Made by a program: the position numbers and the translations under genes
Shown: positions 1-64,000 of the stretch, piece after piece
Numbering within the stretch: position 1 is the stretch's first letter
How the letters are laid out: every line of letters begins with the position of its first letter
Assembly: GCA_003151335.1 (NCBI GenBank)
Contig: PLXE01000047.1
Span: 62,001-126,000, forward strand
Source: Acidobacteriaceae bacterium
GTDB taxonomy: Bacteria; Acidobacteriota; Terriglobia; Terriglobales; Acidobacteriaceae
DNA: 64,000 nt
Direction: 5' to 3'
The notes under the pieces: generated by a model
Databases searched by the model: none
Told to the model about the DNA's origin: nothing
The model's input: the letters and a program-made list of their open reading frames with translations, nothing else

Positions 1-1113
1 GTATTCCTTTTGCAGGTCGCGCACCAGTTGGCCAAGCGCCTTGCCCTCTTCCGCCATGATGTTGGCCAGCAGCAGGGAATTCAGAAGGCCATCACGCTCC
101 GGCAGGTGCTGGGTTATGCCGATTCCGCCCGATTCTTCCCCGCCGATGAGGATGTCGCGCTCCAGCATGAGATCGCAAATGTACTTGAAGCCGATACCGC
201 ACTCGTTCACCTTGCGGCCATACCTCGCGGCAATGCGGTCGATCATGCGCGTGGTGTTGAATGCCCGAACGATCTCGCCGGGCCATTTCTTGCGCTTCAG
301 CAGCCACTCCAGAATCAGGCAGAAACATTTGTGCGCATCCACGAAGCTGCCATCGTCGGCGACCGCACCCAATCTATCGGCGTCGCCGTCAGTGGCCAGG
401 CCCGCTTGGCAGTGTTCGCGCACAACCGTTTCCTGCAGCATGGCAATGTGCGGCGGTATGGGCTCGGGATTGATTCCCGGGAACAGCGGATTGAGCTCCC
501 CGCGAATCTCCAGGTGATCGGTCCCACTCTCGGCAAAGATTCCCTTCAAAATCCCGCGCCCCGCACCGTACATCACGTCAATCACAAATTTAAAACCGGC
601 CTTGTGGATCAACTTCAAATCGACAAAATTCTTGATCGCGGAAATGTAGGGGGCCTTGAAGTCTGCGAGAGTCACGCTGCCACCGCTGCGCTCCAGACGG
701 GGAGAATCAAGTTCCTCCTCAATTGACTTCATGATGGCCGGCGTTCCCGATCCGCCATAGCCCGCCTTGTACTTCACCCCATTCCAGTTAAACGGATTGT
801 GGCTGGAGGTAATCATCACGCCACCCGCCGCACCCAGATTCTTGACCGCGTACGATAGCGCCGGAGTGGGCGTGTAATCGTCTGAGAGGCGCACCGCGAT
901 GCCAGAGCCGGCCAGAACTTCGGAGACGACCTCAGCCGCGCGCTGGGATGCAAAGCGGGTGTCATAGCCGACGACCAGCCCCTTGCTGGCGTCCTCGTTC
1001 TTGTGGACGTAAGTCGCGATCGCATTGCCGACCCGGCGAACGTTCTCGAAAGTAAAGTCATCGGCAATGATGCCGCGCCATCCATCCGTGCCGAATTTGA
1101 TCTGTGCCGCCAT
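1..1113 (-). CDS. Phosphoglucomutase/phosphomannomutase family protein (3' end outside window)
   Basis: The first 371 codons are visible; the C-terminal part runs off the left edge. The protein starts MAAQIKFGTDGWRGIIADDF. It has the phosphoserine loop TSSHNP at residues 102-107 (the phosphorylated Ser is probably 104), the metal-binding loop DGDADR near residue 240, and the sugar-recognition loop GGEESGGIG further on, so domains 1-3 of the alpha-D-phosphohexomutase fold are intact. It follows manC with 38 nt between them, after manA, so mannose-6-P to mannose-1-P conversion for GDP-mannose synthesis is the likely role. Phosphoglucomutase activity, or dual specificity, cannot be excluded. The GTDGWRG start argues against GlmM, which normally has GTDGIRG. 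Confidence 0.9.
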   Translation of the reverse strand, partial: MAAQIKFGTDGWRGIIADDFTFENVRRVGNAIATYVHKNEDASKGLVVGYDTRFASQRAAEVVSEVLAGSGIAVRLSDDYTPTPALSYAVKNLGAAGGVMITSSHNPFNWNGVKYKAGYGGSGTPAIMKSIEEELDSPRLERSGGSVTLADFKAPYISAIKNFVDLKLIHKAGFKFVIDVMYGAGRGILKGIFAESGTDHLEIRGELNPLFPGINPEPIPPHIAMLQETVVREHCQAGLATDGDADRLGAVADDGSFVDAHKCFCLILEWLLKRKKWPGEIVRAFNTTRMIDRIAARYGRKVNECGIGFKYICDLMLERDILIGGEESGGIGITQHLPERDGLLNSLLLANIMAEEGKALGQLVRDLQKEY

Positions 1114-1151
1114 CAGTATTTGCCTTTAACTGTGAGGAGCCGCTAGGAGCT

Positions 1152-2264
1152 CTAAACGAGACGTTTGAGTTTTTGTTCGTCAAGGTGTTTGACCACTTTG
1201 CCGACGTCCTGCGCATGCTCGCGCGTGGTGATCAGCAGCGCATCATCGGTTTCGACGACGATCAGGTTCTTCACTCCTACAACTGCGACGAACTTCCGCT
1301 TGGAGTGAACAAAGTTTCCCTCAGCATTCAGAGTAAAGTTCTGCTCAGAGACGATGACATTATCAGCCTCGTTCTTGCCCACGTTGCGATGCTCATAGAG
1401 CGCCGTCCACGAGCCAAGGTCGTTCCATCCGAAGTGTGCTTGGATGCAGTAAATGTGCGACTTGTCCTCGCCCTTGGCGGAGCGGGGCTCGAGTACGGCA
1501 TAATCCACGCTGATGTTTTCGCACTTAGGATAGAGTTTGGCGAAGGTCTTCTCGAAGCTGCGACTTCCGTAACTGGCCGCAATTTTTTCCAGCAGCGGCG
1601 CCGTGTTCGGCAGATGTTCACGCAGCGCATTGGCGAGGGTGCGCGCACTCCAAATGAACATTCCGCTGTTCCAGAAGAAATTTCCCGCCTTGATGAATTG
1701 CTCGGCGACCTCGGGCAGAGGCTTCTCGGTAAAGCGCCGTACCTGCAATACGCCTTTCCGCCACGGCTCGCCAACTTCGATGTAGCCGTAACCGGTCTCC
1801 GCGCGCGTGGGAGTAATGCCGATGACGACAATATTTTCGCCGGCAGCAGCGATCCGGGCGGCCCGCCCAATGTCAGCGCGAAAGCGCTTCTCGTCCACGA
1901 TCACGTGATCGGAGGGAAACATTCCGATGACTGCGGTGGGGTCGCTCCTCTCCAACAGAAAGGCAGCCAGTCCAATTGCCGGAGCCGTGTTCCGTCCGAC
2001 AGGTTCGGCAATGATCTGCCTCTTTGGAAGACCCTTGAGCTGGCCTACGATGGCGGGGCGCAAGTCCTGGTTGGTGATGATCCAGAATTGTTTTGCCTTC
2101 GCCAGCGGCGACAGGCGTTCGACGGTTTCCTGGATCATGCTTTTCTTGCTGTTCAGGGGCAGCAGTTGCTTGGCCATCCGCTTGCGGCTCAACGGCCAGA
2201 AGCGCGTGCCGCGTCCCCCGGCGAGAATGACGGGATAAAACGAAAACTTATCTGAAGTGGCCAC
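1152..2264 (-). CDS. manC: Mannose-1-phosphate guanylyltransferase
   Basis: This 370-aa nucleotidyltransferase makes GDP-mannose from mannose-1-P and GTP. The pyrophosphorylase signature GGRGTRFWPLSR is at residues 16-27, followed by KQLLPL. FPSDHVI and FVEKP-like (RRFTEKP) motifs and a FFWNSGMFIW stretch are typical of the family. It is the short form, without the C-terminal cupin isomerase domain of bifunctional ManC; that activity is encoded separately by the upstream manA. Start and stop spacing (46 nt from manA, 38 nt to the mutase) supports one transcript. Confidence 0.95.
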   Translation of the reverse strand: MATSDKFSFYPVILAGGRGTRFWPLSRKRMAKQLLPLNSKKSMIQETVERLSPLAKAKQFWIITNQDLRPAIVGQLKGLPKRQIIAEPVGRNTAPAIGLAAFLLERSDPTAVIGMFPSDHVIVDEKRFRADIGRAARIAAAGENIVVIGITPTRAETGYGYIEVGEPWRKGVLQVRRFTEKPLPEVAEQFIKAGNFFWNSGMFIWSARTLANALREHLPNTAPLLEKIAASYGSRSFEKTFAKLYPKCENISVDYAVLEPRSAKGEDKSHIYCIQAHFGWNDLGSWTALYEHRNVGKNEADNVIVSEQNFTLNAEGNFVHSKRKFVAVVGVKNLIVVETDDALLITTREHAQDVGKVVKHLDEQKLKRLV

Positions 2265-2310
2265 CGAGTTCGATTCCTCGCGCCCCGAGGTGAGCGCTCT
2301 GGTAAGTGTA

Positions 2311-3297
2311 TTACGGCGCGCTGATGGATTGCTCCAGCCTCGTCTCCGGCTCTGCTACTGCGTCCGTGGGCAGAGACATCCGCATCACGTCAAGCTCCCA
2401 CTGCGGGCGGAGTGTGTACTCCCGCACGCTGGCGGGAACGACCACCGCTTCTCCAGTAGCGAAACTGATGGGCTCCATCCCCTGCGATTCTACGATTCCT
2501 GCCCCGTCCACCGCGACCAGGATATGAGGGGAAGCGAGTGTGGTCTCCGCGTGCATCGCTTCGCGTAGCTTGATCTTCTCGACTTCAAAGAACGGCGAAC
2601 GCACCAGCACGTTGTAAACGTCTCCGCCGCAACTGAGCACTTTACCTGCATTCGTCCGCAGTTTTGCCGCCGCCAATCCTTCCGCGATATGAAGTTCACG
2701 GCCGCGGCCGTAATCGTAAAGGCGATAGGTGATATCGGATGTCTGCTGCGTCTCGACCAGCACCATTCCGCCGCCGATGGTATGAACGGTCCCCGCGGCG
2801 ACATAAAGCATGTCCCCCTGATGAACATCCACCCAGTTCAGCAACTCTTCCGCGCGCGTATCTTGAATTGCCTGTTTGAATTGTTCCAGCGTCACGCCGG
2901 GCTTCAATCCCAGTGCCACCTGAGCGCCGGGCTGCGCGCGCAACGCATACCAGCATTCGGTCTTTCCGCAGGGCTGGCCGATCTTGTGCGCCTGCTCATC
3001 ATCGGGATGGACCTGCACCGACAGCTTGTCGGCGGGAAAGAGAAACTTCACCAGCAGCGGAAAGCGATCGTCGAAACGCGCCGCCTTGCCGACCAGATCG
3101 CGGCCATATTCCTTCGAGAGTTCGCCCAGCGTGCGACCCGCCAGGGGTCCATTGGCGACCCGGTTGTCTTCCCAAGTCAACCAGCTCTCGCCGATCGGCT
3201 CCTTCACAACCCGGGTGTAAATGGGGCGAAGGTCGCGGACCCCCCAGGGCCGCTCGTCGAAGATGGGCATCAATAGCAGTGGATAGAGTTCGGACAT
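2311..3297 (-). CDS. manA: Mannose-6-phosphate isomerase, class I
   Basis: A 328-aa cupin isomerase interconverting fructose-6-P and mannose-6-P, the entry step to GDP-mannose. The zinc-site segment QVHPDDEQAHK (H97) and GKTECWYAL (E114) are present, with GTVHTIGGGMVLVE further on. The frame is open further upstream (to 3369), but MSELYPLLLMPIFDERPWG at 3297 matches the family start, and an earlier start would lie inside the preceding aminotransferase gene. The ATG lies 4 nt past that gene's stop codon, so translational coupling is likely. Confidence 0.93.
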   Translation of the reverse strand: MSELYPLLLMPIFDERPWGVRDLRPIYTRVVKEPIGESWLTWEDNRVANGPLAGRTLGELSKEYGRDLVGKAARFDDRFPLLVKFLFPADKLSVQVHPDDEQAHKIGQPCGKTECWYALRAQPGAQVALGLKPGVTLEQFKQAIQDTRAEELLNWVDVHQGDMLYVAAGTVHTIGGGMVLVETQQTSDITYRLYDYGRGRELHIAEGLAAAKLRTNAGKVLSCGGDVYNVLVRSPFFEVEKIKLREAMHAETTLASPHILVAVDGAGIVESQGMEPISFATGEAVVVPASVREYTLRPQWELDVMRMSLPTDAVAEPETRLEQSISAP

Positions 3298-3301
3298 CAG
3301 C

Positions 3302-4516
3302 CTACACGCTGGCGAAGAATTTGCGCATGCGCTCCAGGCCGCGTTCCAGGTTTTCGGCGGAAACCGCATACGAGACCCGGATGTGGTCCTGGGTGCCGAA
3401 GCCTTCGCCCGGAACCACCGCCAGGTGCGCTTCGCGCAAAAGCTTCCGCGCCACGTCGGATGCCGAGTTCAATCCGCCGCGCTCGAAGTAATGGCTGACG
3501 TTGGGATAGGCGTAGAACGCGCCATTCGGCGAGGTGCAGGTGAGGCCCGGAATCGCGCGCAGGCCCGCGACCACTTGATCGCGCAGAGAAATGTAGATAG
3601 CCAACATCTCGCGCACGCACTCCTGCGAACCGGTCAAGGCCGCCACCGCCGCCTTCTGCACGATCGAGGTGGGGTTCGAAGTACTCTGGCTTTGCAGCTT
3701 TGTCATCGCGCTGATGATGGGCGCAGGCCCCAGTGCATAACCCAGTCGCCAGCCGGTCATGGCATAGGTCTTCGACAACGAGCCGATGATGATGAGCCGC
3801 TCCTTCACTTCGTGAACGCAACCCGCCGAGAACAATTGTCCGGTGAAGTTCAAGTACACATAGCACTCGTCGGAGATAACATAGATACCGCGGTCATGGG
3901 CCAGCTTCAACACCGCGGCCATGTGCTCGGGCTTCATCACTGCGCCCGACGGATTGCCGGGAGAGTTCAGGAGGATGACCTTGGTGCGCGGCGTGAGCGC
4001 GCGCTCCACCATGTCGGCGGTGAGGTCGAAGTCGTGCTTCTCATCGGTGGGAATGTACACCGGCTCGCCCCCCGCATAGCGGACGATATCTTTGAACGAA
4101 ACCCAGTACGGCACCGGCAGAATGACTTCGTCACCGTGGTCCACCAGCACCTGGATGGCATTGAAGAGCGCGTGCTTGCCGCCGACCGAGGCAATGCAAT
4201 CTTCGCGCTTGTAGTCGGAGCCAAAATCAGCCGCGTGGCGCTGCACGATCGCATCGCGCAGCTCGGCCGTGCCGCCCACAGCCGTGTACTTGGTGAAATT
4301 GTTGTGGATCGCCGCAATCGCCGCCTCTTTAATGTGTGCCGGCGTGGCAAAATGCGGCTCGCCGGCGCCGAAGTCCACCACGTCGACGCCCTGGGCGCGC
4401 AACTTCTCCGCCTCCCCGATCACCGCCAAGGTGGAAGAAACTTCGATGCGTTGAATCCGGTTAGTCAGAAACGACGAGAGTTGGGTTCCGGCAGCAGTCA
4501 TGGGTTGGCCCTTCAT
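3302..4516 (-). CDS. Class I/II pyridoxal-phosphate aminotransferase, aspartate aminotransferase type
   Basis: A 404-aa fold-type I aminotransferase. It has the PLP-lysine motif SLSKTYAMTGWRLGY (K249), NSPGNPSGAV near residue 184 and ISDECYVYL near 214. Length and motifs match the Ib aspartate aminotransferases that transfer the amino group between aspartate and 2-oxoglutarate; some relatives also accept prephenate or other acids, so substrate is inferred. The start overlaps the end of coaD by 4 nt (ATGA). A second Met at residue 6 is an alternative start. Confidence 0.9.
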   Translation of the reverse strand: MKGQPMTAAGTQLSSFLTNRIQRIEVSSTLAVIGEAEKLRAQGVDVVDFGAGEPHFATPAHIKEAAIAAIHNNFTKYTAVGGTAELRDAIVQRHAADFGSDYKREDCIASVGGKHALFNAIQVLVDHGDEVILPVPYWVSFKDIVRYAGGEPVYIPTDEKHDFDLTADMVERALTPRTKVILLNSPGNPSGAVMKPEHMAAVLKLAHDRGIYVISDECYVYLNFTGQLFSAGCVHEVKERLIIIGSLSKTYAMTGWRLGYALGPAPIISAMTKLQSQSTSNPTSIVQKAAVAALTGSQECVREMLAIYISLRDQVVAGLRAIPGLTCTSPNGAFYAYPNVSHYFERGGLNSASDVARKLLREAHLAVVPGEGFGTQDHIRVSYAVSAENLERGLERMRKFFASV

Positions 4517-5034
4517 AAAAGATGAGTTTTCGTGGCGAACGAATGTTTCTCTGTAACCTTTTGGCGGACTCGTTCCTCGACCAGTTCCGGCACCAGTCCA
4601 GTCAACGGACCGCCGAACTTGGCGATCTCGCGCACGATGCGCGAGCTGAGGTAAGAATACTTTTCGGCGGGCATCATGAACACGGTCTCAACCCGCGGTT
4701 CCATCTTGCGGTTCATCAGCGCCATCTGCAACTCGAACTCGTAGTCGCTTACTGCGCGAATCCCCCGCAGCACCGCATTCGCATTCTTCTGGATACAGTA
4801 GGCGACCAGCAGACCCTCAAAAATATCGACGGTGACGTTGTCGAGGTCGGATGTCATCGCCGCCAGCATCTCTTTGCGCTCTTCTGTGCTGAACAGAGCT
4901 TCGCCTTTGTCGAGGTTGGGCGCAATCGCCACAATCAGCCGACTGAAGAGCTTGCTGCCGCGATGGATCAGGTCGAGGTGTCCGTTCGTAACTGGGTCGA
5001 ACGATCCGGGATAAATGGCGACGATGTCCTTCAA
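4513..5034 (-). CDS. coaD: Pantetheine-phosphate adenylyltransferase
   Basis: A 173-aa cytoplasmic enzyme of CoA synthesis that transfers AMP from ATP to 4'-phosphopantetheine, giving dephospho-CoA. The nucleotidyltransferase motif YPGSFDPVTNGHLDLI is at residues 9-24, with VLRGIRAVSDYEFE near 89 and the SSRIVREIAKFGG segment near 130. It is slightly longer than the usual 160 aa because of a short C-terminal extension. The gene follows recA after 132 nt and overlaps the aminotransferase start by 4 nt. Confidence 0.96.
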   Translation of the reverse strand: MKDIVAIYPGSFDPVTNGHLDLIHRGSKLFSRLIVAIAPNLDKGEALFSTEERKEMLAAMTSDLDNVTVDIFEGLLVAYCIQKNANAVLRGIRAVSDYEFELQMALMNRKMEPRVETVFMMPAEKYSYLSSRIVREIAKFGGPLTGLVPELVEERVRQKVTEKHSFATKTHLL

Positions 5035-5128
5035 GAGACCTCGGAGGGCGGGAGTCTATGCGGGATGATTTTATTCTGGCTTGCGTCCCGAGGCAATCGC
5101 TGAAAAAGAATCGGGGAAGATGCGCGGA

Positions 5129-5149
5129 GGGCCCTCGGGAAAAGGGCCC
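5129..5149. other. GGGCCC hairpin between recA and coaD
   Basis: GGGCCC at 5129-5134 and again at 5144-5149, separated by TCGGGAAAA, can form a GC-rich stem just downstream of the recA stop. No T-run follows on the minus strand, so this is not a clear intrinsic terminator. It may attenuate read-through into coaD or have no function. Confidence 0.35.
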
Positions 5150-5166
5150 CTTTCCGACGCGATGCC

Positions 5167-6252
5167 TTACTTCCGTCCTGCCGGACCTTTGGGCGTAGCG
5201 CTGGGCGCCGCCTCTGCATTGGCTGCCGCCGCTTGCGCCTTGTCTTCCACCGAGATCAGGCCGAGCGACTTGCGTACGTCGGTTTCGATCTTGGCAGCGA
5301 TGTCCTTGTTCTCTTTCAGGAACTGCTTGGCGTTTTCGCGGCCCTGGCCAATGCGTTCGCCCTTATAGCTGAACCACGAACCCGACTTCTCCACCAGGTT
5401 TCCATTGACCGCCAGGTCGAGCAAGTCGCCTTCGCGCGAGATACCCTCGCCGTACATCATGTCGAACTCGGCCTCGCGGAACGGCGCGGCGGTCTTGTTC
5501 TTCACGATTTTCACCCGGGTGCGGGAGCCGATCACCTGGTCGCCATCCTTGATGGCACCAATCCGGCGGATATCGATGCGGACCGATGAGTAGAACTTCA
5601 GGGCGCGGCCGCCGGTAGTGGTTTCCGGGTTGCCGAACATCACGCCAATCTTTTCGCGGATCTGGTTGATGAATACCAGGCAGGTGTGCGACTTGGCCAC
5701 GATAGCGGTGAGTTTGCGCAACGCCTGCGACATCAGGCGGGCCTGCAGGCCAACATGACTGTCACCCATTTCGCCGTCGAGTTCGGCCTTGGGCACCAGG
5801 GCGGCCACCGAGTCAACGACCAGCACGTCGATGGCGCCGGAACGCACCAGAGCCTCGGCGATCTCCAGCGCCTGTTCGCCATAATCGGGCTGCGAGACCA
5901 GCAGGTTGTCCACATCGACGCCCAACTTGGCCGCGTAGATGGGGTCGAGGGCGTGCTCGGCATCCACGAAGGCGGCCATGCCTCCTTGCTTCTGCGCTTC
6001 GCCAATCACCTGCAGCGCGATGGTGGTTTTGCCAGACGACTCCGGCCCGAAGATCTCGACCACGCGCCCGCGCGGGAAGCCGCCGATGCCCAGCGCCGCG
6101 TCAAACGAAATGGCTCCGGTGGAGATCACGGCGATGGGGACGACCGCACCCTTGCTCCCCAACTTCATGATGGAGCCTTTGCCGAATTGCTTTTCGATTT
6201 GAGACATGGCCAGGTCGATGGCCCGGCCTTTTTCCGTTCTTTCGTCTGCCAT
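5167..6252 (-). CDS. recA: Recombinase RecA
   Basis: A 361-aa RecA, of normal length. It starts [20 protein letters not shown]. The Walker A motif GPESSGKTT is near residue 68, the MAW-type VDAEHALDP segment follows, and the Walker B region is [13 protein letters not shown]. The DNA-binding loops are intact ([12 protein letters not shown]). The C-terminus is Ala/Pro-rich rather than strongly acidic. It promotes homologous pairing and LexA-type autocleavage. A consensus -10 lies about 140 nt upstream. I saw no recognisable SOS operator, which may simply differ in this phylum. Confidence 0.98.
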
Positions 6253-6394
6253 GAATGCCGCTCCTTGGCGGCGGCGTCCCGGCGCAGCAGGAATCCGGGA
6301 GGGCCGCTTGCGATAAAGTGCGATGGGTCAGTGAGGCAGGCGCCATGAAGTAATAAGAGTTTCGCGATAAGAGGCGCATGGGTCCCGACGCTGA

Positions 6395-6400
6395 ATTATA
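6395..6400 (-). promoter_or_regulatory. Candidate recA -10 box (TATAAT)
   Basis: On the minus strand the sequence reads TATAAT, a perfect consensus -10 preceded by an AT-rich, T-run -35 zone that matches consensus poorly. It would place the recA transcript start near 6388, giving a leader of roughly 135 nt. Otherwise the 311-nt gap 6253-6563 between recA and thyX holds no gene that I can see. Confidence 0.45.
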
Positions 6401-6563
6401 CATCCGGACAAACCGAAAAAGCGAAGAAATAGCGAATCTATGCGCACGAAAGTACTAGACCTTTGGTGCGTCACAGACTTGGGTGATATCGAAAGCATTC
6501 CTACGAGCTCGAGTACACGCTCGCCGAAACGCCCTGAAGGAAGTCCGTCGCAGAATCCCAGCT

Positions 6564-8141
6564 TCAACGCTTCAGCAAATCCACCGGCTCGCGGACGTCG
6601 GTGACGCGGAAGTATTTCGCCAGCGCGGGACAACGCTGCGCCACCGCCTCGTACATCGCATACGCCACGTTGCGATAGGAGAAGTGACCGGCTGCCCCGG
6701 TGCGCAGCTCGCTGATGTAAATTGCTTCGGAGAGATCCATCTTGAACAACGTGCGCTTGCGATAAGCCAGCGGGATGACGTATTGCGACTGCTCTTCCGC
6801 GTCGGCAGCATCGCGCGCAGCCAACTTAACCGCGGCATCACGCGCGCGCTCCATCACGGAATCGTAGCGGGCGGTCAGTCCCGCCGAGCCGATCTCCGGT
6901 GGCGCGTCATAGCCGTGGGCGGCCGTGTAGCCTTGCACGATTTGCACGCAGCGGCGGTGGCGGTGCATATCGCGGAAGCCGCCGATGTCCATCAGGATGT
7001 CGAAGCGGAATTGCTGACCGGCACAGTAGGCGCGCGAAACCTCGTCATGGCGGCCGCGATGGTGCAGACCGAGATCGATCAGCTCGCGGCGTTGCGCTTC
7101 CGGAAGAGCTTCCACAACCTGGCGAATCTGCCGATAGGAATGATGCGAATACTGGTACAGCAGCGTGGCCGCAAGCTCGACCTCCAGCGGATCGGCGTCC
7201 AGAAGATCGACCAGAGGTGCGGGCTGGATGGCGCTCGAGGCGAGCAACTCCGTCGCCGCCACGGTCAAGTCGCGACGAGTTTCGATCTCGTAGGGGCTGG
7301 GCTCGGCATACTTCATCAAGGTCGGCGCTACCCGGACATCGCGCAGCAGGAATTCGCCGGCACGCTCGGCAACCGCCGGACACTCGCGCTGGATCTCCTG
7401 CACCAATTCGCGCGCACCGGCGTGGCTCACGTTGTAAGACGCATCGCGCGCAGCTTGCTTCAGCAACTCTCCCAGCCGCCGGACCTCAGCGTGGGTGTCC
7501 GACAACAATCGCGACACCTGCATCTCCAGAGTGCGTGCGCTGACGATCTGGCCCAGCGAAGTGTTGGTCGCCAGCGGCAGCAGGTAACGCGAAAGGTCGA
7601 AAGCGCGGGCGCGCAGCGTGCGCTCGTAGGCGTCCAACTTCATATCGTCAGGCTTGGGTGTGCGGTCCCGCAGATAGCGGAACATCTCCTCGGAGAAGTG
7701 CCGATATTCGGCGAAGAGCAGATCCACGGTCTCGCGGTAGAGAGAGCGCGCCGCGGCATCCTCCGCAAAATCGGGAACAAAGTATCCGCTCTTCTGGAAG
7801 TCCTGATAGCGGGTGGAGCGTTCCTGTCCGTCCCAGCGGGGCTCGTCGACGGTTATGGTCGCGGCCAGAATCGACAGTCGCTCGACGGCAAAAGCCAGGT
7901 GCGCCAAATCCGCGATGCTGCGATGTCCGTACTGAAAATAGTACGTGTTGAGAAATTTCTCGGCTCTTTGCTCATTCAGTTCGGCCAGTGATTCGCGCAT
8001 GGAAAGCGCCGAGCGCGAGTATTTTGCCATACCATAAGCCAGCACTTCCGGGTCGGCCCCGTTAACGGCATAGACCTGAGTACTGGGCCCGTGGTGGTGC
8101 GGAACCTCCGTGGTATCGTTGGGTTTGGAACTTGATGACAT
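6564..8141 (-). CDS. thyX: FAD-dependent thymidylate synthase, double-domain type
   Basis: A 525-aa protein with two ThyX-like halves. It would methylate dUMP to dTMP using methylene-tetrahydrofolate, FAD and NADPH. The frame is open upstream to 8519, but MSSSSKPND at 8141 is the sensible start: the upstream translation is low-complexity and overlaps the divergent DUF2071 gene. The N-half has GHRSIADLAHLAF and then ERSTRY (Ser near residue 109). The C-half has MHRHRRCVQ (RHR near residues 394-396). The usual single motif RHRx7S is thus divided between the halves: the N-half lacks RHR and the C-half lacks the Ser. This double form is about twice the length of a classical ThyX (about 220-250 aa). 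Confidence 0.85.
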   Translation of the reverse strand: MSSSSKPNDTTEVPHHHGPSTQVYAVNGADPEVLAYGMAKYSRSALSMRESLAELNEQRAEKFLNTYYFQYGHRSIADLAHLAFAVERLSILAATITVDEPRWDGQERSTRYQDFQKSGYFVPDFAEDAAARSLYRETVDLLFAEYRHFSEEMFRYLRDRTPKPDDMKLDAYERTLRARAFDLSRYLLPLATNTSLGQIVSARTLEMQVSRLLSDTHAEVRRLGELLKQAARDASYNVSHAGARELVQEIQRECPAVAERAGEFLLRDVRVAPTLMKYAEPSPYEIETRRDLTVAATELLASSAIQPAPLVDLLDADPLEVELAATLLYQYSHHSYRQIRQVVEALPEAQRRELIDLGLHHRGRHDEVSRAYCAGQQFRFDILMDIGGFRDMHRHRRCVQIVQGYTAAHGYDAPPEIGSAGLTARYDSVMERARDAAVKLAARDAADAEEQSQYVIPLAYRKRTLFKMDLSEAIYISELRTGAAGHFSYRNVAYAMYEAVAQRCPALAKYFRVTDVREPVDLLKR

Positions 8142-8186
8142 TGCCGTGAATGATATGCGGTATGGAATTCGTGGGCAACCGGGGAC

Positions 8187-9056
8187 GTGTGGGAGTCGCA
8201 GAAAAATCCGGGGCGACCGATGATCACCCGCGAGGCCATGCCGACAGACGCTCCCTCGTCCACCACCGACAGCCGGTCCGGACAGGAAGAGAGCCGCACG
8301 CAGTGGGTGGGCGCCGATTCCATTCTGTTTGCCACCACGCATCGTCCCTGGCCTGCGCCCATGGCGCCGTGGATCATGACCCAGCGCTGGAACGACTTGC
8401 TTTTTCTGCATTACCCGGTGGCGCCGGAAGCGCTCCGTCGGCTGGTCCCGGATGTGCTGACCCTCGACACCTACAAGCAACGCGCGTGGGTCACCGTCAC
8501 GCCCTTCTGGATCAATCATCTGCGCCCGCCGGGAGTTCCTTCGCTGCCGTGGCTCTCACATTTTTCTGAGATCAATGTGCGGACCTATGTCACCTACGAC
8601 GGCAAGCCGGGTATTTATTTCTTCAGCCTTGATGCCAGCAATTTGTCGGCGGTCTGGGGAGCACGCGTCTTTTATCGTCTGCCATATTGGCAGGCTTCCA
8701 TGAAGGTGAAAGGACGAGGCGGGCCGAAGCTCGAATACGTGTCGACGCGGCAGCACGGACCCAAGCCCGCGGAACTGCGCTGCTCCTACGGCCCCGCATC
8801 GGACAGCTTCCATGCACGGCCGGGCTCGATCGAGCACTTCCTCGCCGAGCGCTATTGCCTTTATGCCTTCAGCCGCAAACGGCTTTATCGAGGCGAGATT
8901 CACCATCTGCCATGGGACCTGCAGCAAGCTACGTTTGAAGTGGAGCAGAACACCATGGCTCAACCAGCGGGTGTGCAGCTTCCCCCGCAACCGGAGCTTG
9001 TCCATTTTTCACGCGAGCTGAAGGTTTTATTCTGGGCGCCAGAGCGTCTGCTGTAA
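8187..9056 (+). CDS. DUF2071 (YqjF-like) family protein
   Basis: Up to 289 aa; starts at 8187, 8220 or 8238 are all possible and none has a clear ribosome-binding site. The domain begins around MTQRWNDLLFLHYPVAPEAL and continues with WVTVTPFWINHLRPPG, typical of the YqjF/DUF2071 family, whose structure resembles acetoacetate decarboxylase. The biochemical function is unknown. It is divergent from thyX, with 45-78 nt between the two starts. Confidence 0.8.
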   Translation: MWESQKNPGRPMITREAMPTDAPSSTTDSRSGQEESRTQWVGADSILFATTHRPWPAPMAPWIMTQRWNDLLFLHYPVAPEALRRLVPDVLTLDTYKQRAWVTVTPFWINHLRPPGVPSLPWLSHFSEINVRTYVTYDGKPGIYFFSLDASNLSAVWGARVFYRLPYWQASMKVKGRGGPKLEYVSTRQHGPKPAELRCSYGPASDSFHARPGSIEHFLAERYCLYAFSRKRLYRGEIHHLPWDLQQATFEVEQNTMAQPAGVQLPPQPELVHFSRELKVLFWAPERLL

Positions 9057-9079
9057 TGGAATTCGTTTCATTTGTCGAA

Positions 9080-9184
9080 TTGTCATTACGAGCGAAGCGA
9101 GGAATCTGCTGTTGTTTGCGGCTCGAACGACGGCTGGGGAAAACAGCAGATCCCTCACGGCCTAAAGGCCGTTCGTGATGACAA
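9080..9184. repeat. Imperfect palindromic repeat, GTCATnnCGAGCG family
   Basis: The left arm begins TTGTCATTACGAGCGAAGC at 9080 and ends with GAATCTGCTGTT. The right arm, starting AACAGCAGATCCCTC at 9142, is its approximate inverse and ends at 9184 with GTGATGACAA. A small hairpin GGCCTAAAGGCC lies in the right arm. The element fills most of the gap between the DUF2071 gene and fabG. Related sequences occur at 13.1, 40.1, 47.0 and 47.4 kb. Confidence 0.75.
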
Positions 9185-9326
9185 CTCCAAACATGCGGCT
9201 GATCCTTATGTGTGCTACAACACTCCGCGACTAGACTTCTCCCCAACTTTCTGCGAACAGAAGAGCGAAATCTCCAGGCGTTCAGCATTGGTGGTTATAA
9301 TCCTCCTTGCTTCAACAGGAGGCTTC

Positions 9327-10073
9327 ATGGCAGGAGTGGAAGGCCGGGTCGCGCTGGTGACCGGAGCGTCGCAGGGGATCGGACGCGCCTGCGCGCTGGT
9401 CCTGGCAGAGGCGGGCGCCAAGGTCGCGCTGTGCGCGCGCAATCAGGAAAAGCTGGAGCAACTAGCCCAGGAGATCGGTGGCAAGGGCGGCGAGGCCGCG
9501 GTCTTTAAGATGGACGTCATCCAGGAAGAGGAGATCAAGGCCGGAGTGAAGGCCGCTATCGCGCGCTTCGGCAAGATCGACATCCTGGTAAACAATGCCG
9601 GGATCACGCGCGATCAGTTGATCATGCGCATGAAGCGCGCCGACTGGGACGACGTCATCAACACCAATTTGACCGCCCCATTCCTGCTGATTCAGGCGGT
9701 TATTGGCTCCATGCTGAAGCAGCGCTGGGGCCGCATCATCAACGTCACCAGCATCTTCGGCCAAATTGGCCAGGTGGGCCAGGCCAATTACTCCTCCTCG
9801 AAGGCGGGATTGATTGGCTTGACGATGGCGGTAGCGCGTGAGGTGGGTTCGCGCAACATCACCGTCAACGCCGTTGCGCCGGGGTTCATCGAGACTGCCA
9901 TGACTGCCGCACTTTCCCCCGAATTGAAAGAGAACATCCGGAAGAACATTCCGTTGGGACATGGTGGAACCGATCTCGATGTGGCGCACGCGGTGAAGTT
10001 CCTGGCCTCGGAAGAGGCCGGCTACATTACCGGCGAGGTGTTGAAGATCAACGGCGGCATCCTGATGGGATGA
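9327..10073 (+). CDS. fabG: 3-oxoacyl-ACP reductase / SDR family oxidoreductase
   Basis: A 248-aa short-chain dehydrogenase that reduces 3-oxoacyl-ACP with NADPH in fatty-acid synthesis. It has the cofactor loop TGASQGIG (residues 12-19), NNAGITRD, the catalytic Ser in NVTSIFGQIG, YSSSKAG with the Tyr-x3-Lys pair, and the C-terminal GGILMG. The frame extends upstream to 9072, but ATG 9327 is preceded by an excellent AGGAGG at 9317-9322. No other fab genes are adjacent, so a different SDR substrate is possible. Confidence 0.88.
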   Translation: MAGVEGRVALVTGASQGIGRACALVLAEAGAKVALCARNQEKLEQLAQEIGGKGGEAAVFKMDVIQEEEIKAGVKAAIARFGKIDILVNNAGITRDQLIMRMKRADWDDVINTNLTAPFLLIQAVIGSMLKQRWGRIINVTSIFGQIGQVGQANYSSSKAGLIGLTMAVAREVGSRNITVNAVAPGFIETAMTAALSPELKENIRKNIPLGHGGTDLDVAHAVKFLASEEAGYITGEVLKINGGILMG

Positions 10074-10549
10074 ACCTCTCTGGGCGTACCGTGAGCGAGA
10101 TTGTAGAAGCGATTACGACGGAGCAACTCGACCAAGTCCGCAGCCTGTTTCGGCAGTACCGGGCCGAGTTGCCGTTGCAGTTGTGCTTCCGCTCGTTTGA
10201 GGTGGAGAGGCTGCCGGGGGAGTACGGACCTCCGCAAGGCAAGTTGCTCCTGGCATTGGTATCGGGACAGCCGGCCGGTTGTGTCGGGCTGCGTCCCTTC
10301 CCGCAGGAAGCCACGCGTGAAATGAAGCGGCTCTACGTGAGGCCCGGCTTCCGCGGCGGGAAGTTGGGAAGAGAGTTGGCAGGGCGCGTTCTGCACGAGG
10401 CGTGTGCGCTCGGTTATGGGCGGCTTCGGCTCGACACTCATCCTCCCACCATGCAAGCCGCCGTCAGGATGTACCGCAAGCTGGGTTTTCAGGAAGTCTC
10501 TCCTGCGGATCCAGTCGAAGGACTCCTGTATATGGAACTTCGGTTGTAA
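10070..10549 (+). CDS. GNAT family N-acetyltransferase
   Basis: A 159-aa GNAT domain protein. MKRLYVRPGFRGGKLGREL (beta-4 plus the acetyl-CoA pyrophosphate loop, around residues 85-103) and AVRMYRKLGFQEV near the C-terminus are diagnostic. The acceptor is unknown. The start codon overlaps the fabG stop (ATGA), so the two genes are probably co-translated. Confidence 0.85.
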   Translation: MNLSGRTVSEIVEAITTEQLDQVRSLFRQYRAELPLQLCFRSFEVERLPGEYGPPQGKLLLALVSGQPAGCVGLRPFPQEATREMKRLYVRPGFRGGKLGRELAGRVLHEACALGYGRLRLDTHPPTMQAAVRMYRKLGFQEVSPADPVEGLLYMELRL

Positions 10550-10637
10550 GGGTTAAGATTTCACTTGCCAGCGGCTTGTGCCCTGATTACTATGCAGTTA
10601 ATACCATGGCCGCTTCCTACCAGGACGTGAACCCTTC

Positions 10638-10988
10638 ATGAATATCGGCGAAACCATCCGCAATTTCCGGCTGCAGAAAAGTATGTCGCAGGGCGACATC
10701 GAAAAGCGCACCGGCTTGTTGCGCTGCTATCTGTCACGGGTCGAGAACGGCCATACCATTCCTTCGCTGGATACGCTGGCCAAAATTGCGACAGCGATGG
10801 AAATCCCGCTGGCGCAATTCTTCAGCGGCGGCCCCGGTGAGAACGGCCACAAGAACGCACCCCAGTTGGCCGAGGATGAGGTCCGCTTCCTGACGCAAAT
10901 TCGCCGCTATTCACCCAACTTGAACGACAGCGATCGCAAACTGGTGATCGCGATGGTCAAGAAGATGGCGGCTGGAGCCGGCAAGTAG
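10638..10988 (+). CDS. XRE-family transcriptional regulator
   Basis: A 116-aa protein with an N-terminal Cro/CI helix-turn-helix, about residues 3-58. SQGDIEKRTGLLRCYLSRVE covers the two HTH helices, followed by PSLDTLAKIATAMEIPL. The remaining 55 residues, with RYSPNLNDSDRKLVIAMVKK, lack a known sensor domain. It stands alone between the GNAT gene and purH; target genes are unknown. Confidence 0.85.
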   Translation: MNIGETIRNFRLQKSMSQGDIEKRTGLLRCYLSRVENGHTIPSLDTLAKIATAMEIPLAQFFSGGPGENGHKNAPQLAEDEVRFLTQIRRYSPNLNDSDRKLVIAMVKKMAAGAGK

Positions 10989-11189
10989 CCATGCCTGGAT
11001 GAGTGGACCAATATCCGCCCACAGAAATCAGAGCGGTGGCGGGTGCCCCGTTTCGCTTTCTGTTGGAGTTGGAAACCGTCTTCTGGAATTGGCGGCGGAT
11101 GGTGGCCACAACCTCGTAAGGCATCAATTTCATTCCTAAATCGCGTTGTCGCCGCGGCGATTTTCGGCGGACCACACCAAGGAGCATTC

Positions 11190-12758
11190 ATGGCCAAAAT
11201 TCAGCGAGCAATTCTCAGCGTGACCGACAAGACCGGACTGGTCGAGTTTGCACGCAAACTTTCAGTGTTCCACGTGGAACTGATCTCAACCGGGGGCACG
11301 GCCAAGCTGCTGCGCGATTCCGGTATCGCGGTCAAGGACATCTCGGAGCTCACCGGCTTTCCGGAAATGCTCGATGGACGGGTCAAGACGCTTCATCCCA
11401 AGGTGCACGGCGGCATCCTCCACGTTCGTAAGAATGAAAAACATGTCGCCGCGGTGAAGCAGCATGACATTCAACCCATCGACATGGTAGTGGTAAATCT
11501 CTACGCGTTCGAGAAAACTGCCGCCAAGCCGGGCGCCGAGTTCGAGGACGTTATCGAAAACATAGACATCGGCGGCCCGTCGATGGTGCGGTCGGCAGCC
11601 AAGAATTTTCAGGACGTCGCCATCGTGACCTCGCCGGCTGATTATGAAGCGATTGCGCAAGAAATGGAGAGCACCGGCGGATCGCTCTCGCTGCAAACCA
11701 AGTGGCGACTGGCTCAAAAAGCATTTGCCACCACTGCGGCCTACGACTCCGCGATCGCGTCAACTCTTGAGCGCATTGGCGCTCCAGAGGGCGACGGCGG
11801 AAAGTTTGATCTCGCCGGCAGCAGCGGCTTTCCCGAAACTCTGCGACTCACCTTCCACAAGGCCTTCGATCTGCGCTACGGCGAAAACCCGCATCAAAAG
11901 GCAGCGCTGTACTCCGACGGCTCGGGCAAGGGCATGGCCAATGGCAAGCCGCTGCAGGGCAAGGAACTCAGCTACAACAACATTGTTGACTTGCAGGCAG
12001 CCTGGGACCTGGCGCAGGAATTCGATGAGCCGGTGTGCGCCATCATCAAGCACACCAATCCCTGCGGGACCGCGGTGGGAGCCACTCTGGCGGAGGCCTA
12101 CAAGCGCACGCTGGAGTGCGATCCGGTGTCTGCGTACGGCGGCGTGATTGGCGTGAACCGGCCAGTCGATCGCGAGACGGCAACTGAAATGGCAAAGCTG
12201 TTTGTGGAGGCGATTGCTGCGGAAAGATTCGATCCTGGAGCGCGTGAGATCTTCGCTGCGAAGAAGAACCTTCGTTTGGTCGAAGTCGTTCCCCTGGAGC
12301 AGCGGTGGGTGCTCAAGAACGTCTCTGGCGGCGTCCTACTGCAGGACAACGACGTGCGCGCATTGACCGAGGCGGACCTCAAGGTGGTCAGCGAACGGAA
12401 ACCCACCGAACAAGAAATGCGCGACCTGTTGTTCGCCTGGAAGGTCTGCAAGCACGTTAAGTCCAACGCGATTCTCTATGCGCGCCACGGCCAGACCACC
12501 GGCGTCGGCGCGGGGCAGATGAGCCGCGTGGACTCGGCGAAGATCGGCGCCATGAAGTCGGCGCTCGGAACCAAGGGATCGGTTGCCGCCTCCGACGCGT
12601 TCTTCCCCTTCCCTGACGGCGTCGAGGAGATTGCCAAGGCGGGCGCGACCGCCATTATTCAGCCTGGCGGCTCGGTGCGGGATAAGGAAGTGCTTGACGC
12701 GGCCAACCGGCTGGGGCTGGCAATGGTGTTCACCGGAGTAAGACACTTCCGGCACTAG
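11190..12758 (+). CDS. purH: Bifunctional AICAR formyltransferase / IMP cyclohydrolase
   Basis: A 522-aa enzyme for the last two steps of IMP synthesis. The N-terminal MGS-like cyclohydrolase domain starts AKIQRAILSVTDKTGLVEFA, with STGGTAKLLRDSGI and GRVKTLHPKVHGGIL. The C-terminal formyltransferase domain contains RYGENPHQKAALY and KHTNPCGTAVG and ends GLAMVFTGVRHFRH. ATG 11190 has AAGGAG at 11179-11184; the open frame back to 11043 is unlikely to be translated. The 201 nt before it contain nothing recognisable. Confidence 0.97.
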   Translation: MAKIQRAILSVTDKTGLVEFARKLSVFHVELISTGGTAKLLRDSGIAVKDISELTGFPEMLDGRVKTLHPKVHGGILHVRKNEKHVAAVKQHDIQPIDMVVVNLYAFEKTAAKPGAEFEDVIENIDIGGPSMVRSAAKNFQDVAIVTSPADYEAIAQEMESTGGSLSLQTKWRLAQKAFATTAAYDSAIASTLERIGAPEGDGGKFDLAGSSGFPETLRLTFHKAFDLRYGENPHQKAALYSDGSGKGMANGKPLQGKELSYNNIVDLQAAWDLAQEFDEPVCAIIKHTNPCGTAVGATLAEAYKRTLECDPVSAYGGVIGVNRPVDRETATEMAKLFVEAIAAERFDPGAREIFAAKKNLRLVEVVPLEQRWVLKNVSGGVLLQDNDVRALTEADLKVVSERKPTEQEMRDLLFAWKVCKHVKSNAILYARHGQTTGVGAGQMSRVDSAKIGAMKSALGTKGSVAASDAFFPFPDGVEEIAKAGATAIIQPGGSVRDKEVLDAANRLGLAMVFTGVRHFRH

Positions 12759-12773
12759 ACCGGCTTCTCACCA

Positions 12774-13733
12774 CTAATTGGATTTCTTCTTCGCCGCCAC
12801 CACCCGCGGAATTCCTTGCAGGTCGGGCACGACGCGGATGTCATCCCACATTGTGGGACTCAGCAAATTCACCACCTCATCGCGCATGGAGTAGCCGATC
12901 TCCAGCGCTAACCAGCCGCCAGGTTTCAGCGTGCGGTGTGCCTGCTCAACCAGCGGGGCTATCACGTCGGTCCCATGCCAACCGGCGAAGACAGCCATTG
13001 TCGGCTCGAACTCCTGCACCGACTTCTGCACCTTGTCGGCTTCGCTGAAAGCGACATATGGCGGATTGCTGACCACAAAATCAAGATCGCGAAATTCAGA
13101 AAAGCAGGTTCCTCGACTCGAACGGAGGTCCTCGCTCGGGATGACATCGTGGGAGTTCGGGGTGGCAGCATGGCGATCCGGGATAACAGCGAAGGGTTCG
13201 GCGAACACCGGCTCAAGAACATCACATTGCAGGAACCGCACACGCTTATCGAGTTGCAGCCGGGCGGCATTGGCGCGCGCCATTTCCAGAGCTTCGGCCG
13301 AGAGATCGACGGCATAGACCTCGGCATTCGGCAACTCATGTGCCAGTGCTAACGCGACACAACCCGAACCCGTGCCCACATCCACCAGCTTAGGACGCTG
13401 GACTCCGCGCGCCAACTCCAGCACTGCCTCGACCAGATGCTCGGTTTCGGGCCGCGGAATCAGCACCGCGGGCGAGACCACGAAATCCAAGCCCCAGAAT
13501 TCCTGGTGCCCGGTGATGTACTGCGATGGCATGCCGGTGGCGCGCTGGGCGAGCACTTCTTCGTATCGCGCCGCTTCTTCCGGAGTGAGTTCGCGCTCGG
13601 GATGCGCGTACAGGTAGGCACGATCGGCGCCGAGGACAAACATCAGCAGCACCTCGGCGTTCATGCGCGGCGAGCCCACGTCGGCAGCGTCGAGACGTTC
13701 CACCGCGGACGCGAGCGCTTGTCTTAGTTGCAC
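12774..13733 (-). CDS. prmC: Release factor glutamine methyltransferase, with an in-frame insertion
   Basis: A 319-aa SAM-dependent enzyme that methylates the Gln of the GGQ motif in release factors. SAM-binding VDVGTGSGCVALALAHELP is near residues 117-135, and the catalytic motif SNPPY is at 222-226. It is about 35 residues longer than usual. The extra segment, residues about 181-216, lies just before the beta-strand leading into NPPY and reads as translated repeat DNA (VIPDRHAATPNSHDVIPSED). The surrounding fold is intact and the frame is kept. It sits 4 nt after prfA, encoding its substrate. Confidence 0.95.
   Translation of the reverse strand: MQLRQALASAVERLDAADVGSPRMNAEVLLMFVLGADRAYLYAHPERELTPEEAARYEEVLAQRATGMPSQYITGHQEFWGLDFVVSPAVLIPRPETEHLVEAVLELARGVQRPKLVDVGTGSGCVALALAHELPNAEVYAVDLSAEALEMARANAARLQLDKRVRFLQCDVLEPVFAEPFAVIPDRHAATPNSHDVIPSEDLRSSRGTCFSEFRDLDFVVSNPPYVAFSEADKVQKSVQEFEPTMAVFAGWHGTDVIAPLVEQAHRTLKPGGWLALEIGYSMRDEVVNLLSPTMWDDIRVVPDLQGIPRVVAAKKKSN
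13086..13193 (-). repeat. Dispersed repeat inserted in frame within prmC
   Basis: Read on the minus strand, this part of prmC contains GTTATCCCGGATCG followed by GTCATCCCGAGCGAGGACC and GAGTCGAGGAACCTGCTTTTC. These match the intergenic repeat at 40090-40171 (GTCGAGGGACCTGCTTTTC and GTCATCCTGAGCGAGG). It adds about 35 codons to prmC without a stop or frameshift. Confidence 0.75.
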
Positions 13734-13737
13734 GGGA

Positions 13738-14817
13738 TCAGGCCGTGACCTCCATCTCCTGCTTCATCTTTTCGGCCTGGAAATGGGTGATCAGCGCGTC
13801 GATCATGGGCTGAATGCGGCCGTCCATGAACTCCTTCAACTGGTGCGCGGTGAAACCGATGCGATGGTCGGTAACACGGTCCTGGGCGAAGTTGTAGGTG
13901 CGGATTTTCTCGCTACGATCGCCACTGCCCACCATCGCCTTGCGCTCCTTGGCCAGCGCGTCCTGCTGTTTCTGCTGCTCCATTTCGTACAGGCGGGCGC
14001 GCAGCACGCGCATGCCTTTCTCGCGATTTTTGATCTGCGACTTCTCGTCCTGGCAGCTCACCACCGTGTTGGTCGGCAAGTGCGTAATGCGGACGGCCGA
14101 GTACGTCGTGTTTACCGATTGACCGCCCGGCCCCGAGGAGCAAAAGGTGTCGATGCGGATGTCTTTGGCTTCAATCTTAATGTCCACGTCTTCGGCTTCG
14201 GGCAGCACCGCGACGGTCACCGCGGAAGTGTGTACGCGGCCCTGAGTTTCGGTCTGCGGGACCCGCTGCACGCGATGCACGCCGCTCTCGTATTTCATGC
14301 GCGAGTACACCCCCTGGCCTTCGATGATAGCGATCACTTCTTTCAAGCCGCCGACGGTCGATTCCGACGTCGAGAGCACTTCCACCTTCCAACGCTGGCT
14401 TTCGGCGTAGCGCGTGTACATGCGGAAGATCTCAGCCGCAAACAGGGTGGCCTCGTCGCCGCCGGTGCCGGCGCGAATTTCCAACACGACGTTCTTCTCG
14501 TCGTTCGGGTCCTTGGGCAACAGCAACACCTTCAGATCTTCCGCCACCTGGAGAACCCGTCCCTCGAGTTGGGTCAGCTCATCCTGGGCGTAGGCGCGCA
14601 TCTCGGGATCGCTCTCCTCGGCCAGCATGGCCTTGCTCTCCTGGATGCCGCGGGCCAGGTCTTTGTACTCGCGATACTTCTCCACGATGGGCGCCAGCTC
14701 GCTGTGGGCCTTGGCGGCCTTCTGGAAGCGTGCCGAGTCGGAGACGATATCCGGCGAAGACAGGGCTTTGTTGAGCTCTTCGTACTTCAATTCGGTTTGG
14801 TCAAGACGTTCAAACAT
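13738..14817 (-). CDS. prfA: Peptide chain release factor 1
   Basis: A 359-aa class I release factor for UAA/UAG. The GGQ motif is at residues 231-233 ([10 protein letters not shown]), and an RF1-specific [12 protein letters not shown] block is present. The stop-codon-reading tripeptide, PxT in RF1 and usually PAT or PVT, is PQT at 187-189 here. The RF2-type SPF motif is absent, so this is RF1. It is followed by prmC after 4 nt, with the DUF1385 gene upstream, a common arrangement. Confidence 0.97.
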
Positions 14818-14854
14818 GGGAGCAGTTTTATTCTACTGAACTTCAGACGGCAGC

Positions 14855-14982
14855 TTTGTGTCAGGGCACGGCTTTAGCCGGGCCGTCCGGCGTCAAATTG
14901 AAGTTACGGGGCTTTAGCCCCTGCTGAAGCCCGAAGCCTTTTCGTCCTTTTCCGCACGAGTAAACTCGTGCCCTGACACAAA
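14855..14982. repeat. Repeat with perfect 16-bp terminal inverted repeats
   Basis: TTTGTGTCAGGGCACG at 14855-14870 is exactly inverted at 14967-14982. Inside are two further perfect hairpins: GGGGCTTTAGCCCC at 14908-14921 and GCACGAG-TAAA-CTCGTGC at 14954-14971. With the hairpin at 15064, the element fills the 293-nt gap between prfA and the DUF1385 gene. No ORF of note is present. Confidence 0.8.
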
Positions 14983-15063
14983 CCTGAATGCAGGAGGCTA
15001 CTGCATTCCACCGCCCGCGCTATCAAATGATTTGGGAATCGCTCTTTTCGCGGCGGGCGCATC

Positions 15064-15103
15064 GGGGTCCCCGACACGCGCTGCCTTTGCGCGTGTTGGG
15101 GTG
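15064..15103. repeat. Palindromic element B (GGGGTCCCC...TTGGGGTG), copy 1
   Basis: CCCCGACACGCGC pairs with GCGCGTGTTGGGG across a short loop. The hairpin lies 8 nt beyond the stop of the DUF1385 gene, so it could help end that transcript, although no T-run follows. Related hairpins occur at 47151-47197 and 56978-57010. Confidence 0.6.
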
Positions 15104-15110
15104 ATCGCCG

Positions 15111-16094
15111 CTAGGCAATCACCAGTTCGCCGCCGCGCTGTTTCTCCAACTCCATGGCCTCGTTCAAGGCGGCGATGGCGGTCTCGACCTGGTCATCCGC
15201 GGGAGGCTGGGTGGTGATGCGCTGCAACCACAGTCCGGGCTTCGTAAGCACCGCAAACAGCGACGAGCCATGTTTGGCGGCGAAGCGGATCAGCTCGTAC
15301 GACAGCCCCGCGATAACCGGCAACAGCGCGATGCGAAAGGCGAAGCGCGCCCAAAACGTTGTGGCGGGCACCATCATGTAAATGACCATCGCGATCAGCA
15401 TCACGGTCATCAGGAAGCTGGTGCCGCAGCGGGGATGAAACGTCGAATAGGACTGCGCGTTCTCGATGGTCAATGGACCGTGCGACTCGAAGGCGAAGAC
15501 CGTTTTATGCTCGGCCCCGTGATACTGAAAAACCCGGCGAATGTCGGGCCAGCGCGAGATGCCCCAGATGAAGAGCAGGAAAAGTGCGATGCGGATCACG
15601 CCGTCCACAATGTTGAACGCGATTTGATTGCCGAAAGCCGGATATGCGTTCTTCAGCTTGGTGGCCGCCAGCAACGGCACAAACTTGTACATGAAGATGA
15701 AGAACCCAAGCGACAGCACGACGTTGAGGGCAAGGGCCCAGCCCGGCACCTCGGTTTTCTTCTCGTCTTCAGCGCTCAGCTCGCCGATGGCGACGTTGGC
15801 GGAATAGCGCAGAGCGCGGAAGCCCAGCCCCATCGCCTGGCCCAGCGTCATGACGCCGCGGACCACCGGCCAGCCCATCCATTTGTGCCGTTCCGAGGGG
15901 CGTTCCAGCGGCTCCGAGTGCGTCGCCAGCGTGCCATCGGGCCTGCGGATGCAAATGCCCCAGGCATGGGGCGAGCGCATCATGACGCCTTCGAGCACGG
16001 CCTGGCCGCCGACCAGGGTTTCCTCACCGCTCTCCAAAGCCGGCAAGAGTTGGACGGCCGCTAAAAAACGTAGGCGCTGACGCAAAGACTGCAT
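15111..16094 (-). CDS. DUF1385 (YqhQ-like) membrane protein
   Basis: A 327-aa protein with the DUF1385 signature: GGQAVLEGVMMRSPHAWGI at residues 29-47, RGVMTLGQAMGLGFRALRYS, the YHGAEHKTVFAFE segment and FHPRCGTSF. About four hydrophobic segments (LALNVVLSLGFFIFMYKFVP, IRIALFLLFIWGI, FLMTVMLIAMVIYMMV, IALLPVIAGLSYELI) indicate an inner-membrane location. The conserved His, Glu and Cys residues suggest metal binding, but the activity is unknown. Upstream of prfA-prmC, as in many bacteria. Confidence 0.88.
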   Translation of the reverse strand: MQSLRQRLRFLAAVQLLPALESGEETLVGGQAVLEGVMMRSPHAWGICIRRPDGTLATHSEPLERPSERHKWMGWPVVRGVMTLGQAMGLGFRALRYSANVAIGELSAEDEKKTEVPGWALALNVVLSLGFFIFMYKFVPLLAATKLKNAYPAFGNQIAFNIVDGVIRIALFLLFIWGISRWPDIRRVFQYHGAEHKTVFAFESHGPLTIENAQSYSTFHPRCGTSFLMTVMLIAMVIYMMVPATTFWARFAFRIALLPVIAGLSYELIRFAAKHGSSLFAVLTKPGLWLQRITTQPPADDQVETAIAALNEAMELEKQRGGELVIA

Positions 16095-16208
16095 GGTGAT
16101 TGGATGTTCCTCGAAGGGGTACGTCGCACAATTACGCTAGCTTAGAGTAAGCAGGCCGGCGGGAGATGTCAATCAGGTGGTGCGGGGATGACAATTCATG
16201 GGGATGTT

Positions 16209-16673
16209 CTAGTCGTACACCGCGAACTCAAAGCTCTTCTTCGCGTGGACGGGGCCTTGCGTGGCGTCCACCGCAAGGCTCCACGCTCCAGACATATCCA
16301 TGTTCTTCATCGCAGCTTCGTAGTCGCCGTTGCTCTTGGGCGCGAACTTGACCTGGGTTGTGCCCATATTCATCTCCTTCATCGTGAGGGCGCCATTCAC
16401 ATCAGCGTCAGTGACCGGCTGCGCATGGTCGTCGGTGATATGCAGCGTGAGGGTCAATGGCCGAACCATCCTCGGATGGTCTGGAGAAACCTTCAAGTCC
16501 ATGTGCCAGGGGCCTGCTTCGCCGGAGGCACGCGAAGGCATAGCTTGTTGCTGCTTTGCCGGTGCGGTCGCGTTCTGGCTACAGCCCAAAGTGAAGGCCA
16601 GACTCATAGCGAAAATCACACAGGCCAGCCGACATTGATGAATCGACAAACAATTTCTCCGCTTCAGTTTCAA
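16209..16673 (-). CDS. YtkA-like lipoprotein, possible copper-binding
   Basis: A 154-aa lipoprotein. A signal peptide ends in the lipobox TLGC (Cys near residue 31), followed by a YtkA/FixH-like beta domain with Met clusters MKEMNMG and MKNMDMSG plus several His. The pattern resembles periplasmic metal-handling proteins, so copper binding is a reasonable inference, not shown. It overlaps the CDF transporter gene by 4 nt, which supports a metal-homeostasis pair. Confidence 0.75.
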   Translation of the reverse strand: MKLKRRNCLSIHQCRLACVIFAMSLAFTLGCSQNATAPAKQQQAMPSRASGEAGPWHMDLKVSPDHPRMVRPLTLTLHITDDHAQPVTDADVNGALTMKEMNMGTTQVKFAPKSNGDYEAAMKNMDMSGAWSLAVDATQGPVHAKKSFEFAVYD

Positions 16674-17602
16674 TGCGAGTGGCCGTGTTCGTGGGCCGGG
16701 CTGATGGGGATGACGCAGCCGTCCGCCACTTCGCAGACCGCCAACTCAAACTGGATAGTGGTGTGATGAATGTGGAAGCGTTTTCCCATTTGCTCGCGGA
16801 TGAGGCGCAGAATTCCCTCGCTCTCCGACGCGGGCATGTCGGCGATGGCCACGTGGCAGGAGAGCGAGTGGGTATCGCTGCCGATGCTCCACACGTGCAG
16901 ATCGTGCACATCGTTCACCCCCGGAATGGCGCGGATGATCTGCTCAATGCGTTGCAACTCCATGCCGCTGGGAGTGCCTTCCAGCAGGATGTTGAGGCTC
17001 TCGCGGATGATCCCGATGGAAGACCAGACGATCATGACGCCGATGCCCACCGAAAGTGCGGGGTCGATCCAGCGCTCGCCGGTCAGGGCAATCATGATGC
17101 CGCCGGCGATAACCGCGGCCGTGGACAAGGTATCGCCAATCTCGTGCAGCAACGCGCTGCGCAGGTTGATGTCGCGATGGCCGCGCATCAGCAGGAGCGC
17201 GATCGCGCCGTTCATGACGACGCCCGCGGCTGCCACCCAGATCATGATGCCAGCGTGCACATCCACCGGAGCCTGCAAACGGCGGAAGGCTTCGTAGAAG
17301 ATGTAGAAGGCAATCAGTACCAGGGAGAGGCCGTTAACGAAGGCCACCAGCACGCCCGCGCGGTTGTAGCCGAAGGTTTTACGCGCGCTGGGCGGTCTGC
17401 CTTGCAAATAGACTGCGCCCCACGACATCAGCAAAGCGACAAAATCAGAGAGATTGTGTCCAGCCTCCGAGAGCAGCGCCAGGCTATGGGCGCGCAGCCC
17501 GGCCAGGACCAGCAGCACGATGTAGGCGAGCGTGACGACCAGCGAAATCCGCAACACACGCGAGGTGGTCGCATTCCTTGCGTCGCTGGCATGCACGTGC
17601 AT
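16670..17602 (-). CDS. Cation diffusion facilitator (CDF) family transporter
   Basis: A 310-aa inner-membrane metal/proton antiporter. It has six predicted membrane segments. The transport-site HxxxD pairs are in EAGHNLSD (TM2) and HEIGDTLS (TM5), and a C-terminal cytoplasmic ferredoxin-like domain contains DVHDLHVWSIG. Both ends are His-rich (MHVHAS and AHEHGHSH), typical of Zn/Co/Cd exporters of the CzcD/ZitB group. The exact metal is not determinable from sequence. Confidence 0.92.
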   Translation of the reverse strand: MHVHASDARNATTSRVLRISLVVTLAYIVLLVLAGLRAHSLALLSEAGHNLSDFVALLMSWGAVYLQGRPPSARKTFGYNRAGVLVAFVNGLSLVLIAFYIFYEAFRRLQAPVDVHAGIMIWVAAAGVVMNGAIALLLMRGHRDINLRSALLHEIGDTLSTAAVIAGGIMIALTGERWIDPALSVGIGVMIVWSSIGIIRESLNILLEGTPSGMELQRIEQIIRAIPGVNDVHDLHVWSIGSDTHSLSCHVAIADMPASESEGILRLIREQMGKRFHIHHTTIQFELAVCEVADGCVIPISPAHEHGHSH

Positions 17603-17798
17603 ATCTCCAGTCTAAGAGCGGACTTGCGCTCTGTTCAACCTGAGGGAGGGTTCGCCAGGATCGGGCGGGCGGGCAAAACGGGCCGCCGGTTTAGCGGCTG
17701 TCAACAGCATCAAGGGCGCGGTCGCCAAACCCGTTCTTGGTTGACTGGCCGATGCTGCGTCCTTAAGATGATGTCACCCAAGGTTCAGCCACCTCGTA

Positions 17799-20657
17799 AT
17801 GATCGACCAGATCGTATCCCATTACCGCATTATCGAGAAAGTCGGCGGCGGAGGGATGGGTGTGGTCTATAAGGCCGAGGACGTTTCCCTGCACCGTTTT
17901 GTCGCCCTGAAGTTCTTGCCGGATGAAATCGCCAAAGACCCCCAAGCCCTTGCCCGCTTCGAGCGAGAGGCGCAGGCGGCCTCTGCCCTGAACCATCCCA
18001 ATATCTGCACCATCTATGAAATCGGTGAGCAGGACGGTAAGCCCTTCATCGTCATGGAATTTCTGGACGGCATGACGCTGAAGCATCGTATCGCCGCAAA
18101 ACCCATCGAGAGCGATGTTCTGCTTGGCCTGGCCATTGAGATTGCTGACGCATTGGACGCGGCGCATTCGGAAGGGATTGTCCATCGCGACATCAAGCCC
18201 GCCAACATTTTTGTGACCGCGCGCGGCCACGCCAAGATCCTCGATTTCGGGCTGGCCAAGATCGTCGCCAAAGCCGGTTCATCGAGCAAGATTTCAGCAA
18301 CCGAGGCGATGGCAGAGACACGCGCCGAACTGCACCCGACCAGCCCCGGTTCTGCGGTCGGCACCGTGGCTTACATGTCGCCCGAGCAGGTACGGGCCAA
18401 AGACCTCGATAACCGTTCGGACCTGTTCTCGTTTGGGGTGGTGTTGTACGAAATGGCCACCGGCCTCATGCCGTTTCGCGGCGAAAGTTCGGGAGTCATC
18501 TCCAAGGCAATTCTGGACGGCGCGCCCACTTCGCCAGTGCGGTTGAATCCCGACATATCGCCCGAGCTGGAACGAATCATCAACAAAGCCCTGGAGAAGG
18601 ACCGCAATCTGCGTTACCAGCACGCTGCGGAAATGCGCGCGGACTTGCAGCGGGCAAAGCGGGACATCGAGAGCGGAGCCAGTTCTGCGGTGTCCTCGAG
18701 TGCGGTGGCTGTGCCAGAAGCGGTTGCTGCTCCAGGCAGCAAGCTCTGGAGGATTGCGTTTCTGGTCCTGCTGAGCGCGGCGCTGGTCGCGGGCGGGCTT
18801 TACTATCGCGGGCATCAAGCCAAGCCACTGACCGACAAAGACACCATTGTCCTCGCCGATTTCACCAACAGCACCGGCGACAGCGTTTTCGACGACACGC
18901 TGAAGCAAGGACTCTCGGTGCAGCTTGAGCAATCGCCCTTTCTCGACCTGGTTTCCGAGCGCAAGGTGAACGAGACTTTGCGGCTGATGGGCCGCCCCGC
19001 GGGTGACCGTTTGACCCCGGAGCTGGCCCGCGAAGTCTGCCAGCGCAGGGGCAGCCGAGCCATCCTGACCGGCTCCATTGCTGCGCTGGGCAGCCAATAC
19101 GTGATCGGCCTGAAGGCGGCGAACTGCAACACGGGAGACGTGTTGGCGCAAGCGCAGGAGCAGGCGGCGGGCAAGGAAGCGGTGCTCAAGGCCCTGGACA
19201 ATGCGGCGGTCAGCTTGCGCGCCAAGCTGGGAGAGTCGCTCAGTTCGGTGCAGAAATATGCCACCCCGGTGGAGGAAGCGACCACGCCCTCGCTGGAGGC
19301 CCTGAAAGCCTACAGCCTGGGAAGGAAAATGCAGGCTGCAAAAGGGGACGTTCCGGCTTTGCCCTTCTACAAGCGCGCGGTGGAACTGGACCCGAATTTT
19401 GCCGTGGCCTACCGGTCCATGTCCGTTGTCTATGGCAACCTCAACGAGTTGGGCCGGGCGGCGGAGAATTCGCGCCAGGCTTACCAGCTGCGGGAGAAGG
19501 TGAGCGAACGGGAGCGGCTCGCCATCGAGGCAATCTATTATACCTACACCACCGGGGAACTGGAGAAGGCGGCGCAGGCCTACGAGCTGTGGCAGCAAAC
19601 CTACCCGCGGGACTATTTAGCTTACATCAACCTGGGAGATATTTACGGCATCCTGGGTAACTGGGAAAAGGCATTGCGGGAAGCCAGCGGGGCGCTCCGC
19701 CTGGAGCCCAATGATGAAAACAACTATCTCAACCTCGGCAACGACTACGCGAACCTCAACCGGCTGGACGAGGCGGAGACGGTGTACAAGCAAGCCGAGG
19801 AGCGCAAGCTGGAGGGCGAGTTCCTGCTGACCAACCGTTACCAGCTGGCGTTTCTCAAGGGCGATGCGGCGCAGACGGCGCAACTGCTCGCGGCTGCCAT
19901 GGGCAAGCCGGGCGCGGAAGAGCTGGTGTTGGCCTATCAAGCGGACACCGAAGCCTGGTACGGCAAATTGAAGAAGGCGCGCGAGGTGACCCGGCAGGCG
20001 ATGGAGTCAGCCCAACACGACGACGCCAAAGAGGCGGCCGCAATGTATCAGGCAGCGGCGGCGCTGCGCGAGGTGGAATCAGGCAACCGGAACCAGGCCC
20101 TTGCCGAGGCCACAGCGGCGGTGAAGTTGGCCCCAAACCGCGACGTACGGGCGATGGCGGCAGTGGCCCTGGCGCGGGCAGGCGATACCGCAGGGGCGGA
20201 GAAGCTGGCGGCTGATCTCGACAAGACATTCCCCCTAGACACGCTGGTCCAGAGGTATTGGCTACCCACCATCCAGGCGGCGGTCGCCCTGCAGCGCAAA
20301 GACCCCAACCGGGCCATCGAAGTATTGCGCGTGGCCAGCGCCATCGAACTCGGCCAACCCACGCAGGTGGTTGTATTCCTATGCCCGGTTTATCTGCGGG
20401 GAGAAGCCTATCTCATGCTGCACGACGGCCAGGCCGCGGCAGCGGAATTCCAGAAGTTCATCGATCACCGGGGAGCGGTGGTGAACTTTCAATGGGGAGT
20501 GCTGGCCCGCCTCGGCTTGGCTCGCGCTTACGCCGTGCAGGGCGATACCGCCAAGGCCCGCGCCGCCTATAAGGACTTCCTCACGCTCTGGAAAGACGCC
20601 GACCCCGATGTTCCTATCCTGAAGGACGCCAAGGCGGAGTACGCGAAGCTACCGTAA
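17799..20657 (+). CDS. Transmembrane Ser/Thr protein kinase with TPR ectodomain
   Basis: A 952-aa Hanks-type receptor kinase. The kinase domain covers about residues 9-270: P-loop [12 protein letters not shown], catalytic K38, HRDIKPAN with D131, DFG at 149-151, and a Pro/Ser-rich activation segment before [11 protein letters not shown] single membrane span ([18 protein letters not shown]) is near 316-336. Outside is a TolB/FlgO-like segment starting [20 protein letters not shown], then many TPRs to the C-terminus. This architecture is common in Acidobacteriota. The signal and substrates are unknown; the gene stands alone. Confidence 0.95.
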
Positions 20658-20740
20658 CTGCGCGCTCGGCCCTGAAAGCAACTAGACCTTCAAACGGTAC
20701 AAGACCCAGTTCTGGTTCCGCTCCGCTCGGACCTTGGTCG

Positions 20741-21496
20741 TTATCTTGTACTGGCCGAGTAAGCTTTGGCTACCTTCGACAACTTTCTTTTTCGCTTGTG
20801 GCGGAAGGTGCTGCGATGTCCGCGACGATCTTCTTGCTGGAAGCGGACCTTCTTGGCTTTCGAACCCCACTCTGTCTCCTCTTTGCCGCGGCTCCAATAG
20901 CTCTGGTAGCCGCCTTCGTGCAGATCGAACGGCTTATCCAGTATTTCCATGTGGTCGAAACGAGTCGATCCCTTCTTATGGAACATTTCGAAGTACGAGG
21001 GATACACGAAGTCGGTCATGGCGATTCCGTCCACCTTGAAGAACAGCTCCTCCACCGGGTCTGCCACTTCGTAGTCATACAGGCGGTTCTTCTTGGGCCC
21101 GGTGGAGTAGAGGTTGGCGGCGGGATCGACCAGCATCTCGGCCAACTCGTGCGAGGCGGCGACGCTTACCTGGTCCTTTTGCTTCAGTATGTTCTTGACG
21201 AACACTTTCGACATCGGCAGCCCCTCGGGAGTCACGTCGTGATAGCCCTCCAGGGTCGCGTCGCGCGCACTATCCAGAAACGCCATGGCCCACGCCCCCT
21301 TGAGGAAGCCGGTGGACTTCACCAGTTCCGCCGGCGTTCCCCAGACCGGCGCAAAATGCTCGTCCACGAATTTCTGCATGGCAGCGATGAGGGCATCGAA
21401 GTCCACGCCCATCGGGGTCTTGGCGTTGTTGAAGCACGCGATTTTGGGCACGCGATTCTTGTACGAAAATGGATGCATGGATGACTTCCCCGGCAT
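20741..21496 (-). CDS. Hypothetical protein with HExxxE...D zincin-like motif
   Basis: About 251 aa from MPGKSSMHPFSYKNRVP at 21496, preceded by GGGAGGAATGAATCC, a good ribosome-binding site; the longer frame to 21646 is less likely. SHELAEMLVDP puts H116, E117, E120 and D124 in a spacing resembling metal-binding helices. YEVADPVEELFF and MTDFVYPSYFEM follow. No signal peptide is visible, and the tail is rich in Lys/Arg. I do not recognise a named family; a protease-like fold is only a suggestion. It is convergent with the kinase gene. Confidence 0.65.
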   Translation of the reverse strand: MPGKSSMHPFSYKNRVPKIACFNNAKTPMGVDFDALIAAMQKFVDEHFAPVWGTPAELVKSTGFLKGAWAMAFLDSARDATLEGYHDVTPEGLPMSKVFVKNILKQKDQVSVAASHELAEMLVDPAANLYSTGPKKNRLYDYEVADPVEELFFKVDGIAMTDFVYPSYFEMFHKKGSTRFDHMEILDKPFDLHEGGYQSYWSRGKEETEWGSKAKKVRFQQEDRRGHRSTFRHKRKRKLSKVAKAYSASTR

Positions 21497-21545
21497 GGAT
21501 TCATTCCTCCCGATATTCAATTTCCTATTTTGTTTTCTGCGAGGC

Positions 21546-21551
21546 AGTATA
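21546..21551 (-). promoter_or_regulatory. Candidate -10 box (TATACT)
   Basis: TATACT on the minus strand lies about 50 nt before the start of the gene at 21496, but the -35 region is weak. The rest of the 341-nt gap 21497-21837 carries no convincing gene. It contains an inverted pair GTGAG/CTCAC at 21704-21721 that could bind a regulator of the downstream Fe-S operon, though this is short and unproven. Confidence 0.35.
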
Positions 21552-21837
21552 CCCGATTCGCAATGCCGGAACGGCTGTTTCCGAAGCCGCCGGCAACTCC
21601 CGCCGCCAGCAACCTGCCCTTCGCCGTCGCTTGGCAATTCGCACAATCCCCGGCGCCCCCGACATCACTGCGGCAGCCGTCAAACCTAGGCACTGGTCGC
21701 GACGTGAGTGACGCTGCTCACAGAAAAAGACCGGGCTCTGGGCGCAACATTATCTGGGGCAGTACACGTCATTAGTAAGCCCCCGGGCGACCAGCTGGCA
21801 GTTGAATCGTTACCGCGCGGTTGCCAGGAGCAGCAGA

Positions 21838-23484
21838 GTGCGTTTTCCCAGACCGACAGCGTTGCGCCGGACCTCGCAGATCATCTTCTTTCTGCTGTTT
21901 CTCTTTCTGCTGCTGAAGACCGAGTTTCGGGGTTCGCTGCACGCCGCCGCGACCGATATGCGCATCCCCTATCCGGTCCGCCTCTTCTTTCAGATTGATC
22001 CCCTGATGGCGTTGACGAATGTGCTCTCCAGCCGCGCGCTGTACCACGGTCTGCTGTGGTCACTGGTTGTGCTGGTTCCAACGCTGTTTCTCGGGCGCTT
22101 TTTCTGCGGCTGGATCTGTCCTCTTGGCTCTGTCCACCACTTCTTCGGCAGCCTGAAATCAGAGCGTAAGCGTGGAAAACGGATGCTCGAATCCAATCGC
22201 TACAAGCGCTGGCAGACAACCAAGTACTACCTGCTGATAGCCGGGCTGGCCGCGGCGTTGCTGGGTTCGGGCATCCTGGGCTGGCTGGATCCCATCGCGT
22301 TGCTGGTGCGCTCACTGGCTCTGTCCCTTTTACCAGGGACCAATTACGCCCTCAGCGCCGTCTTGCATGCGATGGAGCATAGCCGGTTCGCGCCCCTTCA
22401 AGCCACGGGCGGGATTTTGCATTTTGCTCTGGGCGGGTGGCTGCTCACCTTCAAGCAGTTGTACTTCCGGCAGGCCATCGGGCTCGGGCTGATCTTCATT
22501 TTCCTGGTGGCGCTGAATTTTCGCATCACGCGCTTCTGGTGCCGTGCGCTGTGCCCGCTGGGCGCACTGCTGGGCATCGTTTCGCGCTGGTCCGTTCTCG
22601 GGCTGGTCAAGCACACGGAACACTGCAAGGACTGCGACCGCTGCCTGCTGCACTGCCAGGGCGGCGATGATCCCATCGGCGGAGTTCCCTGGCGCCAGGC
22701 AGAGTGTCATCTCTGCCTGAATTGTGTTGCGGATTGTCCTGAGCAGGGCCTGCACTTCAAGTTTTTCGCGGCGCAAGAATCCCTGGGCGCGAGCTTGCAG
22801 CGGCGCAAGGTGCTCACCGGTTTGGTGGCGGGAGCGGCGGTGGTTCCTCTGCTGCGCAGCACGCCAGGGTTCGCAGCCCAGCGCAATGCACGCCTGCTGC
22901 GCCCTCCGGGAGCGCTCGACGAGGACTACTTCCTGGCACGTTGTATCCGTTGTGGCGAGTGCATGAAAGTTTGCCCGACCAACGCGCTTCATCCTGCACT
23001 GGGCGAGGCGGGGCTGGAAGGTCTGTGGACGCCGGTTATGGTGCCGCGGATTGGTTACTGCGAAACCAGTTGCGTGCTTTGTTCGCAGGTTTGTCCCACC
23101 GGAGCAATCTGGGAGATCACTTCCAAAGAGAAGGGCTGGGCCGCGGGCGGCGCACACGACGCAAAGCCAATTCATGTGGGCACGGCCTTTTTCGATCGCG
23201 GCCGTTGTCTTCCCTGGGCCATGGCAACCGAGTGCATTGTCTGCGAGGAATGGTGCCCGACATCGCCCAAAGCCATCTACCTGCAGCCAGCCGAAGTCGT
23301 GATCGCCGACGGCAATCGCACGCTGGTGAAGCAACCGCTGCTGGATCCCGCTCGTTGTGTAGGCTGCGGCGCGTGCGAATACGCCTGCCCGGTCCAGGAC
23401 CAGCCGGCGATTTACGTGACCAGCATCGGCGAGAGCCGCTCCCGGACGAACCAATTTCTGCTGAATCGAGGCAAGACAAGATGA
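21838..23484 (+). CDS. NapH/NapG-like polyferredoxin membrane protein
   Basis: About 548 aa from GTG 21838, which has AGGAG 7 nt upstream; a TTG at 21802 is also in frame. The N-terminal half resembles NapH/MauN/CcoG: several membrane spans with FFCGWICPLG and FWCRALCPLG, then two 4Fe-4S motifs (CKDCDRCLLHC, CHLCLNCVADC). The C-terminal half resembles NapG/MauM: CIRCGECMKVCP, CVLCSQVCP, CIVCEEWCP and CVGCGACEYACP. It looks like a fusion of two normally separate proteins, giving an electron wire across the membrane. First gene of the AmmeMemoRadiSam operon. Confidence 0.88.
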   Translation: MRFPRPTALRRTSQIIFFLLFLFLLLKTEFRGSLHAAATDMRIPYPVRLFFQIDPLMALTNVLSSRALYHGLLWSLVVLVPTLFLGRFFCGWICPLGSVHHFFGSLKSERKRGKRMLESNRYKRWQTTKYYLLIAGLAAALLGSGILGWLDPIALLVRSLALSLLPGTNYALSAVLHAMEHSRFAPLQATGGILHFALGGWLLTFKQLYFRQAIGLGLIFIFLVALNFRITRFWCRALCPLGALLGIVSRWSVLGLVKHTEHCKDCDRCLLHCQGGDDPIGGVPWRQAECHLCLNCVADCPEQGLHFKFFAAQESLGASLQRRKVLTGLVAGAAVVPLLRSTPGFAAQRNARLLRPPGALDEDYFLARCIRCGECMKVCPTNALHPALGEAGLEGLWTPVMVPRIGYCETSCVLCSQVCPTGAIWEITSKEKGWAAGGAHDAKPIHVGTAFFDRGRCLPWAMATECIVCEEWCPTSPKAIYLQPAEVVIADGNRTLVKQPLLDPARCVGCGACEYACPVQDQPAIYVTSIGESRSRTNQFLLNRGKTR

Positions 23485-23993
23485 CGGCGGCACGGTCAAC
23501 CCCGCGGACCGTATTGGCAAGCGCGATGTGCGTAGTGGCGCTGCTTGGCGCTGCTGCTTGCCATCGGCGGCAGAGCGTGGCAGAGGCTTTCCCGGCGTCA
23601 AATGACGTTGCCGACTGGACGAAAACCTCCGATGTCCGCACGTTTGAGGCTGCCGATCTTTGGAAGTACATTGACGGCGAGGCCGAAAAGTACCTGAAGG
23701 CCGGCGTGCAGCGCGCCTCAACCGCCGATTACAAGTTCCAGAACAAGCTCGAGGCGGTCGTGGATATCTACACCATGTCCAGCGCGAACGGGGCTGCACA
23801 AATCTTCGACTCGGAGCCTGCTGCCGATGCGAAGTCTGTCCAGTTGGCTGACGGAGCGCGCCTGTTCAGCCAGAGTCTGGTCTTCCGCAAAGGACGCTAT
23901 CTGGTGCGAATCGTGAGTTATGAAGAATCCGACGATGCACCGCAGGCACTCGTCGCTCTGGGGCGGGGCATCGAGCAACGGCTTGGTAAGTAG
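23481..23993 (+). CDS. DUF6599 family lipoprotein
   Basis: A 170-aa protein whose ATG overlaps the previous stop (ATGA). A hydrophobic leader (VLASAMCVVALLGAAACHRR) ends at a likely lipobox Cys. The mature part contains TFEAADLWKYIDGEAEKYLK and VVDIYTMSSANGAAQIFDSE, features of the DUF6599 family often found near DUF362 and Fe-S proteins. Function unknown; position suggests an envelope accessory of the same pathway. Confidence 0.75.
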   Translation: MTAARSTPRTVLASAMCVVALLGAAACHRRQSVAEAFPASNDVADWTKTSDVRTFEAADLWKYIDGEAEKYLKAGVQRASTADYKFQNKLEAVVDIYTMSSANGAAQIFDSEPAADAKSVQLADGARLFSQSLVFRKGRYLVRIVSYEESDDAPQALVALGRGIEQRLGK

Positions 23994-24063
23994 CGGGCCA
24001 AGTCCTGTGCCCCTCGTCACTGCCAAGCAGACTCGGGTTGGAGTATGAAAGGAGTGGGGCAAT

Positions 24064-25104
24064 GTGGCTCCGCAGCCATCGCCCGCAGCGGCGCTTATGA
24101 AGAAGAGCGAGGGTACGCGGCGTGATTTCCTGAGGACGTGTATCGCCGGCGCCGCCGTTCTTGGCGCCGGCGGCAGCATACAACTCCTCGACGCGGCTGA
24201 GCAGAGCTCGGCGCTCGCGAAGTCCAGAGTGGTGATCGCGCGCGACCCGATGCTGCGCGGCGCCGGCACGACCGTTGATTCGCAGCGCGTCCTGGACCTG
24301 CTCGACCACGCCCTGCAAGCTCTTTTCGACGCGGACCGCCCAGCCGACCCGTGGAAGAACCTGGTCCGTCCCGGCGACAGGGTGGGGCTAAAGGTGAACG
24401 CACTGGGAGGACGCGCCTTCTCCACCAACCTTCAGTTGGTGGAAGCGGTTTGCGAAAGATTGCAGGAGGCGGGGGTCAAAGCGAAAGACATCGTCGTTTG
24501 GGACCGCGATACGGAAGAGTTGGAACGCGCCGGATTCCATATTTCCAATGCGCCCAACCATGTCCAGTGCTTCGGCACCGATCGCACCGGCTACGAGGAC
24601 GACCTGGTGACGTACGGCAGTGTCGGCAGCCGCCTGTCGAGGATCCTGACCCGAAGCTGCAATGTCCTGATCAACATGCCCCTGTTAAAAGACCACGACG
24701 GCGCGGGCGTTAGTATCGCGCTCAAGAACATGTATGGCGTCATTCACAACCCGAATAAATATCACCCGAACGGCTGTAATCCGTACGTCGCCGATGTAAA
24801 TATGCTGCCCGACATCCGGACGAAGATGCGACTGACGATCTGCGATGCAACCACGGCGATGTACGAAGGCGGCCCCGCCTACAAGCCGCAATACAGTTGG
24901 AAGAACAATGCCCTGATGGTTTCGCGCGATCCTGTGGCGCTCGACTACGTCGGCTGGCAGGCGATTGAACGCAAGCGCGCGGAGAAGAAATTGAAGACGC
25001 TGGAAGCGGAGAAGAGGGCGCCGCTCTACATTGCGACGGCCGCCGATGCCCAGCATCGGCTGGGCACCAATGATCCCAGGAGGATCGCAGTGATTGAAGG
25101 CTAG
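24064..25104 (+). CDS. DUF362 domain protein with Tat leader (1)
   Basis: A 346-aa protein from GTG 24064, with AAAGGAG at 24048-24054; ATG 24097 is an alternative. The twin-arginine leader TRRDFLRTCIAGAAVLGAG (RR at 19-20) implies folded export. The DUF362 core covers the rest: VRPGDRVGLKVNALGG, NVLINMPLLKDH, GVSIALKNMYGVIHNPNKYH and DPVALDYVGWQ. No complete ferredoxin motif is visible, unlike some DUF362 proteins. It lies between the DUF6599 and radical SAM genes, with gaps of 70 and 24 nt. Confidence 0.85.
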   Translation: MAPQPSPAAALMKKSEGTRRDFLRTCIAGAAVLGAGGSIQLLDAAEQSSALAKSRVVIARDPMLRGAGTTVDSQRVLDLLDHALQALFDADRPADPWKNLVRPGDRVGLKVNALGGRAFSTNLQLVEAVCERLQEAGVKAKDIVVWDRDTEELERAGFHISNAPNHVQCFGTDRTGYEDDLVTYGSVGSRLSRILTRSCNVLINMPLLKDHDGAGVSIALKNMYGVIHNPNKYHPNGCNPYVADVNMLPDIRTKMRLTICDATTAMYEGGPAYKPQYSWKNNALMVSRDPVALDYVGWQAIERKRAEKKLKTLEAEKRAPLYIATAADAQHRLGTNDPRRIAVIEG

Positions 25105-25128
25105 ACCGGTAGGTAAGTGAGGTCCGTT

Positions 25129-26370
25129 ATGGCGCGCGAGATGATTTCGCCGGCCGATGTGAAGTTCCCGGAAGTCAGCCCGATCAACGAGCTCGTCCGC
25201 AGCGCTGAGTTGGGCCCACCGTTGCTGCCGCTTGACCGGCGTTCCTTTCTGAAGTGCGCGGTGATGGCGGGAGCGGCGTGCGGCCTCAGCGCCTTCGCCG
25301 AGCCATGCGCTGCGCTGCTGCCCTGGGCTGGCGGGCCCACGCAAGGCGATGCCCAGTTCACGGTCGAAGCGAAGTTCTACGAGAGGCTCCACAACCAGAA
25401 AATCAAGTGCAAACTGTGCCCGCGCGAATGCGTGGTTGGCGATCGCGAGCGCGGCTACTGTGGCGTGCGAGAGAACCGCGGAGGAACTTACTATACGCTG
25501 GTCCACTCGCGGGTTTGCGCCGCGCACATCGATCCCATCGAGAAGAAGCCATTGTTCCACTATCTGCCGGGCACGCTGGCGTTTTCGCTGGCCACGGCCG
25601 GCTGCAACGTGAACTGCAAGTTTTGCCAGAACTGGGACATCTCCCAGGTGCGTCCGGAGCAGGTCCGCGCCGATTACGCTCCTCCAAAGACGGTTGCCGA
25701 GATGGCAAAGCAGAATCGCTGTCCCACCATCGCCTACACCTACAGCGAGCCTGTCATCTTCAGCGAGTACCTGATGGATACGGCTGATGCCGGCCACGAG
25801 GCTGGCGTTCGCAGTGTGGTCGTGTCCAACGGCTACATGCAAACCGAGTCGTTGAAGGCGGCGTACGGCAAGATGGACGCGGTCAAGATCGATCTAAAGG
25901 CGTTTTCTGAGTCGTATTACCGGGACGTGGTCGGCGGCGAACTGAAGCCCGTTTTGGACTGCCTCGTCACCCTGCGCAAGTTGGCGAAGTGGACCGAGAT
26001 CGTCTATCTGGTGGTCCCGACGCTCAACGATAGTGACTCGGAGTTCCGCGGCCTGGTCCGCTGGATCAAGACCAACCTGGGCGTGGATGTGCCAGTGCAT
26101 TTCACCCAATTTCATCCGCAATATCTTCTGAAGAACCTGCCCTTCACGCCAGTTCCGACGCTGGAGCGTGCCAAGGCGATGGCTGACGCCGAGGGCCTGC
26201 ACTACGTTTACATCGGCAACGTTCCCGGTCATCCTGCGCAGAACACCTACTGCCCGAAGTGCCGCCATCTGCTGGTGGAGCGCGTGGGACTGACGACCAG
26301 CCAGATGTTGATTCGCAAAGGTAGTTGTCCATTCTGCAAGCAGCCGATTCCGGGCATGTGGCACGCATGA
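25129..26370 (+). CDS. amrS: AmmeMemoRadiSam system radical SAM enzyme, with twin-arginine leader
   Basis: A 413-aa protein from ATG 25129 (GAGG 6 nt upstream; a GTG at 25117 adds 4 residues). The radical SAM cluster motif is CNVNCKFC (C159, C163, C166) within AGCNVNCKFCQNWDIS. An earlier CKLCPRECVVG...CGV segment and a C-terminal CPKC...CPFC pair may bind metal. The family is recognised from these motifs together with its MEMO1/AMMECR1 neighbour. Unusually, residues 36-62 (DRRSFLKCAVMAGAACGL...) form a Tat-like leader after a long n-region. The reaction is unknown. Confidence 0.9.
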   Translation: MAREMISPADVKFPEVSPINELVRSAELGPPLLPLDRRSFLKCAVMAGAACGLSAFAEPCAALLPWAGGPTQGDAQFTVEAKFYERLHNQKIKCKLCPRECVVGDRERGYCGVRENRGGTYYTLVHSRVCAAHIDPIEKKPLFHYLPGTLAFSLATAGCNVNCKFCQNWDISQVRPEQVRADYAPPKTVAEMAKQNRCPTIAYTYSEPVIFSEYLMDTADAGHEAGVRSVVVSNGYMQTESLKAAYGKMDAVKIDLKAFSESYYRDVVGGELKPVLDCLVTLRKLAKWTEIVYLVVPTLNDSDSEFRGLVRWIKTNLGVDVPVHFTQFHPQYLLKNLPFTPVPTLERAKAMADAEGLHYVYIGNVPGHPAQNTYCPKCRHLLVERVGLTTSQMLIRKGSCPFCKQPIPGMWHA

Positions 26371-26386
26371 GCGAGGAGGAAGCGTC

Positions 26387-27970
26387 ATGAAGACGCAATC
26401 CATATTTGGTTGGGCGGCGGGCTTGTTGCTCGCCATGCTGGCCGTCGTGACGCCGCAATGTTCCCGCGCCGGCAGCCCCGAAAACGTTAGACCAGCAGCG
26501 GTTGCCGGCGGCTTCTATCCGGCCGATAGCAAAGCGCTCTCGGCGATGATGGACGAGATGCTGGCGCGCGCTTCTGTGCCGAAGATTAGCGACCCAATTC
26601 TGGCCGTGGTGGCCCCACATGCCGGTTACCAGTACTCCGGTCCCGTTGCAGCTTACACCTACGCCGCGCTCAAGGGACGCAAGTTTTCCCGCGTGGTGGT
26701 AATCGCGCCCTCGCATTTCGAGGCCTTTGGTTTCACCTCTGTCTATGACGGCGACGCCTATGCGACGCCACTGGGCACCATCGCGGTGGATAAGTCCTTC
26801 GCGCAACAGCTGGCCAAAATGGGACCGAGCATCAAGCTCTCCAGCCGTGGGCATGCGCCAACGCCGCAGGGTGCGGAGCACGCGATCGAGGTGGAGTTGC
26901 CCTGGCTGCAGCGCGTGCTGGGCAATTTCCAACTGGTACCCGTCGTCATGGGCGACCAGAGCTACGAAAGCAGCCGCGCCCTGGGAGTGGCGCTGGCCAA
27001 GCTCATTCAGGGCGGAGACACACTCATCGTCGCCAGCTCCGACTTGTCGCACTACCACCCCTACGACGAGGCAGTGCGAATCGACCACAAGACCTTGAAC
27101 GCGCTGCAGGACTGGGACTACCTCAGCATGTCACGGAACTTTGCGACGCGCGTTTGGGAAGCCTGCGGCGGGGCGCCCATCGTGGCGGCGATGATCGCTG
27201 CAGAACGCATGGGAGCCAACCATGCTGAACTGCTGAAGTATGCCAACTCCGGCGATATCACCGGCGACCGCTCGCGCGTGGTGGGATACGCCGCGGTCCT
27301 GCTGACAAAAGCTCAGGGCCAGCGTAGCGCCGCACAGCCGTTCTCGCTGAGTGCTCACGACAAGGACCAATTGCTCGCTCTTGCTCGCAAGTCGGTGGAA
27401 CATGCAGTCCGCACCGGGAAGATGTACGAAACTGCGGCCAGCTCCAGCAGCACGCTGGCCCAGGAACGCGGCGCCTTTGTGACCTTGACGGAAGCGGGAC
27501 AGTTGCGGGGCTGCGTGGGCTACGTCGCAGCGAGCAAGCCGCTCGACCTGACCGTGCGGGACACGGCGACGCTGGCGGCCTTGCGCGATTCCCGCTTCCG
27601 GCCGGTGGCAGCGTCGGAGCTGGGCCTGCTGGAATACGAAATCTCGGTGCTCTCGCCGTTGCGACGGGTGCTCGATACCCGGCAGATCAAGATCGGGCAG
27701 CACGGCCTGCTCATGAAGAATGGCGACTACGAAGGCATCTTGCTTCCTCAGGTGGCCACGCAGGAAAAATGGGACCGGCAGAAATTCCTCGAAGAGACGT
27801 GCGCCAAGGCGGGCATGCAGGCCAACTGCTGGAAGGATGACAACACCGACATCTTCCTGTTCACGGCAGTCATCTTTGGCGGGCCCAAGGCAACTGCGCC
27901 GGAGCCGGCGTCCCCTCCCGGCTTACCTTTGCGGCCAGGACAGCAGGCGCCAGGTTCACCGCCGCACTGA
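26387..27970 (+). CDS. Secreted MEMO1-AMMECR1 fusion (AmmeMemoRadiSam proteins B and A)
   Basis: A 527-aa protein. A Sec-type signal peptide (about residues 1-28, ending SRAG) precedes a MEMO1 domain (about 38-310) with APHAGYQYSG (H78), APSHFE (H110) and EACGGAPIV (C260), matching the His/His/Cys metal site of MEMO1. SSDLSHYHP is also present. The AMMECR1 domain (about 324-505) has the hallmark LRGCVGY at 373-379 and ends ...FTAVIF. The C-terminus is Pro-rich. The two proteins are separate in many genomes. It follows amrS by 16 nt, and its 3' end overlaps the convergent neighbour by 101 nt. Confidence 0.92.
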   Translation: MKTQSIFGWAAGLLLAMLAVVTPQCSRAGSPENVRPAAVAGGFYPADSKALSAMMDEMLARASVPKISDPILAVVAPHAGYQYSGPVAAYTYAALKGRKFSRVVVIAPSHFEAFGFTSVYDGDAYATPLGTIAVDKSFAQQLAKMGPSIKLSSRGHAPTPQGAEHAIEVELPWLQRVLGNFQLVPVVMGDQSYESSRALGVALAKLIQGGDTLIVASSDLSHYHPYDEAVRIDHKTLNALQDWDYLSMSRNFATRVWEACGGAPIVAAMIAAERMGANHAELLKYANSGDITGDRSRVVGYAAVLLTKAQGQRSAAQPFSLSAHDKDQLLALARKSVEHAVRTGKMYETAASSSSTLAQERGAFVTLTEAGQLRGCVGYVAASKPLDLTVRDTATLAALRDSRFRPVAASELGLLEYEISVLSPLRRVLDTRQIKIGQHGLLMKNGDYEGILLPQVATQEKWDRQKFLEETCAKAGMQANCWKDDNTDIFLFTAVIFGGPKATAPEPASPPGLPLRPGQQAPGSPPH

Positions 27971-30233
27971 ACCACGCGGTCTTCCAAAATCCGTACACCG
28001 GGATGAGATATCCGCTCAGCAGCAGAGCAGCTGCACATCCGCCCAGCAGATCGAGCGCATAGAGCGTGCCCAGTCCCCGTGGCGCACTGCCCTCGTGAAG
28101 CCAGATCTCGGTCGCCACCGGAAATTGATATCCGCCGAGCATTCCGCTGAGTGCGGCCAGAGCAGGAAAGACAACCTGCGCCGTCAGCAGCGCCATACCC
28201 GCTCCTGAAGTCCGCGAAAGCACGGCAATCAGGAACATCAAGGCTGGCACCGAAGCGGCCAGCAGGAACTGAATGGAAGCCGCGGATGCCACCAGCCGGC
28301 CATCACCGCGGGAACTCACATTACGAATGCCCAGCCAACTCCCCAGAGCAATGCCAGCCATGAACATGGCGATGAGGACGGCGAGCTGGTGGTAAACATA
28401 GCCATAGACGGACTGAAACAACAGCAGCAGAAAAATCTGCAGGGCCATCAGCGTGAACCCTGTCGCAGCCATGCAGAAGGCCGCCGCGGCGCGCGCACGT
28501 TCCTCGTGGACCGGCCGATTGGCCAGAAGCACGGCCACCAGCAGCAGCAGAGCACAGCCCCATGCAACGACACTGCCAAACCTGCGGGCCGCCGCGGCCC
28601 GGAACCAGCGAGCGTAAGCGGCGTGGAATTGCGCGCTCCACAGCTCGATGCTGAAGTAGTACGCGATCGGCGCAAAATCGCGATTGACCGGCGTCGCGGG
28701 CAAGGCCTGCAGTTGCTCGCGCACTTGCGCCATGCGATCTGGCATCATGCGAAAAGGCAGGAAGTATTCCCGAACGTAGCGGGTCTCCACCTTCCGGGTG
28801 TGCAACCTGGAAATCAGAGTTTGCGGATTTTCCGTCAACACGCCCGGCTGCATGGCAGCGAAGAAATGGATGGTCTCGCCGGGAATGATTGCGACCTGGG
28901 GAAATACCTGTCGCAGGGTGTGCTGAATGCAGCGCAGAAACGCCGCCAGGTCAGGGCTGATGTAATCCTCGGAGGAGCGCAGTTGCAGCGCCAGCAGTCC
29001 GCCCGCCGCGAGGTGGTCGCGGGCGGAGGCAAAGAATTCGCGGGTGTAGAAGCGGTTCAACTGTGCGGTTTGCGGGTCGGGCACGTTGAGAATGATCACG
29101 TCAAACTTTTCCTGGGCGGTTTTCAGATAGTGCCGGCCGTCCGCGTAGTGTAGGTGTACGCGAGGATCGGAAAACGAAGCCGCTTGCTGCGGAGAAAACT
29201 GGCGCGCGATGGAAACCAGCATCGGATCGAGTTCGACATAGTCGATCCGCTCGATCATGGGGTGCTTTAGGGCCTGTGCGATGCTGCCATTCACCCCACC
29301 GCCAATGAGCAGGACATGCCGCGGGGCGGGGTGCTCCAGCAAAGCATAATGGACCGCCTCCTCCGCGGCGTTCTCGTCCGGCGCGCTGGCCAGGATCACG
29401 CCGTTGTCATAGATACTGCGAAGGTTGCCGGTTTCCGTCACGGCCAGGTTGCCGTAGATCGAATCTCGCGATGCCAGCAGGCGAAAGCCGCGCCACAGGC
29501 GCATTTGCGATGACTCTTCCAGCCAGGGGGCAACCGAAAGCAGAAGCAGGCCGGCGAGAAATGCGATCGCCAGAGCGGCCGCGACGGCCTGCATGCGGCG
29601 CATGGACAACACCAGAATTGCCGCCATGGTCAAGTTCAGGAGCAAGACGATCGCCGCAATCTGGAAGGCGTTGCAGAAGCGCAACAGCACCACGCTGGCC
29701 AGGATTCCTCCCACGCCGGAACCAGCGGCCTCCAGCAGGTATGCCGAGCTGCTGGCAATACGGGCAGAAACGCCGCACGATTGCGCATACATTCGCGTCG
29801 CAGCCACGAACAAAGATCCTGCGAGCTTGCAAAAGATACTCAGGCAAACCAGCGAGGTGATTATCATCGGCAGCGGACCAACCAGCTCGCCCGGCACGGT
29901 CTGAAATAGGCTTCGCGAGGCGCGCAAAAGCCAGATCGTCGGCAGCAGGCTGAGGCCAAGCAGACATTCGATCACCGCGACCACGCTGCGAGCGTGGTTC
30001 GCCCCCAGCTGGAGACGGCTGCTCACGGAGCTGCCGATGGCGGTCCAGAACAGCCAGCTAGCCAGCATGATTCCCAGCGAAATCTCATTACCACTGAAGA
30101 CGACGATGAGTTCCCGCATGAGAACGATCTGGCCGATGACCGCGCTGAATCCAATGAGAGCAACGGCCCCCGTGATTGCGCGCGGCGCCTGCGTCGCACC
30201 GGACGCTGTGACGGATTGCACAGACATTGCCAC
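27870..30233 (-). CDS. Polytopic membrane protein with spermidine-synthase-like domain
   Basis: A 787-aa protein. An N-terminal block of about six or seven membrane spans (residues 20-235) is followed by a Rossmann methyltransferase/spermidine-synthase-like domain (about 255-480) with HVLLIGGGVNGSIAQAL and DYVELDP, then a second multi-span block to the C-terminus. In the position of the catalytic Asp of SpeE (DVIISDxxDP), this protein reads DVIILNVPDP, so ordinary aminopropyl transfer is doubtful. Encoded opposite the Fe-S/radical SAM operon and divergent from the second DUF362 gene. Confidence 0.85.
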   Translation of the reverse strand: MAMSVQSVTASGATQAPRAITGAVALIGFSAVIGQIVLMRELIVVFSGNEISLGIMLASWLFWTAIGSSVSSRLQLGANHARSVVAVIECLLGLSLLPTIWLLRASRSLFQTVPGELVGPLPMIITSLVCLSIFCKLAGSLFVAATRMYAQSCGVSARIASSSAYLLEAAGSGVGGILASVVLLRFCNAFQIAAIVLLLNLTMAAILVLSMRRMQAVAAALAIAFLAGLLLLSVAPWLEESSQMRLWRGFRLLASRDSIYGNLAVTETGNLRSIYDNGVILASAPDENAAEEAVHYALLEHPAPRHVLLIGGGVNGSIAQALKHPMIERIDYVELDPMLVSIARQFSPQQAASFSDPRVHLHYADGRHYLKTAQEKFDVIILNVPDPQTAQLNRFYTREFFASARDHLAAGGLLALQLRSSEDYISPDLAAFLRCIQHTLRQVFPQVAIIPGETIHFFAAMQPGVLTENPQTLISRLHTRKVETRYVREYFLPFRMMPDRMAQVREQLQALPATPVNRDFAPIAYYFSIELWSAQFHAAYARWFRAAAARRFGSVVAWGCALLLLVAVLLANRPVHEERARAAAAFCMAATGFTLMALQIFLLLLFQSVYGYVYHQLAVLIAMFMAGIALGSWLGIRNVSSRGDGRLVASAASIQFLLAASVPALMFLIAVLSRTSGAGMALLTAQVVFPALAALSGMLGGYQFPVATEIWLHEGSAPRGLGTLYALDLLGGCAAALLLSGYLIPVYGFWKTAWFSAAVNLAPAVLAAKVSREGTPAPAQLPWARQR

Positions 30234-30285
30234 TGAGCAGAATTAGAATTTAGCCGGCTTGCAAAAGCAAAAGTGGGAAGGAAAC

Positions 30286-31272
30286 GTGCTGCCCGAGAGT
30301 GACACCCTCGATCGCCGGCAGGCGCTGATCAGGCTACTGCGCCTGGCAGGAACTGGCTTGGGCGCCGCAGGCTTGGGATTCTGGCTCAGCGAGCGCAGCT
30401 CGCGGCCCCAGCCAGCGCTGGCGATGAATGTGCAGCGCAGCCACACCGTCGCGGCCGACCCAACCCTTCCTGATATGGCGATCCTGCAAGGCGATGATCC
30501 CGAACAACTGACGCGCCAGGCGATCGACGAATTGGGCGGCATGCGCCGCTTCATCGGGCGCGGCGACGTGGTCCTGGTAAAGCCCAACATCGGTTGGGAC
30601 CGCACTCCAGAGCAAGCCGCCAACACCAATCCTGCGGTGGTTGCGGAGGTGGTGCGGCAGTGCTGGAACGCCGGCGCGCGGCGGGTCATCGTGACCGACG
30701 TGAGCTGCAATGATCCGCGCCGTTGTTTTCAGCGATCGGGCATTGCCGCCGCGGCGCAGCGTGCAGGCGCGGAGGTCATCCTGCCCGACCCCGCCCAGTT
30801 TCAGGATGTGGACCTCCAGGGCGAAGTGCTGCGCAACTGGCCGGTCTTTGGGCCCTTCCTCAATGCCGACAAAATCATCAACCTCCCGATCGCCAAGCAT
30901 CACAGCCTCACGGGTGCTACTTTGGGGATGAAGAACTGGTACGGCATACTCGGCGGGCCTCGCCATCAGTTGCACCAGAAGATCCACGAGAGCCTTGTGG
31001 ATCTCGCCGCTTTCATCCGTCCCACGCTGACGATTATTGACTGCTATCGGGTGCTCATCCGCAACGGACCGACGGGAGGAAATCTGGAAGACGTCGTGCT
31101 CAAGAAGTCATTGGTGGCCGGGACCGCTCCGGTGGCGCTCGATGCATACGTGGCCAAGGCGTTCTGGAATCTTGACGTCTCGTCCCTTCCGTATCTGCAA
31201 ATGGCCGCCGACCGTGGCCTGGGAACCTACGAATTTGAGAAGCTCCGCACCCGAGTGAAGAAGCTTGCCTGA
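30286..31272 (+). CDS. DUF362 domain protein with Tat-like leader (2)
   Basis: About 328 aa from GTG 30286 (GAAGGA just upstream; TTG 30259 is possible). The leader LDRRQALIRLLRLAGTGLG is Tat-like. The DUF362 core includes GRGDVVLVKPNIGWDR, DKIINLPIAKHHSLTGATLG and MKNWYGILGGPRHQLHQ, ending with APVALDAYVAKAFW. A second, divergent paralogue of the protein at 24064. Only 52 nt separate it from the divergent membrane protein, so the two may share regulation. Confidence 0.85.
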   Translation: MLPESDTLDRRQALIRLLRLAGTGLGAAGLGFWLSERSSRPQPALAMNVQRSHTVAADPTLPDMAILQGDDPEQLTRQAIDELGGMRRFIGRGDVVLVKPNIGWDRTPEQAANTNPAVVAEVVRQCWNAGARRVIVTDVSCNDPRRCFQRSGIAAAAQRAGAEVILPDPAQFQDVDLQGEVLRNWPVFGPFLNADKIINLPIAKHHSLTGATLGMKNWYGILGGPRHQLHQKIHESLVDLAAFIRPTLTIIDCYRVLIRNGPTGGNLEDVVLKKSLVAGTAPVALDAYVAKAFWNLDVSSLPYLQMAADRGLGTYEFEKLRTRVKKLA

Positions 31273-31317
31273 TCTAGTGGGGGAAAGAGAAGCCCGGGGG
31301 TGAGTGACTGAAAAGAA

Positions 31318-31341
31318 TTTACGGCACACTTTACGACACAC
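31318..31341. repeat. Tandem 12-mer (TTTACGGCACAC / TTTACGACACAC)
   Basis: Two adjacent 12-nt units, 11 of 12 identical, lie 35 nt beyond the 3' end of tRNA-Lys. Tandem repeats beside a tRNA 3' end can mark old integration sites, but no integrase gene is visible here. Confidence 0.45.
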
Positions 31342-31376
31342 CCGAAAATATTAACCTCTGTAAGTGCTTGAAAAGA

Positions 31377-31452
<76 letters not shown>

Positions 31453-31807
31453 GAAGTGGGTTTACTAGCAGAATCAAAACTTGTGCGACTGCACCGTGCG
31501 GTCCCGTGCTCGCCCGAAGCAAGCGGCCCTAAGGAGTACCCTGCACGCTGCATGGGTCCTGAAGGTGGAGCGATGGATCGGACTCAGTATAACAGAGGTC
31601 GCCGAACCGTAATGCCCTCAGATGGAACAGTCGGGCAACGCCATTCGCCACATAACAACATTCGTCAATAACAGATGATCGAAAGACCGCCCGGCAGAGC
31701 ATCTCTCTTCTTGCCACTCAGCCAGCGCTCGGCCTCGTTCCCTGTTCTAGATTCATAGCGGGTGTCCACTACATGTGCGCACCCACCCATGTTCCGGGGA
31801 CCGACCT

Positions 31808-32296
31808 CTATGCGTTGGCCTGCTTCTCGGCGAAATCTCCCACGATGGGCAGTTTGAACAACTGGTGCTGATAGGCCTTGATCACCAGCAGTATCCATAG
31901 CGCAAATTCAGCAAGTCCCAGCAACCCCCAGATGGGAAACATGATCAGCGGCAGAGCGTAGCTGAGGAACGATAAGCAAACGTGCAGCACAATCAGCGCG
32001 GCGGCTGTAAACAGGCACTGGAATGAGTGAAAGCGCACGAAGCGATTGCGATTGTAGGGCTCAACCAGCAGAAATATGATCGCCGGGATAATGGTGAAGT
32101 AAGCCAGCATGCCGGCTACATTTTCCGCCATCGGCGCAGCCGGAGCGGCGGTACTGCCATAGCTGGCAGGCGGCGCCGGGGTTGGCGGAGGGGCAGAGGC
32201 GCCTGCACCGCTGGCCTGACCCGCGGCCTTCCCGCAGTTGGGACAGAATGCTGCATTGTCTGCCATTTGAGTACCGCAGGACGCACAAAATGCCAT
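31808..32296 (-). CDS. Zinc-ribbon DUF4870 membrane protein
   Basis: A 162-aa protein. The start at 32296 is set by a perfect AGGAGG and by the N-terminal zinc ribbon MAFCASCGTQ...AFCPNCGKAAG; the longer frame to 32605 is not credible. After a Pro/Ala-rich linker comes a DUF4870 domain of about three membrane spans (MLAYFTIIPAIIFLL, AALIVLHVCLSFLSYALPLI, LLGLAEFALWILLVI). The role is unknown. The 293 nt between it and secA (32297-32589) show no other feature. Confidence 0.85.
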   Translation of the reverse strand: MAFCASCGTQMADNAAFCPNCGKAAGQASGAGASAPPPTPAPPASYGSTAAPAAPMAENVAGMLAYFTIIPAIIFLLVEPYNRNRFVRFHSFQCLFTAAALIVLHVCLSFLSYALPLIMFPIWGLLGLAEFALWILLVIKAYQHQLFKLPIVGDFAEKQANA

Positions 32297-32589
32297 GACG
32301 ACCTCCTGAGTTGTCGAACCTGTAGCCTTTTCCCACGCGAGCCACGACACAAAGCCCAGCGCGGGCACTCCTAAAAGGCCTCTATTTGGGGCGAACAATA
32401 ACAGAGTCCCGGCTGGAACGCAAAGCAATAATAGCCGTACTACCGTTGTGGGAAACCGAAACCGGAAAGAGGTGGAAGCACAGAATAAGGACGCTTTGCA
32501 AGAAAGGCTGCGACTCGTCGCTCGAGGTAGCGGTCGCTTAACGCGCCGTCCGAGGTATTCAGCGAAGAGCGAAAAGCGAACTGCGGTTT

Positions 32590-35529
<2,940 letters not shown>

Positions 35530-35660
35530 CGCTGCGTTCCTTGAAAAGGACCTGCCTGAACTTTGGTTCGACGGGCCTGGACAGGCCCATCCAGCACACT
35601 CCACCCAGTTAGAAGGCTAACACATTGGATGTCCGGGAGAGGGCATGGTCGCAGGATTGG

Positions 35661-35679
35661 AAAGGCGCGACTTGGCCGC
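35661..35679. repeat. Direct repeat left of vapBC
   Basis: AAAGGCGCGACTTGGCCGC recurs at 36391-36410 with one added T. The two copies bracket the vapBC pair, 730 nt apart. The right-hand copy is the left arm and loop of a terminator hairpin. This left copy lacks the matching right arm. Confidence 0.6.
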
Positions 35680-35708
35680 ACGGGTTGCGGCTGGTGCGCA
35701 GATGGACT

Positions 35709-35723
35709 AGACTAACTTAGTCT
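35709..35723. promoter_or_regulatory. Palindromic operator of the vapBC operon
   Basis: AGACTAA-C-TTAGTCT is a perfect 7-bp inverted repeat centred 20 nt before the antitoxin start. Such palindromes at the promoter are where Phd/YefM or VapBC complexes autorepress. No strong Shine-Dalgarno separates it from the ATG. Confidence 0.6.
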
Positions 35724-35735
35724 GGTTCAACAGCT

Positions 35736-35981
35736 ATGAAACAGGTCAACATTCACGAAGCCAAAACTCAGCTTTCAAAACTCGTCGATGAGGCGAGCAG
35801 AGGCGAACCCTTCATTATCGCCAAGGCGGGTAAGCCTATCGTCAGAGTTACGGCGTTGAGCGCCCCTACAGGCCGTCAAGTGAGCCGACTCGGATTTATG
35901 ACGGGACAGATTACCGTCCCGAGGGACTTCGACCGGATGAACCGGCGCGAGATCGAGCGGCTATTCACGGGTGGCGCATGA
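35736..35981 (+). CDS. Phd/YefM-family antitoxin
   Basis: An 81-aa antitoxin with the Phd/YefM N-terminus MKQVNIHEAKTQLSKLVDEA, then GEPFIIAKAGKPIVRVTAL. The C-terminal tail (MNRREIERLFTGGA) would bind and neutralise the PIN toxin. The stop overlaps the toxin start by 4 nt. It should repress its own promoter through the palindrome at 35709. Confidence 0.92.
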   Translation: MKQVNIHEAKTQLSKLVDEASRGEPFIIAKAGKPIVRVTALSAPTGRQVSRLGFMTGQITVPRDFDRMNRREIERLFTGGA

Positions 35982-36364
35982 AGCTGCTGTTGGATACCCA
36001 TGTTCTGCTCTGGGCGGCCGGCGAGCCTGCGCGGCTGTCGGCAAGCGCGCGCCGATTGATCAATGATGCGGACAATGAGCCGCTTTTCAGCGTCGCCAGC
36101 TTGTGGGAGATCGCCATCAAGCGGGGATTGGGCCGAAAGGATTTTCAAGTCGATGCACGACTTCTGCGCCGCGGGTTATTGGACAACGGTTATGGCGAGT
36201 TGCCCATTATGAGCGACCACGTAGTCGCCGTGGAGGACCTACCAGCGATTCACAAGGACCCGTTCGATCGCCTACTGGTGGCGCAGGCGACCGTTGAGGG
36301 AATCACGCTGCTAACCCTCGATCTCGTCGTAGCCCGGTATCCCGGCCCAATACGCAAGCTCTAA
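35978..36364 (+). CDS. vapC: VapC-type PIN-domain toxin
   Basis: A 128-aa PIN ribonuclease. The acidic residues lie in LLLDTHVLLW (D6), SLWEIAIK (E44 region) and KDPFDRLLVAQA (D95 region); TLDLVVARYPGP matches the fourth site. Length and motifs fit VapC toxins that cut tRNA or rRNA. Paired with the upstream antitoxin. Confidence 0.92.
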   Translation: MKLLLDTHVLLWAAGEPARLSASARRLINDADNEPLFSVASLWEIAIKRGLGRKDFQVDARLLRRGLLDNGYGELPIMSDHVVAVEDLPAIHKDPFDRLLVAQATVEGITLLTLDLVVARYPGPIRKL

Positions 36365-36390
36365 TCGGAATTTCTCGCCGGATGCGCAGA

Positions 36391-36416
36391 AAAGGCGCGA
36401 CTTTGGCCGCGCCTTT
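36391..36416. terminator. Bidirectional intrinsic terminator
   Basis: AAAGGCGCG at 36391-36399 pairs perfectly with CGCGCCTTT at 36408-36416 around an 8-nt loop, giving a GC stem flanked by A and T runs on both strands. It lies between the convergent vapC and S46 peptidase genes and can serve both. Confidence 0.8.
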
Positions 36417-36437
36417 CCTTGCTCATGATGGGCCGGG

Positions 36438-38570
36438 TTACTGCTGCTTGCTGACTGGCTTCTGCATCTTGTTCTTTGGATTTGGCTTCATGGGCGCACC
36501 TTCAGCGCCGGTAATCTCGTTGGCCAACGCGTCGGCGTGATAGATCTTCCGCAGCGACTCGAGAATCGCCCGTGAATCCACTTCCACCGAGCGCGCCACT
36601 TTGTCGCTGTACTCGAAGTCCCACGGCAGCGATTCGATGTTGCCGTCGAAGATGATCCCCACCACTTCGGCGTTCTTATTGATGACCGGACTGCCGGAGT
36701 TACCGCCGATAATATCGGGTGTGGAAACCGTATTGAATGGTGTGTTGAGGTCAATCGACGGCTTGGCTTTCAGCCAGCTCTCGGGTAGCTGGTACGGCGT
36801 CTTGCTGCCATGGTCAGCGGCATGTTTGTAGGCTCCGCCCATGGTGGTAAACCAAGGCACGTTCTTGCCGTTCAGCTTGTAGCCTTTCACGGGGCCATAG
36901 CTGAGACGCAGGGTGAAGGTCGCGTCAGGAGGTACCTTGAACCCTTCCTTGGCGAACAGGGCCTTGCCGATGTACCCCCCGTCACGACGCAGGACCGATT
37001 GCACTTCATCTTCATCGCGCTGGTGGATGGCGACAGCGTCCGGCTCGATTTGCCGCATGAGTACGATCAAGAGATCGCTGCTGGCTTCCACCGCAGCTTC
37101 GCCGCCTTCGTAGAGTTGCTTGCGAACCGCCACGTCGTCGAGCTTGGTCCCATCAATCAGCTCCTTGGCGCGCTCGCCCGGAGTCTTGCCAGCCAAGGCC
37201 TTCTTCACGTCTGCATTGTCTGCGCCAAGGACATCCTGCATTTCGGCCAGGCTCTCGGCCAGCAAAGCCTGCTCCAGCGATTTGTAGGTGGGGGCGGTGG
37301 AGAACAATCGCTGCTCCAGTGTGGGTAGAGCGGAGTCCTGGAAACCGCGGATCCGCTGGTTGCTTGGCTTCTGCTTTTGCTCGGCCGCCCGCACGATGTC
37401 GCGGGCGAAGCGGGCGAGATCGCCACGAAAACCACCCAGGCTATCCAGATAGCCCAAGGACTTGTAAATCTGTTTCTGGACCTCGACCGCCTTGCTGATC
37501 TCAGCCCAAGGGTCGCCGAATGCGGCCTTCAGCTTGGGATCGGAATTGACAAACTTGTGCAGCGCCTTCTCGTCAGCCGCCTTCTTGCCCATCAGATCTT
37601 TATCGCGCAATCCGCCCTCATAACCGGTGACCGCCTTAAAGGCGTTCTGCAGGCCAAAAAAGTCGCTTTCGGCTTCGCGGGCATTTTCTTCCGACGCTGC
37701 ACTGAATTTCTCCAGCATGGCGATGCGACGGGTGTAGGAATTGAGCTGCAACGGATATTGGTAATCGCGCAGGAAGCTGAGCTGGTCCACGGTAAGCAAA
37801 CGCCCAGTCCGTCCAGGGTGGCCCGAAACGAAAACCAGGTCACCGTCCTTTACGCCCACCGGCGACCACTTCAGGTAATCGTGGATCTTGGCCGGCTCTC
37901 CGTTTTCATAGGCACGGAAGAACGAAATATCCAGATCGTAGCGGGGATACTCGAAGTTGTCGGGATCGCCACCGAAAAATGCGATCTCGAACTCCGGCGC
38001 AAACACCAGGCGAATATCATCGTACTTCTTGTACTTGTAGAGGTGGTACATGGCGCCCGAATACAGGGTGACCACATCGCAGCGCATGTTGCCGGTGGAA
38101 CAGTCCTTTTCCAGCGACGACATTTCTTCGCGCTGCGCCTTGCCGGCATCGGCGGTTGACATGTCCGGCTTGACCGCGGCATTCACCTGGGTAGTAACGT
38201 CCTGCATGTCTTCCAGTACGATGAATTCCACCCCCGGACATTTCGGCTCCTCCGCCCTTGTCGGCGCGTAGAACCCATTCTTCATGTAGTCCTTGCCGTT
38301 GGTGGAAAGATCGTGGATGCACTCCTGCGCGATGTGATGATTGGTAAAGATAAGTCCGTCGGCAGATACAAAAGAAGACGAGCCGTTGGGCGCGCGAGCC
38401 GAAGAAAGCCGCACATGGTCAAGCCAGGCCTGGTCGGGGGCAAAGCCGTATTTGGCCTGGACTTTGTCCTTGGGAAAAGCGTTAAACAACCACATGCCTT
38501 CGTCGGCAAAGGCGAAGCTGCCCAAGCCGAGCGTAAGCACACACAGCAGCAGAACGAAATGTTTAATCAT
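36438..38570 (-). CDS. S46 family dipeptidyl-peptidase (DPP7-like)
   Basis: A 710-aa periplasmic serine peptidase with a signal peptide ending about residue 22 (GSFAFA-DEG). Catalytic triad regions are TNHHIAQ (His), GGDPDNFEYPRYDLD (Asp) and GGNSGSPV (Ser625). The residue 18 after the Ser is Gly (G643, in FDGN). In Porphyromonas enzymes this position is Gly in DPP7 and Arg in DPP11, so a preference for hydrophobic rather than acidic P1 residues is inferred. It would release dipeptides from peptide N-termini for peptide growth. Confidence 0.93.
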   Translation of the reverse strand: MIKHFVLLLCVLTLGLGSFAFADEGMWLFNAFPKDKVQAKYGFAPDQAWLDHVRLSSARAPNGSSSFVSADGLIFTNHHIAQECIHDLSTNGKDYMKNGFYAPTRAEEPKCPGVEFIVLEDMQDVTTQVNAAVKPDMSTADAGKAQREEMSSLEKDCSTGNMRCDVVTLYSGAMYHLYKYKKYDDIRLVFAPEFEIAFFGGDPDNFEYPRYDLDISFFRAYENGEPAKIHDYLKWSPVGVKDGDLVFVSGHPGRTGRLLTVDQLSFLRDYQYPLQLNSYTRRIAMLEKFSAASEENAREAESDFFGLQNAFKAVTGYEGGLRDKDLMGKKAADEKALHKFVNSDPKLKAAFGDPWAEISKAVEVQKQIYKSLGYLDSLGGFRGDLARFARDIVRAAEQKQKPSNQRIRGFQDSALPTLEQRLFSTAPTYKSLEQALLAESLAEMQDVLGADNADVKKALAGKTPGERAKELIDGTKLDDVAVRKQLYEGGEAAVEASSDLLIVLMRQIEPDAVAIHQRDEDEVQSVLRRDGGYIGKALFAKEGFKVPPDATFTLRLSYGPVKGYKLNGKNVPWFTTMGGAYKHAADHGSKTPYQLPESWLKAKPSIDLNTPFNTVSTPDIIGGNSGSPVINKNAEVVGIIFDGNIESLPWDFEYSDKVARSVEVDSRAILESLRKIYHADALANEITGAEGAPMKPNPKNKMQKPVSKQQ

Positions 38571-38930
38571 GATGACTCCGAACGCGAGACCCGCGTGAAT
38601 GAGTTATTGTCCGGTACAGGAAACTCCGGATGGGACAAGCAAACTCTTAACTATAACTCGCGAGGAAGCGCGAAACAAACCGGCAGTGGGCCCGGCTTCG
38701 ATCCAACCCACTGCTGTCAACCCGAGTTGTAACAACAACACCGCGCACAGTTGCGGCGAAGCGGCAGTCCAGACTCACTGATTGATGTCCTGCTTGCTTT
38801 GCCGTTGATGGACGATTTCGGAAGCTGCGGAGTATAAAAGATAAGCACTTCAGCGCGGCTTTTCGTTCTGTCAACCGCGCCACCACCTTTGTATTTTTCA
38901 GGGCGGCGCAGTAAACCGCAAGAGGTCTTC
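38571..38930. other. Divergent intergenic region, no gene seen
   Basis: These 360 nt separate the divergent S46 peptidase and citrate synthase genes and must hold both promoters. I see a TATAAA-like box near 38833 and AT-rich stretches, but no pair of hexamers good enough to assign, and no repeat or RNA. Confidence 0.5.
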
Positions 38931-40067
38931 ATGTCCACGACGGCGCACGGCGGCAAGGGTCTGGAAGGCATAACCGCTGCCAATTCCAGCATCTGCTTCA
39001 TCGATGGCGATCAAGGCGTGCTCGCCTATCGCGGCATCGACATCCACACCCTGGCCGATCAGTCGAACTTCGAGGAAATCTGCTATCTGCTCTGGTTTGG
39101 ACACCTGCCCAACCGCGCCGAGTTGCAGGAGTTGAAACTGGGCCTGGCACACGAGCGCAAACTGGATGCCTCCATCATAAATATGTTGCGGCAGGCTCCC
39201 GAACACGCGCTACCCATGGACGTTCTGCGCACCATCGTTTCGGCCCTGTCGTATTACGATCCCGAAGAGAAGGTGAACGATCACGAAGCCAACGTGCGCA
39301 AGGCGATTCGACTGACGGCGCAAATCGCCTACGTGGTTGCCGCCTACGATCGCATCCGCAAAGGCAAGCCGCTGATCGAGCCTGACCGCTCGCTGTCCCA
39401 CGCGGGCAATTTTCTCTACATGCTGAATGGCGAAATCCCGAGTGCGATGGCGGAGCGCGCCTTCGACATCGCGCTTATCCTGCACGCCGATCATGAACTG
39501 AATGCCTCGACCTTCGCGGCCCGCGTGGTGGCAGCGACTCTCAGCGACATGCACTCAGCCGTCACCGCCGCCATTGGCGCGCTCAAGGGGCCGTTGCACG
39601 GCGGCGCTAACGAGGCGGTGTTCCGTATCCTGGAGGCCGTGGACGCGTCGGGTACGGACCCGGTCGATTACGTGAAAGGAATGCTGGCGCAGAAGAAGAA
39701 AGTTCCCGGATTCGGGCATCGCGTGTATCACACGGAAGATCCGCGGGCCACCCATTTGCGGACGATGTCGCGCGATCTTGGACAGTCCAGCGGCAACACC
39801 AAGTGGTTCCAAATCTCGCGCAAGATCGAGGAGTTCATCGTCGCCGATCGCAAGCTGAACGCGAACGTGGATTTTTACTCCGCTTCCACCTATCACACGC
39901 TGGGCATCGATATTGATTTGTTCACGCCGGTGTTTGCCGTGTCGCGCGTGGCCGGCTGGACGGCGCACGTGATCGAGCAACTCAATGACAATCGCTTGAT
40001 TCGCCCGCGTGCCGAGTATCAGGGCCCGCTCTATCCGAGCAAGTACGTGCCGATGGAGAAGCGGTAG
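38931..40067 (+). CDS. gltA: Citrate synthase
   Basis: A 378-aa enzyme condensing oxaloacetate and acetyl-CoA. The start MSTTAHGGKGLEGITAANSS at 38931 has AAGAGG upstream; the frame from 38889 adds a non-family leader. Active-site blocks are SHAGNFLYM, GPLHGGANE, PGFGHRVYHTEDPRA and NVDFYSAS. The short, type II-like form resembles Gram-positive/archaeal enzymes, some of which are 2-methylcitrate synthases. No prp genes are nearby, and NAD-isocitrate dehydrogenase lies 4 kb away, so a TCA role is favoured. Confidence 0.92.
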   Translation: MSTTAHGGKGLEGITAANSSICFIDGDQGVLAYRGIDIHTLADQSNFEEICYLLWFGHLPNRAELQELKLGLAHERKLDASIINMLRQAPEHALPMDVLRTIVSALSYYDPEEKVNDHEANVRKAIRLTAQIAYVVAAYDRIRKGKPLIEPDRSLSHAGNFLYMLNGEIPSAMAERAFDIALILHADHELNASTFAARVVAATLSDMHSAVTAAIGALKGPLHGGANEAVFRILEAVDASGTDPVDYVKGMLAQKKKVPGFGHRVYHTEDPRATHLRTMSRDLGQSSGNTKWFQISRKIEEFIVADRKLNANVDFYSASTYHTLGIDIDLFTPVFAVSRVAGWTAHVIEQLNDNRLIRPRAEYQGPLYPSKYVPMEKR

Positions 40068-40089
40068 GTCAGTAGCCAGTTGCCAGCGA

Positions 40090-40171
40090 GGGGTCGAGGG
40101 ACCTGCTTTTCTGTCTGTCATCCTGAGCGAGGTCGCCGCGGCGACCGAGTCGAAGGACCCCTATAGCTGCC
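40090..40171. repeat. GTCATCCTGAGCGAGG family repeat
   Basis: The element reads GGGGTCGAGGGACCTGCTTTTC, then GTCATCCTGAGCGAGG, a CGCCGCGGCG palindrome, and CGAGTCGAAGGACCCC. It lies between citrate synthase and the YdeI gene, just after a degenerate AGTAGCCAGTTGCCAG tract. Its two halves match the DNA inserted within prmC. Confidence 0.7.
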
Positions 40172-40247
40172 AGAAATCCTAGCGTAGCCGCGTGGCCCAG
40201 CAACAAGTCCGAGATTGTTGATCGATCTTCCCAGCACCCTTCATCAA

Positions 40248-40844
40248 CTACTTCGCGCCGGACTTTTTCTTGCTTTGGGACACCAGCATATCCAGCCTGC
40301 GCCCATGCTCTGAGGTTTCAATCAGCGTAGCGAGCCGCTTGTCTCTCGTTTCTTCCCGCTTCGCGCTAATCACCCACCAAGTCGCGGTCCGTCGATAACC
40401 GGGAGGTTGGGCCTGAAAAAACTCCCACGCCCTCTCGTGTCCCCGAAACTGCTTCTCATGGGCTCCCTCTAGCTTGCACGTGCTTCTCTCATACGAATAC
40501 TGCATTGCCTTCTGCTCGTCGCGGCCGGCAAACGCCTTGAGTCCTGGCGCCGTCATGCGACCAAGCCGCTTAAGCTCGCCAACGCGTTTAATGTTTACCG
40601 CGCTCCAAAAGCTCTTTGGTTTTCGCGGGGTGAAGCGGTGGGTGTAGCTGACGTCATCCACGGCTTTTTTTATTCCGTCAATCCAGCCGAAACACAGTGC
40701 TTCATCCACGGCCTCCTGATAGCTAATGCCAACCTTTCCCGACTTTTTCTTATAAAACCCGACCCAAAGCTCCTGAACCTTGTCGTGGTTCGATGCCAAC
40801 CACTCTCGAAAGTCAGACGCCGATTGAAAGAACTTTATTTTCAT
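40248..40844 (-). CDS. YdeI/OmpD-associated family protein
   Basis: A 198-aa cytoplasmic protein. VQELWVGFYKKKSGKVGISY, EAVDEALCFGWIDGIKKAVD and FTPRKPKSFWSAVN are typical of the YdeI family, with GYRRTATWWVISAKREETRDKRL at the C-terminal side. Some members are linked to stress or bacteriocin tolerance, but no reaction is known. It is convergent with citrate synthase across the repeat at 40090. Confidence 0.8.
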   Translation of the reverse strand: MKIKFFQSASDFREWLASNHDKVQELWVGFYKKKSGKVGISYQEAVDEALCFGWIDGIKKAVDDVSYTHRFTPRKPKSFWSAVNIKRVGELKRLGRMTAPGLKAFAGRDEQKAMQYSYERSTCKLEGAHEKQFRGHERAWEFFQAQPPGYRRTATWWVISAKREETRDKRLATLIETSEHGRRLDMLVSQSKKKSGAK

Positions 40845-40952
40845 GGCAAGCTCCGCCGGGCCGAATGGTGAGAACTAAGGGGATGCAGCCTCTTCTCCGA
40901 ATCGCCGCTTCCCCGCCCCGAATCTAACTAAACCGTTAGAATAGAGCCAGAA

Positions 40953-42113
40953 ATGCATCGGGTCTACCTCGACAACAACGCCACCACTCCGCTTCTTCCC
41001 GAAGTGTTTGAGGCCATGCGCCCCTACTTCTTCGAGAAGTTCGGCAACGCGTCGTCCATTCATCAGCAGGGACAGCAGGCGCGCTCCGCCGTGGAGCACG
41101 CGCGCGAGCAGGTTGCCGAGTTGCTGAACTGCCGTCCGGCGGAGATCGTCTTCACCAGCGGCGGCACCGAGGGCGACAATCTGGCGCTGTTTGGCCTGGT
41201 GAAGCCGGGCGATCACATCATCACCTCTGCCGTGGAGCATCACGCGGTGCTAAACGCGTGTAAGCGACTCGAAGAGATGGGTTGCGCCGTGACCTACTTG
41301 CCGGTGGATGGGCGGGCGCTGGTTGATCCCGATGATGTGCGGCGGGCGCTGCGTCCCGCGACCAAGCTCATCGGCATCATCCTGGCGAACAACGAAACCG
41401 GTGTGCTGCAGCCGGTGAGCGAGATTGGCAATATTGCCAAAGAGGCTGATGTTTACTTCCACACAGACGCCGTGCAGGCTGCCGGCAAAGTGCCGCTCGA
41501 CATGAAGGAGATTGGCTGCGATCTGCTGACCGTCACTGGCCACAAGATGCACGGCCCGCAAGGCGCGGGGGCGCTGTTCGTGCGCAGGGGGACCTTGCTG
41601 CAACCGATGATGTATGGCGGGCGCCACGAGCGTTCGCGCCGGGCTGGAACGGAGAACCTGGCGGGCATCGTCGGGCTGGGCAAAGCGGCCGAGATTGCTC
41701 GCGAAGGATTTGCGGACGGCAGCGTCGAGCGCATGGCCGGGCTGCGCGACCGACTGGAGCGCGGGATCGTCGAGACGGTCGAGCAAATTGGAGTGAACAG
41801 CGGCGACGCGCCCCGCGTACCCAACACGACCAACATTTACTTCGATTGCATCGAAGGCGAGGCCATGGTGATCGCCCTCGATCTAAAAGGCCTGTCGGTT
41901 TCGACTGGAGCGGCGTGTTCGTCAGGCGCAATCGAGCCGTCGCACGTTTTGACGGCGATGGGGCTCTCGCCGGACCGCGCACGCGCCAGCATCCGCTTCA
42001 GCCTGGGCAAGCAGAACACGGCAGACGATGTGGATTTCGCCCTATCGTTGGTGCCGGAAGTCGTTGCGCGGTTGAGGGAGATCAGCCCAGTGTACAAAGG
42101 TGTGCATGCTTGA
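40953..42113 (+). CDS. iscS: Cysteine desulfurase (NifS/IscS type)
   Basis: A 386-aa PLP enzyme that takes sulfur from cysteine as a persulfide. It starts with the typical VYLDNNATTP. PLP lysine K198 is in TGHKMHGP, the persulfide Cys322 in STGAACSSGA, with RAGTENLAGIVGLG between. No iscU/sufU neighbour is present. The gene is 36 nt upstream of mnmA, so delivering sulfur for tRNA thiolation is its likely main job here. Confidence 0.95.
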   Translation: MHRVYLDNNATTPLLPEVFEAMRPYFFEKFGNASSIHQQGQQARSAVEHAREQVAELLNCRPAEIVFTSGGTEGDNLALFGLVKPGDHIITSAVEHHAVLNACKRLEEMGCAVTYLPVDGRALVDPDDVRRALRPATKLIGIILANNETGVLQPVSEIGNIAKEADVYFHTDAVQAAGKVPLDMKEIGCDLLTVTGHKMHGPQGAGALFVRRGTLLQPMMYGGRHERSRRAGTENLAGIVGLGKAAEIAREGFADGSVERMAGLRDRLERGIVETVEQIGVNSGDAPRVPNTTNIYFDCIEGEAMVIALDLKGLSVSTGAACSSGAIEPSHVLTAMGLSPDRARASIRFSLGKQNTADDVDFALSLVPEVVARLREISPVYKGVHA

Positions 42114-42149
42114 ACCAAGCACGGCTAATTGCTAACTATTAAGTGCTAA

Positions 42150-43262
42150 ATGCCGAATTCTAAGACCATCGCCGTGGCCATGTCCGGAGGAGTGGACTCC
42201 TCCGCCGTCGCGGCATTGTTGTGCGAGCAGGGCTACAACGTCGTCGGCCTCACGCTGCAGTTGTGGAACCAGCGCCGCCTGGCCGGCCACGAGGGCATGC
42301 CGGAGTCAGTGCAGGGACGCTGCTGCTCCATCGATGACGTTTACGATGCGCGCCGTGTGGCGGAGACGCTCGGCATTCCCTACTACGTCGTTAATCAGGA
42401 ACAGCGCTTCGAGGACGACGTGGTGCGTCCATTCGTCTCGGAGTATCTTTCCGGGCGCACGCCCATCCCGTGCAGTCTGTGTAATAACCATCTGAAGTTC
42501 GATCAGCTACTGATTACCGCGCGGCAAATTGGGGCGGACCTGCTGGCCACCGGACATTACGCGCGCAACCAGTTCGACGAGCGCAGCGGACGCTGGGTGT
42601 TGAAGCGCCCTGCTGATCGCGCCAAGGACCAGACCTATTTCCTCTTCGGCCTGACGCAGGAGCAGCTAAGCCGCACCCTGTTTCCGCTCGGCGAGATGCG
42701 CAAGCCCGAGGTGCGCGAGGAGGCCAGGCGCGCCGGACTTCGGCTGTTCGAAAAGCCAGACTCGCAGGAGATTTGCTTCATTCCGGGCGGCGACTACAAG
42801 AAGTTCCTCGACGCCTACCTCGCGGAGCAGGGCGAGGAGTTTCCCGATACCGCGGGCGAACTGGTCACTACCAGCGGCGAGGTTGTCGGCTCACACCAGG
42901 GCATTCACAACTTCACCGTGGGCCAGCGGAAGGGGCTCGGCGTGGCTACCGGTTCGCCGCTGTATGTATTGGAAATTCGCGGAGACAAGCGCCAGGTTGT
43001 GGTGGGCGGTGGCGACGAGTTGTTCTCACGAACGTTGCGCGCCCGCCGCGTGAACTGGATCGCGATAGACGATCTGCGCGGGCCTATGCGCGTGCAGGCC
43101 AAGATTCGCCACCGGCATGAAGCTGCGGATGCGGTCATCGAGAAGAGTGGCCACGATGAGGTACTGGCTACGTTCGACCAACCGCAGCGCGCCATCACTC
43201 CCGGCCAAGCCGTTGTGTTCTACGACGGGGACGTGGTTGTGGGTGGCGGCTGGATAACCTAG
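42150..43262 (+). CDS. mnmA: tRNA-specific 2-thiouridylase
   Basis: A 370-aa PP-loop enzyme that thiolates U34 of tRNAs for Lys, Glu and Gln. The PP-loop SGGVDSS is at 12-18. The catalytic cysteines are C111 in [10 protein letters not shown] and C209 in [10 protein letters not shown]. The C-terminal barrel has [12 protein letters not shown] and [11 protein letters not shown]. It is directly downstream of the cysteine desulfurase that would feed it. Confidence 0.97.
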
Positions 43263-43328
43263 CCGGCCGTTCCGGTTCTCACTGTTACAATCAAGGTGCG
43301 TGGCGTCTGCCTGCGCCTTCTCTCACCC

Positions 43329-43817
43329 ATGAAATGTCCATTCTGCGGCTTTGAAAACGACAAAGTGGTGGATTCGCGCGAAAGCAAGGAAGGCGAATCC
43401 ATTCGCCGCCGCCGCGAATGCCTGAAGTGCGAGAAGCGCTTCACTACCTATGAGCGGATCGACGAGATCCCCTACATGGTGGTCAAGAAAGACGGGCGGC
43501 GCGAAAAGTTCGAGCGCCAAAAAGTTTTGAATGGGCTGCTGCGGGCCTGCGAGAAGCGGCCTGTCTCCATGAGTAAGCTGGAGCAGATCGTCAATGACGC
43601 CGAAGGCTTCGTGGTGGACTCGCCCGATCGCGAGCGCAAGACCAGCGAGGTCGGCGAGTTGATCATGAATCGCCTGAAGCGCATTGATAAGGTCGCCTAC
43701 GTGCGCTTCGCCTCGGTTTATCTCGATTTCAAAGACGTGCGCGAGTTCATGGCGGAGTTGAAGGAACTGCTCGACACCAAGGACAACACGTCCGCCAAAG
43801 CCAAGTCCGGAGACTGA
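43329..43817 (+). CDS. nrdR: Transcriptional repressor NrdR
   Basis: A 162-aa regulator of ribonucleotide reductase genes. MKCPFCGFENDKVVDSR at 43329 is the canonical start (the frame back to 43296 is not family-like). Zinc-ribbon cysteines are C3, C6, C31 and C34. The ATP-cone spans about 49-139 and includes VVKKDGRREKFERQKV. The C-terminal tail is charged. No nrd genes are in this window. Confidence 0.97.
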   Translation: MKCPFCGFENDKVVDSRESKEGESIRRRRECLKCEKRFTTYERIDEIPYMVVKKDGRREKFERQKVLNGLLRACEKRPVSMSKLEQIVNDAEGFVVDSPDRERKTSEVGELIMNRLKRIDKVAYVRFASVYLDFKDVREFMAELKELLDTKDNTSAKAKSGD

Positions 43818-43840
43818 TTCCGGCAGTTAGATGGCAAGCA

Positions 43841-44884
43841 ATGTCCCATAAAGTCACGTTAATACCCGGCGATGGTATCGGCCCCGAGGTGGTCAATGCG
43901 AGCGTCCGGATACTGGAAGCTACCGGCGTCAAGTTCGAATGGGAAAGCTTCGCTGCCGGCGCCGAAGCCTTCGAAAAGTACCAAGAGTACATCCCCAAAG
44001 AACTCACAGAGTCCATCGAGCGCACCCATGTTGGCCTGAAAGGCCCGGTGACAACGCCCATCGGCGGCGGCTTTTCCAGCATCAACGTTGCGTTGCGCAG
44101 GCAGTTTGAGCTGTTCGCCAACTTCCGGCCCATCATCAATCTTCCTGGTGTGCCGACGCGCTATCCTGGCGTGAACCTGATTGTGGTCCGTGAAAATACC
44201 GAGGGGCTGTACTCGGGCATCGAGCACGAAGTCGTGCCGGGCGTGGTTGAAAGCCTGAAGATCATCACCGAGAAGGCTTCCACGCGCATTGCCCGGTTCG
44301 CCTTCGAGTACGCGCGGCGCGAGCATCGCAAGAAGATCCACGCCATCCACAAGGCCAACATCATGAAGCTGTCGGACGGCTTGTTCATCCGCTGTTCGCG
44401 CAATATCTCGAAGGAGTATCCCGAGATCACCTACGGCGAACACATCGTGGACAATACCTGCATGCAACTGGTCATGAATCCCTACCAGTACGATATGTTG
44501 CTGCTGGAAAATCTTTACGGCGACATCATCTCTGATCTATGCGCAGCGTTTGTCGGCGGGCTGGGCCTGGTGCCCGGCGCCAACTTCGGGCACCAGTGTG
44601 CCATCTTCGAAGCGGTGCATGGCTCCGCGCCCGACATCGCAGGCAAAGACATCGCCAATCCCACGGCCGTGCTGCGGTCGGGCATTCTGATGCTGCGCCA
44701 CCTGGGTGAAGAGAATGCCGCCAACCACATCCGCCTGGCCCTGGAGAAGGTGTACACCGAGAAGAAGCACATTACCCGCGACGTGGGCGGGACCGCCGGA
44801 ACCAGCGAGTTCGCCGACGCCATGATTGAGGCGCTGCACGCCATTCCGCCGCCCCAAGCGGAGTTGCAGGAAGTGCAGACGTAG
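43841..44884 (+). CDS. icd: NAD-type isocitrate dehydrogenase
   Basis: A 347-aa member of the isocitrate/isopropylmalate dehydrogenase family. VTLIPGDGIGPEV opens it, and VVRENTEGLYSGIEHEV is the substrate-binding segment. NLYGDIISDLCAAFVGGLG is the metal site, followed by EAVHGSAPDIAGKDIANPTA. The Glu/Tyr arrangement and short length fit NAD-dependent, mitochondrial-like isocitrate dehydrogenases rather than LeuB. It follows nrdR by 23 nt. Confidence 0.88.
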   Translation: MSHKVTLIPGDGIGPEVVNASVRILEATGVKFEWESFAAGAEAFEKYQEYIPKELTESIERTHVGLKGPVTTPIGGGFSSINVALRRQFELFANFRPIINLPGVPTRYPGVNLIVVRENTEGLYSGIEHEVVPGVVESLKIITEKASTRIARFAFEYARREHRKKIHAIHKANIMKLSDGLFIRCSRNISKEYPEITYGEHIVDNTCMQLVMNPYQYDMLLLENLYGDIISDLCAAFVGGLGLVPGANFGHQCAIFEAVHGSAPDIAGKDIANPTAVLRSGILMLRHLGEENAANHIRLALEKVYTEKKHITRDVGGTAGTSEFADAMIEALHAIPPPQAELQEVQT

Positions 44885-44948
44885 TTTGCGGCGTTGCCCA
44901 GCAGTTGCCGCTTCATCGATCGCAACCGCTCCTCAGCAGCCGGTTTGG

Positions 44949-44954
44949 TACAAT
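44949..44954 (+). promoter_or_regulatory. Candidate -10 (TACAAT) upstream of ctaA
   Basis: TACAAT lies about 140 nt before the likely ctaA start, in a region of otherwise unremarkable sequence. The -35 is not convincing. It would transcribe the short ORF at 45026 as part of the leader. Confidence 0.3.
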
Positions 44955-45025
44955 GTTGACACGAGCGCCGCATGAGGATTGGGTGTTCGCCGCAGCTTTG
45001 AACCGCACCTCCTACTGAACTCGAC

Positions 45026-45088
45026 ATGAACATCCGCTCCACCAGTGACCCGTCACTTTGCGTGGACGCAACGTTTGACAGGAGCTAG
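45026..45088 (+). CDS. Short leader ORF before ctaA
   Basis: An ATG opens a 20-codon frame (MNIRSTSDPSLCVDATFDRS) whose TAG ends 2 nt before the apparent ctaA start codon and overlaps its AGGAG. It could couple translation to ctaA, or be chance. No good ribosome-binding site precedes it. Nothing about its sequence suggests a function. Confidence 0.3.
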   Translation: MNIRSTSDPSLCVDATFDRS

Positions 45089-45090
45089 TT

Positions 45091-46038
45091 CTGACGTCGC
45101 GACCTGGTCTGATTACTTACAATCCGGCGCACCACCGTTTCGCCATATTCCTCGCGTGCGCCACTTTTCTGCTGATCGTTGCCGGTGCCCTCGTCACCAG
45201 CCACGATGCCGGCTTGTCCGTGCCTGATTGGCCTACCTCCTTTGGCTCGCTCTACAAGATTCCTCCCATGGTCGGCGGCGTGCAGTACGAGCACACCCAC
45301 CGCATGATCGCGGAGTTCACCGGCCTGGCGATCATCGTGATGGCGGTTTGGACGCAGCGCGTCGAAAAGCGCCGTTGGATGCGCATCCTGGGCTGGACGG
45401 CGCTGGCGGCTGTCGTCGGCCAGGGGATTCTCGGCGGCATCACGGTGCTGGATCTTCTGCCTTGGGCCGTCTCCACGGCGCATGCCACGCTCGCGCAGAT
45501 GATCTTCTGCATCGTGATTGCGATGGCCTTGTTCACCAGCCAAAGCTGGTTGCAGGACGAACCGCCCATTCCCGAACGCGACCTCGCGCCCAGCACACCA
45601 ACTCTCGCGACATTTGCGGCGGCCTGCGTGTGGGTGCAATTGATTCTCGGCGCCGCCTTTCGCCATTCCGGCATTAAGCTTCTGCCGCACCTTGTCGGCG
45701 CATGCGTCGTCACGGCCGTGCTCTGCTGGATGATCGTTCGCCTGCTGACGCGGTACGGCAATGTCCCACACGTGCGCAAGCCTGCACAATTGCTGCTGGC
45801 GCTGTTGATGGTCCAACTCGGCCTCGGTTTCGCTGCATATCTGGTTCGCCTACAGTGGATGATGAACGCACCCCAACCGATCACCGGCATTGTGATCACC
45901 ACGGTGTCGCACGTTGCTGGCGGCGCGCTGGTATTGGCCACCTGCGTGGTGCTTGCCATCCAGACCCGGCGCATGATCAACGTCCACGCTGCGGAAGCAG
46001 CGATCCAGTCCGCATCGCGAAAGGCCATTCCCGCATGA
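45091..46038 (+). CDS. ctaA: Haem A synthase (COX15/CtaA family), apparent CTG start
   Basis: About 315 aa with eight predicted membrane spans; oxidises haem O to haem A for aa3-type oxidases. The region VTSHDAGLSVPDWPTSFGSL corresponds to the conserved loop after TM1, and His residues lie in YEHTHRMIAE, VSTAHATL, AFRHSG and VSHVAGG. The first ATG/GTG/TTG in frame is TTG 45214, which would delete TM1 (HHRFAIFLACATFLLIVAG). In-frame CTG 45091 has AGGAG 6 nt upstream, so a CTG start, or an upstream sequence error, is the better explanation. It overlaps ctaB by 4 nt. Confidence 0.85.
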   Translation: MTSRPGLITYNPAHHRFAIFLACATFLLIVAGALVTSHDAGLSVPDWPTSFGSLYKIPPMVGGVQYEHTHRMIAEFTGLAIIVMAVWTQRVEKRRWMRILGWTALAAVVGQGILGGITVLDLLPWAVSTAHATLAQMIFCIVIAMALFTSQSWLQDEPPIPERDLAPSTPTLATFAAACVWVQLILGAAFRHSGIKLLPHLVGACVVTAVLCWMIVRLLTRYGNVPHVRKPAQLLLALLMVQLGLGFAAYLVRLQWMMNAPQPITGIVITTVSHVAGGALVLATCVVLAIQTRRMINVHAAEAAIQSASRKAIPA

Positions 46039-46964
46039 GCAGCGCCACCCAGCCGCTGGCTGTACCACGCGAAGGATTGGCCGCGCTCGCGCGCGACTAT
46101 TCCGTCCTCATCAAAGCGCGGATCACCACGCTCATCGTGATGACCGCCTGGGCTGGCGCATATTTTGCCGCCGCCAAGTCCGGCGCCTCGTTGCTCTCGT
46201 GGACGCTGCTGCACGCGCTGATCGGCATCGGCCTGGTCAGCGGGGGCACCGCCGCCATCAACGAAGTGGTCGAGCGCGACCTCGATGCGCTGATGCGCCG
46301 CACCTCCGGGCGTCCGCTGGTCACCGGCAGCATGGGCCTGATGCACGCGTCCGTGGTCGCCTTCGGCATGACCATCGGTGGCGTGCTCTATCTGTGGGCA
46401 ACCACCAACTGGCTCACCGCGGTGCTGACAGCGCTCACCTCCGTCAGCTATCTCACGGTGTACACGCCGATGAAGCGCGTGCACCCCATCTGCACGTTTC
46501 TCGGCGCGTTTCCCGGCGCCATGCCTCCCGTGCTGGGCTGGACGGCGATTCGCGGACGCCTCGACCCGGAAGCCTTCGTCCTGTTCGCGATTCTGTTTTT
46601 CTGGCAGTTCCCGCACTTTCATTCCATCGCGTGGCTCTACCGCGAGGACTACGAGAACGCGCGTATCCGCATGTTGCCGGTCGTGGAGAGTGATGGCCGC
46701 TCCACCGCCTTGGCCATCATGATGTACGCCCTCGCGCTTGTGCCGGTATCGCTCGCGCCCACCCTGATGGGAATGGCGGGATGGACCTACTTCGCCGGCG
46801 CGCTGTTGCTGGGCGGCGGCATGTTGTGGTTCAGCCTGCGCATGTGGACGATGAAGCTCACGCCCGCCGATCCCGCATCGAAGTCGCGCGCGCGTCACGT
46901 GCTGCAAGCTTCGGTGATTTACCTTCCACTGCTGTTCGCGCTGATGATGCTCAATCGCGCGTAG
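46035..46964 (+). CDS. ctaB: Protohaem IX farnesyltransferase
   Basis: A 309-aa UbiA-family prenyltransferase making haem O. The first Asp-rich motif is INEVVERDLDALMRRTSGRP, the YTPMKR motif follows, and the second Asp-rich region is YREDYENARIRMLPVV. Eight or nine membrane spans are predicted. The ATG overlaps the ctaA stop. The last eight codons and stop are duplicated at 47341, outside the gene. Confidence 0.96.
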   Translation: MSSATQPLAVPREGLAALARDYSVLIKARITTLIVMTAWAGAYFAAAKSGASLLSWTLLHALIGIGLVSGGTAAINEVVERDLDALMRRTSGRPLVTGSMGLMHASVVAFGMTIGGVLYLWATTNWLTAVLTALTSVSYLTVYTPMKRVHPICTFLGAFPGAMPPVLGWTAIRGRLDPEAFVLFAILFFWQFPHFHSIAWLYREDYENARIRMLPVVESDGRSTALAIMMYALALVPVSLAPTLMGMAGWTYFAGALLLGGGMLWFSLRMWTMKLTPADPASKSRARHVLQASVIYLPLLFALMMLNRA

Positions 46965-46979
46965 GGGAGGGCAGTCAGC
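46940..46979 (+). repeat. 40-bp direct repeat, copy 1 (ctaB 3' end)
   Basis: GCTGATGATGCTCAATCGCG onward, spanning the end of ctaB and 15 nt after it, recurs at 47341-47380 with 37 of 40 bases identical. The DNA between the copies is made of dispersed repeats. Confidence 0.85.
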
Positions 46980-47001
46980 ACTCAGCCGTCAGCAGATTGG
47001 C

Positions 47002-47093
47002 GCTGTCATCGTGAGCGAGGATGCGTTCGCCATGGCGAACGCGTCCGAGTCGAAGAGCCTGCCCCGAGCGAAGCCGAGGGGACCCCTATAGCG
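47002..47093. repeat. GTCATCsTGAGCGAGG family repeat with internal palindrome
   Basis: GCTGTCATCGTGAGCGAGG is followed by the palindrome GCGTTCGCCATGGCGAACGC and then CGAGTCGAAGAGCCTG and GAGGGGACCCCTATAGC. The same start and end occur at 40090-40171. A further fragment, TTTGTCATCCCGACCGAGG, is at 47419-47437. The 487 nt from ctaB to the next ORF consist almost wholly of such elements. Confidence 0.7.
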
Positions 47094-47121
47094 GCACAAA
47101 CCACTGCTTCACGAGCGCCCC

Positions 47122-47305
47122 GGGCGCGAAAGATGATAGCCCACCGTTTCACCGGGGTCCCCAACTCGCGCCGCTGTTGCGTGAGTTGGGGTGGTTGAAC
47201 GGTGGGTGGGCGTGAAGAAGAGAGTTGAGTCCCCCGGGGACGGCACAGGATTCTGTCTTAGCGCTTGCCCCGCCCTAGCCAAAAGCAGGCTAGAACGGGG
47301 CACCC
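47122..47305 (+). repeat. Repeat A, copy 1 (interrupted)
   Basis: The element runs GGGCGCGAAAGATGATAGCC ... to TAGAACGGGGCACCC and is the reverse complement of 50028-50163. In the other copy, CCCACCGTTTCAACGGTGGG is an intact hairpin. Here that hairpin is split at its loop by 47 nt of element B. It includes a CCCGCCCTAGCCAAAAGCAGGCTAG segment (two parts joined) that also forms a stem. Confidence 0.8.
47151..47197. repeat. Palindromic element B inserted inside repeat A
   Basis: ACCGGGGTCCCCAACTCGCG...GCGTGAGTTGGGGTG is a hairpin like those at 15064 and 56978. It occupies exactly the loop of the CCCACCGTTTC/AACGGTGGG hairpin of repeat A. Confidence 0.75.
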
Positions 47306-47340
47306 AAGGTTAATTAGGAGGTGGTAGGATGGGGCGCCCG

Positions 47341-47380
47341 GCTGATGATGCTCAATCGCGCGTAGGTGAGAGCGGTCAGC
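47341..47380 (+). repeat. 40-bp direct repeat, copy 2
   Basis: A near-exact copy of the ctaB 3' end (46940-46979), including the stop codon, but not attached to any ctaB coding sequence. A degenerate GTCAGCTATCAACTGTCGGC tract follows. Confidence 0.85.
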
Positions 47381-47451
47381 TATCAACTGTCGGCTATCGG
47401 CTATCAAATCGCACCCACTTTGTCATCCCGACCGAGGTCTAGAATTGCAAT

Positions 47452-47802
47452 ATGCCGGTAAAAGCACAGCAGCGGATGTCCCCGAAATACTATCTTGCAA
47501 CGTATATCGTGATTGACGGGAATCATGAGCATAGTGGTCACCTCCTGATTATCGCCTTCAATGAGGAGGAAGCACGGTCATTCGCTGACTCACTCACGCA
47601 TGATTACGACAGCGGCGATGGATGCGACTATGAGCATCCCTGGTCGTATGGCGATGGCACAACAGCATCCAAGCTGAGCGTGGTGCACGAGGTGAGCGCG
47701 GAGCAATTCAACTTCGTCAAGGAAGCTATGGCTTCGCTGGTTTACGACACCAAGATTGGACACATGACGGAGCTCACCAATGGTCTAGGGTCTATCATGT
47801 AA
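47452..47802 (+). CDS. Hypothetical protein, 116 aa
   Basis: A small acidic protein starting MPVKAQQRMSPKYYLATYIV. LLIIAFNEEEARSFADSLTH suggests an alpha/beta fold, and a Asp/Gly/His/Cys-rich stretch (YDSGDGCDYEHPWSYGDG) follows. No signal or membrane segment. I do not recognise a family. It is convergent with the DUF2075 gene, and both lie between the inverted copies of repeat A, with GC lower than the neighbours. Confidence 0.55.
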   Translation: MPVKAQQRMSPKYYLATYIVIDGNHEHSGHLLIIAFNEEEARSFADSLTHDYDSGDGCDYEHPWSYGDGTTASKLSVVHEVSAEQFNFVKEAMASLVYDTKIGHMTELTNGLGSIM

Positions 47803-47876
47803 GTAATTGTGTCGCTGCCGAACGTACTTCTGCCAAAAGCGGGGCGCAAACATTATCTACGTCGGTTGCGTTTTGC

Positions 47877-50012
47877 TCACTTCGGCTGCGAGATATGCAC
47901 CTCTTGTACACCACAGTCGATAAGAAACTGTGAAGTGGAAGCTAGTTCTTGGTGCATGCGCGACGTATCTTCTGCATTCGGTTCGGGAATATAAAGGATC
48001 ATTCCTTGGCGGGCCCGAGTTAGCAAAACTCTATATCCATTTACGCGAAACTGATGCTTCCGCTTGTTGTTGTTTGGTTTCCAACCTTTTCCGTTAAAGT
48101 TGAGGCTAGCCCACTTGTTTTCCGCCCAAACAAGATCCTCTCCCCAACAGAGGCCAACCCAGTCCAGTTCTAAACCTTGCACCTCAAATTGAGTTGCCGC
48201 CACCTCCAACCTTGAGGACGCCCGTACGTCGTGGCAATGCTTGTGATCGCACCCGACCTCATCGCATGTATCGCGATCTAGAAACCAGCGCTCCCATTCG
48301 AAATCCCGGTGGAAGCCGAAGGCCGTTTCAATGCCATCTGCTCTCAACCGCGAAGCAGAGGCGCTAGCCACAAGACCTGCCCTGGTAAAGCCTCTCCTTT
48401 TTCCCTGCAACCAAGCGCGAGCGGTTGCAAGTCTTCTGGCAAGAACAGGTGGATACTCCATGCCGGTTGCAATCTGCTTGGCCACGTTATGGTTCCCGTT
48501 AAGCACGGCGTCGACCCACTCCGACATGTGTTCTGCCCGTATAGACCTGTTGCTGACCTCAAGATGAAATTGCGGGACAGCTTTGATTCTGTTGGGAAAT
48601 GGGTCTCCTTCTCGAAATAGTAGGAATGGACCCTCCGCTTTCTTGGCCAGCACTTCAGGAGATGCATAAACTTGCCATTCTGGAAACGAGCGTAGAGCCG
48701 TTCCCCACTCGGCCAAACCCGCCTCGCCCCGATTTATCTCCTGCCCGCCACCTATCAAGCACACCAGTACAGCCCACTCCCCATGACGACTCATCACGTC
48801 GAGCATCATGTGTGCCTCGGAAACTTCCGGTCGTTTGGCTCGTTTGTTCTGCTCAGCGTCCCAAGCCCGTTGAGCCTCATCGAAAACAATGACACGCTGG
48901 GCAGGAATGGAATCGCTTTCATGGTAGTGTTCATCAGCGAACCGATGAACACTCTGAACAAAAGACTGTACGGATATCTCCGCAGCGCGCCGGGTAACTG
49001 GCTTACCTGAACTCCGAGACCGTTGTGTAACATCGCGAATCAAAGCTTCTCGAATGATTTTTACGAGGGGACCGTTCCCCGACAGAAAAGCGCTATCATC
49101 TCGAAGCTCCTTTCGATGAACTGCGTTAAGCCCAACCAGGGTTTTGCCTGCGCCTGGCACTCCGGTAACAAAGCAGATCAGCTTCTTGCCATTTGTGCGA
49201 GCTTCGATAACGGCTTCAACCAGAGCGCTGGTTGCCCGATCGAGATCTTCCTGCGCTGCGCACGCGTGCCCAATTTCAAACACCTCCATTTCTGAATACA
49301 GCTTGACGGCAGCTTCAATGATTGGCGGAATCGGCCGAAAGCGCCCCTTGTCCCATGCCTCCGCGTTGATAGGGTCCGCATCAGACGTGCAATTCTCTCG
49401 TTCGGTAGAAATAAGCGCTCGGCCGACATCTTTGCTGGACGCAATGCGACAAGGCCGAATTACTTCATCGGCGAACGGACGAATGCCACCACTCGCGATA
49501 TGTCCGTCGGAAATGACGAGCGGCACGATGATCCGCTTAGCACTGGGCTCATGAAAACAGGCTAAGTAAATCGCATAATCGTCCACCTGACGCTCTGCGG
49601 CGGTTGGGGCGTGTCCGGTTTTGGTTTCGATCGCCACGATCACGTCGTTCATTAACAGCACTGCATCGATGCGCTTCCCTACCCTTGGTATTGGATACTC
49701 GAGCAATATCTCGTAATCAGCCGCCCTAGGGACACTGGCTATAAGCTCGGCACACCCATTCATCAGTGTCGGTAATTGCAGCCTCCAGGCCTCAACCGCC
49801 TCTGGAGCGAGCTGGAATTTCGCAGAGCCATTAGCCACTGCTAGATCACCCAAGATGCTAGAAACGGACTCTTGGACGAACCGATGAAGGGGGGGCCCGA
49901 TAGAAGGCAGGCATCGCAGCCAGGATGCCAGGTATGTGCAGAATGGTCCAGTGCCTTTTTCCGGGCACAATAAAAGGGAAGAGCCGGGTGCCCCGGCCAA
50001 GCGGAGATACAC
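47877..50012 (-). CDS. DUF2075 helicase-like protein with PD-(D/E)xK nuclease-like N-terminus
   Basis: Up to 711 aa. The N-terminal region has RIDAVLLMNDVIVAIETKTG, a D...ExK nuclease-like motif. The DUF2075 (Schlafen-group-3-like) NTPase follows: Walker A GVPGAGKTLVG near residue 284, Walker B VIVFDEAQRAWD, LIGGGQEINRGEAGL, then FEVQGLELDWVG and YRVLLTRARQGMILYIP. The domain probably starts near RFVQESVSSILGDLA (about residue 47). No ATG lies just before it, and the first ~40 codons read through repeat-like DNA, so the true start is uncertain. GC is visibly lower than in the neighbours. Likely nucleic-acid processing, plausibly phage defence. Confidence 0.8.
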   Translation of the reverse strand: MYLRLAGAPGSSLLLCPEKGTGPFCTYLASWLRCLPSIGPPLHRFVQESVSSILGDLAVANGSAKFQLAPEAVEAWRLQLPTLMNGCAELIASVPRAADYEILLEYPIPRVGKRIDAVLLMNDVIVAIETKTGHAPTAAERQVDDYAIYLACFHEPSAKRIIVPLVISDGHIASGGIRPFADEVIRPCRIASSKDVGRALISTERENCTSDADPINAEAWDKGRFRPIPPIIEAAVKLYSEMEVFEIGHACAAQEDLDRATSALVEAVIEARTNGKKLICFVTGVPGAGKTLVGLNAVHRKELRDDSAFLSGNGPLVKIIREALIRDVTQRSRSSGKPVTRRAAEISVQSFVQSVHRFADEHYHESDSIPAQRVIVFDEAQRAWDAEQNKRAKRPEVSEAHMMLDVMSRHGEWAVLVCLIGGGQEINRGEAGLAEWGTALRSFPEWQVYASPEVLAKKAEGPFLLFREGDPFPNRIKAVPQFHLEVSNRSIRAEHMSEWVDAVLNGNHNVAKQIATGMEYPPVLARRLATARAWLQGKRRGFTRAGLVASASASRLRADGIETAFGFHRDFEWERWFLDRDTCDEVGCDHKHCHDVRASSRLEVAATQFEVQGLELDWVGLCWGEDLVWAENKWASLNFNGKGWKPNNNKRKHQFRVNGYRVLLTRARQGMILYIPEPNAEDTSRMHQELASTSQFLIDCGVQEVHISQPK

Positions 50013-50027
50013 GCAAATCCCAAATCT

Positions 50028-50163
50028 GGGGTGCCCCGTTCTAGCCTTCTTTTGGCTAGGGCGGGGCCAGCGCTAAAACAGAATCCTGTGTCGTCCCCGG
50101 GGGCTCGACCCTCTTTTTCATTCCACCCACCGTTGAAACGGTGGGCTATCATCTTTCGCGCCC
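50028..50163 (-). repeat. Repeat A, copy 2 (uninterrupted, inverted)
   Basis: The reverse complement matches 47122-47305 along its whole length, apart from the 47-nt element B insertion and scattered substitutions. CCACCCACCGTTGAAACGGTGGG is the intact hairpin on the plus strand. With copy 1 it forms a pair of inverted repeats around the two genes between them. A hypothetical minus-strand frame across it (49841-50233) is only translated repeat. Confidence 0.8.
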
Positions 50164-50458
50164 GAGGCGCTGGCGTATGCGTCCAGATGCCGCCATTCCC
50201 GTTCCGGGAGGATGCGCAAAATAGGAGCGGCAATTGCTACTTTCGTAACTTGACCGCATTGCCGACCCGACCCATACTTTGCTTGTAGGGCGGGATCCGC
50301 CGCGCCCGGCGCTCCTGCCCATTTGTGTTTATGGAGAAGCAGTTGTCAGTAGTCAGTAGCCAGTTGCCAGTACCCACCCTGTCGCCAAAACAAGGCGACA
50401 AGGGTGGGGCACCCGCACGCAAGTTCATTCAAGATCGACTACAAGTCCTTATTCCGCA

Positions 50459-50598
50459 ATACTTTGCCTGCAAGTTACCTGGAATCAATACTTTACATGG
50501 GTCCGCTCAAAGTATTAAAAACATGGAACTTACGGATGACAGTAACTCTAATGCAATCAATACTTTGCAGGCAAAGTATTCATACTAAATACTTTACT
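50459..50598. repeat. Array of AATACTTTGC half-sites and palindromes
   Basis: Two palindromes and three single half-sites lie within 140 nt. AATACTTTGC-CT-GCAAGTTACC is at 50459-50480, AATACTTTAC at 50488-50497, inverted CAAAGTATT at 50509-50517, the perfect AATACTTTGC-AG-GCAAAGTATT at 50560-50581, and AATACTTTAC at 50589-50598. The array is AT-rich in a GC-rich background and ends 23 nt before the ATG of the next gene. The upstream part of the gap, 50164-50458, holds a GTCAGTAGTCAGTAGCCAGT tract and no gene. Confidence 0.8.
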
Positions 50599-50621
50599 GG
50601 AGGGGGAGGGGGGTAGTACTT

Positions 50622-51077
50622 ATGGGTCTCACAGCTATTGAGGATGTCACGCCGGAGGGTCCGGCCGACGGTCGAGAGAATACGCCAAGTCTGCCACTGG
50701 GCGACGAGGCTGAATTCTCGCTGGCAATCTGCGAGCACATCAGGCCAAGCGGGACGCGCTGCGGCATGCTCGCCTTACGCGATCAGAAGTTTTGCTATTA
50801 CCACGCGAAGGTGCGCGAGACTGTACCCAAGAACAACCTGTTCGTCTTCCTGGCGAATCCGGGCCGCAAAGAGAATGACCCTAACGACGCGTTCGAGTTT
50901 CCATATCTGGAGGACGCGGCTGCGGTGCAGATTGGGTTCATGCAGTTCATCTATGGCGTCGCGCAGCAGCGGATTGAGGAGTGGCGGGCGAGGATGATTC
51001 TGTCGGCTTTGCACGGCGCAGCGGCCAACCTGAGGCTGATGGATGCAGCGACGGCATCGTGCGAAAAAAAACAGTAG
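50622..51077 (+). CDS. Acidobacterial hypothetical protein with Cys/His cluster
   Basis: A 151-aa protein. CEHIRPSGTRCGMLALRDQK followed by FCYYH gives a C-x-H...C...C...H arrangement (residues about 38-61) that could bind zinc. The C-terminal half is helical, with EDAAAVQIGFMQFIYGVAQQ and MILSALHGAAANLRLMDAA. Proteins of this layout recur in acidobacterial genomes, as I recall, but have no assigned function. It lies just after the AATACTTTGC array, which may be its operator. Confidence 0.65.
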   Translation: MGLTAIEDVTPEGPADGRENTPSLPLGDEAEFSLAICEHIRPSGTRCGMLALRDQKFCYYHAKVRETVPKNNLFVFLANPGRKENDPNDAFEFPYLEDAAAVQIGFMQFIYGVAQQRIEEWRARMILSALHGAAANLRLMDAATASCEKKQ

Positions 51078-51221
51078 TCACTAGCCAGTAGTCAGTTAGG
51101 AAGAGCGCAAGGAAGCGAGATGAGAGCGCTGATGAGACAAGAACCGCAGGTCCCTCCGCTCGGGCTGACCTTCACCCCAACTCGCCTTCGCGGCGTAATA
51201 CAATCGTCTTTGGCTTCCCAC

Positions 51222-52232
51222 ATGGCAACTTCTGAAACCATCGATCATCCGGCTGCAACCAACTCTGGCGATACTGCAGCGGCTGTGATCCAGCTCCAGG
51301 AACTCCGCCACCAGTACGGAGATCGGACCGCGCTGGCGGGCGTTTCCTTCGACGTGCGTGCCGCCGAGATTTTCGGGCTGCTCGGCCCCAACGGCAGCGG
51401 CAAGACCACGACCTTCCGCATCCTTTCGACCCTGATGGTGCCCTCGGGCGGACGCGCCCTGATCATGGGCCACGATGTGGCGCGCCAGCCTGCCCTGGTG
51501 CGCCGCTCGATCGGCGTCGTCTTCCAGGAGAAGAGCATCGACATCAAGCTGTCGGCGCAAGAGAACCTGATGCTGGTCGGCCATGTTTACGGCTTGCGCG
51601 GCGCCGCGCTGAAGAAGCGCGTCCGCGAAATGCTGGAGCGGGTTGGTCTCGCCGACCGCGCCAAAGAAAAAGCGGAGACCTTTTCCGGCGGCATGCAGCG
51701 GCGGCTCGAACTGGCCAAGGGACTGCTGCACCATCCCTCGGTGTTGCTGCTGGACGAGCCCACCACCGGACTCGATCCGGGCGCGCGCCGCGATTTGTGG
51801 CAGTACTTGCACATTCTGCGTGACGAAGAACGCGTGACCGTGCTGGTCACCACTCACCTGATGGAAGAAGCCGAGGGCTGCGATCGCCTGGCGATTTACG
51901 CCAACGGCAGCGTCGTCGCGTTGGGCACGCCCGCTGAATTGAAGAGCGAGATCGGTGGCGACGTCATACTGCTGGAGTCGGAACAGCCCGATTCACTGGC
52001 GCAACGCATCGCGCAGCGCTTCGGATTACAACCCACGGTGCTGGATCATCGGGTGCGTCTGGAAATCGAGGCCGGACACCGCTTCGTTACCGACGTGGTC
52101 GAGGCATTCCCGGGCGAGATCGAAGGCGTCTCCGTGCACAAGCCGAGCCTGGAAGATGTGTTCATCCGCCGCACCGGCCACCGCTTCTGGACCGAAGAGA
52201 ACGACGGCAGCGCCAAAGGCGACGCGAAATAG
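51222..52232 (+). CDS. ABC transporter ATP-binding protein (DrrA-like)
   Basis: A 336-aa ATPase from MATSETIDHP at 51222 (the frame from 51120 runs through repeat). Walker A GPNGSGKTT, Q-loop VVFQEKSID, signature FSGGMQRRLELAKGL and Walker B VLLLDEPTTGLDP are all present. The C-terminal extension (LEDVFIRRTGHRFWTEEND) is DrrA/NodI-like. Its ABC-2 permease partner is probably the gene at 54923, now separated by an inverted gene and a MITE-like element. The substrate is unknown; the module sits with haem-A genes. Confidence 0.93.
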   Translation: MATSETIDHPAATNSGDTAAAVIQLQELRHQYGDRTALAGVSFDVRAAEIFGLLGPNGSGKTTTFRILSTLMVPSGGRALIMGHDVARQPALVRRSIGVVFQEKSIDIKLSAQENLMLVGHVYGLRGAALKKRVREMLERVGLADRAKEKAETFSGGMQRRLELAKGLLHHPSVLLLDEPTTGLDPGARRDLWQYLHILRDEERVTVLVTTHLMEEAEGCDRLAIYANGSVVALGTPAELKSEIGGDVILLESEQPDSLAQRIAQRFGLQPTVLDHRVRLEIEAGHRFVTDVVEAFPGEIEGVSVHKPSLEDVFIRRTGHRFWTEENDGSAKGDAK

Positions 52233-52261
52233 CCGTCGCGCGCAGATTAGTGTGTTCGCCA

Positions 52262-54580
52262 TCATTGACCGGGGGGTTTCGCGAGTTTTGCAGCACGCTC
52301 CTCAGCCCGATACTGGTTCTCAAACTGCCCTTGCCGCTGGTACAGTTTCGCCAGATGCGACCAGGCGTCGGCAGATTCCGGCGCAAGCTGGACGGCCTCC
52401 TCCTGGAAGGAAGTGGCCTGCTTGAGGTCGCCGAGGACCGTCCAGGCGGCCGCGCGACCCTGCGCCACATTGAATCGCAAGCAGCCTTCACCGGTGGCCG
52501 CAACGGCGTCAGCGGGAGCGCTGCGGAGTGCCTTATCAAGTGCCTGCAAGGTTAGCTTGGGCTGCTGGATATGCAAGTAGAAACGCGCCAGGTTGATCTG
52601 CACCAGGTCAGGCCTGGACGACAGTTTGCCGGCTTGTCGCCAGGCATGGATGGTCTCGGGGATTCGCCCCTCTCGTTGGTAGAAGTTGGCCAGCGTGGTC
52701 CAGGCGACTTCGCTGGGGTCCAGAGAGATGGTCGCAAGGTATTCCTGTTCGGCGTCGGAGCGGCTTCCCGTGGCGTAGAGAATATTGCCGCGAAGCCAGT
52801 GCATGAAGGGGCTGTCAGGGAAAGCCCGGAGCGCGCTGTCCGTTGCCGAGAGCGCCTCGGAAGTGCGGCCAAGAGCGGCGAGCAGGCTGGCGGCGTTGGC
52901 CGACTGATTGAACGATCCGGCGGCAGAATAATCGAGCGGAGCGGCCGGCAGGATCGCGGTTGCGCAGTTCACCGGAAAGCGCTGAATCAGTGTTTCCGTC
53001 TGTGGCGTACGACGCACGAGAACTGCGGAGATCTCGTCCAGATACACTGGCCGCCAGTCGCGACTATCGCAAAAGCCTTTGAGCTGCAGCAACTGGACGC
53101 CGTCAAAGCGCGCCAGCGGAAGAATGATGGTGTTGATGTTGTAGCGGTCCGCTTCCTGCTGCCAAGTCTGGGAATCCGGCGAGAGCTGGAGCAACTGACC
53201 GGCCTTATGCATCCGTGGGACTCCGAAGAGCGTGTCCCGCCCGTCGATATAGTCGCGGCGCTCGGGGCCGAGCTTCCAGGTGAGGTAGCTGCCTTCGTTG
53301 TAGGTGTTGAAGATTTCTCCGGGTAGGTTCTCGCGCTCGATGAACTCCGCCGCGCGTTCCGGGAACCACCAGCCCAGTCCGGCGCCGAATGTCGATTCAT
53401 CCACAACTCGAACGTAGTGACGGTTGGTGACCAGGTCAAAAGAGCGCAGCAAGGCAAGCGCGGCAAGCAAGCAAACCGCGGCCCATGCGACGGTGGGACG
53501 CATTCGTGGCGGCCGAATCCTGGGGCCGAATTCGACGATCGCCGCAGCCAGAACAGGTCCGCCGACTATCACCACCACGCACGCAAATACCGCGCCCATG
53601 CGCACATGGTGCACCGGCGGATAGGTTGAGGCGAGCAGCAGCATGGCCGCTCCCAACTGACGCCTCAGCAAAGCCAGCACCGCAGCGACCACCGCGATGG
53701 CCAACAGCAGATAGATCGCTCCTTGGGTCTGCCTCAGTGAAAGTGCAGTGCTGAAGGCAGTCCAAGTCACTGGCACACTGCTCCATTCGCCGATATTCAG
53801 TTGCTGCTGCCCCGCCGCGCGCTGTTGCCGCATCAGCGCCCGATACATTCCCCAGCCCCAAGGATTCGCCAGCGTTACCAGCGCCGTCGCCGCCAGCCAT
53901 CCCCATGCGCGCCGAAGTCGCTGCAGGGCGGCGCGCCGGCGGACTTCACCGAAAATTGTTTCCGACAGCTCGACACCCACATAGGCGAGTATCAGAGCCA
54001 GTCCCGCAGCAAAGCCGAAGTGCAGATTGACCCACGCCACCATCAGCAGTGGCAACAACCAGAGGCGCGCGCGGCCAGTTTGATAGTTCTCCCAAAGGAG
54101 AGCCAGAAACGCCGCGAAGAGCACGACCGTAAACATGTCGGCACGCGGCGCAGTGCGCCAAGCGATGAGAGGTATGGCGAGTATGGCGATTCCGGCGCTG
54201 ACAGCGGAGCCTCGGCGCAATAGCAGCGCGGCTGTAGCAACACAGGCCAGGGCGCCGAGCCACGAAATCAAGGCATAGCCGCCGAGCAGATAGGTGGCAT
54301 AGAGCACCAGCCCGGAGCCGACCGGATAAATCCAGGGCTCGCCTTGCGCGGTGTAAGAGAACACGTCCGTCGAGGAGATGTGGTGATGTTGGACTACCCA
54401 GCGTCCCGTCGCCAACTGCCAGCCCAGGTCGAAATCAGAAACCGTGCGCAGGCCGGCCAAGAACGCATAAATGAGGGCAATTGCGGCGAGAACCAGGAAC
54501 AAGCGCCGGTTGAGCCGAGAAGTGTCCGTCGCCGGCGTATCTGCTGTGGTCAAGTTCACTGTTGCGACTGGGGCACTCAT
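52262..54580 (-). CDS. Polytopic membrane protein with C-terminal TPRs
   Basis: A 772-aa protein. About eleven membrane spans lie in residues 25-385. DFDLGWQLATGRWVVQHHHI follows TM1, resembling the first loop of GT-C glycosyltransferase-like proteins. A periplasmic domain (PGEIFNTYNEGSYLTWKLGP, DYIDGRDTLFG) follows, then four or five TPRs from about 560 to the end. No glycosyltransferase activity can be assigned. It is encoded against its neighbours, between the ABC ATPase and permease genes. Confidence 0.75.
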   Translation of the reverse strand: MSAPVATVNLTTADTPATDTSRLNRRLFLVLAAIALIYAFLAGLRTVSDFDLGWQLATGRWVVQHHHISSTDVFSYTAQGEPWIYPVGSGLVLYATYLLGGYALISWLGALACVATAALLLRRGSAVSAGIAILAIPLIAWRTAPRADMFTVVLFAAFLALLWENYQTGRARLWLLPLLMVAWVNLHFGFAAGLALILAYVGVELSETIFGEVRRRAALQRLRRAWGWLAATALVTLANPWGWGMYRALMRQQRAAGQQQLNIGEWSSVPVTWTAFSTALSLRQTQGAIYLLLAIAVVAAVLALLRRQLGAAMLLLASTYPPVHHVRMGAVFACVVVIVGGPVLAAAIVEFGPRIRPPRMRPTVAWAAVCLLAALALLRSFDLVTNRHYVRVVDESTFGAGLGWWFPERAAEFIERENLPGEIFNTYNEGSYLTWKLGPERRDYIDGRDTLFGVPRMHKAGQLLQLSPDSQTWQQEADRYNINTIILPLARFDGVQLLQLKGFCDSRDWRPVYLDEISAVLVRRTPQTETLIQRFPVNCATAILPAAPLDYSAAGSFNQSANAASLLAALGRTSEALSATDSALRAFPDSPFMHWLRGNILYATGSRSDAEQEYLATISLDPSEVAWTTLANFYQREGRIPETIHAWRQAGKLSSRPDLVQINLARFYLHIQQPKLTLQALDKALRSAPADAVAATGEGCLRFNVAQGRAAAWTVLGDLKQATSFQEEAVQLAPESADAWSHLAKLYQRQGQFENQYRAEERAAKLAKPPGQ

Positions 54581-54609
54581 GCGCTTAGTTGGCAGTCATC
54601 GTAGCATAG

Positions 54610-54813
54610 GGTAGTGGTGCAGTTTGAAATCTGTGGAGACAAACAAGCCCGCAGGAGTTGCCAGAATGTTGACCTCGTTGCGCCCAGTCATCACTCCGAG
54701 AATCCCTGCGGGCTATACCCACCACATTGAAGGAACTACAAGGCCAGTATTCGCGAATCGCAAATCGCTGTCTGTGATAGCAGTCACAGTGGTTTTCAAA
54801 CTGCACCACTACC
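54610..54813. mobile_element. MITE-like element with perfect 20-bp terminal inverted repeats
   Basis: GGTAGTGGTGCAGTTTGAAA at 54610-54629 is exactly inverted at 54794-54813, bounding 204 bp. A second inverted pair, AGCCCGCAGG (54646-54655) and CCTGCGGGCT (54705-54714), lies inside. The flanks share GCATAG (54604-54609 on the left, 54816-54821 on the right), offset by 2 nt on the right, so a target duplication is uncertain. No transposase is encoded; the 65-codon plus-strand and 82-codon minus-strand frames are short. Probably an internally deleted insertion sequence. Confidence 0.75.
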
Positions 54814-54922
54814 TGGCATAGAGAAAATTGCAAAATACTCCTGTTAGAATAAGGTTTCCTAAGGCCGCCTGACTGTGATTGAACGTGACGTTTGATTTTC
54901 TTGCAGGCCCTGAAACCTGTTC

Positions 54923-55756
54923 ATGGCAACCACCCAAACTACGGCCCTTCCCGCGACCACCTCCAGCAGCAACGCCGGTTTGCTGCTGCCTTCGTTCTCG
55001 CTGTGGTGGCGCGAAATCGTGCGCTTCTACCGGCAGCGCGCGCGGGTGGTGGGCGTCATCGCCTCGCCGCTGCTGTTCTGGCTTGTGATTGGCTCCGGCT
55101 TCGGCACCTCCTTTCGCTCCAACGGAGCGGCCGGTGGCCAACATTATCTCGACTATTTCTTCCCTGGCGCTCTCATCATGATCGTGCTCTTCACCGCCAT
55201 CTTCACCATGATGTCGGTGATTGAAGACCGCAAAGAAGGCTTCCTGCTTTCCGTGCTGGTGGCGCCGGTAAGCCGCTCCGTCATCGTGCTGGGCAAGGTG
55301 CTAGGCGGCGCAACCCTGGCGACCGCGCAAGGACTCATTTTCCTGGTCTTCGCTCCCGCGCTGCGCGTGCATTTCACGTTCGCCAGTTTTGGACTGACCG
55401 TGCTGGCAATCTTCCTGGTGGCGTTTTCGCTGACGGCGCTGGGCTTCATCATCGCGTGGCCCATGGATTCAACCGCCGGGTTTCACGCCGTCATCAACCT
55501 GTTTCTCATTCCGCTGTGGCTGTTATCGGGATCGCTGTTTCCGCTTTCCGGCGCGTCCATCTGGATTCGCCTGCTGATGCGCATCAACCCTCTTACTTAC
55601 GGCACGGAGGCGTTGCGCTCGCTGCTTTTCCCCGGTTCGACCTCGACCGGCCTTTCACTCGGCGCCAACTTTGCAGTGCTGGCGCTGTTTACCTTGGTCA
55701 TGTTCGCCTTCTCGTTTCTGGTGGCCAACCGTCGCACCACCAAGCCTGCGGCCTGA
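54923..55756 (+). CDS. ABC-2 type transporter permease
   Basis: A 277-aa inner-membrane protein with six spans. FSLWWREIVRFYRQRARVVG is the cytoplasmic N-terminal helix. DYFFPGALIMIVLFTAIFT, VIEDRKEGFLLSVLVAPVSR and the C-terminal INPLTYGTEALRSLLFPG are typical of ABC-2/DrrB-like permeases. The stop codon overlaps the DUF420 start by 1 nt. Its ATPase is most likely the gene at 51222. Confidence 0.92.
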   Translation: MATTQTTALPATTSSSNAGLLLPSFSLWWREIVRFYRQRARVVGVIASPLLFWLVIGSGFGTSFRSNGAAGGQHYLDYFFPGALIMIVLFTAIFTMMSVIEDRKEGFLLSVLVAPVSRSVIVLGKVLGGATLATAQGLIFLVFAPALRVHFTFASFGLTVLAIFLVAFSLTALGFIIAWPMDSTAGFHAVINLFLIPLWLLSGSLFPLSGASIWIRLLMRINPLTYGTEALRSLLFPGSTSTGLSLGANFAVLALFTLVMFAFSFLVANRRTTKPAA

Positions 55757-56190
55757 TGCAAGTAAGCCTGACTTTCTATCCGGCCCTCAATGCCGTTCTG
55801 AACGGCAGCAGCGCCGTTTTGATTGGCTCTGGGCTCTATCTCATCAAGCGCGGCCGCCGTACGGCCCACAAGCGGGTCATGATCGCCGCGTTCGTCACCT
55901 CCACACTGTTTCTCATCTCGTACCTTTACTACCACCTGGTGCTGCGGGCCGGCATCACCCATTTTCAGGGTCAAGGACTGTCGCGGCCGTTATATTTCAC
56001 CATCCTGATCTCGCACACCATCCTGGCCGCGGTGGTGGTGCCGTTCATCCTGGTCACTCTGGCGCGCGCGCTGAAGGGCAATTTTGCGCGGCACAAAGCC
56101 ATCGCGCCATACACCTTCGCCATCTGGATGTACGTTTCGGTAACCGGTGTGGTGATCTACCTGATGCTGTACAAGATTTTCGTGGGCTGA
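55756..56190 (+). CDS. DUF420 membrane protein (cytochrome oxidase assembly-associated)
   Basis: A 144-aa protein with four membrane spans and the DUF420 pattern: FYPALNAVLNGSSAVLIGSG, HKRVMIAAFVTSTLFLISYL, YYHLVLR, ISHTILAAVVVPFILVTL and FAIWMYVSVTGVVIYLML. Conserved His residues in the membrane suggest haem or metal contact. DUF420 genes commonly sit with ctaA/ctaB and oxidase genes, which fits the haem-A genes at 45-47 kb. Confidence 0.88.
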   Translation: MQVSLTFYPALNAVLNGSSAVLIGSGLYLIKRGRRTAHKRVMIAAFVTSTLFLISYLYYHLVLRAGITHFQGQGLSRPLYFTILISHTILAAVVVPFILVTLARALKGNFARHKAIAPYTFAIWMYVSVTGVVIYLMLYKIFVG

Positions 56191-56372
56191 CCAGCGCGTA
56201 TCGACTTCAGGGGATTGCTGGAAGGTACAAGAAACTGCGGCTCCAGAAGCAGCTGCTCCTGGAAGACCTTAGGAGAAGGCTTACTTTTGCCTCTAAGCCT
56301 GCAATACGATTCTGTGGGTACTGTGGGGATGGGTCAGAAGCGGATAGCCGGAGACACACTCTCAGGCCACTG

Positions 56373-56777
56373 CTAATGGCGGGCTCTAAACCACTCAGAT
56401 GCTTCTCGCTGGAACAAGAGAATCAGAGCAACAGTCTGGAGGACAGTCAAAGCCAACGTCAAAAAAAATGAGAGTGGCCTGACTCGGAGCAAAATTAGAA
56501 GCGCCGGAAGCGCCGGAACCGTAAGAATCAAGCCAAACAGATAAAGAACGAGAAATGTGATGCGCGCCCAATTCCTGCGTTGGCCAATCATCACGATGAG
56601 TACGGCCATGCTTCCGACCATGGTGATGAACTGCATGCTGAATCCCGTGTGTGCGGTCTTGGCTAATACCGCAAGGAATTTGTCAAGGACTCCGATGCCG
56701 ACCGTGACCCAGAGAATAATGACAGCCGTGTGGACTCCTTTGGGTCGTTGGTTTGTTTGTGAAACCGGAAATGCCAT
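56373..56777 (-). CDS. Small four-span membrane protein
   Basis: A 134-aa hypothetical protein: KGVHTAVIILWVTVGIGVLD, MQFITMVGSMAVLIVMIG, ITFLVLYLFGLILTVPALPA and FFLTLALTVLQTVALILLF are four membrane spans. Small membrane proteins with this RPKxVxxAVxxLW-type start are widespread and uncharacterised. It is convergent with DUF420 across 182 nt that show no feature. Confidence 0.6.
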   Translation of the reverse strand: MAFPVSQTNQRPKGVHTAVIILWVTVGIGVLDKFLAVLAKTAHTGFSMQFITMVGSMAVLIVMIGQRRNWARITFLVLYLFGLILTVPALPALLILLRVRPLSFFLTLALTVLQTVALILLFQREASEWFRARH

Positions 56778-56977
56778 TTTAGATTCTTCAAACAGTCGTA
56801 CACTATATACCCATCTTGACTAAGGAGGGGTCTGAAGAATCAGCATTCTGTGTTGTCGGGGCTGGAGAGCGTGGGCGAACATCTGTCGTCCTTGCGGGAC
56901 TCGGATCAATTTCCAACTTTACCCAGCGCTCCGCCTGCGGCTCCGTGCTGGGCTAAACTATTTCGCGCCTACTTCCA

Positions 56978-57010
56978 CCCCAGTTCGCGCAAAAGCGGCG
57001 CGAACCGGGG
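56978..57010. repeat. Palindromic element B-like hairpin, variant
   Basis: CCCCAGTTCGCGC pairs with GCGCGAACCGGGG (12 of 13) around AAAAGCG. It resembles the hairpins at 15064 and 47151. It lies in the 352-nt gap 56778-57129, where I see no gene. Confidence 0.55.
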
Positions 57011-57129
57011 ACCCCGGCTACGGCGCTGGATTTTCGACCAGCAAACTCCGCTGACGAATACCAAGTCTCGTTTTCACACCCGCTCTAAATGCCGACTGTA
57101 CCCGAACAATCGACCCACTTAGAATTTCC

Positions 57130-57606
57130 CTAAGACGCGCTTGCGGATGCTGCCACCAAGTCGTCCACCTCGACGCCCATGTGACGCAGATGGTGCAGCA
57201 TGTGGTCCACATAATCGTCGAAAACGAACTGCAGCGTCAGCGGCGCGGAATCGGCGATGGTGCAAGTCCGCGGCCAGGCCGAATCCGGTACAGCTTCGGC
57301 AGCGGCCAGCAACTGGCGATTGAGGCCCGCCCAGATCGCAATCAATGAAGGCCAGTCCCGGTCCTGATAGCGATGCAATGCCACCCACTGATCGCCGTCA
57401 TATGTGGGCATGGCTGGATTGTTCTCTAGCTGAGCGCGGACAATTCTCTGGTGATTATTGGCAGCGGAGTCCAGCAGATGCCCAAGCTCTTCTTTGATCG
57501 ACCACTCCGAGGATGAACGTTTGCGTTGGACTTGATCGTCGGACAGATTTGTCAAGCGAGCGGGCAACTGATCGACGAGGGTACGCAGCAGCAACAAGCT
57601 TTGCAT
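57130..57606 (-). CDS. DinB superfamily protein
   Basis: A 158-aa four-helix DinB/YfiT-like protein. Putative metal-binding histidines lie in IKEELGHLLDSAANNHQRI (about residues 37-55) and DYVDHMLHHLRHMG (about 130-143), the expected DinB_2 spacing. Members include thiol transferases and hydrolases; no specific reaction can be named. It lies downstream of the RpiB-AraC regulator on the same strand, 63 nt away. Confidence 0.85.
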   Translation of the reverse strand: MQSLLLLRTLVDQLPARLTNLSDDQVQRKRSSSEWSIKEELGHLLDSAANNHQRIVRAQLENNPAMPTYDGDQWVALHRYQDRDWPSLIAIWAGLNRQLLAAAEAVPDSAWPRTCTIADSAPLTLQFVFDDYVDHMLHHLRHMGVEVDDLVAASASAS

Positions 57607-57669
57607 TCGGACACTCCCTACAACCGTTATTGTGATCTACCGGCGTTGACTGGTGAAACTGGTGTCCAG

Positions 57670-58485
57670 CTAGGCTGCTCGCGCAGACTTCTGCTGTGGT
57701 GTCTGGTTCAGGTCCTGTGCCAAGGTGTCCATCGGTGCGGCTGCCTGATGGACCTCGCGATAGTGCTTGGGGGTGACCCCCGCGAGCCGGCGAAACACGC
57801 TGGTGAAGTGGCTCTGGGTTTCGAAACCCACGTGGGTGGCGACCTCGGCCAATGGGGTTTCGCCCTCGCGCAATATTTCCTGGGCGCGCTCCACCCGCTG
57901 CCGCATAACGTATTGGTGCGGGGTGGTGCCGGTGCTCAGCTTGAACAGCTTAGAGAAGTAATACTGGCTCATACCTACGACCTGCGCCAAGTCCGCCACC
58001 GCCAGTTCCTGGGTAATGTTCTCGCGTACGTGGGAAAACACGCGCTGCAAACGGCGAGGCGGCAAGCCGCCGACCACCTCCACCGGTGCGAGGGTCGCGC
58101 CCAGGTATGCATCCACCACCTCCTGCGCACGGTCCTGCTCCAGCGAATGAAGGGCCAGCACCAGCACGTTCATCCCTTCCGCTTTGGCGCCGATGGCCGC
58201 CGAATAGGCGTCATGGCACGCGGCGGCCCGAATACCCGGTACCCGGTTCGCGGCCACGGAAGCGCCGACCACTCGACTGGTGATGATGATGCCGCGTTCC
58301 GCATTGTGGCGCAGCACCAACATGGCCACCTGCTCGGCGTAGTCGGCACTGCTGTGCGGCTGGACCGCCGAGGTCGCATCCGTTACCTCATGTCCCGCTT
58401 CCACTAGCTTTGCCGCGATTTGCTCTTTAGCTGCCTGGCCTGCTTGATCGGATCCGATTGCGATGCGCACTTTGCTCTCCTCCAT
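57670..58485 (-). CDS. RpiB-like domain fused to AraC-type DNA-binding domain
   Basis: A 271-aa protein. Residues 5-132 align by eye with ribose-5-phosphate isomerase B: RIAIGSDQAGQAAKEQIAAK, GASVAANRVPGIRAAACHDA and NVLVLALHSLE. The catalytic Cys of LICGSGVG is replaced (IITSRVVG; T69), the loop glycines are lost, DHAG has become DQAG, and the active-site His segment (EHDNMNVL in the neighbour) reads AEGMNVL. Residues about 143-245 form an AraC domain with two HTHs (LAVADLAQVVGMSQYYFSKL and PLAEVATHVGFETQSHFTSV). The likely role is sugar-phosphate sensing and transcription control. It is divergent from the GH15-tkt-rpiB operon. Confidence 0.88.
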   Translation of the reverse strand: MEESKVRIAIGSDQAGQAAKEQIAAKLVEAGHEVTDATSAVQPHSSADYAEQVAMLVLRHNAERGIIITSRVVGASVAANRVPGIRAAACHDAYSAAIGAKAEGMNVLVLALHSLEQDRAQEVVDAYLGATLAPVEVVGGLPPRRLQRVFSHVRENITQELAVADLAQVVGMSQYYFSKLFKLSTGTTPHQYVMRQRVERAQEILREGETPLAEVATHVGFETQSHFTSVFRRLAGVTPKHYREVHQAAAPMDTLAQDLNQTPQQKSARAA

Positions 58486-58964
58486 TGGTCAAACTGGTTT
58501 TGACTCGCCGTACCGGCGAGCACGGAAAACAGGGAGCGTTGGCCGGTCGCACCCACGGGTTGTTCCCATAAACATTCCTGCAAACCCCCTCAATGGTTCC
58601 GACAATGTGGCTGGATCTCGCCCTGTACATAAGCGAACTTCGCGGTTGTACACGCCGTTCCATAGGCTGCAATGGTCATAACCCAACATCGACCGATGAC
58701 ACGGTTACCTTGATTATTGGATGCGCAAGAAACAGTGCGTGCGTCCCGCGACACAACGTTCTGCGAAGAAATACGGTTAATGGTTCCACCCCAGCGAGGC
58801 ACTTGGGAAGCGCCTTTTCTGATTCGTAATGATATCAAGTACAAGCGCCACCAGGCCACCGCCGGCACCCTTCATTTCGGATTTACAATTATTTACAATC
58901 CGCGGTTCCTTACGCGAATACTCGCCGCTCGCGATACACTGCGGAAACGGTAAAGCTCAGGGCG
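58486..58964. promoter_or_regulatory. Long divergent control region
   Basis: These 479 nt lie between the divergent RpiB-AraC gene and the GH15-tkt-rpiB operon and contain no convincing gene. AATGGTTCC occurs at 58592-58600 and 58779-58787. Two direct copies in a region controlled by an AraC protein are worth noting, though the motif is short. No -35/-10 pair was assigned. Confidence 0.4.
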
Positions 58965-61430
58965 ATGCCTGACAATCCGAGAATGTCAAACGTTATGATC
59001 GGCAAGAATCCAGCGCCCGGCGGACCGGGCATCGTGCCTCGCTGGACGCGAGGAGCTAAAGAAGCTGTGGGAACGGCATACGCGGTTTCCAGTCGCGTCT
59101 GGTACACCATGGCCGGCGGGGTGATCACCGAAGTCTATTACCCCACCATTGACACGCCGCAAATTCGCGACCTGCAATTTCTGGTGACTGATGGCGAAAC
59201 GTTCTTCCACGATGAGCGCCGGCACATGGTCACCCACCTGGACTGCTTCGGCTCGTTCGGCCTGGGTTTCAAGGTCACCAACACGGACCCGGATGGGCGC
59301 TACTCCATTGAGAAGGTGATCATCGGCGATCCGCACCTGAGCTGCCTGCTGGTGCATACAAAATTCAATGTCGCGCCCGAGTGGCAAGGACGGCTGCAGC
59401 TCTTCGTTCTGTGCGCTCCTCACTTGCAGATCGGCGGTTATCACAACAATGGGTTGGTGATGAAGGAGCGAGGGCGAAGGTTCCTGATGGCCTATCGCGA
59501 TGATGCCTTCCTGGCAATTGCGGCCACGGCGCATTTCTGCAAGGCATCGTGCGGATACGTAGGCGTGAACGATGGCTGGACGGACTTGTCCAATAACTTC
59601 GAAATGAATTGGGAATACGACGCCGCGTTGGATGGCAATATCGCGCTCACCGCTGAAATCGATCTCTCTCGCGGCACCGAGTTTACCCTCGGCGTCGGTT
59701 TCGGCCACACCGGCCACCATGCTGGCGCCACCCTGTTTCAGTCGCTGAGCATCCCGTTCGATCTAGCTCTAAACAACTTCCTCGATCAGTGGCAGCGCAC
59801 CAGCAAGCGTCTCGCCTTGATGGACAAGTTTGACCAGCGCGAGTCGTCGCTGTTCGCCCGCAGCGTTAACCTGTTGCTCGCCCACGAGGACAAGGTCTAT
59901 CCCGGGGCCATGATCGCCAGTTTGAGCATACCCTGGGGAGAAGACCGAAGCGACGACGACCTTGGCGGCTATCACCTGGTATGGACGCGTGACTTGGTGA
60001 ATGCCGCGACCGCATTGCTCGCCGTGGGCGACACCACGACTCCGCTGCGCGCTTTGATTTATCTCGCCATCACGCAACGCGAGGATGGCGGCTTCTATCA
60101 GAATTTTTGGATTGACGGGCGGCCTTTCTGGACCGGGGTACAGCTCGACGAAGTCTCCTTCCCCATCATGCTGGCGTGGCGACTGTGGAAAGCCAACGCT
60201 CTCGGCAACTTCGATCCCTACGTCACCGTGGTTCGTGCTTGTGGCTATCTGATTTGCGAAGGGCCGGCGACGCCCCAGGAACGCTGGGAGGAAGCCGCAG
60301 GCTATTCCCCGTCTACACTGGCCAGCAACATTGCGGCCCTGATCTGCGCGGCAGAGTTCATCGAGGACCACGGCGACAAAGGTAGCGCTGAGTTTGTACG
60401 CGCCTACGCCGACTTCCTTGAGTCGCACGTCGAGAAGTGGACCGTCACTAATCAAGGAACGTTGGCGCCCGGCATCGCGCGGCACTATATTCGCATCAAC
60501 CCAGCCAACAGCTCGCAGGGCGATCGCGGCGATGAGGACCCCGACGCTGGCGAGCTGGTGCTGGCCAATCAGCGTCCCGGCGATCGCTACCGGTATCCAG
60601 CCAACCAAATCGTCGATCCGGGCTTCCTCGAATTGGTGCGCTTCGGCATCCGTAAGGCTGGCGATCCTCTCGTCGAGGACTCCTTGAAAGTCGTGGATGC
60701 GGTGTTGAAGGTGGATACCCCCAAGGGGCCATGCTGGAAGCGCTACAACCACGATGGATACGGGCAGCGCGAGGATGGCGAGTCGTTTGACAACTGGGGC
60801 GTGGGACGCCCGTGGCCGTTGCTGACCGGCGAGCGTGCCACCTACGAACTGGCCGCGGGCCGCAACGTCGATCTTTACTTGCGAGCCATCGAGAATTTCA
60901 CTACCGGCATCGGGCTCATTCCGGAACAGATTTGGGATGGCCCGGACATGCCCGACAAGTTCTTGACCCGCGGGGGCGCGACCGGAGCGGCCATTCCTTT
61001 GATGTGGGCGCACTCTGAGTATGTAAAATTATTGCGCTCAGTTGTGGACAATCGGCTGTTCGACTTGATCGACCCAGTGGCTGAGCGATATCGCAACGAT
61101 AAGCCGCGCCGGATAATCGAAGTATGGAAGATGAATCGGCAAGTCCGTGCAGTTCCCGCCGGAGGTTTGCTGCGGGTGCAGGCCTCTTCTCCATTTATGC
61201 TGCATTGGAGTAACGACGAGTGGAAGACGGTGCAGGAAACAGCGTCCACGCCGACTGCGGTGGGAGTGGAGTACGCGAACATCGAGGTTGCGCCCTCGCA
61301 AACGACTCCGTTGCAGTTCACTTTTTTCTGGCGGCAGGAGAGCGAGTGGCAAGGGGCCAATTATCAGGTTAACGTTCAACCAGCAATACAAACTGTTATA
61401 GATACCGGAAAGGCGGCAACGGGTGAGTAG
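58965..61430 (+). CDS. Glycoside hydrolase family 15 (glucoamylase-like)
   Basis: An 821-aa protein that would release glucose from alpha-glucans or related glucosides. The N-terminal beta-sandwich ([39 protein letters not shown]) is followed by an (alpha/alpha)6 barrel. The general acid is probably E442 in [13 protein letters not shown], and the base E654 in [11 protein letters not shown]-terminal beta domain ends the protein. No signal peptide is visible, so it should act in the cytoplasm. MSNVMIGKN at 58983 is an alternative start. Its end overlaps tkt by 8 nt. Confidence 0.9.
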
Positions 61431-63543
61431 CCAAGCGGAAGTCACCGCACCAGGAAACGAGCCGGCGAGCGCGAAGGGGATGGCAACCACTATCGCGGTG
61501 GGCCCCAAAGACGGGTTCGACAACGAAACGTTGGAGCAGCGTCAGCTCAACTGCCTGTGCATCAACACCATTCGTACGCTCTCCATGGATGCGGTGCAGA
61601 AGGCCAACAGCGGACATCCGGGAGCTCCCATGGCGCTGGCGCCGCTGGCGTTTACGCTGTGGAACCGCTATCTGCGTCACAATCCCAGAAATCCGCAGTG
61701 GCCTGGCCGCGACCGCTTCATTCTCTCCAATGGGCACGCCTGCATGCTGCTCTACTCCATGTTGTACCTGACGGGCTACGATCTTTCGCTCGACGATATC
61801 AAGCAGTTCCGGCAATGGGGATCCAAGACCCCGGGACACCCGGAGTACGGAGTGGTCCCGGGAGCGGAAGCCACCACGGGCCCGTTGGGCCAGGGTGTCA
61901 GCAATTCGGTCGGCATGGCCATTGCCCAGCGCTGGCTGGCCTCGCAGTTCAACAAAGATGGCCACGACATTTTCGACTACCGGGTTTACGCTTTTTGCGG
62001 CGACGGCGATCTGATGGAGGGCGTGAGCAATGAGGCCGCCTCCATCGCCGGTCATCTTGGACTCTCCAACCTCATCTGGTTCTACGACAACAACCACATC
62101 ACCATCGAGGGCAATACCTCGCTCGCCTTCAGCGATGACGTTGGCACGCGCTTCCTCGGCTGGCACTGGAACGTGCAGCACGTGAGCAACGTCAACGATC
62201 TTGCGCAGGTGGATCGCGCCATTCAGACCGCGCTGCAAGAGACTGACCGCCCGTCGCTGATCATCGTTGACACCCACATCGCCTATGGCTCCCCCCATCG
62301 CCAGGACACCAAGGAGGCGCATGGCGAGCCGCTCGGCGCAGAAGAGGTCCGCCTCACGAAAATGTTTTACGGCTGGCCGCCGGATGCGCAGTTTCTGGTT
62401 CCCGACGAGGCGAAGGCTTATATGGGCAAGGCCGTTGAGCGCGGCGCCCAGTGGGAGAAGGACTGGGACAGTCGTTACAACGCGTGGGCGAAAGAGTTCC
62501 CTGATCTCGCGAAGACCTGCCAGCAGATGCTCAATCAAGAATTGCCCGATGGCTGGGACAAGGACATTCCGTCGTTCCCTGCCGATGCCAAAGGCCTGGC
62601 CACACGAGAGTCGGGTGGCAAGGTGCTGAACGCCGTGGCGAAGAATGTGCTGTGGCTGCTGGGAGGCGCGGCTGACCTGGATCCTTCGACCAAGACCAAG
62701 CTTAGCGGCACCACAAGCTTCGAGAGGGGCAGCTATGCAGGCCGCAACTTCCATTTTGGCATTCGCGAGCACGCAATGGGCTCCATCGTCAACGGCATGG
62801 CGCTGTCAAAGCTGCGTCCATTTGGAGCTACCTTCTTTGTGTTTTCCGATTACATGCGGCCGGTACTTCGACTGGCGGCGATGATGGACCAGCCGGTCAT
62901 TTGGCTCTACACGCACGATTCCTTCTGCCTCGGCGAGGACGGGCCAACCCATCAGCCGATTGAACATCTCATGTCGTTGCGCGCCATTCCGCGGCTGCTG
63001 CTGATCCGGCCGGCGGACGCCAACGAGGTTGCCGAAGCCTGGCGCTACATCATGCCGTTAAAAACGCAACCGGTGGCGCTGGTGCTTACCCGCCAGGCCG
63101 TCCCCACCTTCGACCGCACCAAGTATGCGTCGGCGGCCGGACTGGCCAAGGGCGCATACATCATGGCGGATTCCGGCGGCACGCCCGACGTTATCTTGAT
63201 TGGGACCGGCTCCGAAGTGCAGCTCTGCGTAGGCGCTTATGAAAAGCTCACGGCCAACGGCGTAAAGGCGCGTGTGGTCTCCATGCCCTGCTGGAGACTG
63301 TTCGAAGAGCAGCCCGCCGAGTACAAGCTGCAAGTGCTCCCGCCCGAGGTGCGAGCTCGGGTGGCCGTCGAGGCGGGCACCGACCTGGGCTGGAAAGAAT
63401 ACGTCGGAAATGACGGATATGTTGTCGCCAGGACCGACTTTGGCGCATCTGCTCCTTATAAGGACCTATTGAAGCACTTCGGCTTCACGGTGGATGACGT
63501 CGTCGCGAAGGCCCAGGACGTCATGAAAAAAATCAAAGGTTAA
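61423..63543 (+). CDS. tkt: Transketolase (GTG start)
   Basis: A 706-aa ThDP enzyme of the non-oxidative pentose-phosphate pathway. The start is GTG, overlapping the GH15 gene. [54 protein letters not shown] and the ThDP motif CGDGDLMEG...NN are present. The pyrimidine domain has [16 protein letters not shown], and the C-terminal domain has [12 protein letters not shown]. The N-terminus carries about 35 extra residues. A member of the GH15-tkt-rpiB operon. Confidence 0.96.
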
Positions 63544-63558
63544 TCTTGCAGGCGTAGG

Positions 63559-64000
63559 ATGAGCATGAAGATAGCCGTGGGCGCTGACCACGCCGGCGTT
63601 CCCCTCAACCAGACCGTCATTGCCGAACTCAAGCGGCTGGGGCATGAGGTGGTGGACTGCGGTACTCACGATCCCAGCAAGCCCGACGACTATCCCGATT
63701 ACGCGGAGGCGGTCGGCCGCGCTGTACTCGAAGGCAAGGCGGAGCGGGCGGTACTTATCTGCGGCAGCGGCGTGGGTGCATCGGTGGCAGCCAACAAGCT
63801 TCCCGGCATTCGTGCCGCGCTTTGCCACGATTGTTATTCGGCGCATCAGGGCGTCGAACATGACAATATGAATGTGCTCTGCCTGGGCTCGCGCGTCATC
63901 GGATCGGAACTGGCATTGGACTTGGTGCGTACGTTTCTGGGAGCGAAATTCAGCGGAGAAGAGCGCCACCGCCGACGACTGGCGAAAATTACTGCGCTCG
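63559..64000 (+). CDS. rpiB: Ribose-5-phosphate isomerase B (3' end outside window)
   Basis: The first 147 codons are visible, nearly the whole protein. It has an intact active site: GADHAG (D10, H11), catalytic C68 in LICGSGVGASVAANK, and H101 in EHDNMNVLCLGS. It interconverts ribulose-5-P and ribose-5-P, feeding transketolase encoded 15 nt upstream. ATG 63565 is an alternative start. It is the catalytic counterpart of the degenerate RpiB domain fused to AraC at 57670. Confidence 0.94.
   Translation, partial: MSMKIAVGADHAGVPLNQTVIAELKRLGHEVVDCGTHDPSKPDDYPDYAEAVGRAVLEGKAERAVLICGSGVGASVAANKLPGIRAALCHDCYSAHQGVEHDNMNVLCLGSRVIGSELALDLVRTFLGAKFSGEERHRRRLAKITAL

Follow-up and report, generated by a model that had tools for sequence, protein, structure and literature searches.

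Does a gene that joins the fold of an isomerase, RpiB, to the DNA-binding domain of an AraC-type regulator encode an enzyme, a sensor, or neither? We analyzed such a fusion in a stretch of 64,000 nucleotides from an Acidobacteriaceae genome (hereafter the window; Table 1). A scan of a GTDB-based contig collection returned 12 loci. Eight of these (L004-L011) encode a full-length or nearly full-length relative, 69-93% identical to the window's fusion and all from acidobacterial metagenome-assembled genomes, and the other four match the AraC part only or mainly. The match at L006 begins at residue 45, behind a masked stretch, so that some N-terminal positions are readable in eight of the nine copies.

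The open frame is uninterrupted over 271 codons (57670-58485, minus strand). The preliminary description of this DNA had taken all 271 codons as a gene for an RpiB-like domain followed by a two-HTH AraC domain. The frame and both domains stand, and the start is probably a different one. The window's ATG at 58485 overlaps a GGAGGAG motif, and an in-frame GTG follows at 58470. All eight readable copies (L006 is masked here) have GTG at this codon, preceded by a purine-rich sequence that resembles a Shine-Dalgarno site. Two of these copies (window, L008) carry the upstream ATG in frame, three have it out of frame (L004, L005, L011) and three lack it (L007, L009, L010). Translation from GTG 58470 starts as RpiB proteins do, and this codon is probably the true start, giving a protein of 266 amino acids. 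Directly behind the regulator lies a DinB_2-family gene (57130-57606, minus strand) that is matched in L004, L005 and L006 and not at the loci of the other five relatives.

Table 1. Features of the regulator locus and the divergent gene cluster (window positions).
Feature	Position	Strand	Remark
RpiB-AraC fusion regulator, likely CDS	57670..58470	-	GTG 58470 start, 266 aa; ATG frame reaches 58485
AraC linker and two-HTH DNA-binding domain	57733..58086	-	residues 129-246 from GTG
RpiB/LacAB-like domain, active site dismantled	58081..58470	-	residues 1-130 from GTG
Candidate operator, two TTTACAAT words spaced 10 bp (repeat TTTACAATTATTTACAAT)	58882..58899	+	upstream of GH15
GCG[AG]TACACT, -10-like	58931..58940	+	conserved between fusion and GH15
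GH15 glucoamylase/glucodextranase-like gene	58965..61430	+	first gene of divergent cluster
Transketolase	61423..63543	+	in probable target operon
Catalytic-type RpiB	63565..64000, runs past window end	+	DH, CGSG, His99 and Arg133/Arg137 positions intact

The two-domain make-up is well supported by profile searches. Pfam places LacAB_rpiB (PF02502) at residues 8-131 (95.7 bits against a cut-off of 24.7) and HTH_18 (PF12833) at residues 166-244 (84.6 bits against 33.6); HTH_AraC scores 78.5 bits, and the AraC HTH matches lie at residues 154-193 and 166-244. Because both domain scores are far above their cut-offs, chance is excluded as the source of this architecture. The fusion misses the cut-off of the NCBIfam rpiB equivalog TIGR01120 (87 bits; cut-off 138.65). 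In the Pfam search, which at E values up to 1 matched three families, we found neither an AraC_binding cupin sensor nor a SorC/DeoR-type or SIS effector domain. Among solved structures, the relatives of the first half are RpiBs (best 1nn4_A, 1.6e-17) and those of the second half are AraC-type domains (best 3oio_A, 3.8e-13). An AlphaFold2 model built from 15 rows predicts two confident folds (pLDDT 82.1, pTM 0.54), with values below 50 in the linker (131-133) and the tail (246-266) and an average of 60 over residues 31-40. The model aligns with RpiB crystal structures (1usl_A, Z 21.5, 143 residues, 3.5 Å; 3s5p_B, Z 21.5, 122 residues, 1.4 Å) and with the DNA-binding domain of the AraC-type protein AdpA (3w6v_A, Z 17.1, 109 residues, 1.5 Å), and a second model, of the 67% identical L010 relative, repeats the layout (pLDDT 85.9, pTM 0.53). 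Given the low pTM of both models, the placement of the halves relative to each other is uncertain. A conserved linker, PVEVVGGLPPRR, occupies the place of the RpiB C-terminal helix. No entry described as an RpiB-AraC protein is among the best 50 matches listed per fold search, a list that is no test of absence. Both the profile searches and the structure prediction thus bear out the architecture first read from the sequence.

We next compared the active site of the nine fusions with that of 31 RpiBs (E. coli and 30 acidobacterial copies; E. coli numbering). The comparison copies came from similarity searches and were no random draw; 60 RpiB-type frames were found, and 21 were dropped as repeats of the same genes. 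The catalytic Cys66 is present in 31/31 RpiBs and in none of the nine fusions (Thr in five, Ser in four), and His10 in 31/31 RpiBs and in none of the eight readable fusions (Gln in five, Glu in three). Also missing from all nine fusions are Asp42 and Tyr43 (each 31/31 RpiBs), Pro44 (30/31), Gly67 (26/31), Ser/Thr68 (31/31; Arg in the nine fusions), His99 (30/31) and Arg110 (25/31; His in the nine fusions). Gly69, found in 31/31 RpiBs, is kept in two of nine fusions. Arg133 (31/31 RpiBs, 0/9 fusions) is less sure, as the position lies behind an alignment gap and in the tail of E. coli RpiB. Asp9 (8/8), Gly71 (9/9) and Asn103 (9/9) are retained. The preliminary description had listed the Cys, the glycines of the anion-hole loop and the His among the changes. 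In the window, Thr replaces Cys66, Ser replaces Gly67, Val replaces Gly69 and Gln replaces His10, in agreement with that list; the loop residue Gly71, however, is kept, and so is Asp9. None of the nine copies is a homolog with an intact catalytic Cys, in line with the non-catalytic reading put forward there.

Published mutants help to weigh these losses. According to PMC4783025, Leishmania RpiB loses all activity with C69S, H102N or D45N (positions 66, 99 and 42 here), while activity is still detectable with H11N, Y46F, P47A or H138N, E. coli RpiB H99N is slowed 26-fold and not dead, and the base of Mycobacterium tuberculosis RpiB is Glu75 instead of Cys. Not every residue lost in the fusion is therefore essential. 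The same paper has phosphate held by His11, Arg137 and Arg141 in the Leishmania enzyme. Since most of the phosphate-binding residues of RpiB (His10, Arg110 and Arg133) are lost, the ligand of the fusion may not be a sugar phosphate. A further phosphate arginine, Arg137, appeared to be kept as Arg140 in the linker and aligns in 9/9 fusions; we discounted it because AraC proteins without an RpiB half (L018, L019, L021, L026 and L043) also have Arg there. Judged from its residues, the RpiB half is in all likelihood non-catalytic.

In spite of these changes the RpiB half is under purifying selection. We estimated dN/dS by the Nei-Gojobori method on eight fusions (L006 was left out), with figures for 11 of the 28 pairs. 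Values range from 0.07 to 0.23 in the RpiB half and from 0.03 to 0.23 in the AraC half, and from 0 to 0.08 in the 12-residue linker where defined (3/11 pairs are undefined); dS exceeds 1 in most pairs with L007-L010, so the ratio is poorly fixed there. Five divergent fusions agree at 12 residues that none of the 31 RpiBs has (I62, R66, R76, A95, K96, E98, G99, L107, H108, L110, L127 and P129). Three of these, Arg66, Glu98 and His108, are charged, lie around the old pocket and are invariant in 9/9 fusions. Nine of the 12 fall within two residues of active-site positions (37/130 positions; p 0.0006), and we read this, with a test picked after the data had been seen, as a sign that the old pocket may have been rebuilt rather than merely decayed. 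A strict version that counts invariants exactly at the 15 active-site positions finds 3/12 and is not significant (p 0.14).

The strict result leaves some room for a different role, in which the RpiB-like half serves dimerization only and senses no ligand, with activity depending on expression level or on another signal. RpiB is called an obligate dimer in PMC3212906, and the loss of most phosphate-holding residues would fit as well. However, most of the fusion-specific invariants sit close to the old active site, among them the three charged residues found in every copy, and the linker is strongly conserved; we regard this explanation as unlikely, although it is the best of the alternatives.

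The idea of a trigger enzyme, a protein that regulates while it continues to act as an isomerase, perhaps on a different sugar phosphate, is much harder to reconcile with the data. The retained Asp9, Gly71 and Asn103, the Glu75 base in M. tuberculosis and the active Leishmania H11N, Y46F and P47A mutants speak for it. Against this, every copy lacks Cys66, His99, Asp42, Tyr43 and Pro44, every readable copy lacks His10, and the counterparts of three of these losses are the mutations that are dead in PMC4783025. Most of the same genomes also encode a separate isomerase. In the window's genome, PF02502 matches the fusion, the RpiB at 63565 and a third gene on contig C71, and RpiA has no match. The match on C71 is a second stand-alone RpiB (L001; 120261-120674, minus strand) whose active-site loop reads CSTG instead of CGSG. 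Five of the eight relatives have catalytic-type RpiBs and no RpiA match, and the genomes of L007 (99% complete) and L009 (71%) have RpiA and no PF02502 match besides the fusion. In the genome of L008 (74% complete) we found neither a further PF02502 match nor RpiA. Because the genomes of L008 and L009 are incomplete by these values, which were matched to the genomes by contig, absences there are weak. The tally is a catalytic-type RpiB in 6/9 genomes and RpiA in 2/9; with a separate RpiB or RpiA in 8/9, the fusion is apparently not the isomerase on which the cell relies, and we hold the trigger-enzyme explanation to be very improbable. In the genomes of L007 and L009, the RpiB enzyme has apparently been swapped for RpiA and the RpiB-like sensor kept.

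The latter genomes also bear on a third alternative, that the fusion might sense the RpiB enzyme itself through mixed dimers. LacA, which pairs with LacB, is a model for such dimers, and RpiB lies in the neighboring cluster in 6/9 genomes. Yet three of nine genomes (99%, 74% and 71% complete) have no other PF02502 match, and the fusion is under purifying selection there (omega of 0.08 for L008-L009 and 0.09 for L007-L008). As the fusion is kept where RpiB was not found, it has no apparent need of an RpiB enzyme as partner, and this analogy too seems to us highly doubtful.

The fusion is confined to a narrow group in our samples. A genus search found it in 9/9 genomes, the window's own included; contig numbers and positions identify the eight relatives from the contig scan with the other eight genomes of the genus, and the total count is nine, not 17. 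In a family sample (E 1e-60), the fusion occurs in 9/398 genomes and 1/79 genera, with 0/389 outside the genus. Among the matches listed for a phylum sample of 396 genomes, only the window's own spans both halves. Elsewhere, a fusion profile gave 0/378 genomes in the phylum of L012's genome (E 1e-32) and 0/378 in that of L014's genome (E 1e-30), and in the phylum of L015's genome 5/346 genomes matched (E 1e-30), all five with the AraC part only by their coordinates. These searches of other phyla scored the top 6-7 candidates per genome, had no positive control in those phyla and would miss the reverse domain order; the family search, with the same limit of six candidates, recovered nine positives. 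Six stretches of viral contigs matched a pattern and none encodes a relative. For plasmids, 105 records matched and none covers 80% of the query; the ten listed begin at residue 87 or 97 and match mainly the AraC part. That the gene is a product of chance, a pseudogene or an assembly artefact, as might be feared of a 121-contig draft with eight metagenome-assembled relatives, is next to inconceivable given its recurrence in eight further genomes, 9/9 in all, with a conserved reading frame and dN/dS well below 1, and the assembly error that the preliminary description had named as a possible objection falls away.

A tree built from 40 RpiB domains unites the nine fusions (100/100) at the end of a long stem (1.73) and places this clade inside no single RpiB lineage. 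Identity to acidobacterial RpiB matches is about 38-49%. Outside the fusions, the AraC part is best matched by L017, an ordinary AraC-type protein from the same family with 53% identity and a similar GGLPxxxL linker.

The neighboring genes point to a probable target. In the window and in 8/8 relatives, the fusion is divergent from a GH15 gene followed by a transketolase, and RpiB is inside that cluster in the window and in 5/8 relatives (6/9). On the contig the order is GH15, transketolase, RpiB, transaldolase-PGI, 6-phosphogluconate dehydrogenase, glucose-6-phosphate dehydrogenase and HAD phosphatase; from order and spacing we infer that this series forms one operon. The matches to transaldolase and glucose-6-phosphate isomerase lie in one open frame of 967 amino acids just right of the window (L046:26-2926). 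For comparison, we examined nine fusion-free GH15 loci of family members, eight of which ranked among the best matches when 60 genomes were searched (37 had a match, the window's own included). Transketolase adjoins GH15 in 7/9 of these loci and RpiB is there in 6/9, and the AraC part of the fusion was not found in the 12 stretches searched (E 1e-6). The cluster is thus more widespread than the regulator, as fusion-free copies of it occur in further genera of the family. By eye, the GH15 protein heading the cluster in several genera (window; L083, L105-L107, L110-L112) has no signal peptide. Such a protein at the head of the cluster suggests intracellular glucan breakdown that may feed the pentose phosphate pathway.

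Two elements stand out in the DNA upstream of GH15. The TTTACAATTATTTACAAT repeat is exact in five of nine fusion genomes (window, L004, L005, L006 and L011), has 3/16 mismatches in L010 and is not recognizable in L007, L008 and L009. Its 18-base pattern is expected 0.03 times in the window, and a 21-base form has one match in the window's genome at up to three mismatches, the candidate operator itself. In the 700 bases before GH15 in the nine fusion-free loci, the best match to the repeat has at least six mismatches of 16. A repeat finder run on 58486-58964 with a minimum of 10 gave nothing, the repeated word being 9 bases, and scans of 57600-59000 for sigma-70 promoters and terminators found nothing. 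The second element, GCG[AG]TACACT, occurs in 9/9 fusion genomes at 22-31 bases from the GH15 match in the window's near relatives, 76-220 in L008, L009 and L010 and about 780 in L007. As it also occurs in one of nine GH15 loci without the fusion (L083), it is perhaps a plain promoter (-10) element. Contacts of AraC-type domains with DNA often follow a 10-bp phase immediately before the -35 region, an arrangement that would suit activation.

Based on these data, we propose that the fusion is probably an AraC-type regulator dedicated to the divergent pentose-phosphate operon, and that it senses a pathway intermediate via its non-catalytic RpiB pocket. The predicted combination at the heart of the preliminary description, a non-catalytic RpiB fold with an AraC DNA-binding domain, is backed by sequence, by structure prediction, by its presence in nine genomes and the selection acting on it, and by an isomerase gene found separately in 8/9 of them; ligand sensing by the RpiB half is a prediction. 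The divergent pentose-phosphate cluster, with the catalytic-type RpiB that it usually includes, and the confinement to a single genus had escaped that description. The N-terminal half would be a retired RpiB with its active site remade as an effector pocket, and the C-terminal half an AraC/XylS DNA-binding domain. A pathway intermediate, probably a sugar phosphate, may bind in the altered pocket via the new Arg66, Glu98 and His108, and RpiB-type dimerization could bring two AraC domains together. The ligand-induced change would be relayed through the PVEVVGGLPPRR linker, and the fusion would bind the TTTACAAT direct repeat at 58882-58899, most likely activating the cluster. If this is true, it is a clear case of an enzyme turned into a sensor that serves the genes of its own pathway, and the functioning isomerase, its retired copy and the targets adjoin one another. 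Additionally, the group, confined to one genus, would be young enough that the steps may be traceable, and species without an RpiB enzyme that keep the sensor provide a natural control. The model also suggests that these Acidobacteria control their pentose phosphate pathway through a transcription regulator of its own.

The preliminary description knew of no characterized regulator with this arrangement; our survey of the open literature (titles and abstract openings) likewise gave no paper on an RpiB-AraC regulator. The principle of an enzyme fold as sensor is already known from SorC/DeoR and RpiR, and the RpiB fold in that role was not found in the open literature so surveyed. We see an even chance that the fusion represents one more independent case of a sugar-isomerase-type fold recruited as the sensor of a transcription factor, in which a non-catalytic RpiB pocket reads a pentose-phosphate intermediate, sets a whole operon and is kept in species that apparently swap RpiB for RpiA. 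With the RpiB/LacAB family (PF02502) the fusion has in common the fold, Asp9, Gly71 and Asn103; it lacks the catalytic Cys, His99 and most substrate contacts, has an AraC linker in place of the RpiB C-terminal helix and scores below the NCBIfam rpiB cut-off. With AraC/XylS regulators it has in common the two-HTH C-terminal domain and the GGLPxxxL-type linker, and it carries an RpiB fold where the common, though not obligatory, AraC_binding cupin sensor would be. The sensor of E. coli XylR is LacI-type, unlike the RpiB fold of the fusion. XylR nevertheless resembles the fusion in combining an AraC domain with a non-cupin sugar sensor (PDB 4fe4). RpiR-family regulators, which consist of a SIS domain and an N-terminal HTH, also use an isomerase-type fold as a phosphosugar sensor; the fusion differs in that no SIS domain was found in it. 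The NagB/RpiA fold differs from the RpiB fold. The effector domains of SorC/DeoR regulators share ancestry with NagB-type enzymes of the NagB/RpiA superfamily, and their active sites have become suited to binding intermediates of the pathway under control (PMC11229326). SorC/DeoR regulators have that fold and an N-terminal HTH, and they share with the fusion the reuse of a sugar-enzyme fold as a sensor.
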